Below are positions 1 through 44,576 of a stretch of DNA of 44,576 nt, in pieces; the stretch's first letter is position 1; each line of letters starts with the position of its first letter. The DNA lies in the IMG/VR virus record IMGVR_UViG_3300046018_000237, positions 1-44,576 of that record. The stretch is one strand, 5' to 3'. This DNA comes from a virus. The notes beneath the pieces are model-generated. The model was not told the origin of the DNA. It worked only from the letters and a program-made list of their open reading frames with translations, and made no database searches. The position numbers and the translations under genes are program-made.

Positions 1-216
1 TTTCCCATGTCCAAGAATAGAAATTGCGAGAATAAGTCGGCTTGAGTATTTAGGACAGGTGTCCCCGTCATTAGGTACTTGTACTTCATAGGGAGCTTTT
101 CCATTGAGTACGCAACCTTCACAATAGCTTTAGTACGCTTCGCTCCAATGTCCTTGATACGGTGTGATTCGTCCAAGATACAAATAGTCGGCGGGTTATT
201 AATCACCGCTTGGCTA
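1..216. repeat. Left copy of terminal overlap (circular join)
   Basis: Bases 1-216 match 44361-44576 except for one substitution: T at 89 against C at 44449. The repeat lies inside the SNF2-type helicase gene, and the reading frame is continuous if the ends are joined. It is therefore either the overlap of a circular assembly or the redundancy of a circularly permuted genome, not a functional repeat within the gene. The substitution changes a Val codon to Met. Confidence 0.95.
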
Positions 217-554
217 AATACTGGGAATGCAAACGCCTCGAAATTTACAATAAAAATGCCATCTACGTAGGATGAATAAGCTGCCGCTCTTTGCGCTAAT
301 GTCCCATGTAATAAAAAAACTTTGTCTAAAGGAATCGCTGAATATTTAGCAATCTCACGCTTCCAGTTAGGGCCAACAGGAGTAGGCGCTACAATCAGCG
401 TTTTTAAGATCTTTTTATGAGTGTTAAATTTGTCTCTGATAATCTCGATCAAAGTACGGGTCTTCCCAGTACCTACATCAAAGAAAACGGCGAGGTTATC
501 TAATGACTTTGCTTTCGAGATAGCTTCGCTCTGGTGCTGCCACAATTTCTGCAT
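1..554 (-). CDS. SNF2/DEAD-like helicase, N-terminal part (continues across circular join to 44360-43502)
   Basis: This is the first part of a superfamily 2 ATPase acting on DNA or nucleoprotein. The ATG at 554 gives an N-terminus beginning MQKLWQHQ, followed by Walker A motif DVGTGKT (about residue 30), motif II DESH, and motif III MTGTP. The C-terminal half is at the other end of the window; joined, the gene is 1,413 bp and 470 aa, with the frame kept. The start overlaps the last 59 bp of the upstream gene, and a stop codon a few codons before the ATG limits the start to this position. No strong ribosome site is visible, so translation may be coupled to the upstream gene. SNF2-type helicases are common in phage replication and recombination blocks. 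The exact substrate is unknown. Confidence 0.9.
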   Translation of the reverse strand, partial: MQKLWQHQSEAISKAKSLDNLAVFFDVGTGKTRTLIEIIRDKFNTHKKILKTLIVAPTPVGPNWKREIAKYSAIPLDKVFLLHGTLAQRAAAYSSYVDGIFIVNFEAFAFPVFSQAVINNPPTICILDESHRIKDIGAKRTKAIVKVAYSMEKLPMKYKYLMTGTPVLNTQADLFSQFLFLDMG

Positions 555-753
555 TGGTTTTTGCTTTCATTGGTTCAGGAATTACTTCCGCGTTTACCTG
601 TCTGCTCGACATGATTTCGATAGAGTCATAATCCATCTTAACGTGTTTTGCAACCGCACCCTGAATATCATCACGATTAGGGAGATTAAGAAACAAACGC
701 TGCTCTTTTGCATTTGGCTCGGTGGTTTTCCAGAAGATAAAATACTTATTCAT
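496..753 (-). CDS. Hypothetical protein, 85 aa, upstream of helicase
   Basis: I do not recognise this family. The ATG at 753 is preferred over the TTG at 774 because AAGGA lies five bases before it. The N-terminus is aromatic (MNKYFIFWKTTEPN), and the C-terminal third is rich in Lys, Glu and Ala. Its 3' end overlaps the helicase start by 59 bp, in another frame, so the two are probably translationally coupled and expressed together. No membrane segment or cysteine cluster is visible. A small partner of the helicase is possible but only by position. Confidence 0.75.
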   Translation of the reverse strand: MNKYFIFWKTTEPNAKEQRLFLNLPNRDDIQGAVAKHVKMDYDSIEIMSSRQVNAEVIPEPMKAKTNAEIVAAPERSYLESKVIR

Positions 754-760
754 TTTTTCC

Positions 761-997
761 TTAAACGTAATCAATTAGAGAGTGAAGGGTTTTGCCTTCA
801 GGTAATGCATTAATACAGGCAGTACGAACTACGTCAAGCTTCGCATCTTCAAATTGAGCTTTTACTTGATCCTGCTGACGTTTGTTGAAGTTAGCGAGTT
901 CTGGCGCTTCAGGCATATCTGCTTGAACGTCCATAATTAGCTCTTCGTCACCATCAATCCCAACTACCTTACATTTCGCTTTTACTGACTTAATCAT
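761..997 (-). CDS. Hypothetical protein, 78 aa
   Basis: Family not recognised. The ATG at 997 follows a strong purine-rich ribosome site (GGGGAGAGG). The product is an acidic, soluble small protein with a Val/Ile-rich start (KCKVVGIDGDEELIMDV), suggesting beta strands, then a charged stretch. It has no transmembrane segment. It ends 7 bp before the start of the next leftward gene (496..753), consistent with one polycistronic message. Confidence 0.75.
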   Translation of the reverse strand: MIKSVKAKCKVVGIDGDEELIMDVQADMPEAPELANFNKRQQDQVKAQFEDAKLDVVRTACINALPEGKTLHSLIDYV

Positions 998-1080
998 AAT
1001 TGGCCTCTCCCCTTGATTCGAACAAGATCTCTCCTCCCCTCGTCAGGGTTATAGCTAGCATAACAGGAGCACTTTGCCAT
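994..1080 (-). CDS. Possible microprotein, 28 aa
   Basis: A 28-codon ORF fills the gap between two confident genes, and its TGA overlaps the next ATG in an ATGA arrangement, as is usual in this operon. It begins MAKCSCYASYN, with a CxC pair, and ends in basic residues. No clear ribosome site precedes the ATG, so it may not be translated. The tight overlap is the main support. Confidence 0.35.
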   Translation of the reverse strand: MAKCSCYASYNPDEGRRDLVRIKGRGQL

Positions 1081-1094
1081 TAAGCTAGGGAGAG

Positions 1095-1295
1095 TTACTT
1101 GTTTAGTTTTTTCTTAGCAATTGCTTTTAATTCCTCTAAAGTTTTTGGTCTATTATCTTTCTTCTCGCTTAAACGCTCTGGGAGTTTTTCAAGGTCCGTA
1201 TCTTTTGAATACGAATCAAATAGCTTCTGACTGATCTTACCTTCGTTCAGCATATTCTCGAATTTAGTCTTTTGCGCTAGTGATTTGAATGCCAC
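1095..1295 (-). CDS. Small conserved-type phage protein, 66 aa (GTG start)
   Basis: The start is taken as the GTG at 1295 because a run of six G sits just before it, and the resulting N-terminus (M-AFKSLAQKTKFENML) has the form often seen in small phage proteins (AFKSxAQxxKF). The alternative ATG at 1307 would add four residues and lies within the ribosome site. The rest is strongly charged and helical, with a basic Lys-rich tail. It overlaps the end of the upstream 58-aa gene by 19 bp. Function is unknown. Confidence 0.75.
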   Translation of the reverse strand: MAFKSLAQKTKFENMLNEGKISQKLFDSYSKDTDLEKLPERLSEKKDNRPKTLEELKAIAKKKLNK

Positions 1296-1453
1296 GATCC
1301 CCCCCATACTGGTAGGTTACCATCCATTGCGCCCATCTCATATACCCTTGTTAGGACCATCGCTACCAAGGAAAAGGAACTCTCTCCATGCTCAACCCCA
1401 AGACTCAAAAGTAGCTCCCGTGCCACCTCGTCAATGACTTCTTTTGCTTCCAT
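1277..1453 (-). CDS. Hypothetical protein, 58 aa
   Basis: This short gene begins at an ATG that shares one base with the TAA of the upstream gene (TAATG junction), a strong sign of translational coupling. The product is a mostly helical, acidic protein (MEAKEVIDEVARELLLS...). It ends inside the beginning of the next gene. No known domain was recognised. It fills what would otherwise be a 145-bp gap in a densely packed operon. Confidence 0.65.
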   Translation of the reverse strand: MEAKEVIDEVARELLLSLGVEHGESSFSLVAMVLTRVYEMGAMDGNLPVWGGSWHSNH

Positions 1454-1638
1454 TAATGTGACTCCAAGTCACGAGAAGCCTCGACTTTTAACTCGTAAAA
1501 CTGCTTAATAAGGGCCGCTAACGCCTGGTCAAACGCGTCTCCATTGCCTTTAATAGATCCTTCGCAAAGCTTCACCATATCGTCTATCTTTACGTATAAC
1601 TGGTCCTGAATCTTCTCTACATTAATTTCGTATGTCAT
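1453..1638 (-). CDS. Hypothetical protein, 61 aa
   Basis: Unrecognised small, acidic, probably all-helical protein (heptad-like spacing of Ile, Leu and Val, e.g. NVEKIQDQLYVKIDDMV). The ATG at 1638 overlaps the stop of the upstream 86-aa gene by four bases (ATGA), and its own TAA overlaps the next start. It is likely part of a coupled set of four tiny genes. Confidence 0.7.
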   Translation of the reverse strand: MTYEINVEKIQDQLYVKIDDMVKLCEGSIKGNGDAFDQALAALIKQFYELKVEASRDLESH

Positions 1639-1895
1639 GAATCTTTAGTCCTGTCTGGCCTTGGCTCTTTATTAGGGTCTATCGCGGATATATCTATGCA
1701 GCAACAAAATTGACTATTATAAAATAAATAAATAAGTCCTTCTTCTGCTAGTAAGTTTGCCTTTAAAAACAACTGGGCGTTAGCGGGTAACCCAAATTTT
1801 TTCAACACAGTCGCCCACACAGACCGATGTATCGGTTTCAAAAACCGAAGGTCATCACCATAGCATTCGACTTCGATTACATTTTTCTCGTCCAC
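1635..1895 (-). CDS. Hypothetical protein, 86 aa (GTG start)
   Basis: Family not recognised. The frame opens at a GTG at 1895 with AAAGGA immediately before it; the spacing is short, so the exact start is uncertain. The product has a Trp/Leu-rich middle, a CCC run near residues 64-66, and a charged tail (EPRPDRTKDS). It lies back to back with the rightward gene at 1945, so the 49-bp gap must hold at least the rightward promoter. It is the last gene before the operon is interrupted by that opposite-strand gene. Confidence 0.65.
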   Translation of the reverse strand: MDEKNVIEVECYGDDLRFLKPIHRSVWATVLKKFGLPANAQLFLKANLLAEEGLIYLFYNSQFCCCIDISAIDPNKEPRPDRTKDS

Positions 1896-1930
1896 ATCCT
1901 TTATTGTACTTGGGTAGTAAAGAATTTAAA

Positions 1931-1944
1931 CATAAACTTTATAT
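1931..1944 (+). promoter_or_regulatory. Candidate -10 element directly before the 1945 start (leaderless)
   Basis: CATAAA at 1931-1936 ends eight bases before the ATG, and the text between (CTTTATAT) closely matches the sequence before the TerS gene at 13618 (TTTTATAT). There is no ribosome site. A -35 box is weak (TTGGGT at 1910-1915, spacing 15). If used, transcription would start at or next to the ATG. Confidence 0.4.
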
Positions 1945-2226
1945 ATGAAAGTGCCTAGTAAAGTTAAGATAAAACGAGGCGTGTATTACAGTGTTGTTTG
2001 GCAGGAAGTTATACGGGACGATGTGTCATGCCTAGGTTTGTGTGACCCAAATGAGCGAATAATTTACCTTAAGCTTAAAATGAGTAATACAGACATTGCA
2101 AAAACAATGATACACGAAATTTGCCATGCGCTTACTTTTGAATGTAATTTTGATCTACCCCATAAAACAGTTTACGCATTAGAAGAATCAATTTTTAAGC
2201 TTTTGAAATTAAACAGATGGCTTTGA
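1945..2226 (+). CDS. HEXXH mini-metallopeptidase-like protein, 93 aa
   Basis: Residues around 54-60 read MIHEICHAL, the HEXXH zinc-binding and catalytic motif of gluzincin/metzincin-like peptidases. The small size, the N-terminal beta-rich half and a C-terminal helix containing an acidic residue (ALEES) that could be the third ligand recall compact SprT/M78-like domains, but I cannot assign a family. It is the only rightward gene in the first 7 kb. It starts without a Shine-Dalgarno sequence right after a -10-like box, and its 3' end overlaps the convergent HNH gene by 18 bp. A role in cleaving a host regulator is a guess from family behaviour only. Confidence 0.75.
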   Translation: MKVPSKVKIKRGVYYSVVWQEVIRDDVSCLGLCDPNERIIYLKLKMSNTDIAKTMIHEICHALTFECNFDLPHKTVYALEESIFKLLKLNRWL

Positions 2227-2691
2227 CCAAGATTTCTTTAGTGCAACCCTATTTATCGTTGATCTGGAAACGCCCATTATGGCGCTAACTTCTTTTTGAG
2301 TCTTACTCTTAAGAAGATTATTAATAGTCTCAACATCAAAACGTGTTAGTTTAGATTGCGGTAATTTCTCTCCGCTTTTGTACAAATTATTAATTAAGGC
2401 GTGATCTGTGTTCTTACGCCTATTAGACCATTCTAAATTACCAAGCCTATTATCATCTTTAATTCCGTTGATATGGTTGACTTCATCTAACAAAACACTT
2501 TGAGGTAAATAAACAGAAGCAACAAGCCTATGCACTAGGAAAGCTTTTCTCCCAGTGTTTGTAACCAAGCTTATACGTAAATACCCACCCACATAGTGCG
2601 GTTTTAGTTTTTTACCTGATATTAAACTAATTACATTCCCGTTTTCTGTTATGATGTATCTCTTTAAAACGTCTTCAATACTGTGCTTCAT
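2209..2691 (-). CDS. HNH homing-type endonuclease, 160 aa
   Basis: The N-terminal 60 residues resemble the substrate-recognition part of phage HNH nucleases (SGKKLKPHYVGGYLR...). The core has the signature VNHINGIKDDNRLGNLEW at about residues 70-88, with the paired His and two Asn of HNH_3 enzymes. A C-terminal helix-turn-helix (QKEVSAIMGVSRSTINR) is a NUMOD/IENR-type DNA-binding module. Such freestanding nucleases are selfish elements that spread by cutting phage DNA lacking them. It sits between accessory genes and overlaps the 3' end of the opposite-strand metallopeptidase gene, suggesting it was inserted here. The ribosome site is weak. Confidence 0.92.
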   Translation of the reverse strand: MKHSIEDVLKRYIITENGNVISLISGKKLKPHYVGGYLRISLVTNTGRKAFLVHRLVASVYLPQSVLLDEVNHINGIKDDNRLGNLEWSNRRKNTDHALINNLYKSGEKLPQSKLTRFDVETINNLLKSKTQKEVSAIMGVSRSTINRVALKKSWSKPSV

Positions 2692-2706
2692 AAATCATCA
2701 AACTAA

Positions 2707-2910
2707 TTAATCGCAACTAGCCCTTCTCCAAATTTTTACTTCACGGAACTGGTTTCCGTCGATCTCAGAAATGTTGTCATGCTCAAGCATGGTCATGTAC
2801 CCTTCGGCTGGGTAGTTTTTAAAGTAAGCTTCTTTCTCTTGGTTGACCGTATGCGGGTCGCCTGAAATCGTAGCTATCACTGAACTATAATCACCTTTTT
2901 CTCTTACCAT
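2707..2910 (-). CDS. Hypothetical protein, 67 aa
   Basis: Unrecognised. A strong ribosome site (GGGGGAGA) precedes the ATG at 2910. The sequence contains ISGDPHTVNQEKEAYFKNYP and later EGYMTMLEHDN, and ends in a basic WRRASCD tail. It looks globular and soluble. It overlaps the end of the upstream coiled-coil microprotein by 7 bp. Confidence 0.75.
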   Translation of the reverse strand: MVREKGDYSSVIATISGDPHTVNQEKEAYFKNYPAEGYMTMLEHDNISEIDGNQFREVKIWRRASCD

Positions 2911-3083
2911 ATGTCTCCCCCAACCCCATCTAAACTCGATTTAATTTCTGTATTATGCCTCGTACAACCGCTACAGCAACAAGAGAGTTTATCGAAGTGA
3001 TTTCGCAATCTTTCGATCTCTTTCTTCTGCTCCTCGACTAGCCTCCTAAGCTCTTCGTTTTCTTTAGCAATATCTTGTAGCAT
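2904..3083 (-). CDS. Coiled-coil microprotein with cysteine cluster, 59 aa
   Basis: The first 30 residues form a charged amphipathic helix with heptad Leu/Ile (ENEELRRLVEEQKKEIERL), a clear coiled-coil. It is followed by CCCSGC and a nearby His, which could bind a metal. GGGAGG lies 10 bases before the ATG at 3083. It overlaps the zinc-ribbon gene upstream by 46 bp and the next gene downstream by 7 bp. Function unknown; an oligomerising adaptor is plausible. Confidence 0.6.
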   Translation of the reverse strand: MLQDIAKENEELRRLVEEQKKEIERLRNHFDKLSCCCSGCTRHNTEIKSSLDGVGGDIW

Positions 3084-3256
3084 ACATTGCAGTTCCTCCC
3101 AGTGAACTTAAGCGTCCGTTTACCACAAGTGTAACAGCTTATTTCCCTACAAACAGGGCAAAGTAAATGCTTCGATGTGTGTAGCTTTGAACACTTGGTA
3201 CAGGGGTCGTATAGGTACTGCTTATCATTTCTGATTTCGTTGTAATCTTCAAACAC
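3038..3256 (-). CDS. Zinc-ribbon protein, 72 aa (GTG start)
   Basis: Four CxxC-type knuckles are spread over 45 residues (CTKC, CPVC, CYTCG, CNVC), so it should bind two zinc ions. The tail is Lys-rich, compatible with nucleic-acid binding. The GTG at 3256 overlaps the upstream gene's stop, and the frame runs on through the beginning of the coiled-coil gene. Small zinc ribbons in phage early operons often contact host RNA polymerase or nucleases, but nothing here shows the target. Confidence 0.75.
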   Translation of the reverse strand: MFEDYNEIRNDKQYLYDPCTKCSKLHTSKHLLCPVCREISCYTCGKRTLKFTGRNCNVCYKILLKKTKSLGG

Positions 3257-3884
3257 GGAAGTTCTTGTAGCCTAAAAGTATGGGGTGATCAACATCATAA
3301 TAATATTTCATTATCTCTGCCATATTATACTTCTTGATAAACTCTCTGAGCGGCTTGCTATTCCCCATCAGGTGGATCGCGTACAGGTTCAGGAAGCGGA
3401 GTTGCATTCCGCTTGCATCGGTAGCGCTTGTAGAACTCACGGTAAGCAGTATTTTCAGGATATTTCTCGTTAAAAAATTCAAGATTACATTCGGAAACGC
3501 AGCCGCAAACATCACTATCCAAACGTGGGGGAATCGTAGCATCTGACTTTTCCATAATCCATTCTTCTCCTTATAATCGTTTCTCATGAAACCTAGCTTC
3601 TTGATGCATGACCATAAAATCATGCGAGGCCATATTTTATTACCATCGATAAGCATCCTTACCCCGAAAGCGAGATAGTCATCGTGTGAGCAATTCCCGT
3701 AGGTGTTATCTGGTGTACGCCAAAGCACTCCTAGCTTTGAGCGCCAAAGACAAAGTAATGGGATGTGACGATTAAATGAATCATAAAAGATATTGTAAAT
3801 AACAGAATATAAAATTCCATTTCCTGAAGAGTCATCGCTCTTGTGGGTTTTCACGAGTCCGTACTTATCCAGCCACTCATTCAT
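3249..3884 (-). CDS. Hypothetical protein, 211 aa
   Basis: The longest unknown in this operon. It begins MNEWLDKYGLV after an AGGGGCG ribosome site and contains DDSSGNGILYSVIY near residues 17-30, a phrase I associate with uncharacterised phage proteins. One Trp/Phe/Ala-rich stretch (HVWIVMFAAAFPNVI) near residue 120 could be a membrane segment or a buried helix. Cysteines are few and unclustered. It overlaps the upstream gene by four bases. No function can be given. Confidence 0.8.
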   Translation of the reverse strand: MNEWLDKYGLVKTHKSDDSSGNGILYSVIYNIFYDSFNRHIPLLCLWRSKLGVLWRTPDNTYGNCSHDDYLAFGVRMLIDGNKIWPRMILWSCIKKLGFMRNDYKEKNGLWKSQMLRFPHVWIVMFAAAFPNVILNFLTRNILKILLTVSSTSATDASGMQLRFLNLYAIHLMGNSKPLREFIKKYNMAEIMKYYYDVDHPILLGYKNFRV

Positions 3885-4315
3885 TTATCGCCCCTTATTT
3901 TCGCTAGTGCCATATGTGCATTGCAAGATGGACAACTTTCAGAACACACCAAGCAGCATCCGTTGTGTTTCACTTTCTCCAAAGCCTCACACGCAATTTT
4001 AAGCTTTGTTCTCAGCTCTTCGTTTGGCTTGCGGAGGCCTCTATGAATAACATGGTCACACCATACATTTTTGTGTTTGGTAGTTATTTTACAAGTTGGG
4101 TTGTTACAGTAAATAGCCTCGACCTCTTTTTTCAGCTCTTCGATTTCCGTGGGATAGTCCCTAAGTGGGATAGTGGGATCTTTGGTAACGGCTCTGTAAT
4201 GAATTAACTCATCATTAATTTGCATATCCTCGTAAGCCGCTTCTAATTTAGAATAGTGCCTATCTGGGATGCTGCATCTACTTTCTAGAACAAACAAATC
4301 TTTAGGCTTACTCAC
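3881..4315 (-). CDS. Cys-rich hypothetical protein, 144 aa (GTG start)
   Basis: The start is the GTG at 4315, which overlaps the upstream TGA (GTGA); the longer frame to 4360 lies inside that gene. A middle CNNPTC knuckle with later CDH and a C-terminal CCLVCSESCPSC group give at least six cysteines that could hold zinc. A coiled-coil-like region (IEELKKEVEAI) precedes the first knuckle. It lies directly upstream of the 211-aa gene, with overlapping start and stop. Function unknown. Confidence 0.75.
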   Translation of the reverse strand: MSKPKDLFVLESRCSIPDRHYSKLEAAYEDMQINDELIHYRAVTKDPTIPLRDYPTEIEELKKEVEAIYCNNPTCKITTKHKNVWCDHVIHRGLRKPNEELRTKLKIACEALEKVKHNGCCLVCSESCPSCNAHMALAKIRGDK

Positions 4316-4587
4316 AGCGCGCCTCTCTTCTTCATCTCGTCCTCGATATAATTCGCCCAATCTTTAGGCCAAAGCATTTTACCGTAATGTTTAATTTCTG
4401 ACTTCTGCTCAGAGATAGCCTCTTCACTCCTCAACAAATCAAGCACCTCCTGCACCGTTATAGACCTTGCCCAAGAAGCGCCGCTATAGAATGCTATTTC
4501 AACGTGTGAATCGGTTTGATAATCATCGTAAGCATCGGCCGATTTTTGTGCCTTCTCCTCGAACGACTGTGGTTTTGGTTCACTCAT
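4312..4587 (-). CDS. Hypothetical protein, 91 aa
   Basis: The ATG at 4587 (MSEPKPQSFEEKAQ) is chosen because GGTGGGAG precedes it; the in-frame ATG three codons earlier lies in that ribosome site. The product is acidic and helical, with SGASWARSITVQEVLDLL in the middle, similar in style to the QGAQWAVDEVIRML text of the next upstream gene (4580..4819). The two may be distant duplicates of one small domain. Confidence 0.75.
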   Translation of the reverse strand: MSEPKPQSFEEKAQKSADAYDDYQTDSHVEIAFYSGASWARSITVQEVLDLLRSEEAISEQKSEIKHYGKMLWPKDWANYIEDEMKKRGAL

Positions 4588-4819
4588 CGCTCCCACCTTT
4601 CACTTGCTGCTCAAGCCAATTAGCTACTCTTTCTGGTGATGGGTTCACAAAACCATCATTTAACCACTGGCAAAGTTCACCATGAGTTAATGGATTTTTT
4701 AACATCCTAATCACCTCATCGACTGCCCACTGCGCTCCCTGAACAAATTGATACTCTTCATGCCATTGCGGTCTTAGCTTTTTAGCTTCCTCACTCAGCT
4801 TGGTTTTGAATGAACTCAT
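4580..4819 (-). CDS. Hypothetical protein, 79 aa
   Basis: Unrecognised helical protein with an AAGGAG ribosome site before ATG 4819. It has a QGAQWAVDEVIRML segment that resembles SGASWARSITVQEVL in the following gene. The C-terminal half carries WLNDGFVNPSPERVANWLEQ. It overlaps both neighbours by a few bases, so it belongs to the coupled series 5260-4312. Confidence 0.75.
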   Translation of the reverse strand: MSSFKTKLSEEAKKLRPQWHEEYQFVQGAQWAVDEVIRMLKNPLTHGELCQWLNDGFVNPSPERVANWLEQQVKGGSDE

Positions 4820-5022
4820 TTAGAAAGCTCCTTAATAAATCCAAGATGGTAGTAAATTTCTTTGATCTTATTATGCCAATCAATATGTTCTGAACCGTCT
4901 GGAACCATTTCATGTAGCTTGTCTAGGCAAAGCTCTAAACTGAATGCTTTATTGCTTATCTGTTTAAATGCTTCATTATTCTTAAAAACAATTGCTGCAA
5001 ATTCACCTTCTCTTGTATTCAT
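4816..5022 (-). CDS. Hypothetical protein, 68 aa
   Basis: Small acidic to neutral helical protein with no recognised domain. AGGTGAAAA precedes the ATG at 5022. The first part (EFAAIVFKNNEAFKQI) and the His/Trp text near residue 45 suggest a compact globular fold. It overlaps both neighbours by four bases (ATGA junctions). Confidence 0.7.
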   Translation of the reverse strand: MNTREGEFAAIVFKNNEAFKQISNKAFSLELCLDKLHEMVPDGSEHIDWHNKIKEIYYHLGFIKELSK

Positions 5023-5258
5023 TTTTCACCTAGCTTTTTAAAGTCACCGCGCTCTGCAATTTCTATGTGCGGCAAGTATTCAATCCACCAATCATCTACG
5101 GAATTTTCCTCAAATATTTTAATTTTATAAAGGCGGCCCCATCCTTTAACAAGTTTTGTCCCCAATAGCTCAGCATCGTAACCATCAAATTTTCCAAATT
5201 GAGCGCACCGAAAAGTGGTGCTTAGTTTAGTCCCAAAAAAATCACTAGCTTTACCCAT
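5019..5258 (-). CDS. Hypothetical protein, 79 aa
   Basis: AGGAGGTAGT immediately precedes the ATG at 5258, one of the best ribosome sites in the operon, suggesting high expression. The product has alternating aromatic and charged residues (GWGRLYKIKIFEEN, DDWWIEYLPH) typical of a beta-rich small domain. Family not recognised. Confidence 0.75.
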   Translation of the reverse strand: MGKASDFFGTKLSTTFRCAQFGKFDGYDAELLGTKLVKGWGRLYKIKIFEENSVDDWWIEYLPHIEIAERGDFKKLGEK

Positions 5259-5259
5259 A

Positions 5260-5400
5260 CTACCTCCTAATCACACACATCTCAGACCTTGAGCCGAGCA
5301 ATTGATTGTCCCAGCAGGGGGAATAGTTCTGAGTACACACGTTCTTCATCACGAAGAACACAATCAATAAAGCTAAAATGATATGCCATGAGTCTTTCAT
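5260..5400 (-). CDS. Single-pass membrane microprotein, 46 aa
   Basis: Residues 7-18 are a continuous hydrophobic stretch (IILALLIVFFVM) after a short charged start (MKDSWH), so one membrane segment is expected. Three cysteines follow. The ATG shares a base with the TGA of the methyltransferase gene. It is one of several tiny membrane proteins in this phage; function unknown. Confidence 0.65.
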   Translation of the reverse strand: MKDSWHIILALLIVFFVMKNVCTQNYSPCWDNQLLGSRSEMCVIRR

Positions 5401-5966
5401 CACTTCCCCCACTGTTCTGCCATAGCATCAGCTATGCCTTGATATGTTGTGCTTCTTAATTTCCATCTGTCTTTAGATGGCGGAAGTCGGTGAAGCCTTT
5501 GCTCTCTTCCTTCTACAATTTTAGTCGGAGTTAATTTAGGTAATCCCTTTAGCCACAAACAAGTTGCTTTTGTTTCACCATGCCCAAATTGCCACGGCTG
5601 AACTAATTGCGTCTGTCCTTCACCGATTATTTCTTTTGCGTATTTATGCATGATGGGATTCTCTACAGCTATCTTTGGGATACGCGCATTTAATAGCTTC
5701 TTAAAAAATTTAGCGCCATCCCGCATCTTTTCCCATCTCGATTTATCTTTATGCAACCAACAAACGCCGCTGTTACAAAGATAAGTACACGGGGGATGGG
5801 CAATCATCAAATCAAATCCGTCATTGATAATATCAAACACATCGCCTTGATAGTGGGGGCCAGGTTTATCAGTAGGGAGTAGGTCGCAGGATATAGCGTC
5901 GTGACCAAGCTTTATAAAAGCGTCTCTCACTGTACCTGAATACTCGCAAGCCACTAGCACTTTCAT
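5400..5966 (-). CDS. Small Dcm-like DNA methyltransferase homologue, 188 aa
   Basis: ATG 5966 is preferred over TTG 5978 because GGAG lies eight bases upstream. The N-terminus (MKVLVACEYSGTVRDAF) looks like the SAM-binding motif I region. HPPCTYLC (about residues 58-65) carries the Pro-Cys of motif IV, and VENP (about 101-104) matches the Glu-Asn of motif VI of C5-cytosine methyltransferases. At 188 aa it is about half the usual enzyme, and the target-recognition region is minimal, so it may be a divergent or non-classical enzyme. No cognate restriction gene is present. It may methylate phage DNA to escape host restriction, or act on another substrate. It sits between two membrane microprotein genes. 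Confidence 0.8.
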   Translation of the reverse strand: MKVLVACEYSGTVRDAFIKLGHDAISCDLLPTDKPGPHYQGDVFDIINDGFDLMIAHPPCTYLCNSGVCWLHKDKSRWEKMRDGAKFFKKLLNARIPKIAVENPIMHKYAKEIIGEGQTQLVQPWQFGHGETKATCLWLKGLPKLTPTKIVEGREQRLHRLPPSKDRWKLRSTTYQGIADAMAEQWGK

Positions 5967-6046
5967 CTTTGACTCCAAAAAATTAATGCAATGCTAAATC
6001 CTACCGAAGCTATTGCGAAAGATTCAGGCCATGTTAAGTGATTCAT
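5963..6046 (-). CDS. Membrane microprotein, 27 aa
   Basis: A 27-codon ORF whose TGA overlaps the methyltransferase ATG by four bases. Residues 9-23 are hydrophobic (FAIASVGFSIALIFW), giving a single short membrane segment followed by SQR. Its ATG in turn overlaps the stop of the preceding 20-aa ORF. Tight start-stop coupling supports a real gene; size makes it uncertain. Confidence 0.5.
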   Translation of the reverse strand: MNHLTWPESFAIASVGFSIALIFWSQR

Positions 6047-6105
6047 TTCTTTTTACCACCGCAAGTGCATGGAAACCAGATACAGCTAGGTTCGTGGTCC
6101 ACCAT
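6043..6105 (-). CDS. Possible 20-aa Cys-containing microprotein
   Basis: A 21-codon ORF lies one base after the stop of the HEXXH gene, and its stop overlaps the next ATG. The sequence holds three cysteines (SCIWFPCTCGG) and a KKK end, reminiscent of a SEC-C-like metal knuckle. Only weak ribosome-site text precedes it, so it may just be a translational bridge. Confidence 0.35.
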   Translation of the reverse strand: MVDHEPSCIWFPCTCGGKKK

Positions 6106-6106
6106 A

Positions 6107-6589
6107 CTATTTACCAAAATTCGCCAAGCTTAGTTTTTCTGTGATGTCCCCAACCTGATAGCTTACTGACCACGGTCTTAACTTTAAGTAAGGAACAAAA
6201 CGATTATAAAACTTAGAGTGTGTGTACGCTCCTTGAGTAGGACGATGAGTGCTCTCATGGGATAAAGTATTGACGAGCGAATTCAAATCAGAACTTTCAA
6301 TGTACCAAGACTGAATCGTTGTCACTCCACTCACTGTATCGGTGGCTGCTGTCTCTGACCCATTCTTCACGGGGTTAAGCACGTACTTCACCACGATCCC
6401 TGAAGTTTTAATCCCCGCAGTAATCTTCTCATAAATCACCGCTGACGAATCACTCGTCTGGGTAAATCTGGCTTGAAGTACTCGTCTCTTAAAATCTTCC
6501 GTACACCATACGAAGTCCCACCGCTTCACCGCCTCTTGAATCTTCGCTTCCTGCTCCGCTGTAAATCCTGTGCATATTGGCTTAATCAT
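6107..6589 (-). CDS. HEXXH-containing putative metallopeptidase, 160 aa
   Basis: The ATG at 6589 follows AAGGGGAAAAA and overlaps the upstream stop, so the longer frame is rejected. LSHESTHRP (around residues 119-127) carries HExxH, the zinc site of many metallopeptidases. The text around it (NSLVNTLSHESTH) puts it in a helix. The protein begins with TAEQEAKIQEAVKRW and later has beta-rich text. It differs from the mini-peptidase at 1945. Catalysis is inferred only from the motif; a third ligand was not identified. Confidence 0.65.
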   Translation of the reverse strand: MIKPICTGFTAEQEAKIQEAVKRWDFVWCTEDFKRRVLQARFTQTSDSSAVIYEKITAGIKTSGIVVKYVLNPVKNGSETAATDTVSGVTTIQSWYIESSDLNSLVNTLSHESTHRPTQGAYTHSKFYNRFVPYLKLRPWSVSYQVGDITEKLSLANFGK

Positions 6590-6798
6590 TTTTTCCCCTT
6601 GTTTAATTCCGCGATTAACATGTCGGCCGCCTCTACACCGCACTTCACACAGTCCTCGTCGTCAATATAGCTTTTATTTGCAAGCATTCCTTGCACCAAC
6701 ATCGCAGCAAAATACTCGCGCTTTGTGAGGCCTAAGTAGTCTTTAGTATCGGTCGTAGTTGCAAGTGCATACGCGTTATCATTTGGATTGGTTTTCAT
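6586..6798 (-). CDS. Hypothetical protein, 70 aa
   Basis: Unrecognised helical protein with GGGGGA before the ATG. It contains TDTKDYLGLTKREYFAAMLVQG and an acidic DDEDCVKCG segment with CxxC. It is the second gene of the leftward operon, overlapping the RHH gene by four bases. Similar small proteins with an 'LTKREYFAAM'-like phrase occur widely in phages, without known function. Confidence 0.7.
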   Translation of the reverse strand: MKTNPNDNAYALATTTDTKDYLGLTKREYFAAMLVQGMLANKSYIDDEDCVKCGVEAADMLIAELNKGKK

Positions 6799-6968
6799 TT
6801 TTCCCCCAGCACCAATGCTCTAAATAGTTTGTTAATATTCCCATCAAACGCCAGCGCCAACTCACGAAGACGAGCGTACTCTTTCTCCGTAAGCATAATC
6901 GTCACCAGCTTCCGTGGCGTCTCTTCCGACCTGCGTGGTCGTCCCTTTTTGCCCGATGTTTCTTTCAT
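6795..6968 (-). CDS. Ribbon-helix-helix (Arc/MetJ-like) regulator, 57 aa
   Basis: After a basic leader (GKKGRPRRSEETPRK), residues 20-52 show the RHH pattern: a short strand (KLVTIML), helix 1 (EKEYARLRELALAF) and helix 2 (INKLFRALVL). It is the first gene of the leftward operon and therefore a candidate autoregulator or early repressor. No ribosome site is visible. The promoter -10 box ends six bases before the ATG, so the message may be leaderless. Its stop overlaps the next start (ATGA). Confidence 0.8.
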   Translation of the reverse strand: MKETSGKKGRPRRSEETPRKLVTIMLTEKEYARLRELALAFDGNINKLFRALVLGEK

Positions 6969-6977
6969 GGATATAAT
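6949..6977 (+). promoter_or_regulatory. Candidate rightward promoter for structured RNA
   Basis: TTGCCC (6949-6954), a 17-base spacer and a perfect TATAAT (6972-6977) form a sigma-70-like promoter on the plus strand. Transcription would start near 6984 and run into the terminator at 7112-7159 before any long gene. It overlaps the start of the RHH gene on the other strand. Confidence 0.45.
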
Positions 6978-7003
6978 TTACTTTATTATTTTATGCAAGT
7001 CAA
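6975..7003 (-). promoter_or_regulatory. Leftward early promoter
   Basis: On the minus strand TTGACT (7003-6998), a 17-base spacer and TAAATT (6980-6975) resemble a sigma-70 promoter for the operon starting at 6968. The -10 box ends six bases before the ATG. The RHH protein made from the first gene is a natural candidate to bind here. Confidence 0.5.
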
Positions 7004-7165
7004 TGGGGCAATAGGACCCCCGAACCAATTTAATCATGGAAGTAATAAGATGATTCGGGGGAGTGGTGACAAGCCACAACGGAACGAGGATACTCGTATA
7101 ACTTAAGCATAAAAAGAAACCCCCAAAGAGCAAGTTAAACTTGGTTCGGGGGTTCTTTTCTCAAC
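6984..7165 (+). ncRNA. Candidate structured RNA or attenuated leader upstream of primase
   Basis: This 180-base stretch has no convincing gene but holds four ordered hairpins: CCCCCGAA 7017-7024 with TTCGGGGG 7054-7061; GTGG 7063-7066 with CCAC 7074-7077; ACGAG-GATA-CTCGT 7084-7097; and the terminator stem 7112-7159. In an alternative fold the first strand, 7016-7028, pairs perfectly over 13 bases with 7141-7153, the last arm of the terminator. Mutually exclusive pairings of this kind are typical of attenuators and riboregulators. A promoter-like sequence lies just upstream. It could be a separate small RNA or the leader of the primase gene. Confidence 0.45.
7112..7159. terminator. Bidirectional-looking hairpin terminator
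   Basis: AAAAGAAACCCCC (7112-7124) pairs with GGGGGTTCTTTT (7148-7159) apart from one bulged A, with a nested CAAGT/ACTTG stem in the loop. T runs flank both sides. It is unusual in lying between two divergent genes rather than after a gene, which supports a short transcript ending here. Confidence 0.6.
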
Positions 7166-7196
7166 TAAGACGGGCTATGCCTGTAAACTTTACACA

Positions 7197-7225
7197 TTGA
7201 TTTTAACTTTTCGCAAGGGTATTTT
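7197..7225 (+). promoter_or_regulatory. Candidate promoter of primase-helicase gene
   Basis: TTGATT (7197-7202), 17 bases, then TATTTT (7220-7225), with the ATG at 7263. The predicted leader of about 30 bases includes the GGAGGGG ribosome site. It lies after the hairpin terminator, so it would be independent of upstream transcription. Confidence 0.4.
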
Positions 7226-7262
7226 TGACCCCTCAATAAATGAATCGGAGGGGATTCTCAAC

Positions 7263-9737
7263 ATGTCTATGCAAAACTACTGTATTCCTGCGCTTGCTCG
7301 TGAAACTAAAGACTTCCAAATTGACCCATCTCAACTACCTAAAGCTATCGAAGAGGTAAAAGGGGAGTGCTACTATGGAGCTTTTGACGCTGAGTCCTTA
7401 ACAAAACCATATGGGAAATTGCGTCCAGCACTAAATTGCTACGTACTCGACTTTGACGCTGAACAATTAGAAGACGCAAAGAACGAAGTAATAAAAGTCT
7501 GGAAATTCTTAAATCTCTCCCCGCGCCATGCTCGGATATTTTTTTCCGGAAACAAAGGATTTCATCTCTACTTACATCACTCATTGCTTAACCTACCTTC
7601 GTCAGCGGTCCTGAACACCCAAGTAAAAGCTTGGGCAAAAGGCTTAGAGCGTGAGCTTTCACTCAAAACACTCGACATGTCCGTATTCGCCCCAACACAG
7701 AAAATGCGGCTACCTCGCTCCAAGCACCCAAAGTCAGGCCTATACAAAACCGAAATCACCTTCGAGACTTTGCAGTTAGAAACCATTAGTAACATTAAAC
7801 TCGCCGCCACCCGACAATCGCCCTGTTCCATAGCGGACCTTATTGCAAGTGACGCGCCACTAGAAAACGTACCAAATAGCCCCGCACCAGAGATCATTGG
7901 TTCGGGGATTTTCGGAACTGAGAACCTCCTCACCGAAGAATACCCAGTCTTCAAAGAAAGCTTATGCATCCAAAAAATGTGGGACACCAATGTAGGCGTC
8001 GGCCACCGCCACGAAGCTTACAAAGCTCTCATCCAAGATGCGAAAGACTGCGGCAGAAGTGAACACGATCTACAATACGCACTTAATAAATGGGCCATCC
8101 TTAATAACTGCGAGGACCGACTCGACACCGACATAAAAAGAGTAGTGGAAGCTGTCTACCATGGCTCGGGGTTTAAATTCGGCTGCTACACTTCCATTAA
8201 AGCGAACTACTGCTCGGCTCACTGTAAAATATTCCAGAAGTTAGACGTAGCAAAGCGTGCCAATCCCTCTGACATCAAGGAACTAAGCGCAAGACCCACG
8301 TCATATATAGCTAAAAAACACACTGAAATATTAGCTAAAATGGAATCCATCACCGATCCAAAAGAGCTCAAGAAAGCTGAAAAAGAAAAAGAAGCTATCG
8401 AAAGAAAACTAGAAAGAGAAAATGAACGCCTCGCTAGAAAAGAAGAAAGAGCTCTTGAGAAAAAAGAAGAGCGTCAAGCTCGTAAAAAAGAATATCAAGA
8501 AAACCTCCCCGTCTCAGGTTTTAAAGAATGGGGAGAAAAAGGCCCAAAATGTACCATTGGTAACATCAAGCACATGCTCTCCGAGCTCGGTATCGAAATT
8601 AGATACGACGTTATTAAAAAAGACCTAGCCCTCCTCATCCCAAATAGTCGCTTCCTCATCGATACCGAAAAGAACGACAAAATGAACCACATCGTATCTC
8701 AAGCGATTTCATGTGACATGAACTACGGAAAGGTAGAAGACTTCGTCGCCTACATCGCTTCACAAAATCCATATAACCCAGTCGCCGAATGGATCGACTC
8801 CAAAGCTTGGGATGGAACCTCAAGAGTGCAAAGCTTCTACGACACCGCTGTCGCTAAAAAAGAATACGACCCAAAGGTTCGGGGGCTTAAAGAAACCCTC
8901 ATGAAACGCTGGATGGTCTCCGCCATCGCCGCTGCCTATCTCCCTAACGGCGTCTCAGCCCACGGCGTCCTCGTCTTCACCGCTAAACAATACATCGGTA
9001 AAACAAACTGGGCCCTAAACCTCGCTCCTCGAAGCATGAAAGTAGTAAAGGACGGAGCAACCCTCGACCCAAAAGATAAGGACAGCACCTACGAATCACT
9101 GTCCCACTGGATCGTGGAACTCGGAGAACTAGACGCCACCTTCAAAAAAGCCGACATCGCCCAACTTAAAGCCTTCATCCCTAAAACCCACGACAGCATC
9201 AGGCTCCCCTACCGCCGTGAACCCGCCAAGTTCGCTCGTCGTACCGTCTTCTTCGGCTCGGTGAATGACAAAGACTACTTAAACGACCCAACCGGGAACC
9301 GCCGCTTCTGGACCATTGAACTCGAATCCCTGAACCACTCCCACAACCTAGACATGCAGCAAGTATGGGCAGAATTTAAGCACATGTTCGATCAAGGTGA
9401 AGCATGGTTCCTCTCCCCTGAAGAAATGACCATACTCAATGAACACAATGAAGACTTCATGGTTAAAGACCCCATCGAAGAAAAATTGGCCGTTCGAATT
9501 AAATTCGGCAGCGATAAAGCTACCTTCAAAACCACCACCCAAATCGCCGAACTAATAGGATTCCAAAACCCGAAGCACGGTGACCAAATCAGGATCGGTA
9601 GAGCTTTAGGGAAGATGGGGTTTGAACGAAAGCAACACAGGCTCGGGGGCTCGGTGGTTTGGGGGTACTTCATCGACCTGAATAATGAAAATAACGAATT
9701 TACTCAAGACGAAGAAGTAGTCCCAGCACCATTCTAA
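7263..9737 (+). CDS. Fused AEP primase and VirE-type helicase, 824 aa
   Basis: ATG 7263 is chosen because GGAGGGG precedes it; the frame also opens at TTG 7197 without a ribosome site. The N-terminal third is an archaeo-eukaryotic primase: metal-binding DFD at 63-65, SGNKGFH at 95-101, and an Asp-containing third motif near 138 (LDMSVF). A Cys group around residue 310-325 (GC..., CSAHC) may bind zinc. A Lys/Glu-rich coiled coil follows (about 350-425). The C-terminal half matches VirE/D5-like replicative helicases, with a Walker A-like KQYIGKT near 578, GELDATF, an RR pair and GNRRFW. The first Gly of Walker A is Ala. It should prime and unwind phage DNA near the candidate origin at 10.1-10.4 kb. 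Confidence 0.92.
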   Translation: MSMQNYCIPALARETKDFQIDPSQLPKAIEEVKGECYYGAFDAESLTKPYGKLRPALNCYVLDFDAEQLEDAKNEVIKVWKFLNLSPRHARIFFSGNKGFHLYLHHSLLNLPSSAVLNTQVKAWAKGLERELSLKTLDMSVFAPTQKMRLPRSKHPKSGLYKTEITFETLQLETISNIKLAATRQSPCSIADLIASDAPLENVPNSPAPEIIGSGIFGTENLLTEEYPVFKESLCIQKMWDTNVGVGHRHEAYKALIQDAKDCGRSEHDLQYALNKWAILNNCEDRLDTDIKRVVEAVYHGSGFKFGCYTSIKANYCSAHCKIFQKLDVAKRANPSDIKELSARPTSYIAKKHTEILAKMESITDPKELKKAEKEKEAIERKLERENERLARKEERALEKKEERQARKKEYQENLPVSGFKEWGEKGPKCTIGNIKHMLSELGIEIRYDVIKKDLALLIPNSRFLIDTEKNDKMNHIVSQAISCDMNYGKVEDFVAYIASQNPYNPVAEWIDSKAWDGTSRVQSFYDTAVAKKEYDPKVRGLKETLMKRWMVSAIAAAYLPNGVSAHGVLVFTAKQYIGKTNWALNLAPRSMKVVKDGATLDPKDKDSTYESLSHWIVELGELDATFKKADIAQLKAFIPKTHDSIRLPYRREPAKFARRTVFFGSVNDKDYLNDPTGNRRFWTIELESLNHSHNLDMQQVWAEFKHMFDQGEAWFLSPEEMTILNEHNEDFMVKDPIEEKLAVRIKFGSDKATFKTTTQIAELIGFQNPKHGDQIRIGRALGKMGFERKQHRLGGSVVWGYFIDLNNENNEFTQDEEVVPAPF

Positions 9738-10064
9738 TTACTTCACGACATTAAATACTACAGGTAGCCATCGAGGTTTTTTAGCTTTGATGGCTGCTTT
9801 AGTTTTAGCGATGGGTAAGTTTAAGCGTTTACCATCAATTAAGTATATAAACTCGGGGGCTCCTTGGTACTTTATAAGCTTCTTCCCAAGTAACTCCTGA
9901 ATAGCTTTAGCCCCGTCCTCTGTTAAACCCGCCCACAATACTAGACTATCAATTGTTAATTGAACATCTCCTCCAGACACTCCTTTGATGCGGTCAAGCT
10001 CTGCAAAAGAGGTTCCGGGGTGGTGTTTTATGTAGTCGTAAATAGCTTCTTTTAGTTGAGTCAT
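9738..10064 (-). CDS. Winged-helix-like DNA-binding protein, 108 aa
   Basis: The first 60 residues (AIYDYIKHHPGTSFAEL...VSGGDVQLTIDSLVLW) look like a winged helix-turn-helix, followed by a short strand region (KLIKYQGAPEFIYLIDG) and a basic tail (AAIKAKKPRW). AAGGAG precedes the ATG at 10064. It is convergent with, and directly abuts, the primase-helicase gene, and its start faces the iteron region. It is thus a good candidate for an origin-binding or copy-control protein, by inference. Confidence 0.65.
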   Translation of the reverse strand: MTQLKEAIYDYIKHHPGTSFAELDRIKGVSGGDVQLTIDSLVLWAGLTEDGAKAIQELLGKKLIKYQGAPEFIYLIDGKRLNLPIAKTKAAIKAKKPRWLPVVFNVVK

Positions 10065-10107
10065 TTGCTTTCTCCTTTTTGGGTCATTTTTCGGTTGGTT
10101 CGGGGGT

Positions 10108-10201
10108 TGTCACCATACTGTCACCATATAGCGGGCACCACATGGTGACACTTATTCCCCAATGATTTCATAAAATTATACTACTGTCACCATGTCACCA
10201 T
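10108..10201 (+). repeat. Iteron group 1 (TGTCACCAT x4, plus one inverted)
   Basis: Exact copies at 10108-10116 and 10119-10127 (11 bp apart, one helix turn), 10185-10193 and 10193-10201 (overlapping, 8 bp apart), and an inverted copy at 10142-10150. The 17-bp double repeat 10185-10201 is the exact reverse complement of 10352-10368. Confidence 0.9.
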
Positions 10202-10351
10202 TAAAAAGTAGTAAAACTCTATATGCTATAATTACAAAATAAATACGAATTACACATAGTGTTATTACAATGCGCGCCCCGCCGTGCTCTAAAAAACGTG
10301 CAATTTATTTTAATTTTTCTGCTGGTGGGTTTTGAAATAACCATGTCTCAC

Positions 10352-10368
10352 ATGGTGACATGGTGACA
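10352..10368 (-). repeat. Iteron group 2 (two inverted TGTCACCAT)
   Basis: ATGGTGACA occurs at 10352-10360 and 10360-10368, sharing one base, and mirrors the pair at 10185-10201. A degenerate copy (ATGTCTCAC) lies just before it. Together with group 1 it brackets the AT-rich core. Confidence 0.9.
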
Positions 10369-10402
10369 AGATTGACAAAAACAGTAAGATAACGTGTAAA
10401 AA

Positions 10403-10675
10403 TTACATACCTCTTCTTCGGCACCATGCTTGGTATTCTTCCACTTGGTAGTCCATGTAAGCTTCTTCAAAAGCATCTATTACATGCTTGCAGACCGCTT
10501 TTTGGATTAGGTATTTTCTACAAGCCAATCTTGATTTAGTTTTGTTCGGGAAGCTTGGATCTCTTTTTATATCCCCTGCTAAATCCCCAACTATGTCGTC
10601 TCTTTTTATTTCTGTTAAAATGTATTCCTTGAACGATCTTTTCATTTCCTTTAGTGGCATTTTTTCACTCTTCAT
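10403..10675 (-). CDS. YozE SAM-like domain protein, 90 aa
   Basis: Residues 14-50 (SFKEYILTEIKRDDIVGDLA, then DIKRDPSFP) fit the YozE-like family pattern, in which an R-D-D-x-x-G-D-L-A phrase is followed by a D-x-x-F-P phrase. This helical SAM-like fold is found in Firmicutes and in phages; its function is unknown and it may bind nucleic acid. GGAGGAG precedes the ATG at 10675. The C-terminal helix ends in basic CRRRGM. It is the first gene left of a divergent promoter region and the last gene before the origin. Confidence 0.7.
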   Translation of the reverse strand: MKSEKMPLKEMKRSFKEYILTEIKRDDIVGDLAGDIKRDPSFPNKTKSRLACRKYLIQKAVCKHVIDAFEEAYMDYQVEEYQAWCRRRGM

Positions 10676-10699
10676 AATTTTCTCCTCCGCGTTTTGTAC

Positions 10700-10727
10700 T
10701 TGATCTAACGCGTATAGTCAATATAAA
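10700..10727 (+). promoter_or_regulatory. Promoter with -10 eight bases before the ATG
   Basis: TTGATC (10700-10705), a 16-base spacer and TATAAA (10722-10727), then eight bases to the ATG at 10736. No ribosome site is present. The spacing is the same as at 13618, so a leaderless start is suggested. Confidence 0.5.
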
Positions 10728-10735
10728 TTAAAGTA

Positions 10736-10924
10736 ATGGATAGTTCGAACCAATCGCTATGGCAGAAAATGTGGGCAAACGCTTCGGATCCTTATGGTCA
10801 GAAAGCGCCTAAGCTTACCCCCAGTGAAGCTCAAGCTGCCGACGCTGAGACTACTCACAAGGTTAACCAGGGCGGCTATAACCCAAGCCAGTACGATACA
10901 ACCAAGCCACTACACTCTAAATAG
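10736..10924 (+). CDS. Hypothetical protein, 62 aa
   Basis: A small, polar, probably disordered protein rich in Gln, Ser, Ala and Pro (DPYGQKAPKLTPSEAQAADAETT). It has no recognised domain. It is an isolated rightward gene between two leftward units and probably has its own promoter. Its beginning lacks a Shine-Dalgarno site. Confidence 0.65.
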   Translation: MDSSNQSLWQKMWANASDPYGQKAPKLTPSEAQAADAETTHKVNQGGYNPSQYDTTKPLHSK

Positions 10925-10927
10925 ATT

Positions 10928-10957
10928 GGGCTAGCCCGAGGACACTCAGACTAGCCC
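10928..10957 (+). terminator. Inverted repeat after the 62-aa gene
   Basis: GGGCTAG (10928-10934) can pair with CTAGCCC (10951-10957), and GGGCTAGCCC is itself a palindrome. It lies between two convergent genes, where a terminator is expected, but no T run follows. It may instead be a protein site. Confidence 0.3.
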
Positions 10958-10990
10958 GTACCGCTTAAGCTTCGGACACGACTCCTAGAC

Positions 10991-11140
10991 TTAAGGGATA
11001 ATTGTGAATGGGAAGAAGAATACAAACCACGCAATAGTGTTTGCTTTAAAGTCTGATACTCGCCCTTCGAGTATAGTCCTAACAATAAAAGCCGTGTAGA
11101 ACAGTAAACAAAACTCGCCTTTTAATCCTAGTAGTTCCAT
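10991..11140 (-). CDS. Two-segment membrane microprotein, 49 aa
   Basis: A hydrophobic stretch near residues 11-20 (CLLFYTAFIV) and a stronger one at the C-terminus (IAWFVFFFPFTII) suggest one or two membrane passes with a charged middle (RTILEGRVSDFK). GGGAGAA precedes the ATG at 11140. It is the last gene of the second leftward operon. It could be a host-membrane effector, but this is only inference. Confidence 0.6.
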   Translation of the reverse strand: MELLGLKGEFCLLFYTAFIVRTILEGRVSDFKANTIAWFVFFFPFTIIP

Positions 11141-11154
11141 TATATTCTCCCGTG

Positions 11155-11301
11155 TTATCGACAAGTAGTAACAGGTCTACAAACTGAATCGTAGGGCCCT
11201 GAACACACGATCTCTGTTGTACACTTCGGACCGTTCACAACCTCCCAAGCCATTGCTTTACTGCCAACCAAGCTTAATAGAATCAATACAATCGTTTTCA
11301 T
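11155..11301 (-). CDS. Secreted Cys-rich peptide, 48 aa
   Basis: The N-terminus has a textbook Sec signal: MKT, a hydrophobic core (IVLILLSLVG) and a likely cleavage after SKAMA. The mature part of about 29 residues contains four cysteines (KCTTEIVCSGPY, SVCRP, TTCR), suitable for two disulfides in the periplasm. The ATG overlaps the upstream TGA, and AAGGAG-like text lies before it. Phage-coded exported disulfide peptides are unusual; an envelope role such as exclusion or lysis control is possible. No family recognised. Confidence 0.65.
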   Translation of the reverse strand: MKTIVLILLSLVGSKAMAWEVVNGPKCTTEIVCSGPYDSVCRPVTTCR

Positions 11302-11507
11302 TTCATTTTCTCCTTTGTTTCGTTTATTTCACTGTCAAGGTGAGTGACTAACTCACCAAATGTTTTGCATCCTTCAGACTCCCAGCATTGCAAGAAGAAT
11401 CCCCTTGCTACTGAGTGGTAGACTTTGTACTCATAGAGCCGCATCACGAAACGCACATTGTGGCGCTTAGGGTCCTCAAATTGGTAGCTAGTTGGTGCTT
11501 TGATCAT
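11298..11507 (-). CDS. Hypothetical protein, 69 aa
   Basis: AGGTGAAA before the ATG. The sequence mixes aromatic and basic residues (KRHNVRFVMRLYEYKVYHSVARGFFLQCW) and ends in a charged helix (HLDSEINETKEKMK). It looks like a small alpha-beta domain. Function unknown. It overlaps the secreted peptide start. Confidence 0.7.
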   Translation of the reverse strand: MIKAPTSYQFEDPKRHNVRFVMRLYEYKVYHSVARGFFLQCWESEGCKTFGELVTHLDSEINETKEKMK

Positions 11508-11515
11508 AATTTCAC

Positions 11516-11746
11516 CTAAAATGGTACGTCCACTTTATTTTTATAAGGCTCTATAAAGTATTTCATGAAATAATTATGGGCGTTCTCATAATTAGAAAAC
11601 TCATACGTAGTACGTGTTTCATAATGCTTAGTTTCCTGCCCTCTAGACTTAATTCTGAAGTATATATCACCATAACTATTCTCTATCTTACTTAGAGTTA
11701 CACCTTGGAAACCTGCAAGCGCTGTTATTTTTTCACTGTAATTCAT
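11516..11746 (-). CDS. Hypothetical protein, 76 aa
   Basis: GGAGGTG precedes the ATG. A beta-rich protein (GVTLSKIENSYGDIYFRIKSRG) followed by ENAHNYFMKYFIEPYK. Not recognised. It overlaps the upstream gene's stop by four bases. Confidence 0.7.
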   Translation of the reverse strand: MNYSEKITALAGFQGVTLSKIENSYGDIYFRIKSRGQETKHYETRTTYEFSNYENAHNYFMKYFIEPYKNKVDVPF

Positions 11747-11976
11747 GATTTCACCTCCAGCTCGTAACCGATTGATTCAAGCTCGCGCTTTAAAGCAGCA
11801 TAGACCTCTGGACTTACTGACTTATTCCGCATGAAAGACGCGCTAGCAGCGCCGTGTTGCCCTATATGCATATAAGACATGATTTGAGCCTTGCCATATA
11901 GTTCCACGTTATAGAGCTCGTTAGGGAATAGAGCCAATACCTCACCGTCAACGTTTACAAATTTAACTTTAGTCAC
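11743..11976 (-). CDS. Hypothetical protein, 77 aa (GTG start)
   Basis: GTG at 11976 follows GAGAGG and overlaps the last codons of the upstream 54-aa gene. It starts TKVKFVNVDGEVLALFP, a strand-rich opening resembling small phage proteins that carry a conserved 'IGQHGAAS' phrase (here HIGQHGAASASFM), seen in uncharacterised phage families. Function unknown. Confidence 0.7.
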   Translation of the reverse strand: MTKVKFVNVDGEVLALFPNELYNVELYGKAQIMSYMHIGQHGAASASFMRNKSVSPEVYAALKRELESIGYELEVKS

Positions 11977-12133
11977 GTGACACCTCTCTTAGATTCTTAA
12001 TAATTGTTTCAATCTGACTTAATAAATAGTCTCGGTCCTCGATGGCCTCTTGAATATCTGGGCAAATTACCTCAAGCGCATCGCGTATCATATAAGCTTG
12101 CGTTAGCGTCAACCCATTCAGTTTGTTACTCAT
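11969..12133 (-). CDS. Hypothetical protein, 54 aa
   Basis: A short gene between two confident ones. The ATG at 12133 overlaps the upstream TGA and the stop overlaps the next GTG. It is acidic and helical (MIRDALEVICPDIQEAIEDRDYLL), probably a coiled coil. No family recognised. Confidence 0.6.
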   Translation of the reverse strand: MSNKLNGLTLTQAYMIRDALEVICPDIQEAIEDRDYLLSQIETIIKNLREVSRD

Positions 12134-12447
12134 GATTGCATCTCCTCAATTACAGACAGAGTTTGATCGGGACAGTTATAGTAGCCTGATTTTACCTTTA
12201 ATCGAATTGCGGGCCCCCTAGGGTCATTGTTTATTTTTACAATATCTATTAAAGCACTCATTCTATGGATTTCAGCTATTGAGTCCATTTCGAATTTATC
12301 CGCTGATTTAACCATTGCATCACTTAAGGGCTCGTTACAAGCTCGCTCATTGGTTAATTGAATGCGTTTTTCAATTACCCTTAAGCGTGTTAGCTGAGCC
12401 TTAGTAATACCGATTTCAGACATTAGTTTTTTATTTAATTTATTCAT
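12130..12447 (-). CDS. Hypothetical protein, 105 aa
   Basis: Basic N-terminus (MNKLNKKLMSEIG) and a helical body (AQLTRLRVIEKRIQ), with a C-terminal strand region (IRLKVKSGYYNCPDQTLSVI). Start and stop overlap both neighbours by four bases. It could bind nucleic acid because of its charge; no motif proves it. Confidence 0.7.
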   Translation of the reverse strand: MNKLNKKLMSEIGITKAQLTRLRVIEKRIQLTNERACNEPLSDAMVKSADKFEMDSIAEIHRMSALIDIVKINNDPRGPAIRLKVKSGYYNCPDQTLSVIEEMQS

Positions 12448-12677
12448 TTTAAAAACTCCGAGTTAAAATCATAGTTAGTCTGTTCACATTGTGAGTGAAT
12501 AGTAGCGTGATAATTGATTCTGTTTAGTTCGTATTGTATTAGTGATTCCTGTTGATCAACAGGTGAGTAGCTTTTTATCTGCTCTATGTTCTGTTGATGT
12601 CTTCTAATCATGTTAGCCGCATGCATTGATTCTGTTATAAGTAATTCATTGATAAATTGACGTGTATTAATATTCAT
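12444..12677 (-). CDS. Hypothetical protein, 77 aa
   Basis: GGGAGAA precedes the ATG. The product is helical and rich in His, Gln and Asn (AANMIRRHQQNIEQIKSY, HATIHSQCEQTNYD). No known domain. Part of the coupled leftward series 12989-10991. Confidence 0.65.
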   Translation of the reverse strand: MNINTRQFINELLITESMHAANMIRRHQQNIEQIKSYSPVDQQESLIQYELNRINYHATIHSQCEQTNYDFNSEFLK

Positions 12678-12687
12678 ATAGTTCTCC

Positions 12688-12885
12688 CTATTCGATTAGT
12701 TTAAATACGTTTTTAAATTGAGACGGTCTCATGCCTAGTTGAACGAGTAGCCCATCACTTAAAGGCACTAAGGCCTCTACGATTACCGTACGTCGATTTG
12801 CTTTGATTACTCGGTACAATACAGCCTTGTCCGAACGATAGCTTGAATAGCTGTAAACTTGACCTAGTGTAATTGTAGTATTCAT
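12688..12885 (-). CDS. Hypothetical beta-rich protein, 65 aa
   Basis: The sequence alternates strands and turns (TITLGQVYSYSS, AVLYRVIKANRRTVIVEALVPLS), suggestive of a small beta-barrel (SH3- or KOW-like) domain. Its ATG shares a base with the stop of the upstream membrane microprotein. Family not recognised. Confidence 0.65.
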   Translation of the reverse strand: MNTTITLGQVYSYSSYRSDKAVLYRVIKANRRTVIVEALVPLSDGLLVQLGMRPSQFKNVFKLIE

Positions 12886-12989
12886 TATTTGATTACCACG
12901 CTGATCTGATTGATTACTTGAGACGCTACACAGATTGTAGCGATCGCTAACATTACTAAGCTTGATTGAAAGATAGTATCTAGTTTCAT
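12885..12989 (-). CDS. Membrane or signal-bearing microprotein, 34 aa
   Basis: After MKLDTIFQS, a hydrophobic segment (SLVMLAIATICVA) gives one membrane span or uncleaved signal. AAAGGA lies eight bases upstream. Its TAA overlaps the next ATG. It is the first gene of the second leftward operon. TATAAA also sits just nine bases before the ATG, so the site may act as both -10 box and ribosome site. Confidence 0.6.
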   Translation of the reverse strand: MKLDTIFQSSLVMLAIATICVASQVINQISVVIK

Positions 12990-13189
12990 GTCATGTCCTT
13001 TATAAGCTATTAAACAATTAGTGTTTAATGTCGTGTTGCCTACATTCATATATAGTGCAATCGACGTGCCATGTTTTTAAACGAATTTAGTGTATGTGTT
13101 TTGAATGATTACAATTAGTTAGCTATTAAGTGATTTCGTTGCGAGTGTAAAATTTTCTAACACTGTATAATATTTACACATAAAATAAT

Positions 13190-13214
13190 AAACTAAACCA
13201 AATCGGTTTAGTTT
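13190..13214. repeat. Perfect 10-bp inverted repeat
   Basis: AAACTAAACC (13190-13199) and GGTTTAGTTT (13205-13214) flank a five-base loop. It is AT-rich and, on the minus strand, is followed by ATTATTTTA, so it could be a terminator for leftward readthrough or an operator. Confidence 0.7.
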
Positions 13215-13581
13215 CCCAGCCATTCTCACCGAGCTCCCCGAACCAATAGGACACTTGACGCACTGAACCATAGAAATAAACGAAATTCGTTTATAATTAC
13301 AATAGGTTACAAGGTCTGATAATGATTGTTATGTTAACTAGTCCCTAGGTTCGAACCTACGAGCCCCCGAACCATTGCCTTGTCTACTATATGTCTCAGT
13401 GGATCGGTGGAAAAACACCGGGAGTTAATTTCTTCAATGATAACAATAGGTTACTCAAGTACTTAAAATCATTAGTGAAAGGGGGATATGGGGGTCTGTT
13501 TGTCTGTTGGTGTCGTCTACGATGTCTTTGGCGGGTGGGGACTAAGTGATGACTGGTCAAAAATTTGACTGATTAAACTAT

Positions 13582-13609
13582 TTGCATTGAGTATTATTTA
13601 CCGTATAAC
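13582..13609 (+). promoter_or_regulatory. Candidate late promoter before TerS
   Basis: TTGCAT (13582-13587), a 16-base spacer and TATAAC (13604-13609), then eight bases to the ATG at 13618, the same layout as at 10736. No ribosome site is visible. It would drive the whole structural block. Confidence 0.5.
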
Positions 13610-13617
13610 TTTTATAT

Positions 13618-14433
13618 ATGTCACGCAAACCAAGCGCCAAAGGTACTTACACCCAAAAAGAATACAGCTTTAACCAGCTCGTGACGCAGCTTGAAGACCC
13701 CCGATCCATGCTTAACTTGCTCCCCGAGGACCACCGAGCCAACGCGCTCAGTATTCCCGATGACTGGTTAAATCTTGACGAAGACACCATCCTAAATAAG
13801 CTCAAGAACGAAAAGAATTATACCCCGACGAATACTATTGAGTGTTTAAGAAACAATTTTTGGATGGAGTTCGAGCGGGTACAGCTTACGAAAAGCAAGA
13901 ATGAGATGATGAACATTACGAATGTTTATCTGGGGGTTTGTACTCGTGAGTATTGGTTTAAGATTCTAAACACCGACCGACATTTATTTGCTTATATTAT
14001 GACAAAGTCACCTGCTTACGAGGCGGCGATGGCTGGGTTATTAAGCTTAGCGACTCGTAGGATTCGGGATGTGCTTTCTTTGCCTATTGATCCTGACGGA
14101 GATCCAAAGCTTATCGAGCTTGTGCTTAAGGCGGCAGCGATGGTGGATCTCAGAAACAAAGGCGGCTACTTGAATAGAAGTGAGACAAAAAATCTCACGA
14201 TGATGAAGCAAGAGACGACGCATAGTTATTCGCATATGTTTAGCGCCACGGGGAGAGCGAAGGATGCTGCTGATTCGCTGCTTGATATTGACGAGAAGTT
14301 AAAAGCTTTAGAGGCAGAGATAGCGGGAACCCCCGAGCCAGTAGTCCTTTCGACCCAAACCGTAACCACACAAACGGTAGAAGCTTCCGATACGATTGAT
14401 GCGGAGTACACGGAAGTACCAAAGCGTGGCTGA
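13618..14433 (+). CDS. terS: Terminase small subunit, 271 aa
   Basis: The call rests mainly on its position directly before the large terminase, with overlapping ends, and on its form: a basic N-terminus, a helical middle, and an acidic, Thr/Val-rich tail (ETTHSYSHMF..., SDTIDAEYTEVPKRG). TerS recognises the packaging site on phage DNA and hands it to TerL. There is no Shine-Dalgarno sequence, and the -10-like TATAAC ends eight bases before the ATG. The GGCTCGGGGG-family word (as CCCCCGAGCC) occurs near its 3' end at 14330. Confidence 0.75.
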   Translation: MSRKPSAKGTYTQKEYSFNQLVTQLEDPRSMLNLLPEDHRANALSIPDDWLNLDEDTILNKLKNEKNYTPTNTIECLRNNFWMEFERVQLTKSKNEMMNITNVYLGVCTREYWFKILNTDRHLFAYIMTKSPAYEAAMAGLLSLATRRIRDVLSLPIDPDGDPKLIELVLKAAAMVDLRNKGGYLNRSETKNLTMMKQETTHSYSHMFSATGRAKDAADSLLDIDEKLKALEAEIAGTPEPVVLSTQTVTTQTVEASDTIDAEYTEVPKRG

Positions 14434-15946
14434 TAATCTAGATGCGAAACAACGGAAGTTAGAGCTTTTAGAGAAAAATATCAAGCTACGTCGTCAGCTC
14501 CCGCATTTATACGGGTGGAAGAACTATCCGTGGATGCGGGAGTTTTTGGAGTGTACGAATCGGACGATGTTTTTAACGGCGGCGAATCAGATTGGGAAGA
14601 GCTCTATACAGATCAGGAAGATTATAGATTGGGCCACCGATCCGAAGAAGTGGGAGTATTTGTGGCCCGGTAGAACGCCGAGACAGTTTTGGTATTTGTA
14701 CCCCTCGAGAGAGCTTGCGACGGTGGAGTTTGATACGAAGTGGATTCCTGATTTTTTGCCAAGAGAAGAGATGAAGGATCATCCGCTGTATGGTTGGAAA
14801 GAGCAGCGTACCGCTAAGAAGGAAATACACTCTATAAGGTTTAATACGGGGGTAATAATATACTTTAAAACGTATATGCAGGACGTGATGAACCTTCAAG
14901 GTAGCTCGGTTGATTGGGTTGCAGCGGATGAGGAGTTGCCCAACGAGCTATATGATGAGTTGAACCAGCGGCGCAATGCGGTTGATGGTTATTTTAGTAT
15001 GGTGTTCACGGCTACTTTGGCGCAGGAGATATGGCGGAAGACGATGGAGCCAAAGGGCCAAGAGGCTCCGGCGTTCCCAGATGCTTGGAAGAAGCAGGTG
15101 AGTTTATTTGATTGCAGGGTTTACGAGGACGGGACGAAGTCGCATTGGAGTGACGAGAAGATTCAGCGCTCGATTAATTCGTGTAAGAGTGAATCGGAAG
15201 TGCTGAAGCGGATCTACGGTAAGTTTGTAGTGGACGGTGGTCGGAAGTATCAAAGCTTTGAGGTGACGAACAATGTTTGCAAGTCTTTTAAGATACCTAT
15301 GGATTGGACTCGGTATGCTGGGGTTGATTTGGGTGGTGGTGGAGACGGTCACCCGAGTACTATTTCATTCATAGCGGTAAAGCCTGATTACTCTATGGGG
15401 GTAGTGTATAGGCATTGGCGAGGTGAGGGAGAGCTTACTACGCAGACGGATGTGGCGAATAGATTTATTGAGATGAAGGTGGGTCAGAATATTTCGTCGG
15501 CCTATTACGATTATTCCGCTAAAGATTTTAAGACAATTACGGATAGGATGGGGTTAAGCTTTCAACAAGCGGAGAAGAGTCATGAGATTGGTGGACAGGT
15601 ACTTAACAGTTTGTTCCGTAATAAAATGCTGTACGTATTCGATATTCCTGAGTGCGAGCCGATCGTCACGGAGTTTTTGTCGTTGCTTCAGAAGACTGAG
15701 AAGCGAAATGCGAAGGACGATTCGGTAGATTCTGTTCGGTACGGTGTGACAAAGATACCTTGGGATTGGTCTAAGGCGGAAGTAAAAATACAATTTGATC
15801 CGAGTGAGATGAAGACAGCTACCCCACATGAGGAAGCTTTAATTGATCGCATGAAGGATCGGGAGGCGATGTTTCGTGGTATTCGGGATCAAGAAAGAGA
15901 AAGAATTGAAGACGAAATTGCAATGTGGGGAGAGCTCTATGAATGA
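14426..15946 (+). CDS. terL: Terminase large subunit, 506 aa
   Basis: The packaging ATPase-nuclease. Walker A-like AANQIGKS is at about residues 53-60, and Walker B VDWVAADEE follows. The C-terminal RNase H-like nuclease shows VDLGGGGDG, YYDYSAKD and DDSVDSV, giving the expected spaced acidic residues. The GTG at 14426 is chosen: it overlaps the TerS stop by a few bases, and GGAAG lies nine bases before it. An ATG at 14399 in the same frame is an alternative that would overlap TerS more. TerL docks on the portal at 16228 to pump DNA. Confidence 0.95.
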   Translation: MADNLDAKQRKLELLEKNIKLRRQLPHLYGWKNYPWMREFLECTNRTMFLTAANQIGKSSIQIRKIIDWATDPKKWEYLWPGRTPRQFWYLYPSRELATVEFDTKWIPDFLPREEMKDHPLYGWKEQRTAKKEIHSIRFNTGVIIYFKTYMQDVMNLQGSSVDWVAADEELPNELYDELNQRRNAVDGYFSMVFTATLAQEIWRKTMEPKGQEAPAFPDAWKKQVSLFDCRVYEDGTKSHWSDEKIQRSINSCKSESEVLKRIYGKFVVDGGRKYQSFEVTNNVCKSFKIPMDWTRYAGVDLGGGGDGHPSTISFIAVKPDYSMGVVYRHWRGEGELTTQTDVANRFIEMKVGQNISSAYYDYSAKDFKTITDRMGLSFQQAEKSHEIGGQVLNSLFRNKMLYVFDIPECEPIVTEFLSLLQKTEKRNAKDDSVDSVRYGVTKIPWDWSKAEVKIQFDPSEMKTATPHEEALIDRMKDREAMFRGIRDQERERIEDEIAMWGELYE

Positions 15947-16235
15947 AGCTTCTTTCAAAATGGAAGATATATGTGCCATAATTAAAGAGTGCGGCAAATC
16001 TGGGGTCAAGCGGTTCAAGTACAAGGATATTGAACTCGACTTTGACGGACCCCCGAGCCAACCAGACCAAACCCCGGTCTATTCACCCGAACAGTTAGAA
16101 ATCGCAAATTCTCAGACCCGAGAAGCGAATAAAGAAGAGGCTACTCTCAAGCAAGCAGAGGAGCTCGATCAATTATTAATTGAAGATCCGATCGGATACT
16201 TCGAAGCTTTTAGGCAAGGGAAGATAGATGAATAA
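15939..16235 (+). CDS. Hypothetical protein between terminase and portal, 98 aa
   Basis: ATG 15939 follows GGGGAGAG, while the longer frame to 15876 lies inside TerL. The N-terminal third (ICAIIKECGKSGVKRFKYKDIELDF) matches a pattern seen in small proteins at this place in many podoviruses; the rest is acidic and Gln/Glu-rich. It overlaps TerL and the portal gene by eight bases each. A role in head assembly is plausible but unproven. It carries a CCCCCGAGCC word at 16050. Confidence 0.75.
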   Translation: MNEASFKMEDICAIIKECGKSGVKRFKYKDIELDFDGPPSQPDQTPVYSPEQLEIANSQTREANKEEATLKQAEELDQLLIEDPIGYFEAFRQGKIDE

Positions 16236-18393
16236 GAAAAATTTAAGGCATCAAGATTTGATTAAGCTCTACAAAGAGGGCGACCAAGCGGACAACGTGA
16301 TCTACGCTGAACAGCGAAGCAACTTAATGTTAGTTGCTGGTAATCACTATACGAAGAAGGGTTCTAGATTTTGGAACCGTATTAGAGAAGATCGTGGTCT
16401 TACTCAGGACCAGCGAATCAGGCTTACAAAGAATCATATACAACGTGTGTGTAAGATTTATGAGAACAATATTTTATCATATGCTCCAGGTGTTTCTATC
16501 GAGCCGAAGAACATGGCGGAGCTTCAGGATCAGAAAGCAGCAGAGCTTAACAATGCAGTATGGATGGACATTGTAAAGCGCCACAAGTTTAAGCAGAAGA
16601 CTCGTGAGTTTTGCCAAGATTTTATTCGTGTAGGTGAAGTGTGTGCAAAGATTTATTGGGACGAAACTAAAGGTCAGCTTGTTGGGTACGAGCAAAAAGT
16701 AGATGAGATGGGTCAGCCGATGCATGAGACGATGCAGGGTCCTCATCCACTAACAGGTCAGATGGTAGAGATGCCTGACGAGTCGAAACCTATTCAAGAT
16801 AAAGAGAAGCCTAGATTTTCAGGGGATATCGTCATTGAGCGATTTTTTGGGTTTAACGTATTCCGCTCTCGAGATGCTAAGTCTATGGAGGACAGTTGGT
16901 TCATTGGTCTTCGTAAGATGGTTGACGTTGACGAGTTGAAGACTCGAGTGGGCGACGACGAAGAGAAGCTTAAGTACATTCAAGCTTCTAAAGATGAAAC
17001 CTTCATGATTTTTGATTCAAGCAATACATCGTATGCCACCGAATCACAGAACCAATGTTTACTTTTAGAGATGTACATTAAACCAAGCATTCAGTTCCCA
17101 AAAGGCTATTACTACATTTACACAAATGCGGGTATCCTATGGGAAGGAGAGCTTCCGTTTGGTGTATTTCCGATTGTATTTACAGGTTTTGATGAAGTCC
17201 CTACTAATCCTCGCTATCATTCTATTATTAAGCATCTTCGTCCATACCAAGCGGAGATTAACCGCATGGCGAGTTCAGCGGCAGAAGCGCAGATCACGAT
17301 GGGGCAGGATAAATTAATTACCCAGCCGGGCCAGAAGATTCAAAACGGTGGGTTGTTACCTGGTATTCGTTCAATCCAAGTAAGCGGGGCTCCTCCTACT
17401 ATTCTAGCGGGTAGAGTTGGGGATCAGTGGTTACAACCAATGGCGCAAGCTATTGAAGAGATGTACCAGATTGCAAACCTTCAGGAAGATTTACAAGAGA
17501 AGCCTTCTCAAGTTGATCCATACACCATGCTTTTCCAAACGATTGATCAGAAGAAAAAGTATGTGATTTACGTAACTAAGTTCATGCAGTTCTTGCAAGA
17601 CGTAGCTGAGACAAGTCTTACTTTGATGAGAGAGTACATTGAGGACGAAGCTTTAATTCCAGCAATTGGAAGATCAGAGATGATCAACATTCCTGAGTTT
17701 AAAAGCTCTAAGCCTCTTTGCTACAACATCTCTGTAGAGAGTGGAACTGAGGATATGGAGAGTAAGATTGGTAAGCAGCTTATGTTTAACCAAGTTATTC
17801 AGTTTGCAGGATCTCAGCTTGATAAAAAAGATCTCGGCAGAATGATTCGTACTAGCCCTTATGCAAATAATGAGCAAGCATTTGAAGATATGACGCTTGA
17901 TTACGACAATGCGACGAATATGCTTCTAGCTTTAGACCGTGGGGAGCAATTCCAACCAAATCCGCAGGATGATTCGTCGTATATGATGAAAAGACTTGTT
18001 GCTCGTTCAAGAAAAGCTGATTTCAAGCAGTTATCTCCTCAAATTCAGCAAAATTACATGAATGTGTATCAGCAATACGTTCAAATTGGTGCAGAACAAG
18101 CGCAAAAGATTAAAGACGCTGAAGCAGGATTCATTCCTGTAACTGGTGGAGCAGTAGTATGTGATTTATACGTCCCAGATCCAAATAATAAGTCTAAACA
18201 ACAGAGAGTTCGTGTTCCTTACGACTCTTTACAGTGGTTAATTCAAAGAATCGAAGAACAAGGTGTCACTCAACAAGGCATGGCTCAACAAACACAGCAA
18301 GTGCAGTCGGATGTGGGTTCTAAACTCGCCGAACAGCAATCTGTGCAACCAAATGCGGGGGTAGGTTTAACACAACCGCAGATTCAGGCTTAA
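16228..18393 (+). CDS. Portal protein, 721 aa
   Basis: The dodecameric channel through which DNA enters and leaves the head. The size is right for large podoviral portals. The N-terminal region (LIKLYKEGDQADN..., NHYTKKGSRFWNRIREDRGLTQDQRIRLTKN split along residues 9-70), the KIYENNILSYAPGVSIEP phrase and the acidic, Gln-rich C-terminal tail are typical of the P22-like/pfam portal group. It follows TerL and precedes the scaffold, the canonical order. The tail (QQTQQVQSDV...) is low-complexity. Confidence 0.9.
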   Translation: MNKKNLRHQDLIKLYKEGDQADNVIYAEQRSNLMLVAGNHYTKKGSRFWNRIREDRGLTQDQRIRLTKNHIQRVCKIYENNILSYAPGVSIEPKNMAELQDQKAAELNNAVWMDIVKRHKFKQKTREFCQDFIRVGEVCAKIYWDETKGQLVGYEQKVDEMGQPMHETMQGPHPLTGQMVEMPDESKPIQDKEKPRFSGDIVIERFFGFNVFRSRDAKSMEDSWFIGLRKMVDVDELKTRVGDDEEKLKYIQASKDETFMIFDSSNTSYATESQNQCLLLEMYIKPSIQFPKGYYYIYTNAGILWEGELPFGVFPIVFTGFDEVPTNPRYHSIIKHLRPYQAEINRMASSAAEAQITMGQDKLITQPGQKIQNGGLLPGIRSIQVSGAPPTILAGRVGDQWLQPMAQAIEEMYQIANLQEDLQEKPSQVDPYTMLFQTIDQKKKYVIYVTKFMQFLQDVAETSLTLMREYIEDEALIPAIGRSEMINIPEFKSSKPLCYNISVESGTEDMESKIGKQLMFNQVIQFAGSQLDKKDLGRMIRTSPYANNEQAFEDMTLDYDNATNMLLALDRGEQFQPNPQDDSSYMMKRLVARSRKADFKQLSPQIQQNYMNVYQQYVQIGAEQAQKIKDAEAGFIPVTGGAVVCDLYVPDPNNKSKQQRVRVPYDSLQWLIQRIEEQGVTQQGMAQQTQQVQSDVGSKLAEQQSVQPNAGVGLTQPQIQA

Positions 18394-18412
18394 ACCAAAG
18401 CCAAGGAGTAAT

Positions 18413-19420
18413 ATGGAAGAGCAAATCAGCGCGAATCCAAGCGAAGTCAGTACAGAAGTAGCAGTATCAACACCAGAGATCACTCAATCGAGTGAAATAG
18501 CCGTAAAAGGGTCAGAAAGTGACACTAATACGCCTGAAATCACTCAATCTACTGAAATTCAGCCTTGGACGCCTAATTATAAGGTAAAAGCTTATGATTC
18601 GGAGTTCGATATTCCAGAGACGTATCATGGGTATATCAACGAGAAAAATGAGAAAGAATTTCGCCAATTATTCTCAAAAGCTTACGGTTTAGATGTAATG
18701 AAGGAAAAAAACGACAAACTGAGAAGTCAGAATGAAGTTTTTGAGAAATCGATCAAAGAAAAGTACGAACCACTTGAAAAGGGTGTCGCACGAGTAAGCA
18801 GATTCTTAGAGAACAAAGATTTCGGATCTTTCTTCGATGCGTTAAAGATTAACGTAGAAGATTTGCAAAAATGGATGCTTAGAGAGCTTCAACTAAAAGA
18901 CTTGCCTCCAGAGCAACAAGAGATTTATAATAATAGCAAGGCTTCACAACGACAGCTCTACGAATTAGAGCAACAAGCGGCAGCTTACAAGCAACAGCTT
19001 GAAGGTTACCAAAGTCAGAGTGAGCAGCAAGCAATTAGTCAACGCTCGACCGAGCTAGACCAAGTACTTGCGAGCCCGAGTGTTAAATCACTCGTAGAAA
19101 AGTTTGATGCCAAAAACCAAGTTGGCGCATTTAGAAACGAAGTTCTCCAAAGAGCGGCATTCATCGCCCAGACCAAAGGGGTTGATCTCTCAGCGGAACA
19201 AGCAGTGCAAGAAGTTTTAAAGTTAGTTTCTTGGAACCAAGAGCAACAAGCTCAGAAGTCTCCAGACGAAACAGTTCTTTCTCCGAAAGAAAACTCAAAA
19301 CCTACATTGCCTACCATCGCGGGAAAGACCAAAAGCCCAGCGGCTCAAAAAGTAAAAACATTAGATGATTTGTATAAGCTTAAGGCGCAAGCCATTAAGA
19401 ATATGCAGTCAGAATTTTAA
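18413..19420 (+). CDS. Scaffolding protein, 335 aa
   Basis: CAAGGAG precedes the ATG. The protein is acidic, Glu/Gln-rich and strongly helical, with coiled-coil text in the middle (YELEQQAAAYKQQLEGYQSQ) and a basic C-terminal helix (VKTLDDLYKLKAQAIKNM) that would bind the coat protein. Its N-terminus has two near repeats of PEITQSSEI/PEITQSTEI. Position between portal and capsid supports the call. It is expected to leave the head before packaging. Confidence 0.85.
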   Translation: MEEQISANPSEVSTEVAVSTPEITQSSEIAVKGSESDTNTPEITQSTEIQPWTPNYKVKAYDSEFDIPETYHGYINEKNEKEFRQLFSKAYGLDVMKEKNDKLRSQNEVFEKSIKEKYEPLEKGVARVSRFLENKDFGSFFDALKINVEDLQKWMLRELQLKDLPPEQQEIYNNSKASQRQLYELEQQAAAYKQQLEGYQSQSEQQAISQRSTELDQVLASPSVKSLVEKFDAKNQVGAFRNEVLQRAAFIAQTKGVDLSAEQAVQEVLKLVSWNQEQQAQKSPDETVLSPKENSKPTLPTIAGKTKSPAAQKVKTLDDLYKLKAQAIKNMQSEF

Positions 19421-19446
19421 AACAATTTATCTTAGGAGATAATTAA

Positions 19447-20700
19447 ATGGCTACTACAGTAACTTTTAGCAACATGCTAAATCAATACCTTCCAGAGCCT
19501 CTTTTGTTCGAAGAACTTAAGAAGCGCGACTGGTTACTTCAAAACTGCGAACAAGATGATTCTTGGCTCGGCGGAACTCTCATCATCCCATTTTTGGGTG
19601 CTGTAGGTTCTACTGTTACTTTCGGATCATTAGCTGCTGCTTCAGATATTGCTGAAGAAGTTTCAGTTCGTGGACAAATTTCTGCATATAAAGAAGTTTG
19701 GTCTTCAATGATCTTCAACGAAACCGATCTTATGCAACACGGTAAAGTAAGTGAGCAAAACTTCATGCGCATCCTTCCAGACGCGCTTGATCGTCACGCT
19801 TCTTACCTTAAAGGCGTTGTATCTCAGTCTTTGTTAACTGGTGCTTACGTTGCAGTTGCTACTGCTGACGGGGACGCTTCTGGTAACATCACTGTTGCTC
19901 AACCTGACCGTTTTCAAATCGGTCAAAAATGTCAGATCGACGACGATAACAGTTCTCCAGTAGACGGTTACGTTCGCGCAATCAACTTGAACACAGGGGT
20001 AATTAACTTTTTCTCTGCTCGTTCTGGTGGAGCTGCTGTGGATCTTTCTGGTTACACTACTGCTCAAAACGCAACTATCTATCAAGATGGTCAGCAATCA
20101 AACGGTTTCACCGCTCTTCGTGGACAATTATTGTCTTCAGCAAACGGTGGATCTTCAACCCTATTCGGTCAAACTAAGACTGCTTACCCATTCCTCCAAG
20201 CTATTAACTTGGATGGTGGTTCAAGCGGACTTGCTATCAACGCAGGTAACATCCTTAGCAAGATCTTCGATGCTTACGTGACTATCCGTCGCTTAGGCCG
20301 TGGATCTCCATTCAACGTAGTAATGAGCTACAAGAACTACGGTTCTTGCATTAAGGCGCTTGAAGTTTCTAAGGGATCATTCAACGTAAAGCCAATGTCT
20401 TCAAAGGCAGCAACTTACGGTTGGGATGAGCTTGAAGTTGGTGGTTTCGCAGGAACTCTTAAACTTATCGCTGTTCAAGAGATGGACGATGATATCGTTT
20501 ACTTCCTCGATATGAAGACCATTAAGTTCTACACTAACGGTGGTATCCGCCGCCGTAAGTCTCCTGAAGGTATCGAGTTCTACACTGTACGTAACACTAC
20601 TGGTTACCAGTACATTGTCGATCATTGTCTCTTCGGAGATATGGTTGTTATCGAGCCTCAGAAAAACGGCGTGATCAAAGGGATCAGCTACACAGTCTAA
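19447..20700 (+). CDS. Major capsid protein, 417 aa
   Basis: TTAGGAG lies just upstream, codon choice is more uniform than in neighbours, and a strong terminator follows: all fit a highly expressed coat protein. The sequence is rich in Gly, Ser and strand-like text, contains an insertion-like region around residues 140-220, and ends with GDMVVIEPQKNGVIKG. It is compatible with an HK97-type fold of the N4-gp56/P22-coat kind, though I cannot decide which. It follows the scaffold gene, as expected. Confidence 0.9.
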   Translation: MATTVTFSNMLNQYLPEPLLFEELKKRDWLLQNCEQDDSWLGGTLIIPFLGAVGSTVTFGSLAAASDIAEEVSVRGQISAYKEVWSSMIFNETDLMQHGKVSEQNFMRILPDALDRHASYLKGVVSQSLLTGAYVAVATADGDASGNITVAQPDRFQIGQKCQIDDDNSSPVDGYVRAINLNTGVINFFSARSGGAAVDLSGYTTAQNATIYQDGQQSNGFTALRGQLLSSANGGSSTLFGQTKTAYPFLQAINLDGGSSGLAINAGNILSKIFDAYVTIRRLGRGSPFNVVMSYKNYGSCIKALEVSKGSFNVKPMSSKAATYGWDELEVGGFAGTLKLIAVQEMDDDIVYFLDMKTIKFYTNGGIRRRKSPEGIEFYTVRNTTGYQYIVDHCLFGDMVVIEPQKNGVIKGISYTV

Positions 20701-20708
20701 TTAGATTA

Positions 20709-20740
20709 GGGTGGGGATGAAAGTCCCCACCCCTTTCTTA
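20709..20740 (+). terminator. Rho-independent terminator after capsid gene
   Basis: GGGTGGGGA (20709-20717) pairs perfectly with TCCCCACCC (20724-20732) around a six-base loop, followed by CTTTCTT. It would cut or reduce transcription into the downstream genes, helping to set the high coat:fibre ratio. Confidence 0.85.
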
Positions 20741-20754
20741 AAAAGGAAAAAACA

Positions 20755-21240
20755 ATGGCTAAACAACAAACACTTCTTGAAAACGAATACAACCTAAACA
20801 GCAATAGCTCTTTAGGTTCTCTAGCTATGTCAGGTGCAAAATTAGGAACAGCTATTGAGCGAGAAAGTCGCGCTCTAGTTGCTCAGTATAACTTTGCTAC
20901 TCTTGGCGGTGCTATCGGTTCAGTAAGCTTGTTGGATGTAAACGGAAACGCGGCAGTCCTCCCTACGGGTGCTGTAGTAACAAGTGTCATTATTGATACT
21001 ATTACTGCTCCTACCTCTGGAGGCGCTGCTACGATCGCCCTTACTTCTAACTCTGCTGCGGACTTAAAAGCTGCGACTGCTATCGCTTCATACACTGGTT
21101 TAATCGCGGGTATCCCTGTTGGGACTGCTGCGACTTCAATCAAGATGACTGCTGATAGAACAGTAACGGCTACAATTGCTACGGCTGCTCTTACTGCTGG
21201 TAAGATCAACGTAATTATTAATTACGTCCTTTCAATTTAA
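20755..21240 (+). CDS. Head decoration-like protein, 161 aa
   Basis: AAAAAGGAAAA lies before the ATG. The product is Ala/Thr/Ser/Gly-rich with regular beta-strand text (ATIALTSNSAADLKAATAIASYTG). It sits between two terminators directly behind the capsid gene, so it is probably made in quantity and is a likely head decoration or stabilising protein. No specific family recognised. Confidence 0.65.
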   Translation: MAKQQTLLENEYNLNSNSSLGSLAMSGAKLGTAIERESRALVAQYNFATLGGAIGSVSLLDVNGNAAVLPTGAVVTSVIIDTITAPTSGGAATIALTSNSAADLKAATAIASYTGLIAGIPVGTAATSIKMTADRTVTATIATAALTAGKINVIINYVLSI

Positions 21241-21246
21241 TTTTAG

Positions 21247-21280
21247 GGGCTTTGGGGTTAAAATCCCGAAGCCCTTATTT
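21247..21280 (+). terminator. Second structural-block terminator
   Basis: GGGCTTTGGG (21247-21256) pairs with CCCGAAGCCC (21265-21274), with one G-T pair, loop of eight, then TTATTTT. It separates the decoration-like gene from the next small virion gene. Confidence 0.8.
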
Positions 21281-21292
21281 TAGGAGAATCAA

Positions 21293-21628
21293 ATGGCAGC
21301 TCAAAGTTTACAAGTGCAGGGTCACTACAATAAAGTAGTGATGAAGCAACAAGTTGTGACTACCACTTCAGCCCAGCTTACTCAGCTTGCTGCAAGTGAT
21401 ACTATCAAAGGCACACCTTCAAACATTTTTTTACAAGCTTTATCAACCAACTCTACAAACGTAATCACAGTTTATAACGTGAATCCTTCTGTAGCGGGTG
21501 GTGCGGGAATTGAATTAGTAGCGGGAGCAAATATTAACTTACCGACACTAAATCCTGCTGAGTGGTATGTTGTGTCTTCGGCTGGAAGCCCTAAACTAAA
21601 CATCACTTACATGGCGGGAAATAGCTAA
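21293..21628 (+). CDS. Small virion protein, 111 aa
   Basis: AGGAG precedes the ATG. The sequence is Ala/Thr/Val-rich and beta-like (VVTTTSAQLTQLAASD, GAGIELVAGANINLP). It resembles a second decoration protein or a fibre-adaptor. It ends directly before the start of the giant fibre gene, so the two are probably co-translated. Confidence 0.65.
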   Translation: MAAQSLQVQGHYNKVVMKQQVVTTTSAQLTQLAASDTIKGTPSNIFLQALSTNSTNVITVYNVNPSVAGGAGIELVAGANINLPTLNPAEWYVVSSAGSPKLNITYMAGNS

Positions 21629-24600
21629 ATGTCGTTAATCACGGGACCTAGTATATGGAATAGTCTTTCAGTAGACCCATCTTTAGTGTCCCGTGTAACG
21701 GTACTAGAGGGCAAATATGTTAGAACATCGCGATTTGTGCAAATTGGGTCAGGAACAAGCGGGACAATCAGTCTCCCAGCCAACTCCACCGTCGTCCTTG
21801 ATGATTTCGGAGGAACAGTTGATGCAATTGTTACACAAATGTCGGGCGGAAGACCTCTCTATGCATCGGCGGTGGATTCAGGAGGTACTGTTATCCAGGC
21901 GACCTTCGACTCCTCCGGCAATTATACGTTTTCTGCCGCTCCTTCTAGTTATCCAGTTGCTCTTGTTTATCGGGTTCAGCAAACTCTTGTAAATTTCGAT
22001 TCTACTGCATCCGACATTGTTGGTTCTCCTCAGACTACAGGGGGCGGTTCTAGCGGTTCTTACGTTCAAATTGCTGGCGACACAATGACAGGACAGCTAA
22101 TCCTGCCATCCTACAAAATTAAAAGCGGTGCGCATGAGCTATTAGCTAGCTTTAGCGGATCAACGTTTAATATTAACTCAACCAATGGAACAGCAACCGA
22201 TTGGCTGACATTCACCTCTGGTGATGTAATGGTATTCAATGCTAGCGGTCAAATGCAATTCAACAACTCTCTTGTCAGTGGTACGAGTGGAGCAGTTTTT
22301 GATAGCGCAGGAGGTGTGCAATTTAATTCATCATCTACTGGTTATATTGTATTACAAGGGCCAACAGGATCAGATATTATTGTTGATTCTGGTGGAGTAA
22401 CTTTAGATGGTGCGATAATTGCTGCAAACTCAAACGGTGGAGGAATTCTTTTAACAGAAGCTTCTAATGGTTCTTTTATTGAAGTATCTGGGGGCGGATC
22501 TTTAAACTTACAAGCTAACGCAACTTCCGACTTCAACCTAACAGGTAATTATGGGAATATAAACTTCGGTGGAAATTCTGGTGACTTTAGCGTTAATAAC
22601 GTAGCATTCGGGTCTTCTGCGATTATCGCTTACAATAGTGGAAGAATTTACCTACAGGCGCTAAATGGTGAGGCAGTATGGTTAATAAATTCTGGCGCAT
22701 CTCCAACAATTGTAAATAATGGATTTTACATTAACGACTCTGGCGGATCCCACGCAGCAGATATTTTAGCCTTAACTAATCATAATATCAGTTTTGGTTT
22801 AGGAAACTTCGGAGGTGGTAGTCCAAACGGAACTAATAACATAGGGTTTGGAACAAACGTATTTCAAAACGGTGCTATCGTTGACGGAAGTTCAAATATT
22901 GGTATTGGTAACAATGCCATGTCTATAAATTATATTTCACCTACCGCTAACTCAAACATTGCAATTGGGGAGAGTGCTTTAGCTAGTCTAAATACAGCGG
23001 AATCAAATTTAGCTATTGGGACTTTTTCTCTCTATTCAAATACCGACGGTGATACAAACGTAGCAATTGGATTTTCTGCGCTAAGAAATTTAACGACTGG
23101 ATCCACAAATACTGCGATTGGTAATAGTGCCGGATATTATAATAACGGCGTAAATAATATTTTTTTCGGCGCGAGTGCTGGTCAGAATTCTTTAGGTAAT
23201 GATAATTTATTTTTTGGTATTTCATCCGGTGTGAATATGAACGGAAATGCAAATATTGCGATTGGTGCTGGTTCACTTGTGGGTGCAACCAGTGCCACTG
23301 GTAGCGCAAATATTAGTATTGGTACTAACATATTATCTGGAATAACCTCTGGAAGTTATAATATTGCGTTATCTATCGGCGGTGGATCTGGTAGTACAAT
23401 TACTTCGGGTTCTAAAAATATTATTATTGGTTACGACAGTGACGTTCCAAGTACAACCTCCGATAATCAGCTTTCTATCGGTAACTACATTTATGGAACT
23501 GGAATTTCTTCTCAAGTCGGCGCTACAATATCCGATGGGTTCATTGGGTTAGGTGTAAAAGCTCCAACAGCTAGACTTCATTTAATGGCTGGTGCAGCGG
23601 CAGCAAATAAAGCTCCATTAAAGTTTACATCTGGGACATTGCTTACTACTCCTGAAAACGGATCAATGGAGTATGATGGAACTAGCTTCTACTTAACTTC
23701 TGGAGGAGTTAGAACTGCCATTGGTTCAGGCGGTGGAAGTGGGATTACTTCACTAAATACGCTTACTGGAGCTACTCAAACATTTGCGACAGGCACAACT
23801 GGAACTGATTTCGGAATATCTAGTTCTGGTACTACTCACACGTTTAATCTTCCTACTGCTTCTGCATCTAACACTGGAAAACTATCATCAACAGATTGGT
23901 CTACATTTAATAGCAAGCAATCTGCTCTTACTTTTTCAACTGGATTAACAAATACAAGCGGAACAATCACCGATAACTTATCAACTGGTAAAGCTGGTTC
24001 TCAGACAGTTATCGGCGGAACTGCTGCGAGCGAAACGCTCACTCTTTCATCAACTTCAAATGCGACTAAAGGAAAATTACTTTTTGGAACCTCTGCTTAT
24101 GATGAAGTTAACAATAGATTAGGAGTTAATGCTACTTCCCCTGCTTCAACATTAGAAGTTCAAGTAAATAGCACTACTGCTGCTCCTGCTGCAACGGTAG
24201 GTTTGTCACTAACAAACACTACGGTAGCAACGGTGGGTGTCCAACAATACTCACCAGCACTTTTATTTAACGGAAATGGATGGAAGACAACCGCCACAGC
24301 GGCCTCACAAGCGGTATCGTATAAAATGTACCTTCAGCCAGTACAAGGAACCACAGTTCCAACTGCTAACTTACAATTTGATTTCTCAGCAAACGGAGGC
24401 GCTTATACCAATCAAGCGACCTTATCGAGTGCTGGTCTACTTACTTTAAATAGTCTTTCTGTAACCACTATCAACTACGCAGGTGCAATAGGCACCCCAA
24501 CACTAGCTAATGGTAATTTCTACGTCACAGGTAGTGCATCAGGAACTAGGTTAACAGTTGCTCAATATCTACAAGCTGGAGCTACTGGCACTACTACAAG

Positions 24601-25141
24601 AACTGGTTTTTATGGATCAACTGCGTCTGCTTTAACTGCAAGTGACTCATACGCCGCTGTTAACATAGGTAGGGCACCAGTTACAACGGCTGCAACTGGA
24701 ACGCATGCAATGCTAGCAAATTTAGCTGTAGCTCCTATCGGTACAATTACCAGCAGTGGTGCAGCTATTACCAATACGTCTACATTCTACATTGATGGGG
24801 CTGGTACTGGTGGAACTACAAACTGGGCGTCATACATTGCATCAGGTAACTCTTTCAGCGCAGGAAAACCAGTTTTTGATTCGACATATACCGCAACAGG
24901 AACTACTGGCGCACAAACTATTAATAAACCTAGTGGCTCGGTCAACGTGGCAGCAGCGGGGACTTCAATTGTAGTTACTAACTCATTTGTCACAACTTCA
25001 AGTATAGTTACTTGCGTAATTATGACAGCCGACGCAACTGCTACTATTAAAAACGTAGTTCCTGCTTCAGGTTCTTTTACAATTACTTTAGGCGCAGCAG
25101 CTACAGCCGAAACAAAAATAGGATTCATAGTACACAATTAA
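21629..25141 (+). CDS. Tail fibre / appendage with YadA-head-like repeats, 1170 aa
   Basis: A giant Gly/Ser/Thr/Asn-rich fibre. Residues 1-130 form an N-terminal attachment region. Residues about 400-600 hold some eleven repeats of the form NIAIGxxAL (NNIGFG, SNIGIG, SNIAIG, SNLAIG, TNVAIG, TNTAIG, NNIFFG, ANIAIG, ANISIG, KNIIIG), the left-handed beta-roll of trimeric adhesin heads. A SNTGKLSSTDWSTFNSK phrase (about 750) is common in environmental phage fibres. The C-terminal 90 residues, rich in Thr, Val and Ala, look like a conserved fibre tip. It should mediate host adsorption. Confidence 0.85.
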   Translation: MSLITGPSIWNSLSVDPSLVSRVTVLEGKYVRTSRFVQIGSGTSGTISLPANSTVVLDDFGGTVDAIVTQMSGGRPLYASAVDSGGTVIQATFDSSGNYTFSAAPSSYPVALVYRVQQTLVNFDSTASDIVGSPQTTGGGSSGSYVQIAGDTMTGQLILPSYKIKSGAHELLASFSGSTFNINSTNGTATDWLTFTSGDVMVFNASGQMQFNNSLVSGTSGAVFDSAGGVQFNSSSTGYIVLQGPTGSDIIVDSGGVTLDGAIIAANSNGGGILLTEASNGSFIEVSGGGSLNLQANATSDFNLTGNYGNINFGGNSGDFSVNNVAFGSSAIIAYNSGRIYLQALNGEAVWLINSGASPTIVNNGFYINDSGGSHAADILALTNHNISFGLGNFGGGSPNGTNNIGFGTNVFQNGAIVDGSSNIGIGNNAMSINYISPTANSNIAIGESALASLNTAESNLAIGTFSLYSNTDGDTNVAIGFSALRNLTTGSTNTAIGNSAGYYNNGVNNIFFGASAGQNSLGNDNLFFGISSGVNMNGNANIAIGAGSLVGATSATGSANISIGTNILSGITSGSYNIALSIGGGSGSTITSGSKNIIIGYDSDVPSTTSDNQLSIGNYIYGTGISSQVGATISDGFIGLGVKAPTARLHLMAGAAAANKAPLKFTSGTLLTTPENGSMEYDGTSFYLTSGGVRTAIGSGGGSGITSLNTLTGATQTFATGTTGTDFGISSSGTTHTFNLPTASASNTGKLSSTDWSTFNSKQSALTFSTGLTNTSGTITDNLSTGKAGSQTVIGGTAASETLTLSSTSNATKGKLLFGTSAYDEVNNRLGVNATSPASTLEVQVNSTTAAPAATVGLSLTNTTVATVGVQQYSPALLFNGNGWKTTATAASQAVSYKMYLQPVQGTTVPTANLQFDFSANGGAYTNQATLSSAGLLTLNSLSVTTINYAGAIGTPTLANGNFYVTGSASGTRLTVAQYLQAGATGTTTRTGFYGSTASALTASDSYAAVNIGRAPVTTAATGTHAMLANLAVAPIGTITSSGAAITNTSTFYIDGAGTGGTTNWASYIASGNSFSAGKPVFDSTYTATGTTGAQTINKPSGSVNVAAAGTSIVVTNSFVTTSSIVTCVIMTADATATIKNVVPASGSFTITLGAAATAETKIGFIVHN
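22836..23430 (+). repeat. Coding tandem repeats (NxAIG beta-roll)
   Basis: About eleven degenerate coding repeats encode N-x-[AGIS]-I-G turns every 14-25 residues. They differ widely at the DNA level, so they are ancient rather than a recent expansion. Confidence 0.8.
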
Positions 25142-25152
25142 AGGAGAGTAAA

Positions 25153-25494
25153 ATGCAGGGATTTATTAAATCAGATATCGGTCCAAAGGGCGAAGTTTGC
25201 AACTTTCACACGATTACTTTCGCAGGAGTTAACTTCGGTAAACTACCAGATGCTAACGGAGAAGGCGGTGCGATGAGTACCATCAAGGTATCAACTTTTG
25301 TAAGTAAAGATTTTTACGATAATAATCAAGGTGATGCTAACCTGGCTATTAAACATCGTTTTTATGCGGTGGACATCATGACTCTTGCTTCTTTTATTCG
25401 AGTACCAGATGGTGTTAAATCGGTTGAGACTCACGCATATGAAATTGTGTTAGACCAAGATCCTTGGTTTGCAGATGCCACGGTAGTTGAATGA
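25153..25494 (+). CDS. Hypothetical protein, 113 aa
   Basis: AAAGGAGAG before the ATG. A beta-rich, acidic protein (GPKGEVCNFHTITFAGVNFG, AIKHRFYAVDIMTLASF) with no known family. It lies between the large fibre and the papain-like enzyme, and its stop overlaps the next ATG (ATGA). It may be a fibre-attached accessory. Confidence 0.65.
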   Translation: MQGFIKSDIGPKGEVCNFHTITFAGVNFGKLPDANGEGGAMSTIKVSTFVSKDFYDNNQGDANLAIKHRFYAVDIMTLASFIRVPDGVKSVETHAYEIVLDQDPWFADATVVE

Positions 25495-25970
25495 AGTACG
25501 AGATTGGTGACATTGGATTTGTTTATAACGGCGCATTTATCTCAAAGATCATGCGATGGGTGATGGGCTCTAAGTGGTCGCATTCGTTCTTAGTTATTGG
25601 TGAGTTAAACGGTGAAACAATGGTGATTGAAACGTCTGACTTTGAAGTAACCATTGCAGAGCTTTCAAGATATTTGGATGGTAGACCTTGTGAGGTTTAC
25701 CGAGCCAATGAATCAGTTCAATTGGTTAATCCAATGAAGCTTAACGGATCAATCTACGGATACCTTCAGCTTCCAGTACTTGGGATCAGGAGATTATTCT
25801 ACAAGCTTTTTAAGATCCCTAACTTCATTCGTCAGGGGATTATTTGTTGCCAAGTTCCAATGTATGCTTATCAAGATTATTTCGAGTTTGACTATAAGAG
25901 TCTAGATACCGAGGAATTTTATCAGGTAGTAAAAAACAAGTTTAAAAACGTCTATAAATCGTTAGAATAG
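25491..25970 (+). CDS. Permuted papain-like (YiiX/NlpC-type) hydrolase, 159 aa
   Basis: It opens with GDIGFVYNG and SKWSHSFLVIG, in which His31 follows the pattern of circularly permuted NlpC/P60 enzymes; IET (Glu47) follows, and the likely nucleophile is Cys119 or Cys120 in GIICCQVPMYAY. This His-first, Cys-last order is typical of YiiX-like thiol hydrolases, which cut peptides, amides or lipid-linked substrates. It sits between two fibre genes rather than in the lysis cassette, so it may be a virion enzyme acting on the cell envelope at entry. Assignment is by motif only. Confidence 0.75.
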   Translation: MKYEIGDIGFVYNGAFISKIMRWVMGSKWSHSFLVIGELNGETMVIETSDFEVTIAELSRYLDGRPCEVYRANESVQLVNPMKLNGSIYGYLQLPVLGIRRLFYKLFKIPNFIRQGIICCQVPMYAYQDYFEFDYKSLDTEEFYQVVKNKFKNVYKSLE

Positions 25971-25983
25971 ATATAGAGGAAAT

Positions 25984-28392
25984 ATGGCAAAAATTTACGG
26001 AGCACTAGAAGTAGCACAGCTTGAATGGTTCACAGAAGCGGGGAAACCTGCGGCAGCTTCGTATCCTTACCGAGTAATTTGGATCACGGATACAAAGCGA
26101 GTAAAAGTATCTGACGGTACAAACTGGCTTGAGATGCCTACTCTTTCGGGTGATCAAACATTTGCGGGGACAAATACTTTTTCAACTTCTGCTACCGTCA
26201 CAGGAAAGCTTCAGCTTTCTTTAACAGCTAACCCAGGTACTTTAGGTGCAAACTACACACAAGCTTTAACTACTCCTGTTACCGAGTTTACAGGTACTAT
26301 TACCTCTTTAAGTGGTATTAGTAGCCCCGCTTCAGGTGCTATTGCTGTAATCGTAAACAGAACTGGATCAGCTTTTTCAGTTCTTGACGAAGACAGTGGC
26401 GCGACTGCTGCCAACCGTATTCGTACAGGTACTGGCGCATTCATTACTTTAGCAAACAATGCTTCATTAATTTTAGCGTACAGCGGTGATAGCCGTTGGC
26501 ACGTAATTGGTGGAACGGGTACATCTACTTCTACAGGTAACTACATCACCAACGGGTCAGCAGAAGCGGACACTACTGGTTGGGCAACTTACGCCGATAC
26601 TGCTGCAAATATTCCTGCTGACGGAACTGGCGGGACTGCGACTGGTTTAACTTTCGCTCGCTCTACTTCCTCCCCTCTTTTCGGAACAGCAAGCTTTACG
26701 ATGACTCAAGCAAACGCTACTTCTCTTCAAGGGAAGGGTGTTAGCTACGACTTTACAATTGACAGTGGTGACAAAGCAAAAATTCTGAATATCGCATTCA
26801 GCTACAATGCTTCTTCTACATTTGTCGCTTCTAACGGTACTACTGCCCCACTTAATGATGGTACGACTACTACAAACGCAGGAAATTCTGACGTTGAAGT
26901 ATTTATTTACGATGTTACTAACGCCGTACTTACACCCGTATCCCCACAAGTAATTGCAGCAAATGGTACAAATAATTTTAACTTCAATGGTACTTTCCAA
27001 ACTTCTTCAAACTCTACTTCTTACCGTTTGATTTTCCACGTAGCGACTACTTCTGCAAATGCTACTGGTTGGACTTTCAAATTCGATAACGTAAGTGTAT
27101 CAGCACAGAGAGCGGTTCAAGCTCCTGCCGTGGGTGATTGGGTTCCATACACTCTTGTAATTGGTGCGACTACTACTCCTCCAACAGAAGGAGCGGGTGC
27201 TACTAAATCTGCTTATTGGAGACGTGTAGGCGATTCGATGGAGATTCGTTTTACATATTCTCAAACTGCTGCGGGTACTACTGGTACGGGGTCTTACTTA
27301 TTCCCATTACCAACAGGGTATTCAATAGATACAAATAAAATCGCTGTATCTACTAACCTATCTGGGGCAACAGCACACGACATTGGTAGCGGAGCTTATC
27401 AGCTCGGCACTGGAAATAACGTGTCAGGTATGGGGGCTAGGATCCATGCTTACGATACTACACGATTATTAATGAACAATCACTTAAACTCTGCTTCATT
27501 CCAGACAATGGGTGGGGTATCTATTGATCTTTCTAATAACCCTTTGTATTTTCAATTTAGTGCTAAAGTACCGATCGCTGGGTGGTCTTCTAACTCTGTA
27601 ATGAGTAATGACACCGATACTCGGGTAGTAAGCGCGATTGCAACGGGAACTCCTGCTAGTGTTACAACTGGTAACCCATTTATATTTACTACTGTAAAAT
27701 ATGATTCCCACGCAGCATATAATTCTACTACTGGTCAATACACTTGTCCCGTTTCTGGAATTTATGACGTACTCGCTACTTCGGGCGGAAACAATGGGCC
27801 TGGTCAAATTGCAGTTTATAAAAATGGTTCTTTATATTCTTACATCGGAACAATATCGAACGCCGCTGGGTATATATGGACTGCCGCAGGAAGTGTACAA
27901 GTAGTAGCTGGAGATATTTTAACGCTTGTAGCTCCTGTAAATATTACCGTTCCAACAATTGGTTCAATATCTTTTAATAGAAGATCCGGCCCAGCTACTA
28001 TTGCGGCGAGTGAAACTGTATCGGCTAAATATATGATCGCTGGTGCTGGTGTTACATCTTCTACTACCGCACCTATTAACTTTGCAACAAAGACTTGGGA
28101 TACACACTCAGCTGTTACCACAGGGGCTTCATGGAAATTTACAGCGCCAATCTCTGGTAAGTACAGAATGTTGGCAGTAATTGCTGTAACCTCAAGCGCA
28201 CCAAACGTGGCCGTATATAAAAACGGTACAATTGATAGCTATATGGGGGGAGCAAATGCGGGTAACTATTTACCACAGAATGTAGAAATATTCCTAAACG
28301 CTGGCGAGTATATTGATATGAGATTAGATAGCAGCTTAACGCTTCAATCTGACACAAAACAATGGGTATCAGTAAATAGGATCGGAAATTAG
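25984..28392 (+). CDS. Tail fibre with tandem C1q-like domains, 802 aa
   Basis: TAGAGGAAAT before the ATG. The N-terminal 60 residues (YPYRVIWITDTKRVKVSDGTNW broken across residues 24-46) are a common fibre-attachment start. The middle is beta-rich. The C-terminal part holds two C1q/TNF-like jelly rolls: one around SAYNSTTGQYTCPVSG-like text (written HAAYNSTTGQYTCPVSG) with GIYDV and VYKNG, the second with FTAPISGKYRM and VYKNG. C1q-like heads trimerise and bind ligands, fitting receptor recognition. It is a second adsorption appendage beside the 1170-aa fibre. Confidence 0.85.
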   Translation: MAKIYGALEVAQLEWFTEAGKPAAASYPYRVIWITDTKRVKVSDGTNWLEMPTLSGDQTFAGTNTFSTSATVTGKLQLSLTANPGTLGANYTQALTTPVTEFTGTITSLSGISSPASGAIAVIVNRTGSAFSVLDEDSGATAANRIRTGTGAFITLANNASLILAYSGDSRWHVIGGTGTSTSTGNYITNGSAEADTTGWATYADTAANIPADGTGGTATGLTFARSTSSPLFGTASFTMTQANATSLQGKGVSYDFTIDSGDKAKILNIAFSYNASSTFVASNGTTAPLNDGTTTTNAGNSDVEVFIYDVTNAVLTPVSPQVIAANGTNNFNFNGTFQTSSNSTSYRLIFHVATTSANATGWTFKFDNVSVSAQRAVQAPAVGDWVPYTLVIGATTTPPTEGAGATKSAYWRRVGDSMEIRFTYSQTAAGTTGTGSYLFPLPTGYSIDTNKIAVSTNLSGATAHDIGSGAYQLGTGNNVSGMGARIHAYDTTRLLMNNHLNSASFQTMGGVSIDLSNNPLYFQFSAKVPIAGWSSNSVMSNDTDTRVVSAIATGTPASVTTGNPFIFTTVKYDSHAAYNSTTGQYTCPVSGIYDVLATSGGNNGPGQIAVYKNGSLYSYIGTISNAAGYIWTAAGSVQVVAGDILTLVAPVNITVPTIGSISFNRRSGPATIAASETVSAKYMIAGAGVTSSTTAPINFATKTWDTHSAVTTGASWKFTAPISGKYRMLAVIAVTSSAPNVAVYKNGTIDSYMGGANAGNYLPQNVEIFLNAGEYIDMRLDSSLTLQSDTKQWVSVNRIGN

Positions 28393-28623
28393 ATGAATAA
28401 GATCACCACCGAGACATTAGTACCTTTATCGTTACTAATCGCCTTAACAGGCGGAATCGCGTGGTTGTCCAATATGGCAGTAAAGTCTTCCATTGTTTAT
28501 GCAAAAGTGGATAAAATAGAAGAAGCTGCCCAACATGATTTGGAAAATAATAACAGGTTTCAACAAGAGGTATTAGAGCGCCTTGGGCGAATTGAACAAG
28601 CTCTAAATATAGGGAGAAAATAA
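28393..28623 (+). CDS. Small membrane protein, lysis cassette, 76 aa
   Basis: Residues 10-30 (LVPLSLLIALTGGIAWLSNM) form a membrane segment. The remainder is a charged coiled coil (VDKIEEAAQHDLENNNRFQQ). This one-span-plus-coil design recalls XhlA-like or i-spanin-like lysis proteins. It heads a group with a hydrophobic 83-aa protein, a lipoprotein and a peptidase. It could act as i-spanin to the lipoprotein at 28968 or as a pinholin-type component. Confidence 0.65.
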   Translation: MNKITTETLVPLSLLIALTGGIAWLSNMAVKSSIVYAKVDKIEEAAQHDLENNNRFQQEVLERLGRIEQALNIGRK

Positions 28624-28625
28624 GG

Positions 28626-28877
28626 ATGTTACAAGTAATTGATCAAGCTAAAGCTTTTTTAGCTTCAAATTCAGGTGTTATCGGTATGGTTCTAAGTGTT
28701 GCTTTCATGGCTGCTAAAGCGTTTTCAAACGCTAACGCAGGTCCATTCGTAGCTAAGCTTCAAGCGGCAGTAGACTTAGTGGCAAGCGCTGTAAAAGGTG
28801 CTGGGGAAATCCTCGCTACTATTTCTGGTTTCCTTGCAAACCTTCTTAAATCGGATGGTTTCTTAGGGAAGAAGTAA
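28626..28877 (+). CDS. Holin candidate, 83 aa
   Basis: The protein is short, Ala/Val/Leu-rich and has two hydrophobic stretches (SGVIGMVLSVAFMAAKAF and VKGAGEILATISGFLANLL) with a basic end (KKK-like GFLGKK). That is suitable for pore formation. Position two genes before the peptidase supports a holin. The hydrophobicity is moderate, so a helical virion protein is an alternative. Confidence 0.5.
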   Translation: MLQVIDQAKAFLASNSGVIGMVLSVAFMAAKAFSNANAGPFVAKLQAAVDLVASAVKGAGEILATISGFLANLLKSDGFLGKK

Positions 28878-29110
28878 TGAATCCTATTGTCAGCGTTATT
28901 TCTGAGGGGCTAGTCTTACTAAATAAGCTAGTCCCCGAAGAAGCTGTAAGAATACAGAAGAGGCTTGATGATTATGAGAGAAAGTGGCTTGAAGAATACG
29001 CTAAAGGGGATCTTCGTGATGATGCTCTCCTTGATATGCTTGACGACGAGTTGCGCCTCATTAGGGGATTATTTTCTACGGCCGTTAAGGCAGCGACATC
29101 TAAGGGTTGA
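28877..29110 (+). CDS. Hypothetical protein of lysis cassette, 77 aa
   Basis: Soluble, highly charged helix-rich protein (AVRIQKRLDDYERKWLEEY, ALLDMLDDELRLIRG). Its ATG overlaps the stop of the holin candidate. The last 48 codons overlap, in another frame, the lipoprotein gene. It has no membrane segment, so it is not a classic i-spanin despite the nested arrangement. Function unknown. Confidence 0.65.
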   Translation: MNPIVSVISEGLVLLNKLVPEEAVRIQKRLDDYERKWLEEYAKGDLRDDALLDMLDDELRLIRGLFSTAVKAATSKG

Positions 29111-29285
29111 TATTACTACTCCTACCACTGTTTACAGATGGTACGAGCCTTACAAGTGCGGGTTCTTAAACATCCAAACTTGCTATAAAGAGAACCTACT
29201 TCATGACTTCGACTTCACTAAAGAGGAAGACCGAAGGAAGATTAACGAGATGGGTTTTGAACTCGTAGTGAGGGAGAAACCATGA
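28968..29285 (+). CDS. Putative outer-membrane lipoprotein (o-spanin-like), nested start, 105 aa
   Basis: ATG 28968 follows AGAAGAGG by four bases. The N-terminus has a basic region (MRESGLKNTLK), a hydrophobic core (GIFVMMLSLICL) and a Cys after TTS, a near-lipobox giving a lipidated cysteine near residue 30. The mature part is about 75 residues, basic then acidic. The first 143 bases overlap the 77-aa gene in a different frame, as Rz1 does within Rz. The 3' end overlaps the peptidase ATG. It fits an o-spanin by form and place; the -3 Thr is less usual than Leu. Confidence 0.65.
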   Translation: MIMRESGLKNTLKGIFVMMLSLICLTTSCASLGDYFLRPLRQRHLRVDITTPTTVYRWYEPYKCGFLNIQTCYKENLLHDFDFTKEEDRRKINEMGFELVVREKP

Positions 29286-29659
29286 TCTCAATGAAGGAAT
29301 TAAACCCTCACGAATACCCCACCAACAAGTTTATTGACGCTAACCTTAAAACACTTTTTGATCGTATTAACGAACTAAGAGGTATTTGGGGTAAGCCCAT
29401 GATCGTTACTTCAGGGCTCCGCTCTGAAGAACAGCAAATGGGGTTAGTGGCTTCTGGTAAATCGACCGCTAAAGTCTCCGCTCATTGCTCTGGGAATGCC
29501 GTAGATATCTACGACGAAGACGGAAGCTTCCATTCTTGGTGCAAAGAAAACACCGATACATTAGCTCGCATAGGGTTTTGGATGGAAGAGCGCCAAGGTC
29601 CGTGGCAGCATTTTCAAACGTATTCTCCAATGAGCGGGAAAAGGTGGTTTTTCCCATAA
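29282..29659 (+). CDS. M15-type endolysin (peptidoglycan peptidase), 125 aa
   Basis: Zinc site of the D-Ala-D-Ala carboxypeptidase/VanY group: His68 and Asp75 in SAHCSGNAVDIYD, and His110 in GPWQHFQ. SGLRSEEQQ (44-52) gives the conserved Arg-containing loop. These enzymes cut peptidoglycan stem peptides. No signal peptide is present, so export would need the holin. It is the last gene of the lysis group; its ATG overlaps the lipoprotein stop. Confidence 0.88.
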   Translation: MISMKELNPHEYPTNKFIDANLKTLFDRINELRGIWGKPMIVTSGLRSEEQQMGLVASGKSTAKVSAHCSGNAVDIYDEDGSFHSWCKENTDTLARIGFWMEERQGPWQHFQTYSPMSGKRWFFP

Positions 29660-29726
29660 GCTTAGTGGTATATTTTAAGTATATTCAATCGGACCAACCA
29701 CAGTCCATTTAACAAGGAGAAGTTAC

Positions 29727-30104
29727 ATGGTCGTGCTGAGTTATGGTTTTCAACAACCCGAGAATGGTGACAGAGGATCCGTTTGGTTCCCTGCCCTAAA
29801 CGCAAATATTACAAAATTGAACGATCATACCCATGATGGTTCTAACTCTGCTTTATTAAATGCAGGTTCTATCTCTGGCGGGACTATATCTATCCTAGCA
29901 GCATCTTGGGTAGCTGACGGAACAGGACGATATAAGCAAACCGTGACAGTTCCGTCTGGGTTCACTTACGACTCTTACGCGATTAAATTTTCACTTACTT
30001 CCACAGGGCATATTATTTACCCATCTACTGAAAAAGTTACTACTACTACGTTCACCATTTACACCCTCGATAATACTCTCGCTTACACGGCGGTATTTAG
30101 ATGA
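29727..30104 (+). CDS. Tail-associated beta protein, 125 aa
   Basis: AAGGAGAAG before the ATG. The protein starts MVVLSYGFQQPENGDRGSVWFP and continues LNDHTHDGSNSALLNAGSIS, text very common in small phage tail-fibre connector proteins (the HTHDG phrase especially). It overlaps the next tail gene by four bases. It likely links a fibre to the tail. Confidence 0.7.
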   Translation: MVVLSYGFQQPENGDRGSVWFPALNANITKLNDHTHDGSNSALLNAGSISGGTISILAASWVADGTGRYKQTVTVPSGFTYDSYAIKFSLTSTGHIIYPSTEKVTTTTFTIYTLDNTLAYTAVFR

Positions 30105-32362
30105 GTTTAGATTTAACCCAGCTTGTAGTTGCGGATTTCTCAGGAGGAATCACCGACTACATTCTAGACGCACAACCGAATCAAGCTGCAACGATGGAGA
30201 ACTTTCTTATTGATCCAAATAAGAAAGCTGTAATTGCTCCCGGTTCTCAGGTGTTTGCGTCTAACATGTACCAGATACCTGACGGTAACGTGAGGATCTC
30301 TGGTGCGTTTGCGTCTGTACTGCCTGAGTTATTTTTAGCAGCTTCACGAAAACTTTGGGTTCCAAACACTTCTGCTTTCTTAGAGCTTGTTGGACCGTCC
30401 TCAAACCCTGCTTATTCGCTTGGCGACACAACCACACAGTATGCGTTTGCCGAGTGGAACGAGCACGTATTTAGCTCTAATACTCTTTTTGCTAGTCCTA
30501 TTAAAATGTACAAAGACGGTTCTAACGTATGGCAGACCAGAACAGCCGGATTGCCTGATCTAGCAACAAGCCCTACGTGTACATCGAGCGGAGGAACAGG
30601 TAACAGCTATATTTATGCATTTCACTACTACTATACGTACACTGTGGGTACTACTGTATTTGAAGACTACGGTCCTACAACTATTGTTTCTGTGACGAAT
30701 GCAGGAGCCCCTAACGTAAACCAAATCAACATTGCAGCAGTACCAACTCTTGCAAACGGTGCAACGCTTAACTACGACACTTCTAACTTAAAAGTTTATA
30801 TTTATAGGACACAAGCAGGGGGTACTGTACTTTATAAAATAGGGCAGGTGAATAATGGTACGGCAACTTTTACGGACAATTTCGCTGACACAACTATTTC
30901 TACTAATTTACTTCTGTACACCAATAGCGGTGTGCTTGATAACGATCCTCCTCCTTTATGTAAGTATATCCATACTGTAAATGGCGTTTGCTATTATGCT
31001 CATACTAAATCGGGCTCTCAAGTTTTTAAAAATAGGGTTTTCCAAAGTGTTCAAGATGACCCTGACTCCGTACCTACAACTAACTACATCGACCTCCTTG
31101 ACGAGATTACTGGTATTTCATCTTATACAGATAACCCTATTGTATTTACTAAGAATCACGCTTACAGGTTAAATGGCAGTTACAATGAGCTTGGGCAGGG
31201 TACAGTAAGTTTTGAGGACATTACAAAAACTATCGGATGCGTGTCTCATAACTCAATCGTGCAAACTAGGTATGGCGTTTTTTGGGCGGGAAACGATGGA
31301 TTCTATTGGACCGATGGTTTTAGTTTTAAGAAAATATCTGACAGTATAAATAATACCTACAAAACATTAGTAACTTCTCAGACGGAGATGAATAGAATTT
31401 GCGGTACATACGATACCAAAGATAACCGGGTAATATGGGCAGTAAGCTTGAACGATTCTTCAACCGACAACGACGCTTTTGTAGTACTTGATTTAAGATG
31501 GGGGATCCGCGATGCTTCAACATTTACTACCCGTACTAATGGGGATTCTTTCAGCCCTACTGCTGTTACGTTTTACAACAAGCAGCTTATTAGAGCGGAC
31601 CGTAGAGGTTATGTTTTTAAGCACGATGCTTCTTATACTACTGACCCTAAAGTAGATACTTCAAAAACTCCTTCTCAGTGGACCACTAAGGGTATCGTTC
31701 CTCTCTACAAATCGGCTGCGTTTAATTTTAGCTTACCTGTTGTACGTAAATGGGTTCCAAAGATTCTTACCACTTTCGAAAACGTAACGAATGCGTCTAT
31801 CCAAGTTTCTCGTATCAACGACAACTCGAGCGGGGAGCTTGATACAAAAGAGATCCGCTACCGTGGAAATTTTGTGTGGGGAGATCCCACACCTACTTGG
31901 GGTACTGACTCTTATCTTTGGTCGTTCTACAATCTCATCGAAGAGATGCGCCGATTCCCAGCAGGTGGGTTGCGCTGCTCTTACATGCAGGTCGTGATCA
32001 CACAAAGCTTTACTAATATTTACAACTCCGATTCATTGGGGCTTGCTACTGTTGATACAGGAACTAAAACGGTAACCTTAGCTAGTGGTTCGTGGCCTAC
32101 AGAGATTGTAGATTACTACGTATCTTTAGCGGGGGACGGGTATGTTGAGGATTTACAAATTACCGCAGTAAGCGGTGGGGTGCTTACGTACCTTGACCCT
32201 TTAAGCTCAGCCGATGCAGGGTCTCAGAAGTGGTTGATTCGTGGCAACCCTAAAGGCGAAGTTATTAACATGCTTTCTTATATTGTTTACTTTGCACCAA
32301 TGACAGATCAATCTTACAAAACTTGGAGAACTGAGCAGGATAGTACTGGGGCGAACGCATGA
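30101..32362 (+). CDS. Tail nozzle / stabilisation protein, 753 aa
   Basis: A large, strand-rich protein whose N-terminus (ADFSGGITDYILDAQPNQAATMENF) resembles the opening of podoviral tail hub/nozzle proteins (T7 gp12- or P22 gp10-like), with repeated blade-like segments (VVLDLRWGIRD, GIFWAGNDG-like). It is followed by the adaptor-like gene. It would close the portal channel and form the tail tip. Family assignment is by general form and position. Confidence 0.7.
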   Translation: MSLDLTQLVVADFSGGITDYILDAQPNQAATMENFLIDPNKKAVIAPGSQVFASNMYQIPDGNVRISGAFASVLPELFLAASRKLWVPNTSAFLELVGPSSNPAYSLGDTTTQYAFAEWNEHVFSSNTLFASPIKMYKDGSNVWQTRTAGLPDLATSPTCTSSGGTGNSYIYAFHYYYTYTVGTTVFEDYGPTTIVSVTNAGAPNVNQINIAAVPTLANGATLNYDTSNLKVYIYRTQAGGTVLYKIGQVNNGTATFTDNFADTTISTNLLLYTNSGVLDNDPPPLCKYIHTVNGVCYYAHTKSGSQVFKNRVFQSVQDDPDSVPTTNYIDLLDEITGISSYTDNPIVFTKNHAYRLNGSYNELGQGTVSFEDITKTIGCVSHNSIVQTRYGVFWAGNDGFYWTDGFSFKKISDSINNTYKTLVTSQTEMNRICGTYDTKDNRVIWAVSLNDSSTDNDAFVVLDLRWGIRDASTFTTRTNGDSFSPTAVTFYNKQLIRADRRGYVFKHDASYTTDPKVDTSKTPSQWTTKGIVPLYKSAAFNFSLPVVRKWVPKILTTFENVTNASIQVSRINDNSSGELDTKEIRYRGNFVWGDPTPTWGTDSYLWSFYNLIEEMRRFPAGGLRCSYMQVVITQSFTNIYNSDSLGLATVDTGTKTVTLASGSWPTEIVDYYVSLAGDGYVEDLQITAVSGGVLTYLDPLSSADAGSQKWLIRGNPKGEVINMLSYIVYFAPMTDQSYKTWRTEQDSTGANA

Positions 32363-32694
32363 TTAAGCTATATGTATCCCAGCTAACGGATCAATTCTTA
32401 CAAAGAAATTTTAGGATTATTGGGGATATATTTGATGCAAGCCCTTTTCTAAGGGGGGAGTGGCGCTTTATGACATTCCAAATAAAGGCAACAGGATCAG
32501 CTGTAAAAATACCGCATACATTGTCGTATACCCCACTAGATGCCATATTTTTATCAGTGGTCGGGGGTACGGCGACATTTAATTATAGCAGTTTTGATGC
32601 TACCTATATTAGTATTAATGCTACAGTAACCGCTTCGCCGATGACCATTCGTGCAATTATAGGAAGACATTCGGAGGAAGGTGTAAATGTATAG
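32359..32694 (+). CDS. Hypothetical tail protein, 111 aa
   Basis: Starts with an ATGA overlap to the nozzle gene and overlaps the adaptor start. N-terminal helical part (DQFLQRNFRIIGDIF), then a beta sandwich-like part with LSYTPLDAIFLSVVGG and NATVTASPMTIRAIIG, typical of small tail appendage connectors. No family recognised. Confidence 0.65.
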   Translation: MIKLYVSQLTDQFLQRNFRIIGDIFDASPFLRGEWRFMTFQIKATGSAVKIPHTLSYTPLDAIFLSVVGGTATFNYSSFDATYISINATVTASPMTIRAIIGRHSEEGVNV

Positions 32695-33379
32695 TCCAAC
32701 GTATTCAGAGCTTAAAGCTAACTTACAAAAGGAATTAGACCTCGAGGACGAAACATTCATTACCCCAAATGAGTTGCTGAACTACTTTAACGAAGCGGTG
32801 GATATTGTAGAAGCTGCTATCCACAATATTTACGAAGATTACTTCCTCGTTTCTACCTCTCTTTCATTAGTGAGCGGGACCTCCACCTACTCACTCCCCA
32901 CAGACATTTACGCGCAGAAGATCCGCGCTATACTATACAACGATGGTGGGGCAAACATGTACGATATCAAAAGGCTTAAAAAGCTTTCTGATATTAACTT
33001 CGTTCGCAACAATAATTTGTACCAGTACATCATCACCAACGACGGTACTGCCGGGCTTCAACTAAAATTCTTTCCTACCCCCAACGAAACAACCACAAAT
33101 ATTACTATGTGGTATCTCCGTAACGCTAAAAAGTTTTCGGCAGATGCAGACGTTTGTGATATTCCTGAATTTACATCGGTAATTATTGCCTACGTTCGTT
33201 GGAAGTGTATGGCTAAAGAAGGACACCCAGATCAAATGTCTGCACAGCAAACTTTACAAGTAGTTCGCCAAGAGATGGTGGACACATTAACAGCAAGAGT
33301 CCCAGATGAAGATAATCAGATCACACAAGATCTTTCTTTCTACAATGAGTTCGACTCTCTAAACGGAGGAAATTGGTAA
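32687..33379 (+). CDS. Head-tail adaptor (gp4/gp11-like), 230 aa
   Basis: The N-terminal helix pair (ITPNELLNYFNEAVDIVEAAI, given here in two parts: ITPNELLNYF and NEAVDIVEAAI) plus the SGTSTYSLPTDI strand and the helix of VRWKCMAKEGHPDQ are hallmarks of podoviral adaptor proteins that bind under the portal ring. GGAGGAAG precedes the ATG. It lies between the nozzle and the ejected-protein genes. Confidence 0.75.
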   Translation: MYSPTYSELKANLQKELDLEDETFITPNELLNYFNEAVDIVEAAIHNIYEDYFLVSTSLSLVSGTSTYSLPTDIYAQKIRAILYNDGGANMYDIKRLKKLSDINFVRNNNLYQYIITNDGTAGLQLKFFPTPNETTTNITMWYLRNAKKFSADADVCDIPEFTSVIIAYVRWKCMAKEGHPDQMSAQQTLQVVRQEMVDTLTARVPDEDNQITQDLSFYNEFDSLNGGNW

Positions 33380-34086
33380 TGAGTGGACCAGCAACACCCG
33401 CACCTACGCCTGTGCCCAATGGATTAACACCTGAACAAGAAGCAGCAATGCAAGCTCAAACGCAAGCTGCGGCAGCTCAAAACGCGCAAATGCAGCAGCT
33501 ACTCGCAAATATTACCGCAGTAGGGGACGCAGGTCCCCAGCTTCAATACAATCCTATCAAGCGGATGGTTAAGAAAGCTGACGGTACGACTGAACCAGTA
33601 GACGCAAACTACGTCCCTAAAGAGGGCGAGTCTATTGTTGGGCAGCTTCAAGACGAATATAAAATGAAGGGTGGCGATAGCATCACCCAAGCTCTACTTC
33701 AGAAGCAAGGACTCGAAGAGTCTGGGGCAATGGATAAAGCTAACCGCCAGGGGCAGCAAGCGCTACAGAACGCTAACGCTTCACTCGGTATGCGTGGTGG
33801 TTTAAACCAACAGAACCGAGCTAACCTTGCTCGCTCTAATATGCGCGATTCTTTAATGGCTAATCAAGACGTAGCAAAGCAGGGTATGTCTCAGAGAATG
33901 GATATTCAGAATCAAGGTCAGCAAATGAACAGAGACGCCGACAAGCAAAACTTGGGTACACTCCTTACTTCTATCGGCGGCGTAAATCAATTCGATCTCG
34001 AGAAGTACAAGCAACAAATGGCGGTACAGGCTGCCAATAAACAAGCTGACGCAACTTCACACGCAGGTGGGGGCGGAAAGAAGTAA
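33379..34086 (+). CDS. Gln/Ala-rich internal virion protein, 235 aa
   Basis: ATG 33379 shares a base with the adaptor stop and has GGAGG upstream. The protein is low-complexity and Gln/Ala/Met-rich (AAMQAQTQAAAAQNAQMQQL), with a Gly-rich end. Similar helical proteins are stored in podovirus heads and ejected with the DNA. A frame to 33373 (TTG) is rejected. Confidence 0.65.
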   Translation: MSGPATPAPTPVPNGLTPEQEAAMQAQTQAAAAQNAQMQQLLANITAVGDAGPQLQYNPIKRMVKKADGTTEPVDANYVPKEGESIVGQLQDEYKMKGGDSITQALLQKQGLEESGAMDKANRQGQQALQNANASLGMRGGLNQQNRANLARSNMRDSLMANQDVAKQGMSQRMDIQNQGQQMNRDADKQNLGTLLTSIGGVNQFDLEKYKQQMAVQAANKQADATSHAGGGGKK

Positions 34087-34502
34087 TGTTTAAGAAGCTA
34101 CAAAAATCAGAAGTTCCTAAAGAGCTTCTTGATTATTTTATGCTTTCTTGTTTCGGAGGTACTCAAGGAGAGGACTATTACCGTTACGATTTCATGTACG
34201 CATTCCATGACGAGGAATCAATGCCTTCAAGCTTTGTGCTCGCTCAAGAGTACGCGAAAGACTATATCTGGTTACCCTTTGGAGGCACGATCCCATCGGC
34301 TCGGGGGTTCACTTCGGTAAAGAATTTCCATGAAATGATAGAAGATTTGAGTCATACTTATAAGCATATAGGGGCTCAAGTAAGAAACGATAATTACCCC
34401 ATGCTTAAGATGTACTTAGCGATGAAGTTTGAGGTTATCGGTACAAGAAGAAATCCTGAAGGGCAAATCTTCTTAGAATTTTATAAAAAGGTAGGAGAGT
34501 AA
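34086..34502 (+). CDS. Hypothetical protein, possible GNAT-like fold, 138 aa
   Basis: The C-terminal text (YPMLKMYLAMKFEVIGTRR then a beta strand IFLEFYKKV) has the helix-strand ending of some GNAT acetyltransferases, and similar small proteins occur among ejection genes of podoviruses. The acetyl-CoA pyrophosphate loop is not clear. I give a fold hint, not a function. It includes GGCTCGGGGG at 34298 coding for A-R-G. Confidence 0.6.
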   Translation: MFKKLQKSEVPKELLDYFMLSCFGGTQGEDYYRYDFMYAFHDEESMPSSFVLAQEYAKDYIWLPFGGTIPSARGFTSVKNFHEMIEDLSHTYKHIGAQVRNDNYPMLKMYLAMKFEVIGTRRNPEGQIFLEFYKKVGE

Positions 34503-34503
34503 A

Positions 34504-34851
34504 ATGGATCCATTAACGATTGGTCTGGTTGGTTCGGGGTTACTTGGTGGGTTTTTAGGAAACCAAGCAAAAGATAGACAACAACAAAAATCAGCGGAGC
34601 TTCGTGCTGCTGAAATTCGTGCTAGTCCTTGGACTAAAATGGCTCCTTCTACTCAAATTGATTTTAACGGCGGAAACGCTGCGGGATCAATGATTCAAGG
34701 TGGGATCGGTGGGCTTCAGCAAGGGCAAGCTATCGGGCAAGCTTCTCAGCAAAACGATTTAATGAAGCAGTGGCTAAAGGCTAAACAACCTTCTTTAATG
34801 GGCGCACAAACAGCTATGATGGGTGCTCCTGTTCCAAACCAATTCGACTAG
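34504..34851 (+). CDS. Ejection-type small protein with glycine zipper, 115 aa
   Basis: Starts MDPLTIGLVGSGLLGGFLGNQ, a glycine-rich hydrophobic segment able to insert in a membrane, then a Gln/Ala-rich part (DRQQQKSAELRAAEIRASPW) and Gly/Gln repeats. This design fits proteins that line the DNA-ejection conduit. AGGAGAG before the ATG. Confidence 0.65.
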   Translation: MDPLTIGLVGSGLLGGFLGNQAKDRQQQKSAELRAAEIRASPWTKMAPSTQIDFNGGNAAGSMIQGGIGGLQQGQAIGQASQQNDLMKQWLKAKQPSLMGAQTAMMGAPVPNQFD

Positions 34852-34859
34852 GATAAAAT

Positions 34860-36017
34860 ATGGCTAACTTCGATATCAATGATTTGTTAACTCGTTTGAA
34901 AAAGAATGTTGGCCCGTCTTCGTCAATGGCGCAGACAACTCCTGATACTGCTGACTCAATCGCGCAAGACTTAAACACAAGCCTTAATGTGGACGCGGCT
35001 CCTGTAGAGCAAAAGGGGTTTGTGGCACAAACTGTTTCTTCAGGTCTGTCACCCGCTGACAAAGAAAAAAGAAACATGATTGAGCAGCAACTATTTCAAG
35101 GGTTGCAAGATAGACTCGGTGGATTGCCTCAAGACCAAGCGTTAATGGAGATGAGAGCGCAGCAATCACAGCCTGTAGATTTGAGCGGGGCCTACGAGAT
35201 AGCTAGGGCCGCTGGGGCAAAAGATGCAGGTGCAAAGTACGTTGCACCAAAAGATACTCAGATAGACGACGTATCCAAGTTAAAGACCGCATTAGAAAAA
35301 GCTCAGGGCGGCATCACTGACGACCAAGAAAACTTCCTTAGATACCAAGCTGGGAATAGAGACGCTCAATCTCAAAGAAACGCAATCAATCAGCAACGAT
35401 TGAATGAAATGATTTACGGTAAGCAAGTATCTGGGCTAAGAAATGATAAAGTTCTAAATGATCTAGTTGAGAAGAACAATGCAATCACAAGAACTTCTGA
35501 TATTTTATTCTCTCCGGGGCAGCAAATTAATACCACATCGCTTCACGACTTACAGCAAACCGTAACAGGAGCTTTGACGGGTCTTAAAGGTAGCGGTGGT
35601 GTTACAGAGCGTTCACAAAGATACATGGACAGCTTAGAAACTAAATTTGCTGAACTTGAGCAGAAGTTTGGTAACGTAGATTCTATCCCAATGGACAACC
35701 CAATTCTTCAGCATTACCTAACTCTCGCTCAAGAAGGGCAAGCGTTCATTCAAGAGCAAGCTGATAAGCGGGTTAAGACTCTTTCTGGGGGCCACGAAAA
35801 CATCACTAATTTGCCTACGTATAAAGACATGTTTCAGCAGCAAATTGATGACATTAAATCAAACATAGCAAAGCCTCGCTACAACCAGACAACGAACAAA
35901 ACCGCGCAGAACTTCAAAAGTACTTATGGTGCTAGCCCAAATACGGCAGTAGCTACAGGATCAGACATGGCGTCAATGGCGGCTCAGGAGCTTGCAAGAA
36001 GAAAGAAAAATAACTAA
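34860..36017 (+). CDS. Putative ejected internal virion protein, 385 aa
   Basis: Long, helical, Gln/Asp-rich protein (NINQRRLNEMI-like, QTVTGALTGLKGSGG, EQADKRVKTLSGGHEN) with no enzyme motif. It sits between two other ejection-type genes and shares a base with the next start (TAATG). Probable role in DNA delivery across the envelope. Confidence 0.65.
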   Translation: MANFDINDLLTRLKKNVGPSSSMAQTTPDTADSIAQDLNTSLNVDAAPVEQKGFVAQTVSSGLSPADKEKRNMIEQQLFQGLQDRLGGLPQDQALMEMRAQQSQPVDLSGAYEIARAAGAKDAGAKYVAPKDTQIDDVSKLKTALEKAQGGITDDQENFLRYQAGNRDAQSQRNAINQQRLNEMIYGKQVSGLRNDKVLNDLVEKNNAITRTSDILFSPGQQINTTSLHDLQQTVTGALTGLKGSGGVTERSQRYMDSLETKFAELEQKFGNVDSIPMDNPILQHYLTLAQEGQAFIQEQADKRVKTLSGGHENITNLPTYKDMFQQQIDDIKSNIAKPRYNQTTNKTAQNFKSTYGASPNTAVATGSDMASMAAQELARRKKNN

Positions 36018-37531
36018 TGGATTTTTCTAAATTAAGTGATGCAGATTTAGAGGCCGTTGCTAACAACGATATGTCTAAAGTTTCAGACGAAGGTTTGAAA
36101 CATATCGCGGGGACATCTGACACATTTAACGAAAAAGAAGCACAACCATCTATTTCACTAGGCGAGAGAATGATCGCAAAAAACTTCGGGTCTACCCCCG
36201 AAGCAATGGCTAACTATATAAAACAAGAACACCCAGACATGGACGTAAAAGTTCATGAAGGTGAAGTGTTCGCTAAGTCTCCAACGGATAAAGACTACAA
36301 AGCCTTAGATCCGAAAGGGTTCTTCGGTAAAGGAATGTTCCACCCAAGCACTTGGGATTGGAAAGATTTTGGAGATATTCCCGCTGATGTAGTGGCGGGG
36401 ATCGCTCAAGGTGCTGCGGGTACTGCGGGGGCCGCTGCTGGTTTACCTGGGGCCGCCGCCGCTACAGCTGGAGCAACCGCCGGAACAGAAGCACTGAAAC
36501 AAATGCTCGGAGATAAACTTGGTATCCCAGATAATTACAATTTAAAAGAAGGTTTAGTAAATACAGCTATTGGTGGGGCTACCCCTGGGGTTGGAAAATT
36601 AATTGGGAAAGTTGCAGCACCAGTAGGCGAAGCCGTTGCAAACGCTGGTAAAGGAATATATAATTCAGCCTTTGATAAAGTTGATCGAGCTTTAATGACT
36701 AAATACGGTAAGTCTTCGATCGCGGATATATTAAGAGAAAAAGGTTTCGTTGGTGGGATGAACGAAGCTGCTATAGCTGCTGATAAAATTAACAAAGAAA
36801 CAGGCCAAGAACTCGGTAGACTTAGGGAGCACGTTGGTAATTTAGGCGGGATAGAAACACCTACTAATTACTCAAGAGCAGAATCAGTCATAGATAAATA
36901 CAAGGGTAACCCAAACCCTCGAATCAGCAGTATAGGTGAAAAATTACAACAAGAGTTAGAAGCTATTAAAGGAAACGCTAAGCCACAATATCCTAACGAG
37001 CTATCCACACAGCGTTCGGTGATGAGAGATGTGGTGGGTGGAGATTCAGCTTTTGACCAGGCTAAGACAAGTGTAGAACAGGCTCAAAAACAGTTTGATA
37101 AAGGTGTCATGGGCTCGATGGCTGATGCAGAAGATGCTGCCATGAAGAATAAACTTCGCCCCGAAGAATATGATTTATACAGGAAGCTAAAAAAGGATTA
37201 CTCATCTACTACGCAGTTTACACAGAATAAGCTTAATCAAGTGGGAGGTGTCGAATCTAATAAAATTGGAGCAATGCCTGGGGCGATGGATATTATGTTT
37301 GCAACAATGGCCGATGGGCCTAGAGGTCTATGGGGACTAGCAGCTAAGAAGTCTCGGGATATTTACCGAATGACACCTGTCAAAACGAGGTTAGGTTTGG
37401 GTACTGAGAACTTAGGTAAGTACATGCAAGACGGGCTTCAAACACAGTTACAAAATGGGAAAGCTATACCACCTCAAGTTTGGATAGATTTGATGAATAA
37501 TGCTAACAAGGAGAGCAGCAATGAAAAGTAA
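36017..37531 (+). CDS. Putative ejected membrane-active virion protein, 504 aa
   Basis: Residues about 128-165 contain an Ala/Gly-rich hydrophobic stretch (VVAGIAQGAAGTAGAAAG and further AAAATAGATAG), followed by amphipathic helices. The start, DLEAVANNDMSKVSDEGL, is a repeated helix motif seen at the N-terminus of podoviral internal proteins. It may form a transenvelope channel. No lytic transglycosylase motif was seen. Confidence 0.65.
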   Translation: MDFSKLSDADLEAVANNDMSKVSDEGLKHIAGTSDTFNEKEAQPSISLGERMIAKNFGSTPEAMANYIKQEHPDMDVKVHEGEVFAKSPTDKDYKALDPKGFFGKGMFHPSTWDWKDFGDIPADVVAGIAQGAAGTAGAAAGLPGAAAATAGATAGTEALKQMLGDKLGIPDNYNLKEGLVNTAIGGATPGVGKLIGKVAAPVGEAVANAGKGIYNSAFDKVDRALMTKYGKSSIADILREKGFVGGMNEAAIAADKINKETGQELGRLREHVGNLGGIETPTNYSRAESVIDKYKGNPNPRISSIGEKLQQELEAIKGNAKPQYPNELSTQRSVMRDVVGGDSAFDQAKTSVEQAQKQFDKGVMGSMADAEDAAMKNKLRPEEYDLYRKLKKDYSSTTQFTQNKLNQVGGVESNKIGAMPGAMDIMFATMADGPRGLWGLAAKKSRDIYRMTPVKTRLGLGTENLGKYMQDGLQTQLQNGKAIPPQVWIDLMNNANKESSNEK

Positions 37532-37784
37532 AATGAAACACGACGACAGTGAAGTAGAGATGGGCCACGGACCAGAGATGGATGAGAGCAAAGAGGCTCC
37601 AAAGGACCATGAAGTAGAAATGGCTGTGGATGATTTACTACGCGCTCACAAACACAAGTCGAACAAGCACATGATGAAAGCTGTTCATAAGAAGCTTGCA
37701 GAAAAAAAGTCAGCGATCGAATCAATCGCTGACCTTAAAGATGTTCGTAACGACATGTTCACTAAAAAGCCTAAAGGAATGTAA
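37521..37784 (+). CDS. Hypothetical charged protein, 87 aa
   Basis: AAGGAG precedes ATG 37521, so the longer frame from 37500 is rejected. Highly charged, His/Met/Lys-rich (MGHGPEMDESKEAPKDHEVEM). Likely an extended helix. It overlaps the end of the 504-aa gene. Role unknown; possibly a capsid-internal peptide. Confidence 0.65.
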   Translation: MKSKMKHDDSEVEMGHGPEMDESKEAPKDHEVEMAVDDLLRAHKHKSNKHMMKAVHKKLAEKKSAIESIADLKDVRNDMFTKKPKGM

Positions 37785-37786
37785 TT

Positions 37787-38461
37787 ATGGATAAGAGCAT
37801 GTGGTTAAAAATGATGATGGATGAAGAGGCACGTAAACAAGCTGCAGTTCAGGCTCAGCCATCTATTATGGATAGCCCAGAAGAAGCCCAAGATAACATG
37901 AAAACTAGAGCTGCTCTAGATAGTTTGGCGTGGGCTAAAGATCCTGCTGGGTACGCTCTCGGTGGAGGAATTAAAGCAATTCCAACAACAGCAATGAGAG
38001 AATCTGCCGCAGCGTTAGAAAGCAGTCCTTGGAAAAAGATGAGCGAGAAAATGCGTAACTACTTCGGCGAGGGAAAAGGGATAGAGGGAGCAGACTACAC
38101 CCTTGTAGACGGCGGAGAAAAAGCTATCGGCACAAGTTATGGAGATAAATACAAAGAGGGTATTCGTAATTATGACAAGAGTTACTACGATGCTGCTGAC
38201 AATTATAATAATGTATCAACACCAATAACAAGAGTTCAGGCAATTAAAGAGCTAACCCCACAGGTAGACATGCCAATTCATAATATGGATAAAGCAGCTC
38301 TTGATGCAAAACTACTACACATGGATTCTCGCGATATAGGTCAGTTAAAATCAATAAAAGATTTAAAAGACTATATTAAAATGAAAGCCATGAGAGGAAC
38401 TGGTGACCTCTCAGGCACTACATTTGATGCAAGAAACCAGTTAATATTGGATGAAAAATAA
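37787..38461 (+). CDS. Hypothetical C-terminal gene of structural block, 224 aa
   Basis: Starts MDKSMWLKMMMDEEARKQAA three bases after the previous stop. It contains LGGGIKAIPTTAMRESAAAL and a SPWKKMSEKMRNYFG segment resembling SPWTKM in the 115-aa ejection protein (34504), which hints at a shared element. The stop is one base from the stop of the opposing gene, with no terminator between them. Confidence 0.65.
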   Translation: MDKSMWLKMMMDEEARKQAAVQAQPSIMDSPEEAQDNMKTRAALDSLAWAKDPAGYALGGGIKAIPTTAMRESAAALESSPWKKMSEKMRNYFGEGKGIEGADYTLVDGGEKAIGTSYGDKYKEGIRNYDKSYYDAADNYNNVSTPITRVQAIKELTPQVDMPIHNMDKAALDAKLLHMDSRDIGQLKSIKDLKDYIKMKAMRGTGDLSGTTFDARNQLILDEK

Positions 38462-38462
38462 T

Positions 38463-38963
38463 TTATCCGTTTGAAGGATCGTATAGGAATGGAGCTACTG
38501 CCTCCCATTCCATTGGGGTCATACGAGCGTTATTAATGTCGTGAGAGAATAGTTTGTTCTGTTCGATCACAAACTCTGTCTCGTAAAGCTTTTTAAACTC
38601 CTCGTTAGCAGCGGTTTCATCTAACCACTCGTACCCTTTTACAAGCTTACCATCTACTTCTTTGTCAGAAATGATGGGTACGCCTTTACCGTCAAGGGCG
38701 CAGTACTTATTAAGGATAGACTTAGTACCTTCATCGAGAAGGTTACCATGTTTCTTAAATTCATCCATGTAGCGCTTCACTTTGTAGTGGGCGTCGTGAC
38801 TAATGTCAGAGTTTTGGATTTTAATCATCGCACCCTTGAATGGTTCGTTACGGAAGATCATGTAGTTTAGCTTAATCATATTTTTGTATCCTTCTATTAG
38901 TGTCAGTTTCGGCTTAGGTTTAATACTTCTCTCGCCGCCGCCCTCGAGTAAAGTAAATTTCAT
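38463..38963 (-). CDS. Hypothetical protein, 166 aa
   Basis: Last gene of the leftward replication block. The middle (HYKVKRYMDEFKKHGNLLDE, EGTKSILNKYC) and the E-rich C-terminal half (FVIEQNKLFSHDIN) form a helical protein similar in style to DUF1617-like phage proteins, but I am not sure. Its ATG overlaps the stop of the VRR-NUC gene. Confidence 0.65.
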   Translation of the reverse strand: MKFTLLEGGGERSIKPKPKLTLIEGYKNMIKLNYMIFRNEPFKGAMIKIQNSDISHDAHYKVKRYMDEFKKHGNLLDEGTKSILNKYCALDGKGVPIISDKEVDGKLVKGYEWLDETAANEEFKKLYETEFVIEQNKLFSHDINNARMTPMEWEAVAPFLYDPSNG

Positions 38964-39247
38964 AAAGATTTTAACCGATCAAATACTGCGCTCCAATTTT
39001 CTGGGTAAGCAGTAATTCCAATCCCACCACACTCTTCAACTTTTTCAAGGTTGTATTTCTGAAGCCCTTTAGCTTCTGTAGTAAAGCTTTTAAGTTCGAG
39101 TGCGACGAATTTACCGTTAACGCACAATAATAAATCTGGGGTTCCCACCAGGCTCGACTGTTGTATAGAAAAGATGTGTGTTTTAGGTAAATCTTTGAGG
39201 CATTTAACAACACGTTTTCGAAATAAGCTTTCTGGTTTTTGAGCCAT
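38960..39247 (-). CDS. VRR-NUC (PD-(D/E)XK) nuclease, 95 aa
   Basis: The catalytic core reads GTPDLLLCVNGKFVALELKS, with the PD and ExK of the PD-(D/E)XK fold at about residues 36-54; QQSSLVG just before is typical of VRR-NUC proteins. Upstream helices (FRKRVVKCLKDL) complete the small domain. Stand-alone VRR-NUC nucleases act on branched or flapped DNA in phage replication and recombination. It directly follows the DNA polymerase gene. Confidence 0.88.
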   Translation of the reverse strand: MAQKPESLFRKRVVKCLKDLPKTHIFSIQQSSLVGTPDLLLCVNGKFVALELKSFTTEAKGLQKYNLEKVEECGGIGITAYPENWSAVFDRLKSL

Positions 39248-39262
39248 GTACCAAAATAGTAC

Positions 39263-41044
39263 CTAAGCTTGTTCACTTTGCAACTCCTTTAAGCTTCCCC
39301 AAGATTTTCCGTACTCTACGCTTGTTCCCATATAACAGCCATTCACGGGGGAATACGCGTCTGCCATTAGCTTTCTTATTTCAGGAATTAAGTGCATTTC
39401 TGATTCGTGGATCTCGAGCAAGATTTCGTCATGGACGCTAAGTAAAATTTTAGATTCGTATGGCGCTAAAAAAGCGTCTACATCAATAAGAGCAGTACGC
39501 ATGATCTCGCTCCCAGCCCCCTGAATCAAGTGGTTCGGAGAAGCGTAAGAGAACGAAGTCATCTCCCCATCTTTTTCAAACTTGGGAAAGTATAGTCTAC
39601 GCCCCGCATAATTAAAGATGTACCCCCGAGCCTCTGCTCTCTTCTTTACGTTCTCCACAAACTGACTGATCTTAGGGAGCGAGGAGAAGTAGAGAGTCTT
39701 TAACCGTTTAGCCTCTGGCTCGGTGGTTTTTAGCATGATAGCGAGCTTCTTAGCCCCTGCTCCGTAGAGGAGAGCGAAGTTTAGAATCTTAGCTTTCTGT
39801 CTATCAATCCCCATGAGAGTAGCCGTAGCTGTGTGTACGTCCTCCCCTGACATGATCTTTTTAATGAGCGTGTGTTCCCCAGCCATGTCCGCGACAAGCC
39901 GATATTCCTGTTGCTCATAGTCGATTGCTACGAGATTGAATCCGTATCGAGCTTTGAATGAATCGCGTACTTTAAACTCCCCCTCGTCCTCACTGTTTAA
40001 GGTTTGAAGGGCGGGATTGGTAATAGAAAAGCGAAATGTGTCTGCATGAGCTTGCTTAAAATTACAATGAACATTGCCTTCTCGATCTGCAAAAAACTTA
40101 AAATTACGATAATAGCTATTAAGCCTTTTTGACGAGTCACGGTACTCCTGTACGTTTCTGGCTAACGGGTGTTCAATATTGCTAAGAGCCGAATCGCCGA
40201 AAGACTGATTGCCTTTCGGAGTAAGCGAACCGGAGTATCCAAGCTTCCCAAAAACGAGTCCATGACTCTTATTGCTGTCCATAAAAGGTGAACCTGCAAT
40301 TTCTTCGTAGGTTTTAGTTGCTTGTACTGTCCGAGCTTGTTCATGAGCGATAGCTCTGTCGATAAATTCTTCATTTATTTTCATCCCTCTCTTTTCCATT
40401 TTATAAAGAACCTTAGTTACCTTAAATTCTTTATCGAGTAACGCCTTAAAGCTTGGCTGCTTACTGGCAATACACTCTTTTTCGATGTCCTCTATTTTTG
40501 CCATTTGCTTGTGGTAAATAGCAAGGGTAATCTCCGCGTCGTTCTCCGCATATTTCTGCATGATGTCGAACGGAACCTTGTCGAAGTGGGGACTACGCGA
40601 GCGGGATTTCTTCCCAAGAGTTTCCACCATAGTATATAGTTTATTGTCTACTATGTACTTCTCTACCGCGTCTGACTTCTCATGCCCCCAGCGCTTCGCT
40701 ACTGATCTAAGATCGTAACGCATATTCTGGTTGTAAATACACTTGTCAGCTACGAGCACATCGAACCATGTGTGGTCCATAAGATCGATGCCTTCAATAT
40801 CTAGAAAGCTTACGTCGAACTTTGCGTTGGCGAGTACTATTGTTTTAGGGGCTATGTTATTAAGCACTGATAAGAGAGTCATGTCAGTAAAAGTATAAAC
40901 AGCTTTGTCAGTTGCAATGGTCGCCATAAAAGCTTTATCGCCTTTATAAGGGGACAAACCAGTCGTCTCGGTATCGAGCGAGAATATATCGCTGTTCGAG
41001 ATATCCTCAAAAACTGTGCTTATATTTGAACTCGTTACCAGCAT
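39263..41044 (-). CDS. Family A DNA polymerase with 3'-5' exonuclease, 593 aa
   Basis: Exonuclease motifs: DTETTG (24-29), NAKFDVSFLD, and YAENDAEIT. Polymerase motif A: IDYEQQEYRL (about 374-383). Motif B: RQKAKILNFALLYG with Arg, Lys and a Phe at the position that gives weak ddNTP use in E. coli Pol I. Motif C: VHDEI (about 538). It lacks the 5'-3' exonuclease, as do other phage replicases of this family. It should copy phage DNA with the AEP-helicase. The start at 41044 overlaps the small RHH gene by 38 bp. It uses CGG GGG at 39623-39632, part of the dispersed motif. Confidence 0.95.
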   Translation of the reverse strand: MLVTSSNISTVFEDISNSDIFSLDTETTGLSPYKGDKAFMATIATDKAVYTFTDMTLLSVLNNIAPKTIVLANAKFDVSFLDIEGIDLMDHTWFDVLVADKCIYNQNMRYDLRSVAKRWGHEKSDAVEKYIVDNKLYTMVETLGKKSRSRSPHFDKVPFDIMQKYAENDAEITLAIYHKQMAKIEDIEKECIASKQPSFKALLDKEFKVTKVLYKMEKRGMKINEEFIDRAIAHEQARTVQATKTYEEIAGSPFMDSNKSHGLVFGKLGYSGSLTPKGNQSFGDSALSNIEHPLARNVQEYRDSSKRLNSYYRNFKFFADREGNVHCNFKQAHADTFRFSITNPALQTLNSEDEGEFKVRDSFKARYGFNLVAIDYEQQEYRLVADMAGEHTLIKKIMSGEDVHTATATLMGIDRQKAKILNFALLYGAGAKKLAIMLKTTEPEAKRLKTLYFSSLPKISQFVENVKKRAEARGYIFNYAGRRLYFPKFEKDGEMTSFSYASPNHLIQGAGSEIMRTALIDVDAFLAPYESKILLSVHDEILLEIHESEMHLIPEIRKLMADAYSPVNGCYMGTSVEYGKSWGSLKELQSEQA

Positions 41045-41219
41045 GCTTTGTCACCATGAAATCTACGTACTGATTTTTAGACAGACCAAGTCTCTTTGAT
41101 TCGGTGGTTATAAAGTCGAAAGCTACGCCACTAATTCTAAAGCAAACCGCTTTATGTCGGAGGTTTGTAGTCTTTGAGGACGATGACTGGGAACTTACAT
41201 TTACTTTTTTCTTTTTCAT
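41007..41219 (-). CDS. RHH-like small protein, 70 aa, overlapping both neighbours
   Basis: After a basic, Ser-rich start (MKKKKVNVSSQSSSS), residues 22-55 (AVCFRISGVAFDFITTESKRLG, then LSKNQYVDFMV) show strand-helix-helix text like RHH regulators. It overlaps the end of the exonuclease gene by 68 bp and the polymerase start by 38 bp, in other frames, which is unusual. No ribosome site is clear. One further TGTCACCAT word lies here at 41049. Possible regulator of replication genes. Confidence 0.55.
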   Translation of the reverse strand: MKKKKVNVSSQSSSSKTTNLRHKAVCFRISGVAFDFITTESKRLGLSKNQYVDFMVTKHAGNEFKYKHSF

Positions 41220-41880
41220 AATCAGTTTGCTTTATTTCTTTCCACCACACTTTACTAGCTCCGTCCCAGTGGTATTTCTGTTCTTTGGCGAGATCCTTCT
41301 GCTCGAACTTAACATCTGCTCGTACATAGATTCGGGGGATTGTGGAGTTATAAATCACTTCCGCTAAATCGTACTTCTTCAATAGCTCTAGTGTGGTGAT
41401 GCAATCAAACATAGCTGCGTGAGCATGAGGAGCATAGATACCATGCTCCTGTGCAAGATACCCAAGCTTCCGTGTGTCGATATGCTCTGGGTAATCAATA
41501 TCAAAACGTGTATCAACTATAGGTTTAAAACGATACTCGAGTAATGGGTTATCCCTAGCAAGCTCGTTTATGAAAAGAGGAATGTCGTAACGTCTGATAT
41601 TATGTCCCACAACATAATCAGCCCTAAAGCACATAGCATGAACATTAGGGAGTACGACGGAAGCTCTTGTTCCATACTTCGTAAGAAATTCATAAGACAC
41701 TCCTGTAAGTGCCGATACAATCGGATCAATATCTGCATACCCTTCTGGTTTTACCAGCCAAGAGCTTGCTTCTACAATACGTTTTTGGGATGAGTCCCAC
41801 AATATTACCGACGCTTCTGTAATTCTTGCTGTTTGTACATCAGTTCCCGTTGCCTCGAAGTCAAGAATCGCCAGTAACAT
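41152..41880 (-). CDS. DnaQ-like 3'-5' exonuclease, 242 aa
   Basis: ATG 41880 is chosen because AAAAGGGG lies before it; the longer frame extends over the previous gene. Exo I is DFEATGTD (6-13), Exo II is HNIRRYDIPLF, and Exo III is HAHAAMFDCITTLELL, all typical of RNase T/DnaQ-type DEDDh enzymes. The C-terminal 60 residues have no recognised domain. It may proofread or process DNA ends alongside the polymerase, which has its own exonuclease. Confidence 0.9.
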   Translation of the reverse strand: MLLAILDFEATGTDVQTARITEASVILWDSSQKRIVEASSWLVKPEGYADIDPIVSALTGVSYEFLTKYGTRASVVLPNVHAMCFRADYVVGHNIRRYDIPLFINELARDNPLLEYRFKPIVDTRFDIDYPEHIDTRKLGYLAQEHGIYAPHAHAAMFDCITTLELLKKYDLAEVIYNSTIPRIYVRADVKFEQKDLAKEQKYHWDGASKVWWKEIKQTDYEKEKSKCKFPVIVLKDYKPPT

Positions 41881-41908
41881 TGTGTAGTACCCCTTTTGCT
41901 GAAGACTG

Positions 41909-42658
41909 TTAGAACATTTCTTTTTCGGTTGTAGACTCTGTACCAAGATCGCTTAGATCAATCTTAGCCCCAGCCTTAAGAGAAGCTGATAAAGACTTAT
42001 ATTGGTTGTAAGCAGCTAATACTTCGTCATTAGTGTTTACAATGTCTTTACCATTTTCATCTTTAGCTGCTTCAAGGGAAAAGCTGAACCATTTTCCTTT
42101 TACGTTTTCTTCTTTAGCTACACCTAAATTCCAAACGATATGAGCGGGGGCTCTACCTTCTGCAACTAATAGTTTAGCCTTATTTAGGTATGGTTTAGCT
42201 GCTCCCTTGAAAGATCTGTTATTAAAGCTGACCATGAAAGGTACTTGTAGGTTGCCGCCTTTAATTAAGCAAAAAACATTTAAAGTTTTATGTGTAGTGT
42301 ATTTTACACCATTAATAACTTGTTCAAAATCACGATCAGAATCAGATTGGATACGATCTTCAATATGATCAAATACCATTTTACCATCCTGTTCTCTCTT
42401 AATCGTCCAAGTGTTCGTGAAGTGAAAAGGGATGATCGCGAGGGGGCGCTTCGCGTCACCGATTTTAACTTTTTCAAAACTATTAGCTAGATCACCGGGA
42501 GAAGCTTTACCCTCATTCACAATTTCAGATGTGCTCTGCATTAAAAGAATCTTAGGTATTTGAATATCAGAACTGATTAAATTCTCAACTCCGAAAGATA
42601 AATCCATTACGTTTGTGCTAATTCCTGTTTCTGTTTTTACTGTAATTCCTGTTTCCAT
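41909..42658 (-). CDS. Putative DNA-binding replication protein, 249 aa
   Basis: AAGGGG before the ATG. The PKILLMQSTSEIV phrase near residue 35 is shared with a family of uncharacterised phage proteins from replication blocks. The middle is strand-rich with basic and aromatic residues (AIIPFHFTNTWTIKREQDG), and the C-terminus is acidic, both consistent with a ssDNA-binding protein with OB-like fold. It lies between the exonuclease and a coiled-coil protein. Function is inferred from context only. Confidence 0.55.
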   Translation of the reverse strand: METGITVKTETGISTNVMDLSFGVENLISSDIQIPKILLMQSTSEIVNEGKASPGDLANSFEKVKIGDAKRPLAIIPFHFTNTWTIKREQDGKMVFDHIEDRIQSDSDRDFEQVINGVKYTTHKTLNVFCLIKGGNLQVPFMVSFNNRSFKGAAKPYLNKAKLLVAEGRAPAHIVWNLGVAKEENVKGKWFSFSLEAAKDENGKDIVNTNDEVLAAYNQYKSLSASLKAGAKIDLSDLGTESTTEKEMF

Positions 42659-43137
42659 TATTTCCCCTTTTTAGTTAGTGACATTATTTCCATAGACGAT
42701 GGTTCACCTAGTTCTGGAAATTCATCCTGAACTATGTAAATTTTTCCTTGAATTTCTTCTTGAAGTTTCCTTTGATTTATATGCGAGTTTAACCTAGCAG
42801 AATTGATTGTTAGTAAATCTTCGTTATCTGTTCCGATGAGTTTTTGCCTAAGCTTTGAAGCTACGTCAGGATCTTTTGGGTATGAATACGTCGTCCTTAA
42901 AGATCTTGTTATAGTACCTACACCCTGTACCGTAAAAGATTTTTGATTAGTCTCTGCTAATACGTTTAGTATTGTTTTTTCTAATTCATCTACTTCAACA
43001 TAAAGAGCAGATACTTTTTTCTTCTCTTCTTCGTAGTTCGCCCTTTTTTCAGCAAGGACTTTTACCATATGCTGCAATTCAGTAATGGATGTTGCGCTCA
43101 GTTCTTTTTCTTCGAAAAAATTCATTGTGTCTGTCAT
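42658..43137 (-). CDS. Coiled-coil protein of replication block, 159 aa
   Basis: Residues 14-60 are a coiled coil (LQHMVKVLAEKRANYEEEKKK), followed by a small beta region (KSFTVQGVGTITRS) with a run of Arg/Tyr. Related small phage proteins of this form precede ssDNA-binding proteins; no activity is known. There is no Shine-Dalgarno site; TTGCAA (43168-43173), then TACGAA six bases before the ATG, could make another near-leaderless start. Its stop shares a base with the next ATG. Confidence 0.65.
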   Translation of the reverse strand: MTDTMNFFEEKELSATSITELQHMVKVLAEKRANYEEEKKKVSALYVEVDELEKTILNVLAETNQKSFTVQGVGTITRSLRTTYSYPKDPDVASKLRQKLIGTDNEDLLTINSARLNSHINQRKLQEEIQGKIYIVQDEFPELGEPSSMEIMSLTKKGK

Positions 43138-43156
43138 TAAGATTTCGTAACAAGAC

Positions 43157-43483
43157 TTATTTCATTTTGCAATTACTTTTTAGATAAATTTTTCTTTGGT
43201 TTAAAAGCGGTGAAATCTTTGAGAAATGATCAATCCATCTGCTCTCTGCCGCTGGGGTATCTTCTTCCGTGACGGATTCTAAGAAAACAAACACTGGGGC
43301 AAGCCCACAATCTACTAGAGTTTTTATCCAAGCGTTTTTGATAGATGTATCTCGAGGTCCCATCCTCATGTGTCCCTGCATTCTCGTCATTGGAGCTGTA
43401 GTAGAGCCGACGTACCTTACAAGGCCGCTTTTAGGATCGACTAAAGCGTATATGACACAGTGCCCAAGGGGCAGCACACTCAT
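43157..43483 (-). CDS. GIY-YIG nuclease, 108 aa
   Basis: HCVIYALVD gives the GIY-like strand and RYVGSTTAPMTRMQGH the YIG-like strand (YVG) with catalytic Arg and His. A C-terminal helix carries ESRWIDHF, whose Glu is the expected metal ligand. At 108 aa it is a single minimal domain. Stand-alone GIY-YIG proteins in phages are homing endonucleases or repair enzymes. It lies just after the helicase gene in the replication block. Confidence 0.88.
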   Translation of the reverse strand: MSVLPLGHCVIYALVDPKSGLVRYVGSTTAPMTRMQGHMRMGPRDTSIKNAWIKTLVDCGLAPVFVFLESVTEEDTPAAESRWIDHFSKISPLLNQRKIYLKSNCKMK

Positions 43484-43501
43484 ACCTATATTGTAGGCAA
43501 T

Positions 43502-44576
43502 TTATTCCGCTTGTAATAGCTCTTTTAACGCGATGATGTTGGACGCTAAATCTTTTTTATCTCGAAGCGCTTTAAGAACTATTTCGTCCACAGTACCTCG
43601 AGCTACGAGGTCAATTCTTGTTATTTTTTTATGTATCTCAGAGCCGCCTCTGAAGTTACGTGCTTCACTTTGGAGATCGTGCTCGAGAGAGTAATTTTTA
43701 GAATAATAAATCATCGTGCTCGCTTGAATTAAATTAATTCCAGTTCCCCCAGCAGATTGCGAAGCAACCATCACACGGCATTTCGGGTCCGTTTCAAAAC
43801 GATCAATTTCTGCTTGTTTATCCTTAGTCAAACCCGTGACAGTGGCGTAATTAATATCAAGTTTCTTTAAAATATTTTCAATCAACTCGTAATCGTGATG
43901 AAAGATACTCCACACAATAATTTTTTCGTTCGGAGAAATATCTTCGATAAGCTCCGTGAGTGTATCGGCTCGGGGGTTCTCTTTACACTTGTGTATCGAC
44001 CCGTCCTCAAGCTTTAGGAAGCCCGAGAGGATTTGCTGTAAGCGGAGAGCTTTAGTGATAGCAAGGTTTGCGACCGCCGCTTTCTCCCCACAGAAAGCAA
44101 TGAACTCTTTCTTCATGCTGTTGTAAAGCTTCTTCTGCTCGGAAGATAACTCAACATCAACCTCTGTATACACTAATGGGGGTAAGTCCAAGCAACTTTC
44201 CTTCTTCGCGGTAACTGACACGTGCGAGATTAGACTTTTTATTTCTTCATCTGCGCCGTCCTTGGCAACCCAATCTGGGAAATGCCGTGTTTTTGGCATA
44301 TACGCATTTTTGTCACGGAAATATCTACCTCGAAATTTAAAATAGTTTGTCCCAAAGGTTTTTCCCATGTCCAAGAATAGAAATTGCGAGAATAAGTCGG
44401 CTTGAGTATTTAGGACAGGTGTCCCCGTCATTAGGTACTTGTACTTCACAGGGAGCTTTTCCATTGAGTACGCAACCTTCACAATAGCTTTAGTACGCTT
44501 CGCTCCAATGTCCTTGATACGGTGTGATTCGTCCAAGATACAAATAGTCGGCGGGTTATTAATCACCGCTTGGCTA
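43502..44576 (-). CDS. SNF2/DEAD-like helicase, C-terminal part and overlap (5' part at 554-1)
   Basis: Continuation of the gene beginning at 554. Here are motif II (DESHRIKD), motif III (MTGTPVLN), the second RecA lobe with SQSAGGTGINLI (motif V) and QSEARNFR (motif VI, Gln/Arg fingers). Motif VI reads RNFRGGSE rather than the usual RxxRxGQ. The window end cuts the frame at 44576. In this copy residue 44449 gives Val where the left copy has Met. The 470-aa joined protein is a full two-lobed SF2 ATPase, likely remodelling stalled forks or recombination intermediates. Confidence 0.92.
   Translation of the reverse strand, partial: SQAVINNPPTICILDESHRIKDIGAKRTKAIVKVAYSMEKLPVKYKYLMTGTPVLNTQADLFSQFLFLDMGKTFGTNYFKFRGRYFRDKNAYMPKTRHFPDWVAKDGADEEIKSLISHVSVTAKKESCLDLPPLVYTEVDVELSSEQKKLYNSMKKEFIAFCGEKAAVANLAITKALRLQQILSGFLKLEDGSIHKCKENPRADTLTELIEDISPNEKIIVWSIFHHDYELIENILKKLDINYATVTGLTKDKQAEIDRFETDPKCRVMVASQSAGGTGINLIQASTMIYYSKNYSLEHDLQSEARNFRGGSEIHKKITRIDLVARGTVDEIVLKALRDKKDLASNIIALKELLQAE
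44361..44576. repeat. Right copy of terminal overlap (circular join)
   Basis: Repeats 1-216 with one difference (C at 44449). Removing one copy gives a 44,360-bp circle and restores a single helicase gene. Confidence 0.95.

Follow-up and report, generated by a model that had tools for sequence, protein, structure and literature searches.

The stretch between positions 6949 and 7262 of the viral genome analyzed here is a spacer separating two divergent operons, and it raises a specific question: Do its hairpins and mutually complementary segments constitute an RNA switch that gates the replication gene lying just downstream, as a sequence-only reading had proposed, or do they arise from something else? 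The window, by which we mean the whole stretch of DNA that was analyzed, is a virus record of 44,576 bases with direct terminal repeats of 216 bp, because of which the genome is probably complete. Besides the primase-helicase following the spacer, it has genes for the terminase large subunit, the portal protein, and a DNA polymerase. Among annotated phage records, none had DNA similar to the window around 6949-7262; the identity of the C-terminal half of the primase-helicase with phage records does not exceed 47%, and scans of viral contigs with single proteins returned no relatives. Pam3-like proteins in the window might point to a cyanophage origin; its Pam3 gp34-like protein had no match among phage records, and a portal alignment against genomes retrieved no host. 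The features on which the argument turns are the following.

1-216 and 44361-44576: identical 216-bp direct terminal repeats
6949-6977, plus strand: sigma-70-like promoter sequence TTGCCC-17-TATAAT (10/12), overlapping the start codon of the divergent minus-strand gene
6975-7003, minus strand: leftward promoter-like sequence TTGACT-17-TAAATT (9/12)
7017-7027, minus strand: exact copy of the word TGGYTCGGKGG, inside the segment ACCCCCGAACCAA (7016-7028)
7051-7061, plus strand: copy of the word with one mismatch, containing TTCGGGGG (7054-7061), which forms an 8-bp hairpin with 7017-7024
7063-7077, plus strand: hairpin GTGGTGACAAGCCAC, containing a second over-represented genome word, TGGTGACA
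7084-7097, plus strand: hairpin ACGAG-GATA-CTCGT
7112-7159, both strands: predicted bidirectional intrinsic terminator with a T-rich tract on each side
7142-7152, plus strand: exact copy of the word in the 3' arm of the terminator, partner in a 13-bp match
7243-7258, plus strand: putative ribosome-binding site GGAGGG of the primase, flanked by the short repeats GAATC and GATTC, as read from sequence only
7263-9737, plus strand: primase-helicase (VapE-like domain; DNA primase/helicase PHROGs), with its ATG at 7263

The promoter claimed for the plus strand is indeed present at 6949-6977, but matches of this kind occur in the region at chance frequency, the consensus scan having found three against 2.9 expected. 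The leftward site would, from its predicted start point, yield a nearly leaderless mRNA of the minus-strand gene, the ATG of which lies at 6968; the two promoter-like sites, facing opposite ways within 6949-7003, share positions 6975-6977. The small hairpins and the terminator hairpin also lie where they had been placed, all ahead of the primase ATG. In the terminator, CCCCC (7120-7124) pairs with GGGGG (7148-7152) around an inner stem CAAGT/ACTTG, and the hairpin has a folding energy of -21.0 kcal/mol on the plus strand (z -3.84 vs shuffles) and of -23.5 kcal/mol on the minus strand (z -4.15). A simple terminator pattern misses it, its loop being long and itself folded; yet a stable hairpin with a T-rich tract on both strands makes 7112-7159 a credible bidirectional terminator. 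The remainder of the spacer, 7160-7262, folds no better than shuffles (z -0.81).

Taken as RNA, the segment 6984-7165 folds at -56.6 kcal/mol, well below its shuffles (-38 +/- 4.1; z -4.58). The alternative pairings that had been noticed are real: 7016-7028 can pair with 7054-7061 or, over 13 perfect pairs, with 7141-7153, and only one of 1000 dinucleotide shuffles of 6949-7262 produced a perfect inverted repeat of 13 bp or more. Refolding 6984-7165, as had been proposed, gave two near-isoenergetic structures, one at -55.9 kcal/mol when the 7017-7024/7054-7061 hairpin is enforced, with the terminator still forming, and the other at -56.6 kcal/mol when the 13-bp pairing is enforced. Along the growing transcript, thermodynamic folding gives the terminator fold the lowest energy at each length tested, from completion of the terminator to 7160, and the alternative fold overtakes it only at 7165, past the U-tract, by 0.7 kcal/mol. 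In thermodynamic terms, termination would therefore be the default, and since nothing in the sequence forces the alternative fold, a ligand or an antisense RNA would be required to impose it. The consensus scan detected no promoter for such an antisense RNA within or after the leader, the sole minus-strand match (7003-6975) facing away, and no family of Rfam 15 reached its gathering score in the window.

Why, then, should so short a spacer hold segments that pair so well? Among the most over-represented k-mers of the window are GGCTCGGGG, GGTTCGGGG, and TGGTTCGGG, which merge into the degenerate word TGGYTCGGKGG. Allowing up to two mismatches, this word has 70 sites in the window against 17.3 expected, a number not reached in any of 100 shuffles; at up to one mismatch its density is about one copy per 1.6 kb. 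The segments at 7017-7027 (minus), 7051-7061 (plus), and 7142-7152 (plus) all belong to these 70 sites. Copies inside genes occupy each of the three codon frames in either orientation, which implies that the word is maintained as DNA; a coding artifact is rejected by the same distribution over every frame and both strands. Further copies relevant to its orientation are listed here.

9639, 9647, 9655, and 10096 (span 9639-10106), plus strand: copies of TGGYTCGGKGG
13235, 13364, 13698, 13731, 14330, 16050, and 17036 (span 13235-17046), minus strand: copies of TGGYTCGGKGG

The word accounts for the 13-bp match between 7016-7028 and 7141-7153, since its copies at 7017 and 7142 lie in opposite orientation. 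Its usual neighbor is T (14 of 28 copies before, 20 of 28 after), so that an agreement of 13 bases between two exact copies of the same variant is ordinary. Moreover, the 5' arm of the terminator is also a run of five C, which renders the four segments automatically interchangeable. We thus consider it reasonably probable that 6949-7262 is an inter-operon spacer with a bidirectional terminator and three copies of a dispersed word, the alternative pairings being a by-product of the word rather than a selected switch. The opposite-facing copies at 7017 and 7142 are perfectly complementary, and their core recurs both in the copy at 7051 and in the C5 run of the terminator's 5' arm; any RNA read through the spacer can consequently pair in two ways. 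The terminator would probably stop a short plus-strand RNA begun around 6984 (about 175 nt) and may keep the transcripts of each operon out of the other, while transcription of the primase would probably begin beyond the terminator, on its downstream side. The three copies within 140 bp are denser than elsewhere, and this local cluster may have a role of its own. A dispersed DNA word can in this way imitate an RNA switch, a trap for searches that start from structure.

The word is not peculiar to the window. When viral contigs were scanned for pairs of the word in inverted orientation, 16 loci came up, among them L010, which is rich in TGGYTCGGKGG and belongs to a relative of the window phage (capsid 71%, portal 59%, and terminase 56% identical). 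A search by portal alignment then gave 46 related loci totaling 486 kb, in which exact copies number 69 against 0.6 expected, these relatives not being independent of one another. Nearly all exact copies occur in phages whose portal is at least about 57% identical, and a more distant group (L051-L054, L056, L057, L059-L064) has only three; the pattern reversed, taken as a control, is rare in the relatives. In an unbiased word count that excluded the window, GGTTCGGGGG ranked high, with 26 occurrences against 0.57 expected in 13 of 17 loci, and neither outgroup phages nor phages sharing the primase alone had it among their top words. The word is therefore a dispersed one in the full sense, far above expectation, on both strands, in all frames, and lineage-wide. 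A search for the host through inverted pairs of the word gave 119 stretches from scattered taxa, with no clear excess of the word in the loci counted.

Orientation is the second property of the word. Counting copies with at most one mismatch, we find 10 on the plus strand and one on the minus strand of the window up to 10.1 kb, against one and seven at 13.2-17.1 kb, a flip with p 0.001 for a breakpoint chosen on the same data. The flip repeats in the relative G012, with 10/0 and then 2/5 copies (p 0.003); when the position of the single breakpoint is left free, the test yields p 0.14 in the window and p 0.02 in G012. Pooling the relatives, which are mutually non-independent, counts are 18/5 upstream and 27/68 nearer the portal (p 2e-5). 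The GC skew of the window changes sign at 12-13.5 kb, as it does at an origin. Because its orientation flips around the skew minimum near 10-13 kb, TGGYTCGGKGG most likely has its function at the DNA level, which might be one in replication or recombination. At the change of sign lies a long stretch without evident gene, 12886-13617, with copies of the word near 13.2-13.4 kb; we regard it as a candidate replication origin. Given an origin at the skew change, the complement CCMCCGARCCA would be on the lagging-strand template on both sides. A further step, which we put forward only tentatively and consider rather doubtful, is that the word is a lineage-specific polar signal acting genome-wide, with CCMCCGARCCA on the lagging-strand template to either side of an origin at 10-13 kb, and that a replication or recombination protein of the phage reads it. 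One such reader might be the primase-helicase, since many copies lie in its gene and leader; to our knowledge no protein is known to read this word. A lineage-specific word that is apparently oriented around a likely origin would provide a testable handle on the replication of uncultured phages.

Known oriented words offer partial parallels. Chi and KOPS are likewise short, G-rich, and biased in orientation; the bias of TGGYTCGGKGG appears to flip around an origin presumed from GC skew. Their usual placement relative to GC skew is opposite to that of TGGYTCGGKGG, the G-rich strand of which coincides with the C-rich strand as judged by skew, and their sequences differ from it. The DNA uptake sequence (DUS) of Neisseria, inverted copies of which can form transcription terminators (PMC3388099), resembles our word in being short, dispersed, over-represented, on both strands, and inside genes. 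Unlike DUS, TGGYTCGGKGG sits in phage genomes, with no host carrying it having been found and no hint of DNA uptake, and only one arm of the 7112-7159 terminator is a copy of it.

What do the relatives have in front of their primase? The leader is readable in four of them, L073 (which is G012), L079, L119, and L080, the near-identity of L079 and L119 reducing these to three distinct relatives. None of the four leaders contains the word arrangement of the window or a plus-strand terminator, and two exact-pattern scans of all viral contigs for the arrangement yielded nothing. The conservation of the paired segments, proposed earlier as a check, is thus absent from the primase leaders of relatives and from the other viral contigs scanned. 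Since these relatives are distant, the nearest primase being 47% identical and the left-hand genes different, this absence is a weak but one-sided test. The gap is not empty in the relatives, which carry on the opposite strand a candidate small RNA of the phage.

L079, 2849-2922, minus strand: candidate small RNA in the gap before the primase
L119, 13297-13370, minus strand: the same
L080, 2837-2914, minus strand: the same
L073, 11573-11651, minus strand: the same

This RNA, of about 75-80 nt, consists of a hairpin GCRGC-GUUC-GCYGC, a second hairpin with the loop AUUAGUCC (AAUAGUCC in L073), and a closing terminator of 12-16 bp with a T-run. Among three sequences, both partners change in seven pairs, a level of covariation attained in none of 500 shuffles, and both hairpins also hold in the fourth sequence. 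The covariance model built from the three sequences (R1) finds L073, which was left out of it, with 59 bits and an E value of 1e-11. A match of 21 bits in L035 proved on inspection to be an ordinary intergenic terminator. At the loci of the small RNA Rfam gave no match, and no promoter-like site for it passed the consensus scan. Its 8-nt loop AUUAGUCC is the complement of GGACUAAU, and the relatives start many genes with the extended ribosome-binding site GAGGACTAA closely before the ATG: seven small genes in L043, six genes in L116, and five in L028, with further cases in L119, L080, and L025. AGAGGACTA is among the strongest words of the lineage (28 vs 1.1 expected). The gap of the relatives thus holds a well-supported candidate for a new phage small RNA, which would likely act as an antisense RNA on a whole family of ribosome-binding sites. 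The c4 antisense RNA of phages P1 and P7 is similarly aimed at a ribosome-binding site, with the complementary sequence in loops (PMC12197685). The small RNA of the relatives, not that of the window, is like c4 in being a phage RNA with loop complementarity to ribosome-binding sites; unlike c4, it is separate and closed by a terminator, and its complementarity to the ribosome-binding sites of many genes resides in one loop. In the same relatives, a hairpin-like word, CGCGCAAAGGATGCG, which is absent from the window, is repeated in clusters of small genes (L025:1095-2522, L028:2941-5601, L048:3086-4978, all minus strand), some copies lying shortly upstream of a GAGGACTA start site, and CGCGCAAAGG occurs 36 times against 0.24 expected.

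These comparisons bear on the rival explanations of the spacer. Were it an attenuator, RNA begun at 6984 would fold 7016-7028 with 7054-7061 together with the terminator (off), or else 7016-7028 with 7141-7153 and 7057-7061 with 7120-7124 (read-through), the choice being left to an antisense RNA, a protein, or a ribosome. Four compatible segments with energies within 0.7 kcal/mol are indeed also typical of genuine two-state RNA, a counterpoint to the word as explanation, and a strong promoter-like site and a terminator do precede a replication gene. The rep mRNA of pT181 and pIP501 is controlled by attenuation through antisense RNA and competing leader pairings (PMC5703833), and the window resembles it in having competing pairings, one of them a terminator, ahead of a replication gene, with the intrinsic terminator between the promoter-like site and the start codon. 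It departs from this model in that the scan gave no promoter-like match from which an antisense RNA to the leader could start, folding does not favor read-through, the arms are copies of a genome-wide word, and there is no conservation. With its arms being dispersed-word copies, the terminator fold leading on the growing chain, and the arrangement absent from the leaders of relatives, the claim of an RNA switch gating the primase is not supported, and we judge an attenuator unlikely. The broader proposal of a short RNA or leader that gates the replication initiator survives in part: A short plus-strand RNA covering about 6984-7159 is possible, but its gating role is unsupported. Nor does a terminator between the operons lack another simple explanation, as had been argued, since all three distinct relatives have an opposite-strand terminator there that closes a different small RNA.

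That RNA of about 175 nt might instead be a free-standing, trans-acting phage small RNA running from 6984 to about 7159, the local counterpart of the opposite-strand RNA of the relatives. Promoter-like site, hairpins, and terminator stand in series, with a z of -4.6, and three distinct relatives do encode a small RNA in the same gap; against this, the window is rejected as a member of family R1, its best score in 6900-7300 being 2.0 bits, on the opposite strand and not significant, it has no GGACTAA family of ribosome-binding sites, no segment of the leader is antisense to any such family in the window, and the arrangement shows no conservation. We hold this possibility to be improbable, if less so than the attenuator. 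Far more remote is the idea that the hairpins are DNA operators, with 7063-7077 (TGGTGACA) and other pieces binding a phage regulator of both divergent promoters. It draws on the 12 occurrences of TGGTGACA against 1.35 expected, with a cluster at 10108-10368, on seven exact copies of ATGGTGACA in that interval, several of them in tandem, beside the putative HTH gene at 9738-10064, on another copy before polA (41049), and on a weak HTH match of the 9738-10064 product; yet the copy in the leader is one mismatch from the 9-mer, while one-mismatch matches elsewhere are near chance. The dispersed-word reading of the spacer leaves as main objects of interest the word itself and, in the relatives, the small RNA. 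The ATGGTGACA repeats at 10108-10368 are for their part candidate operator or origin repeats.
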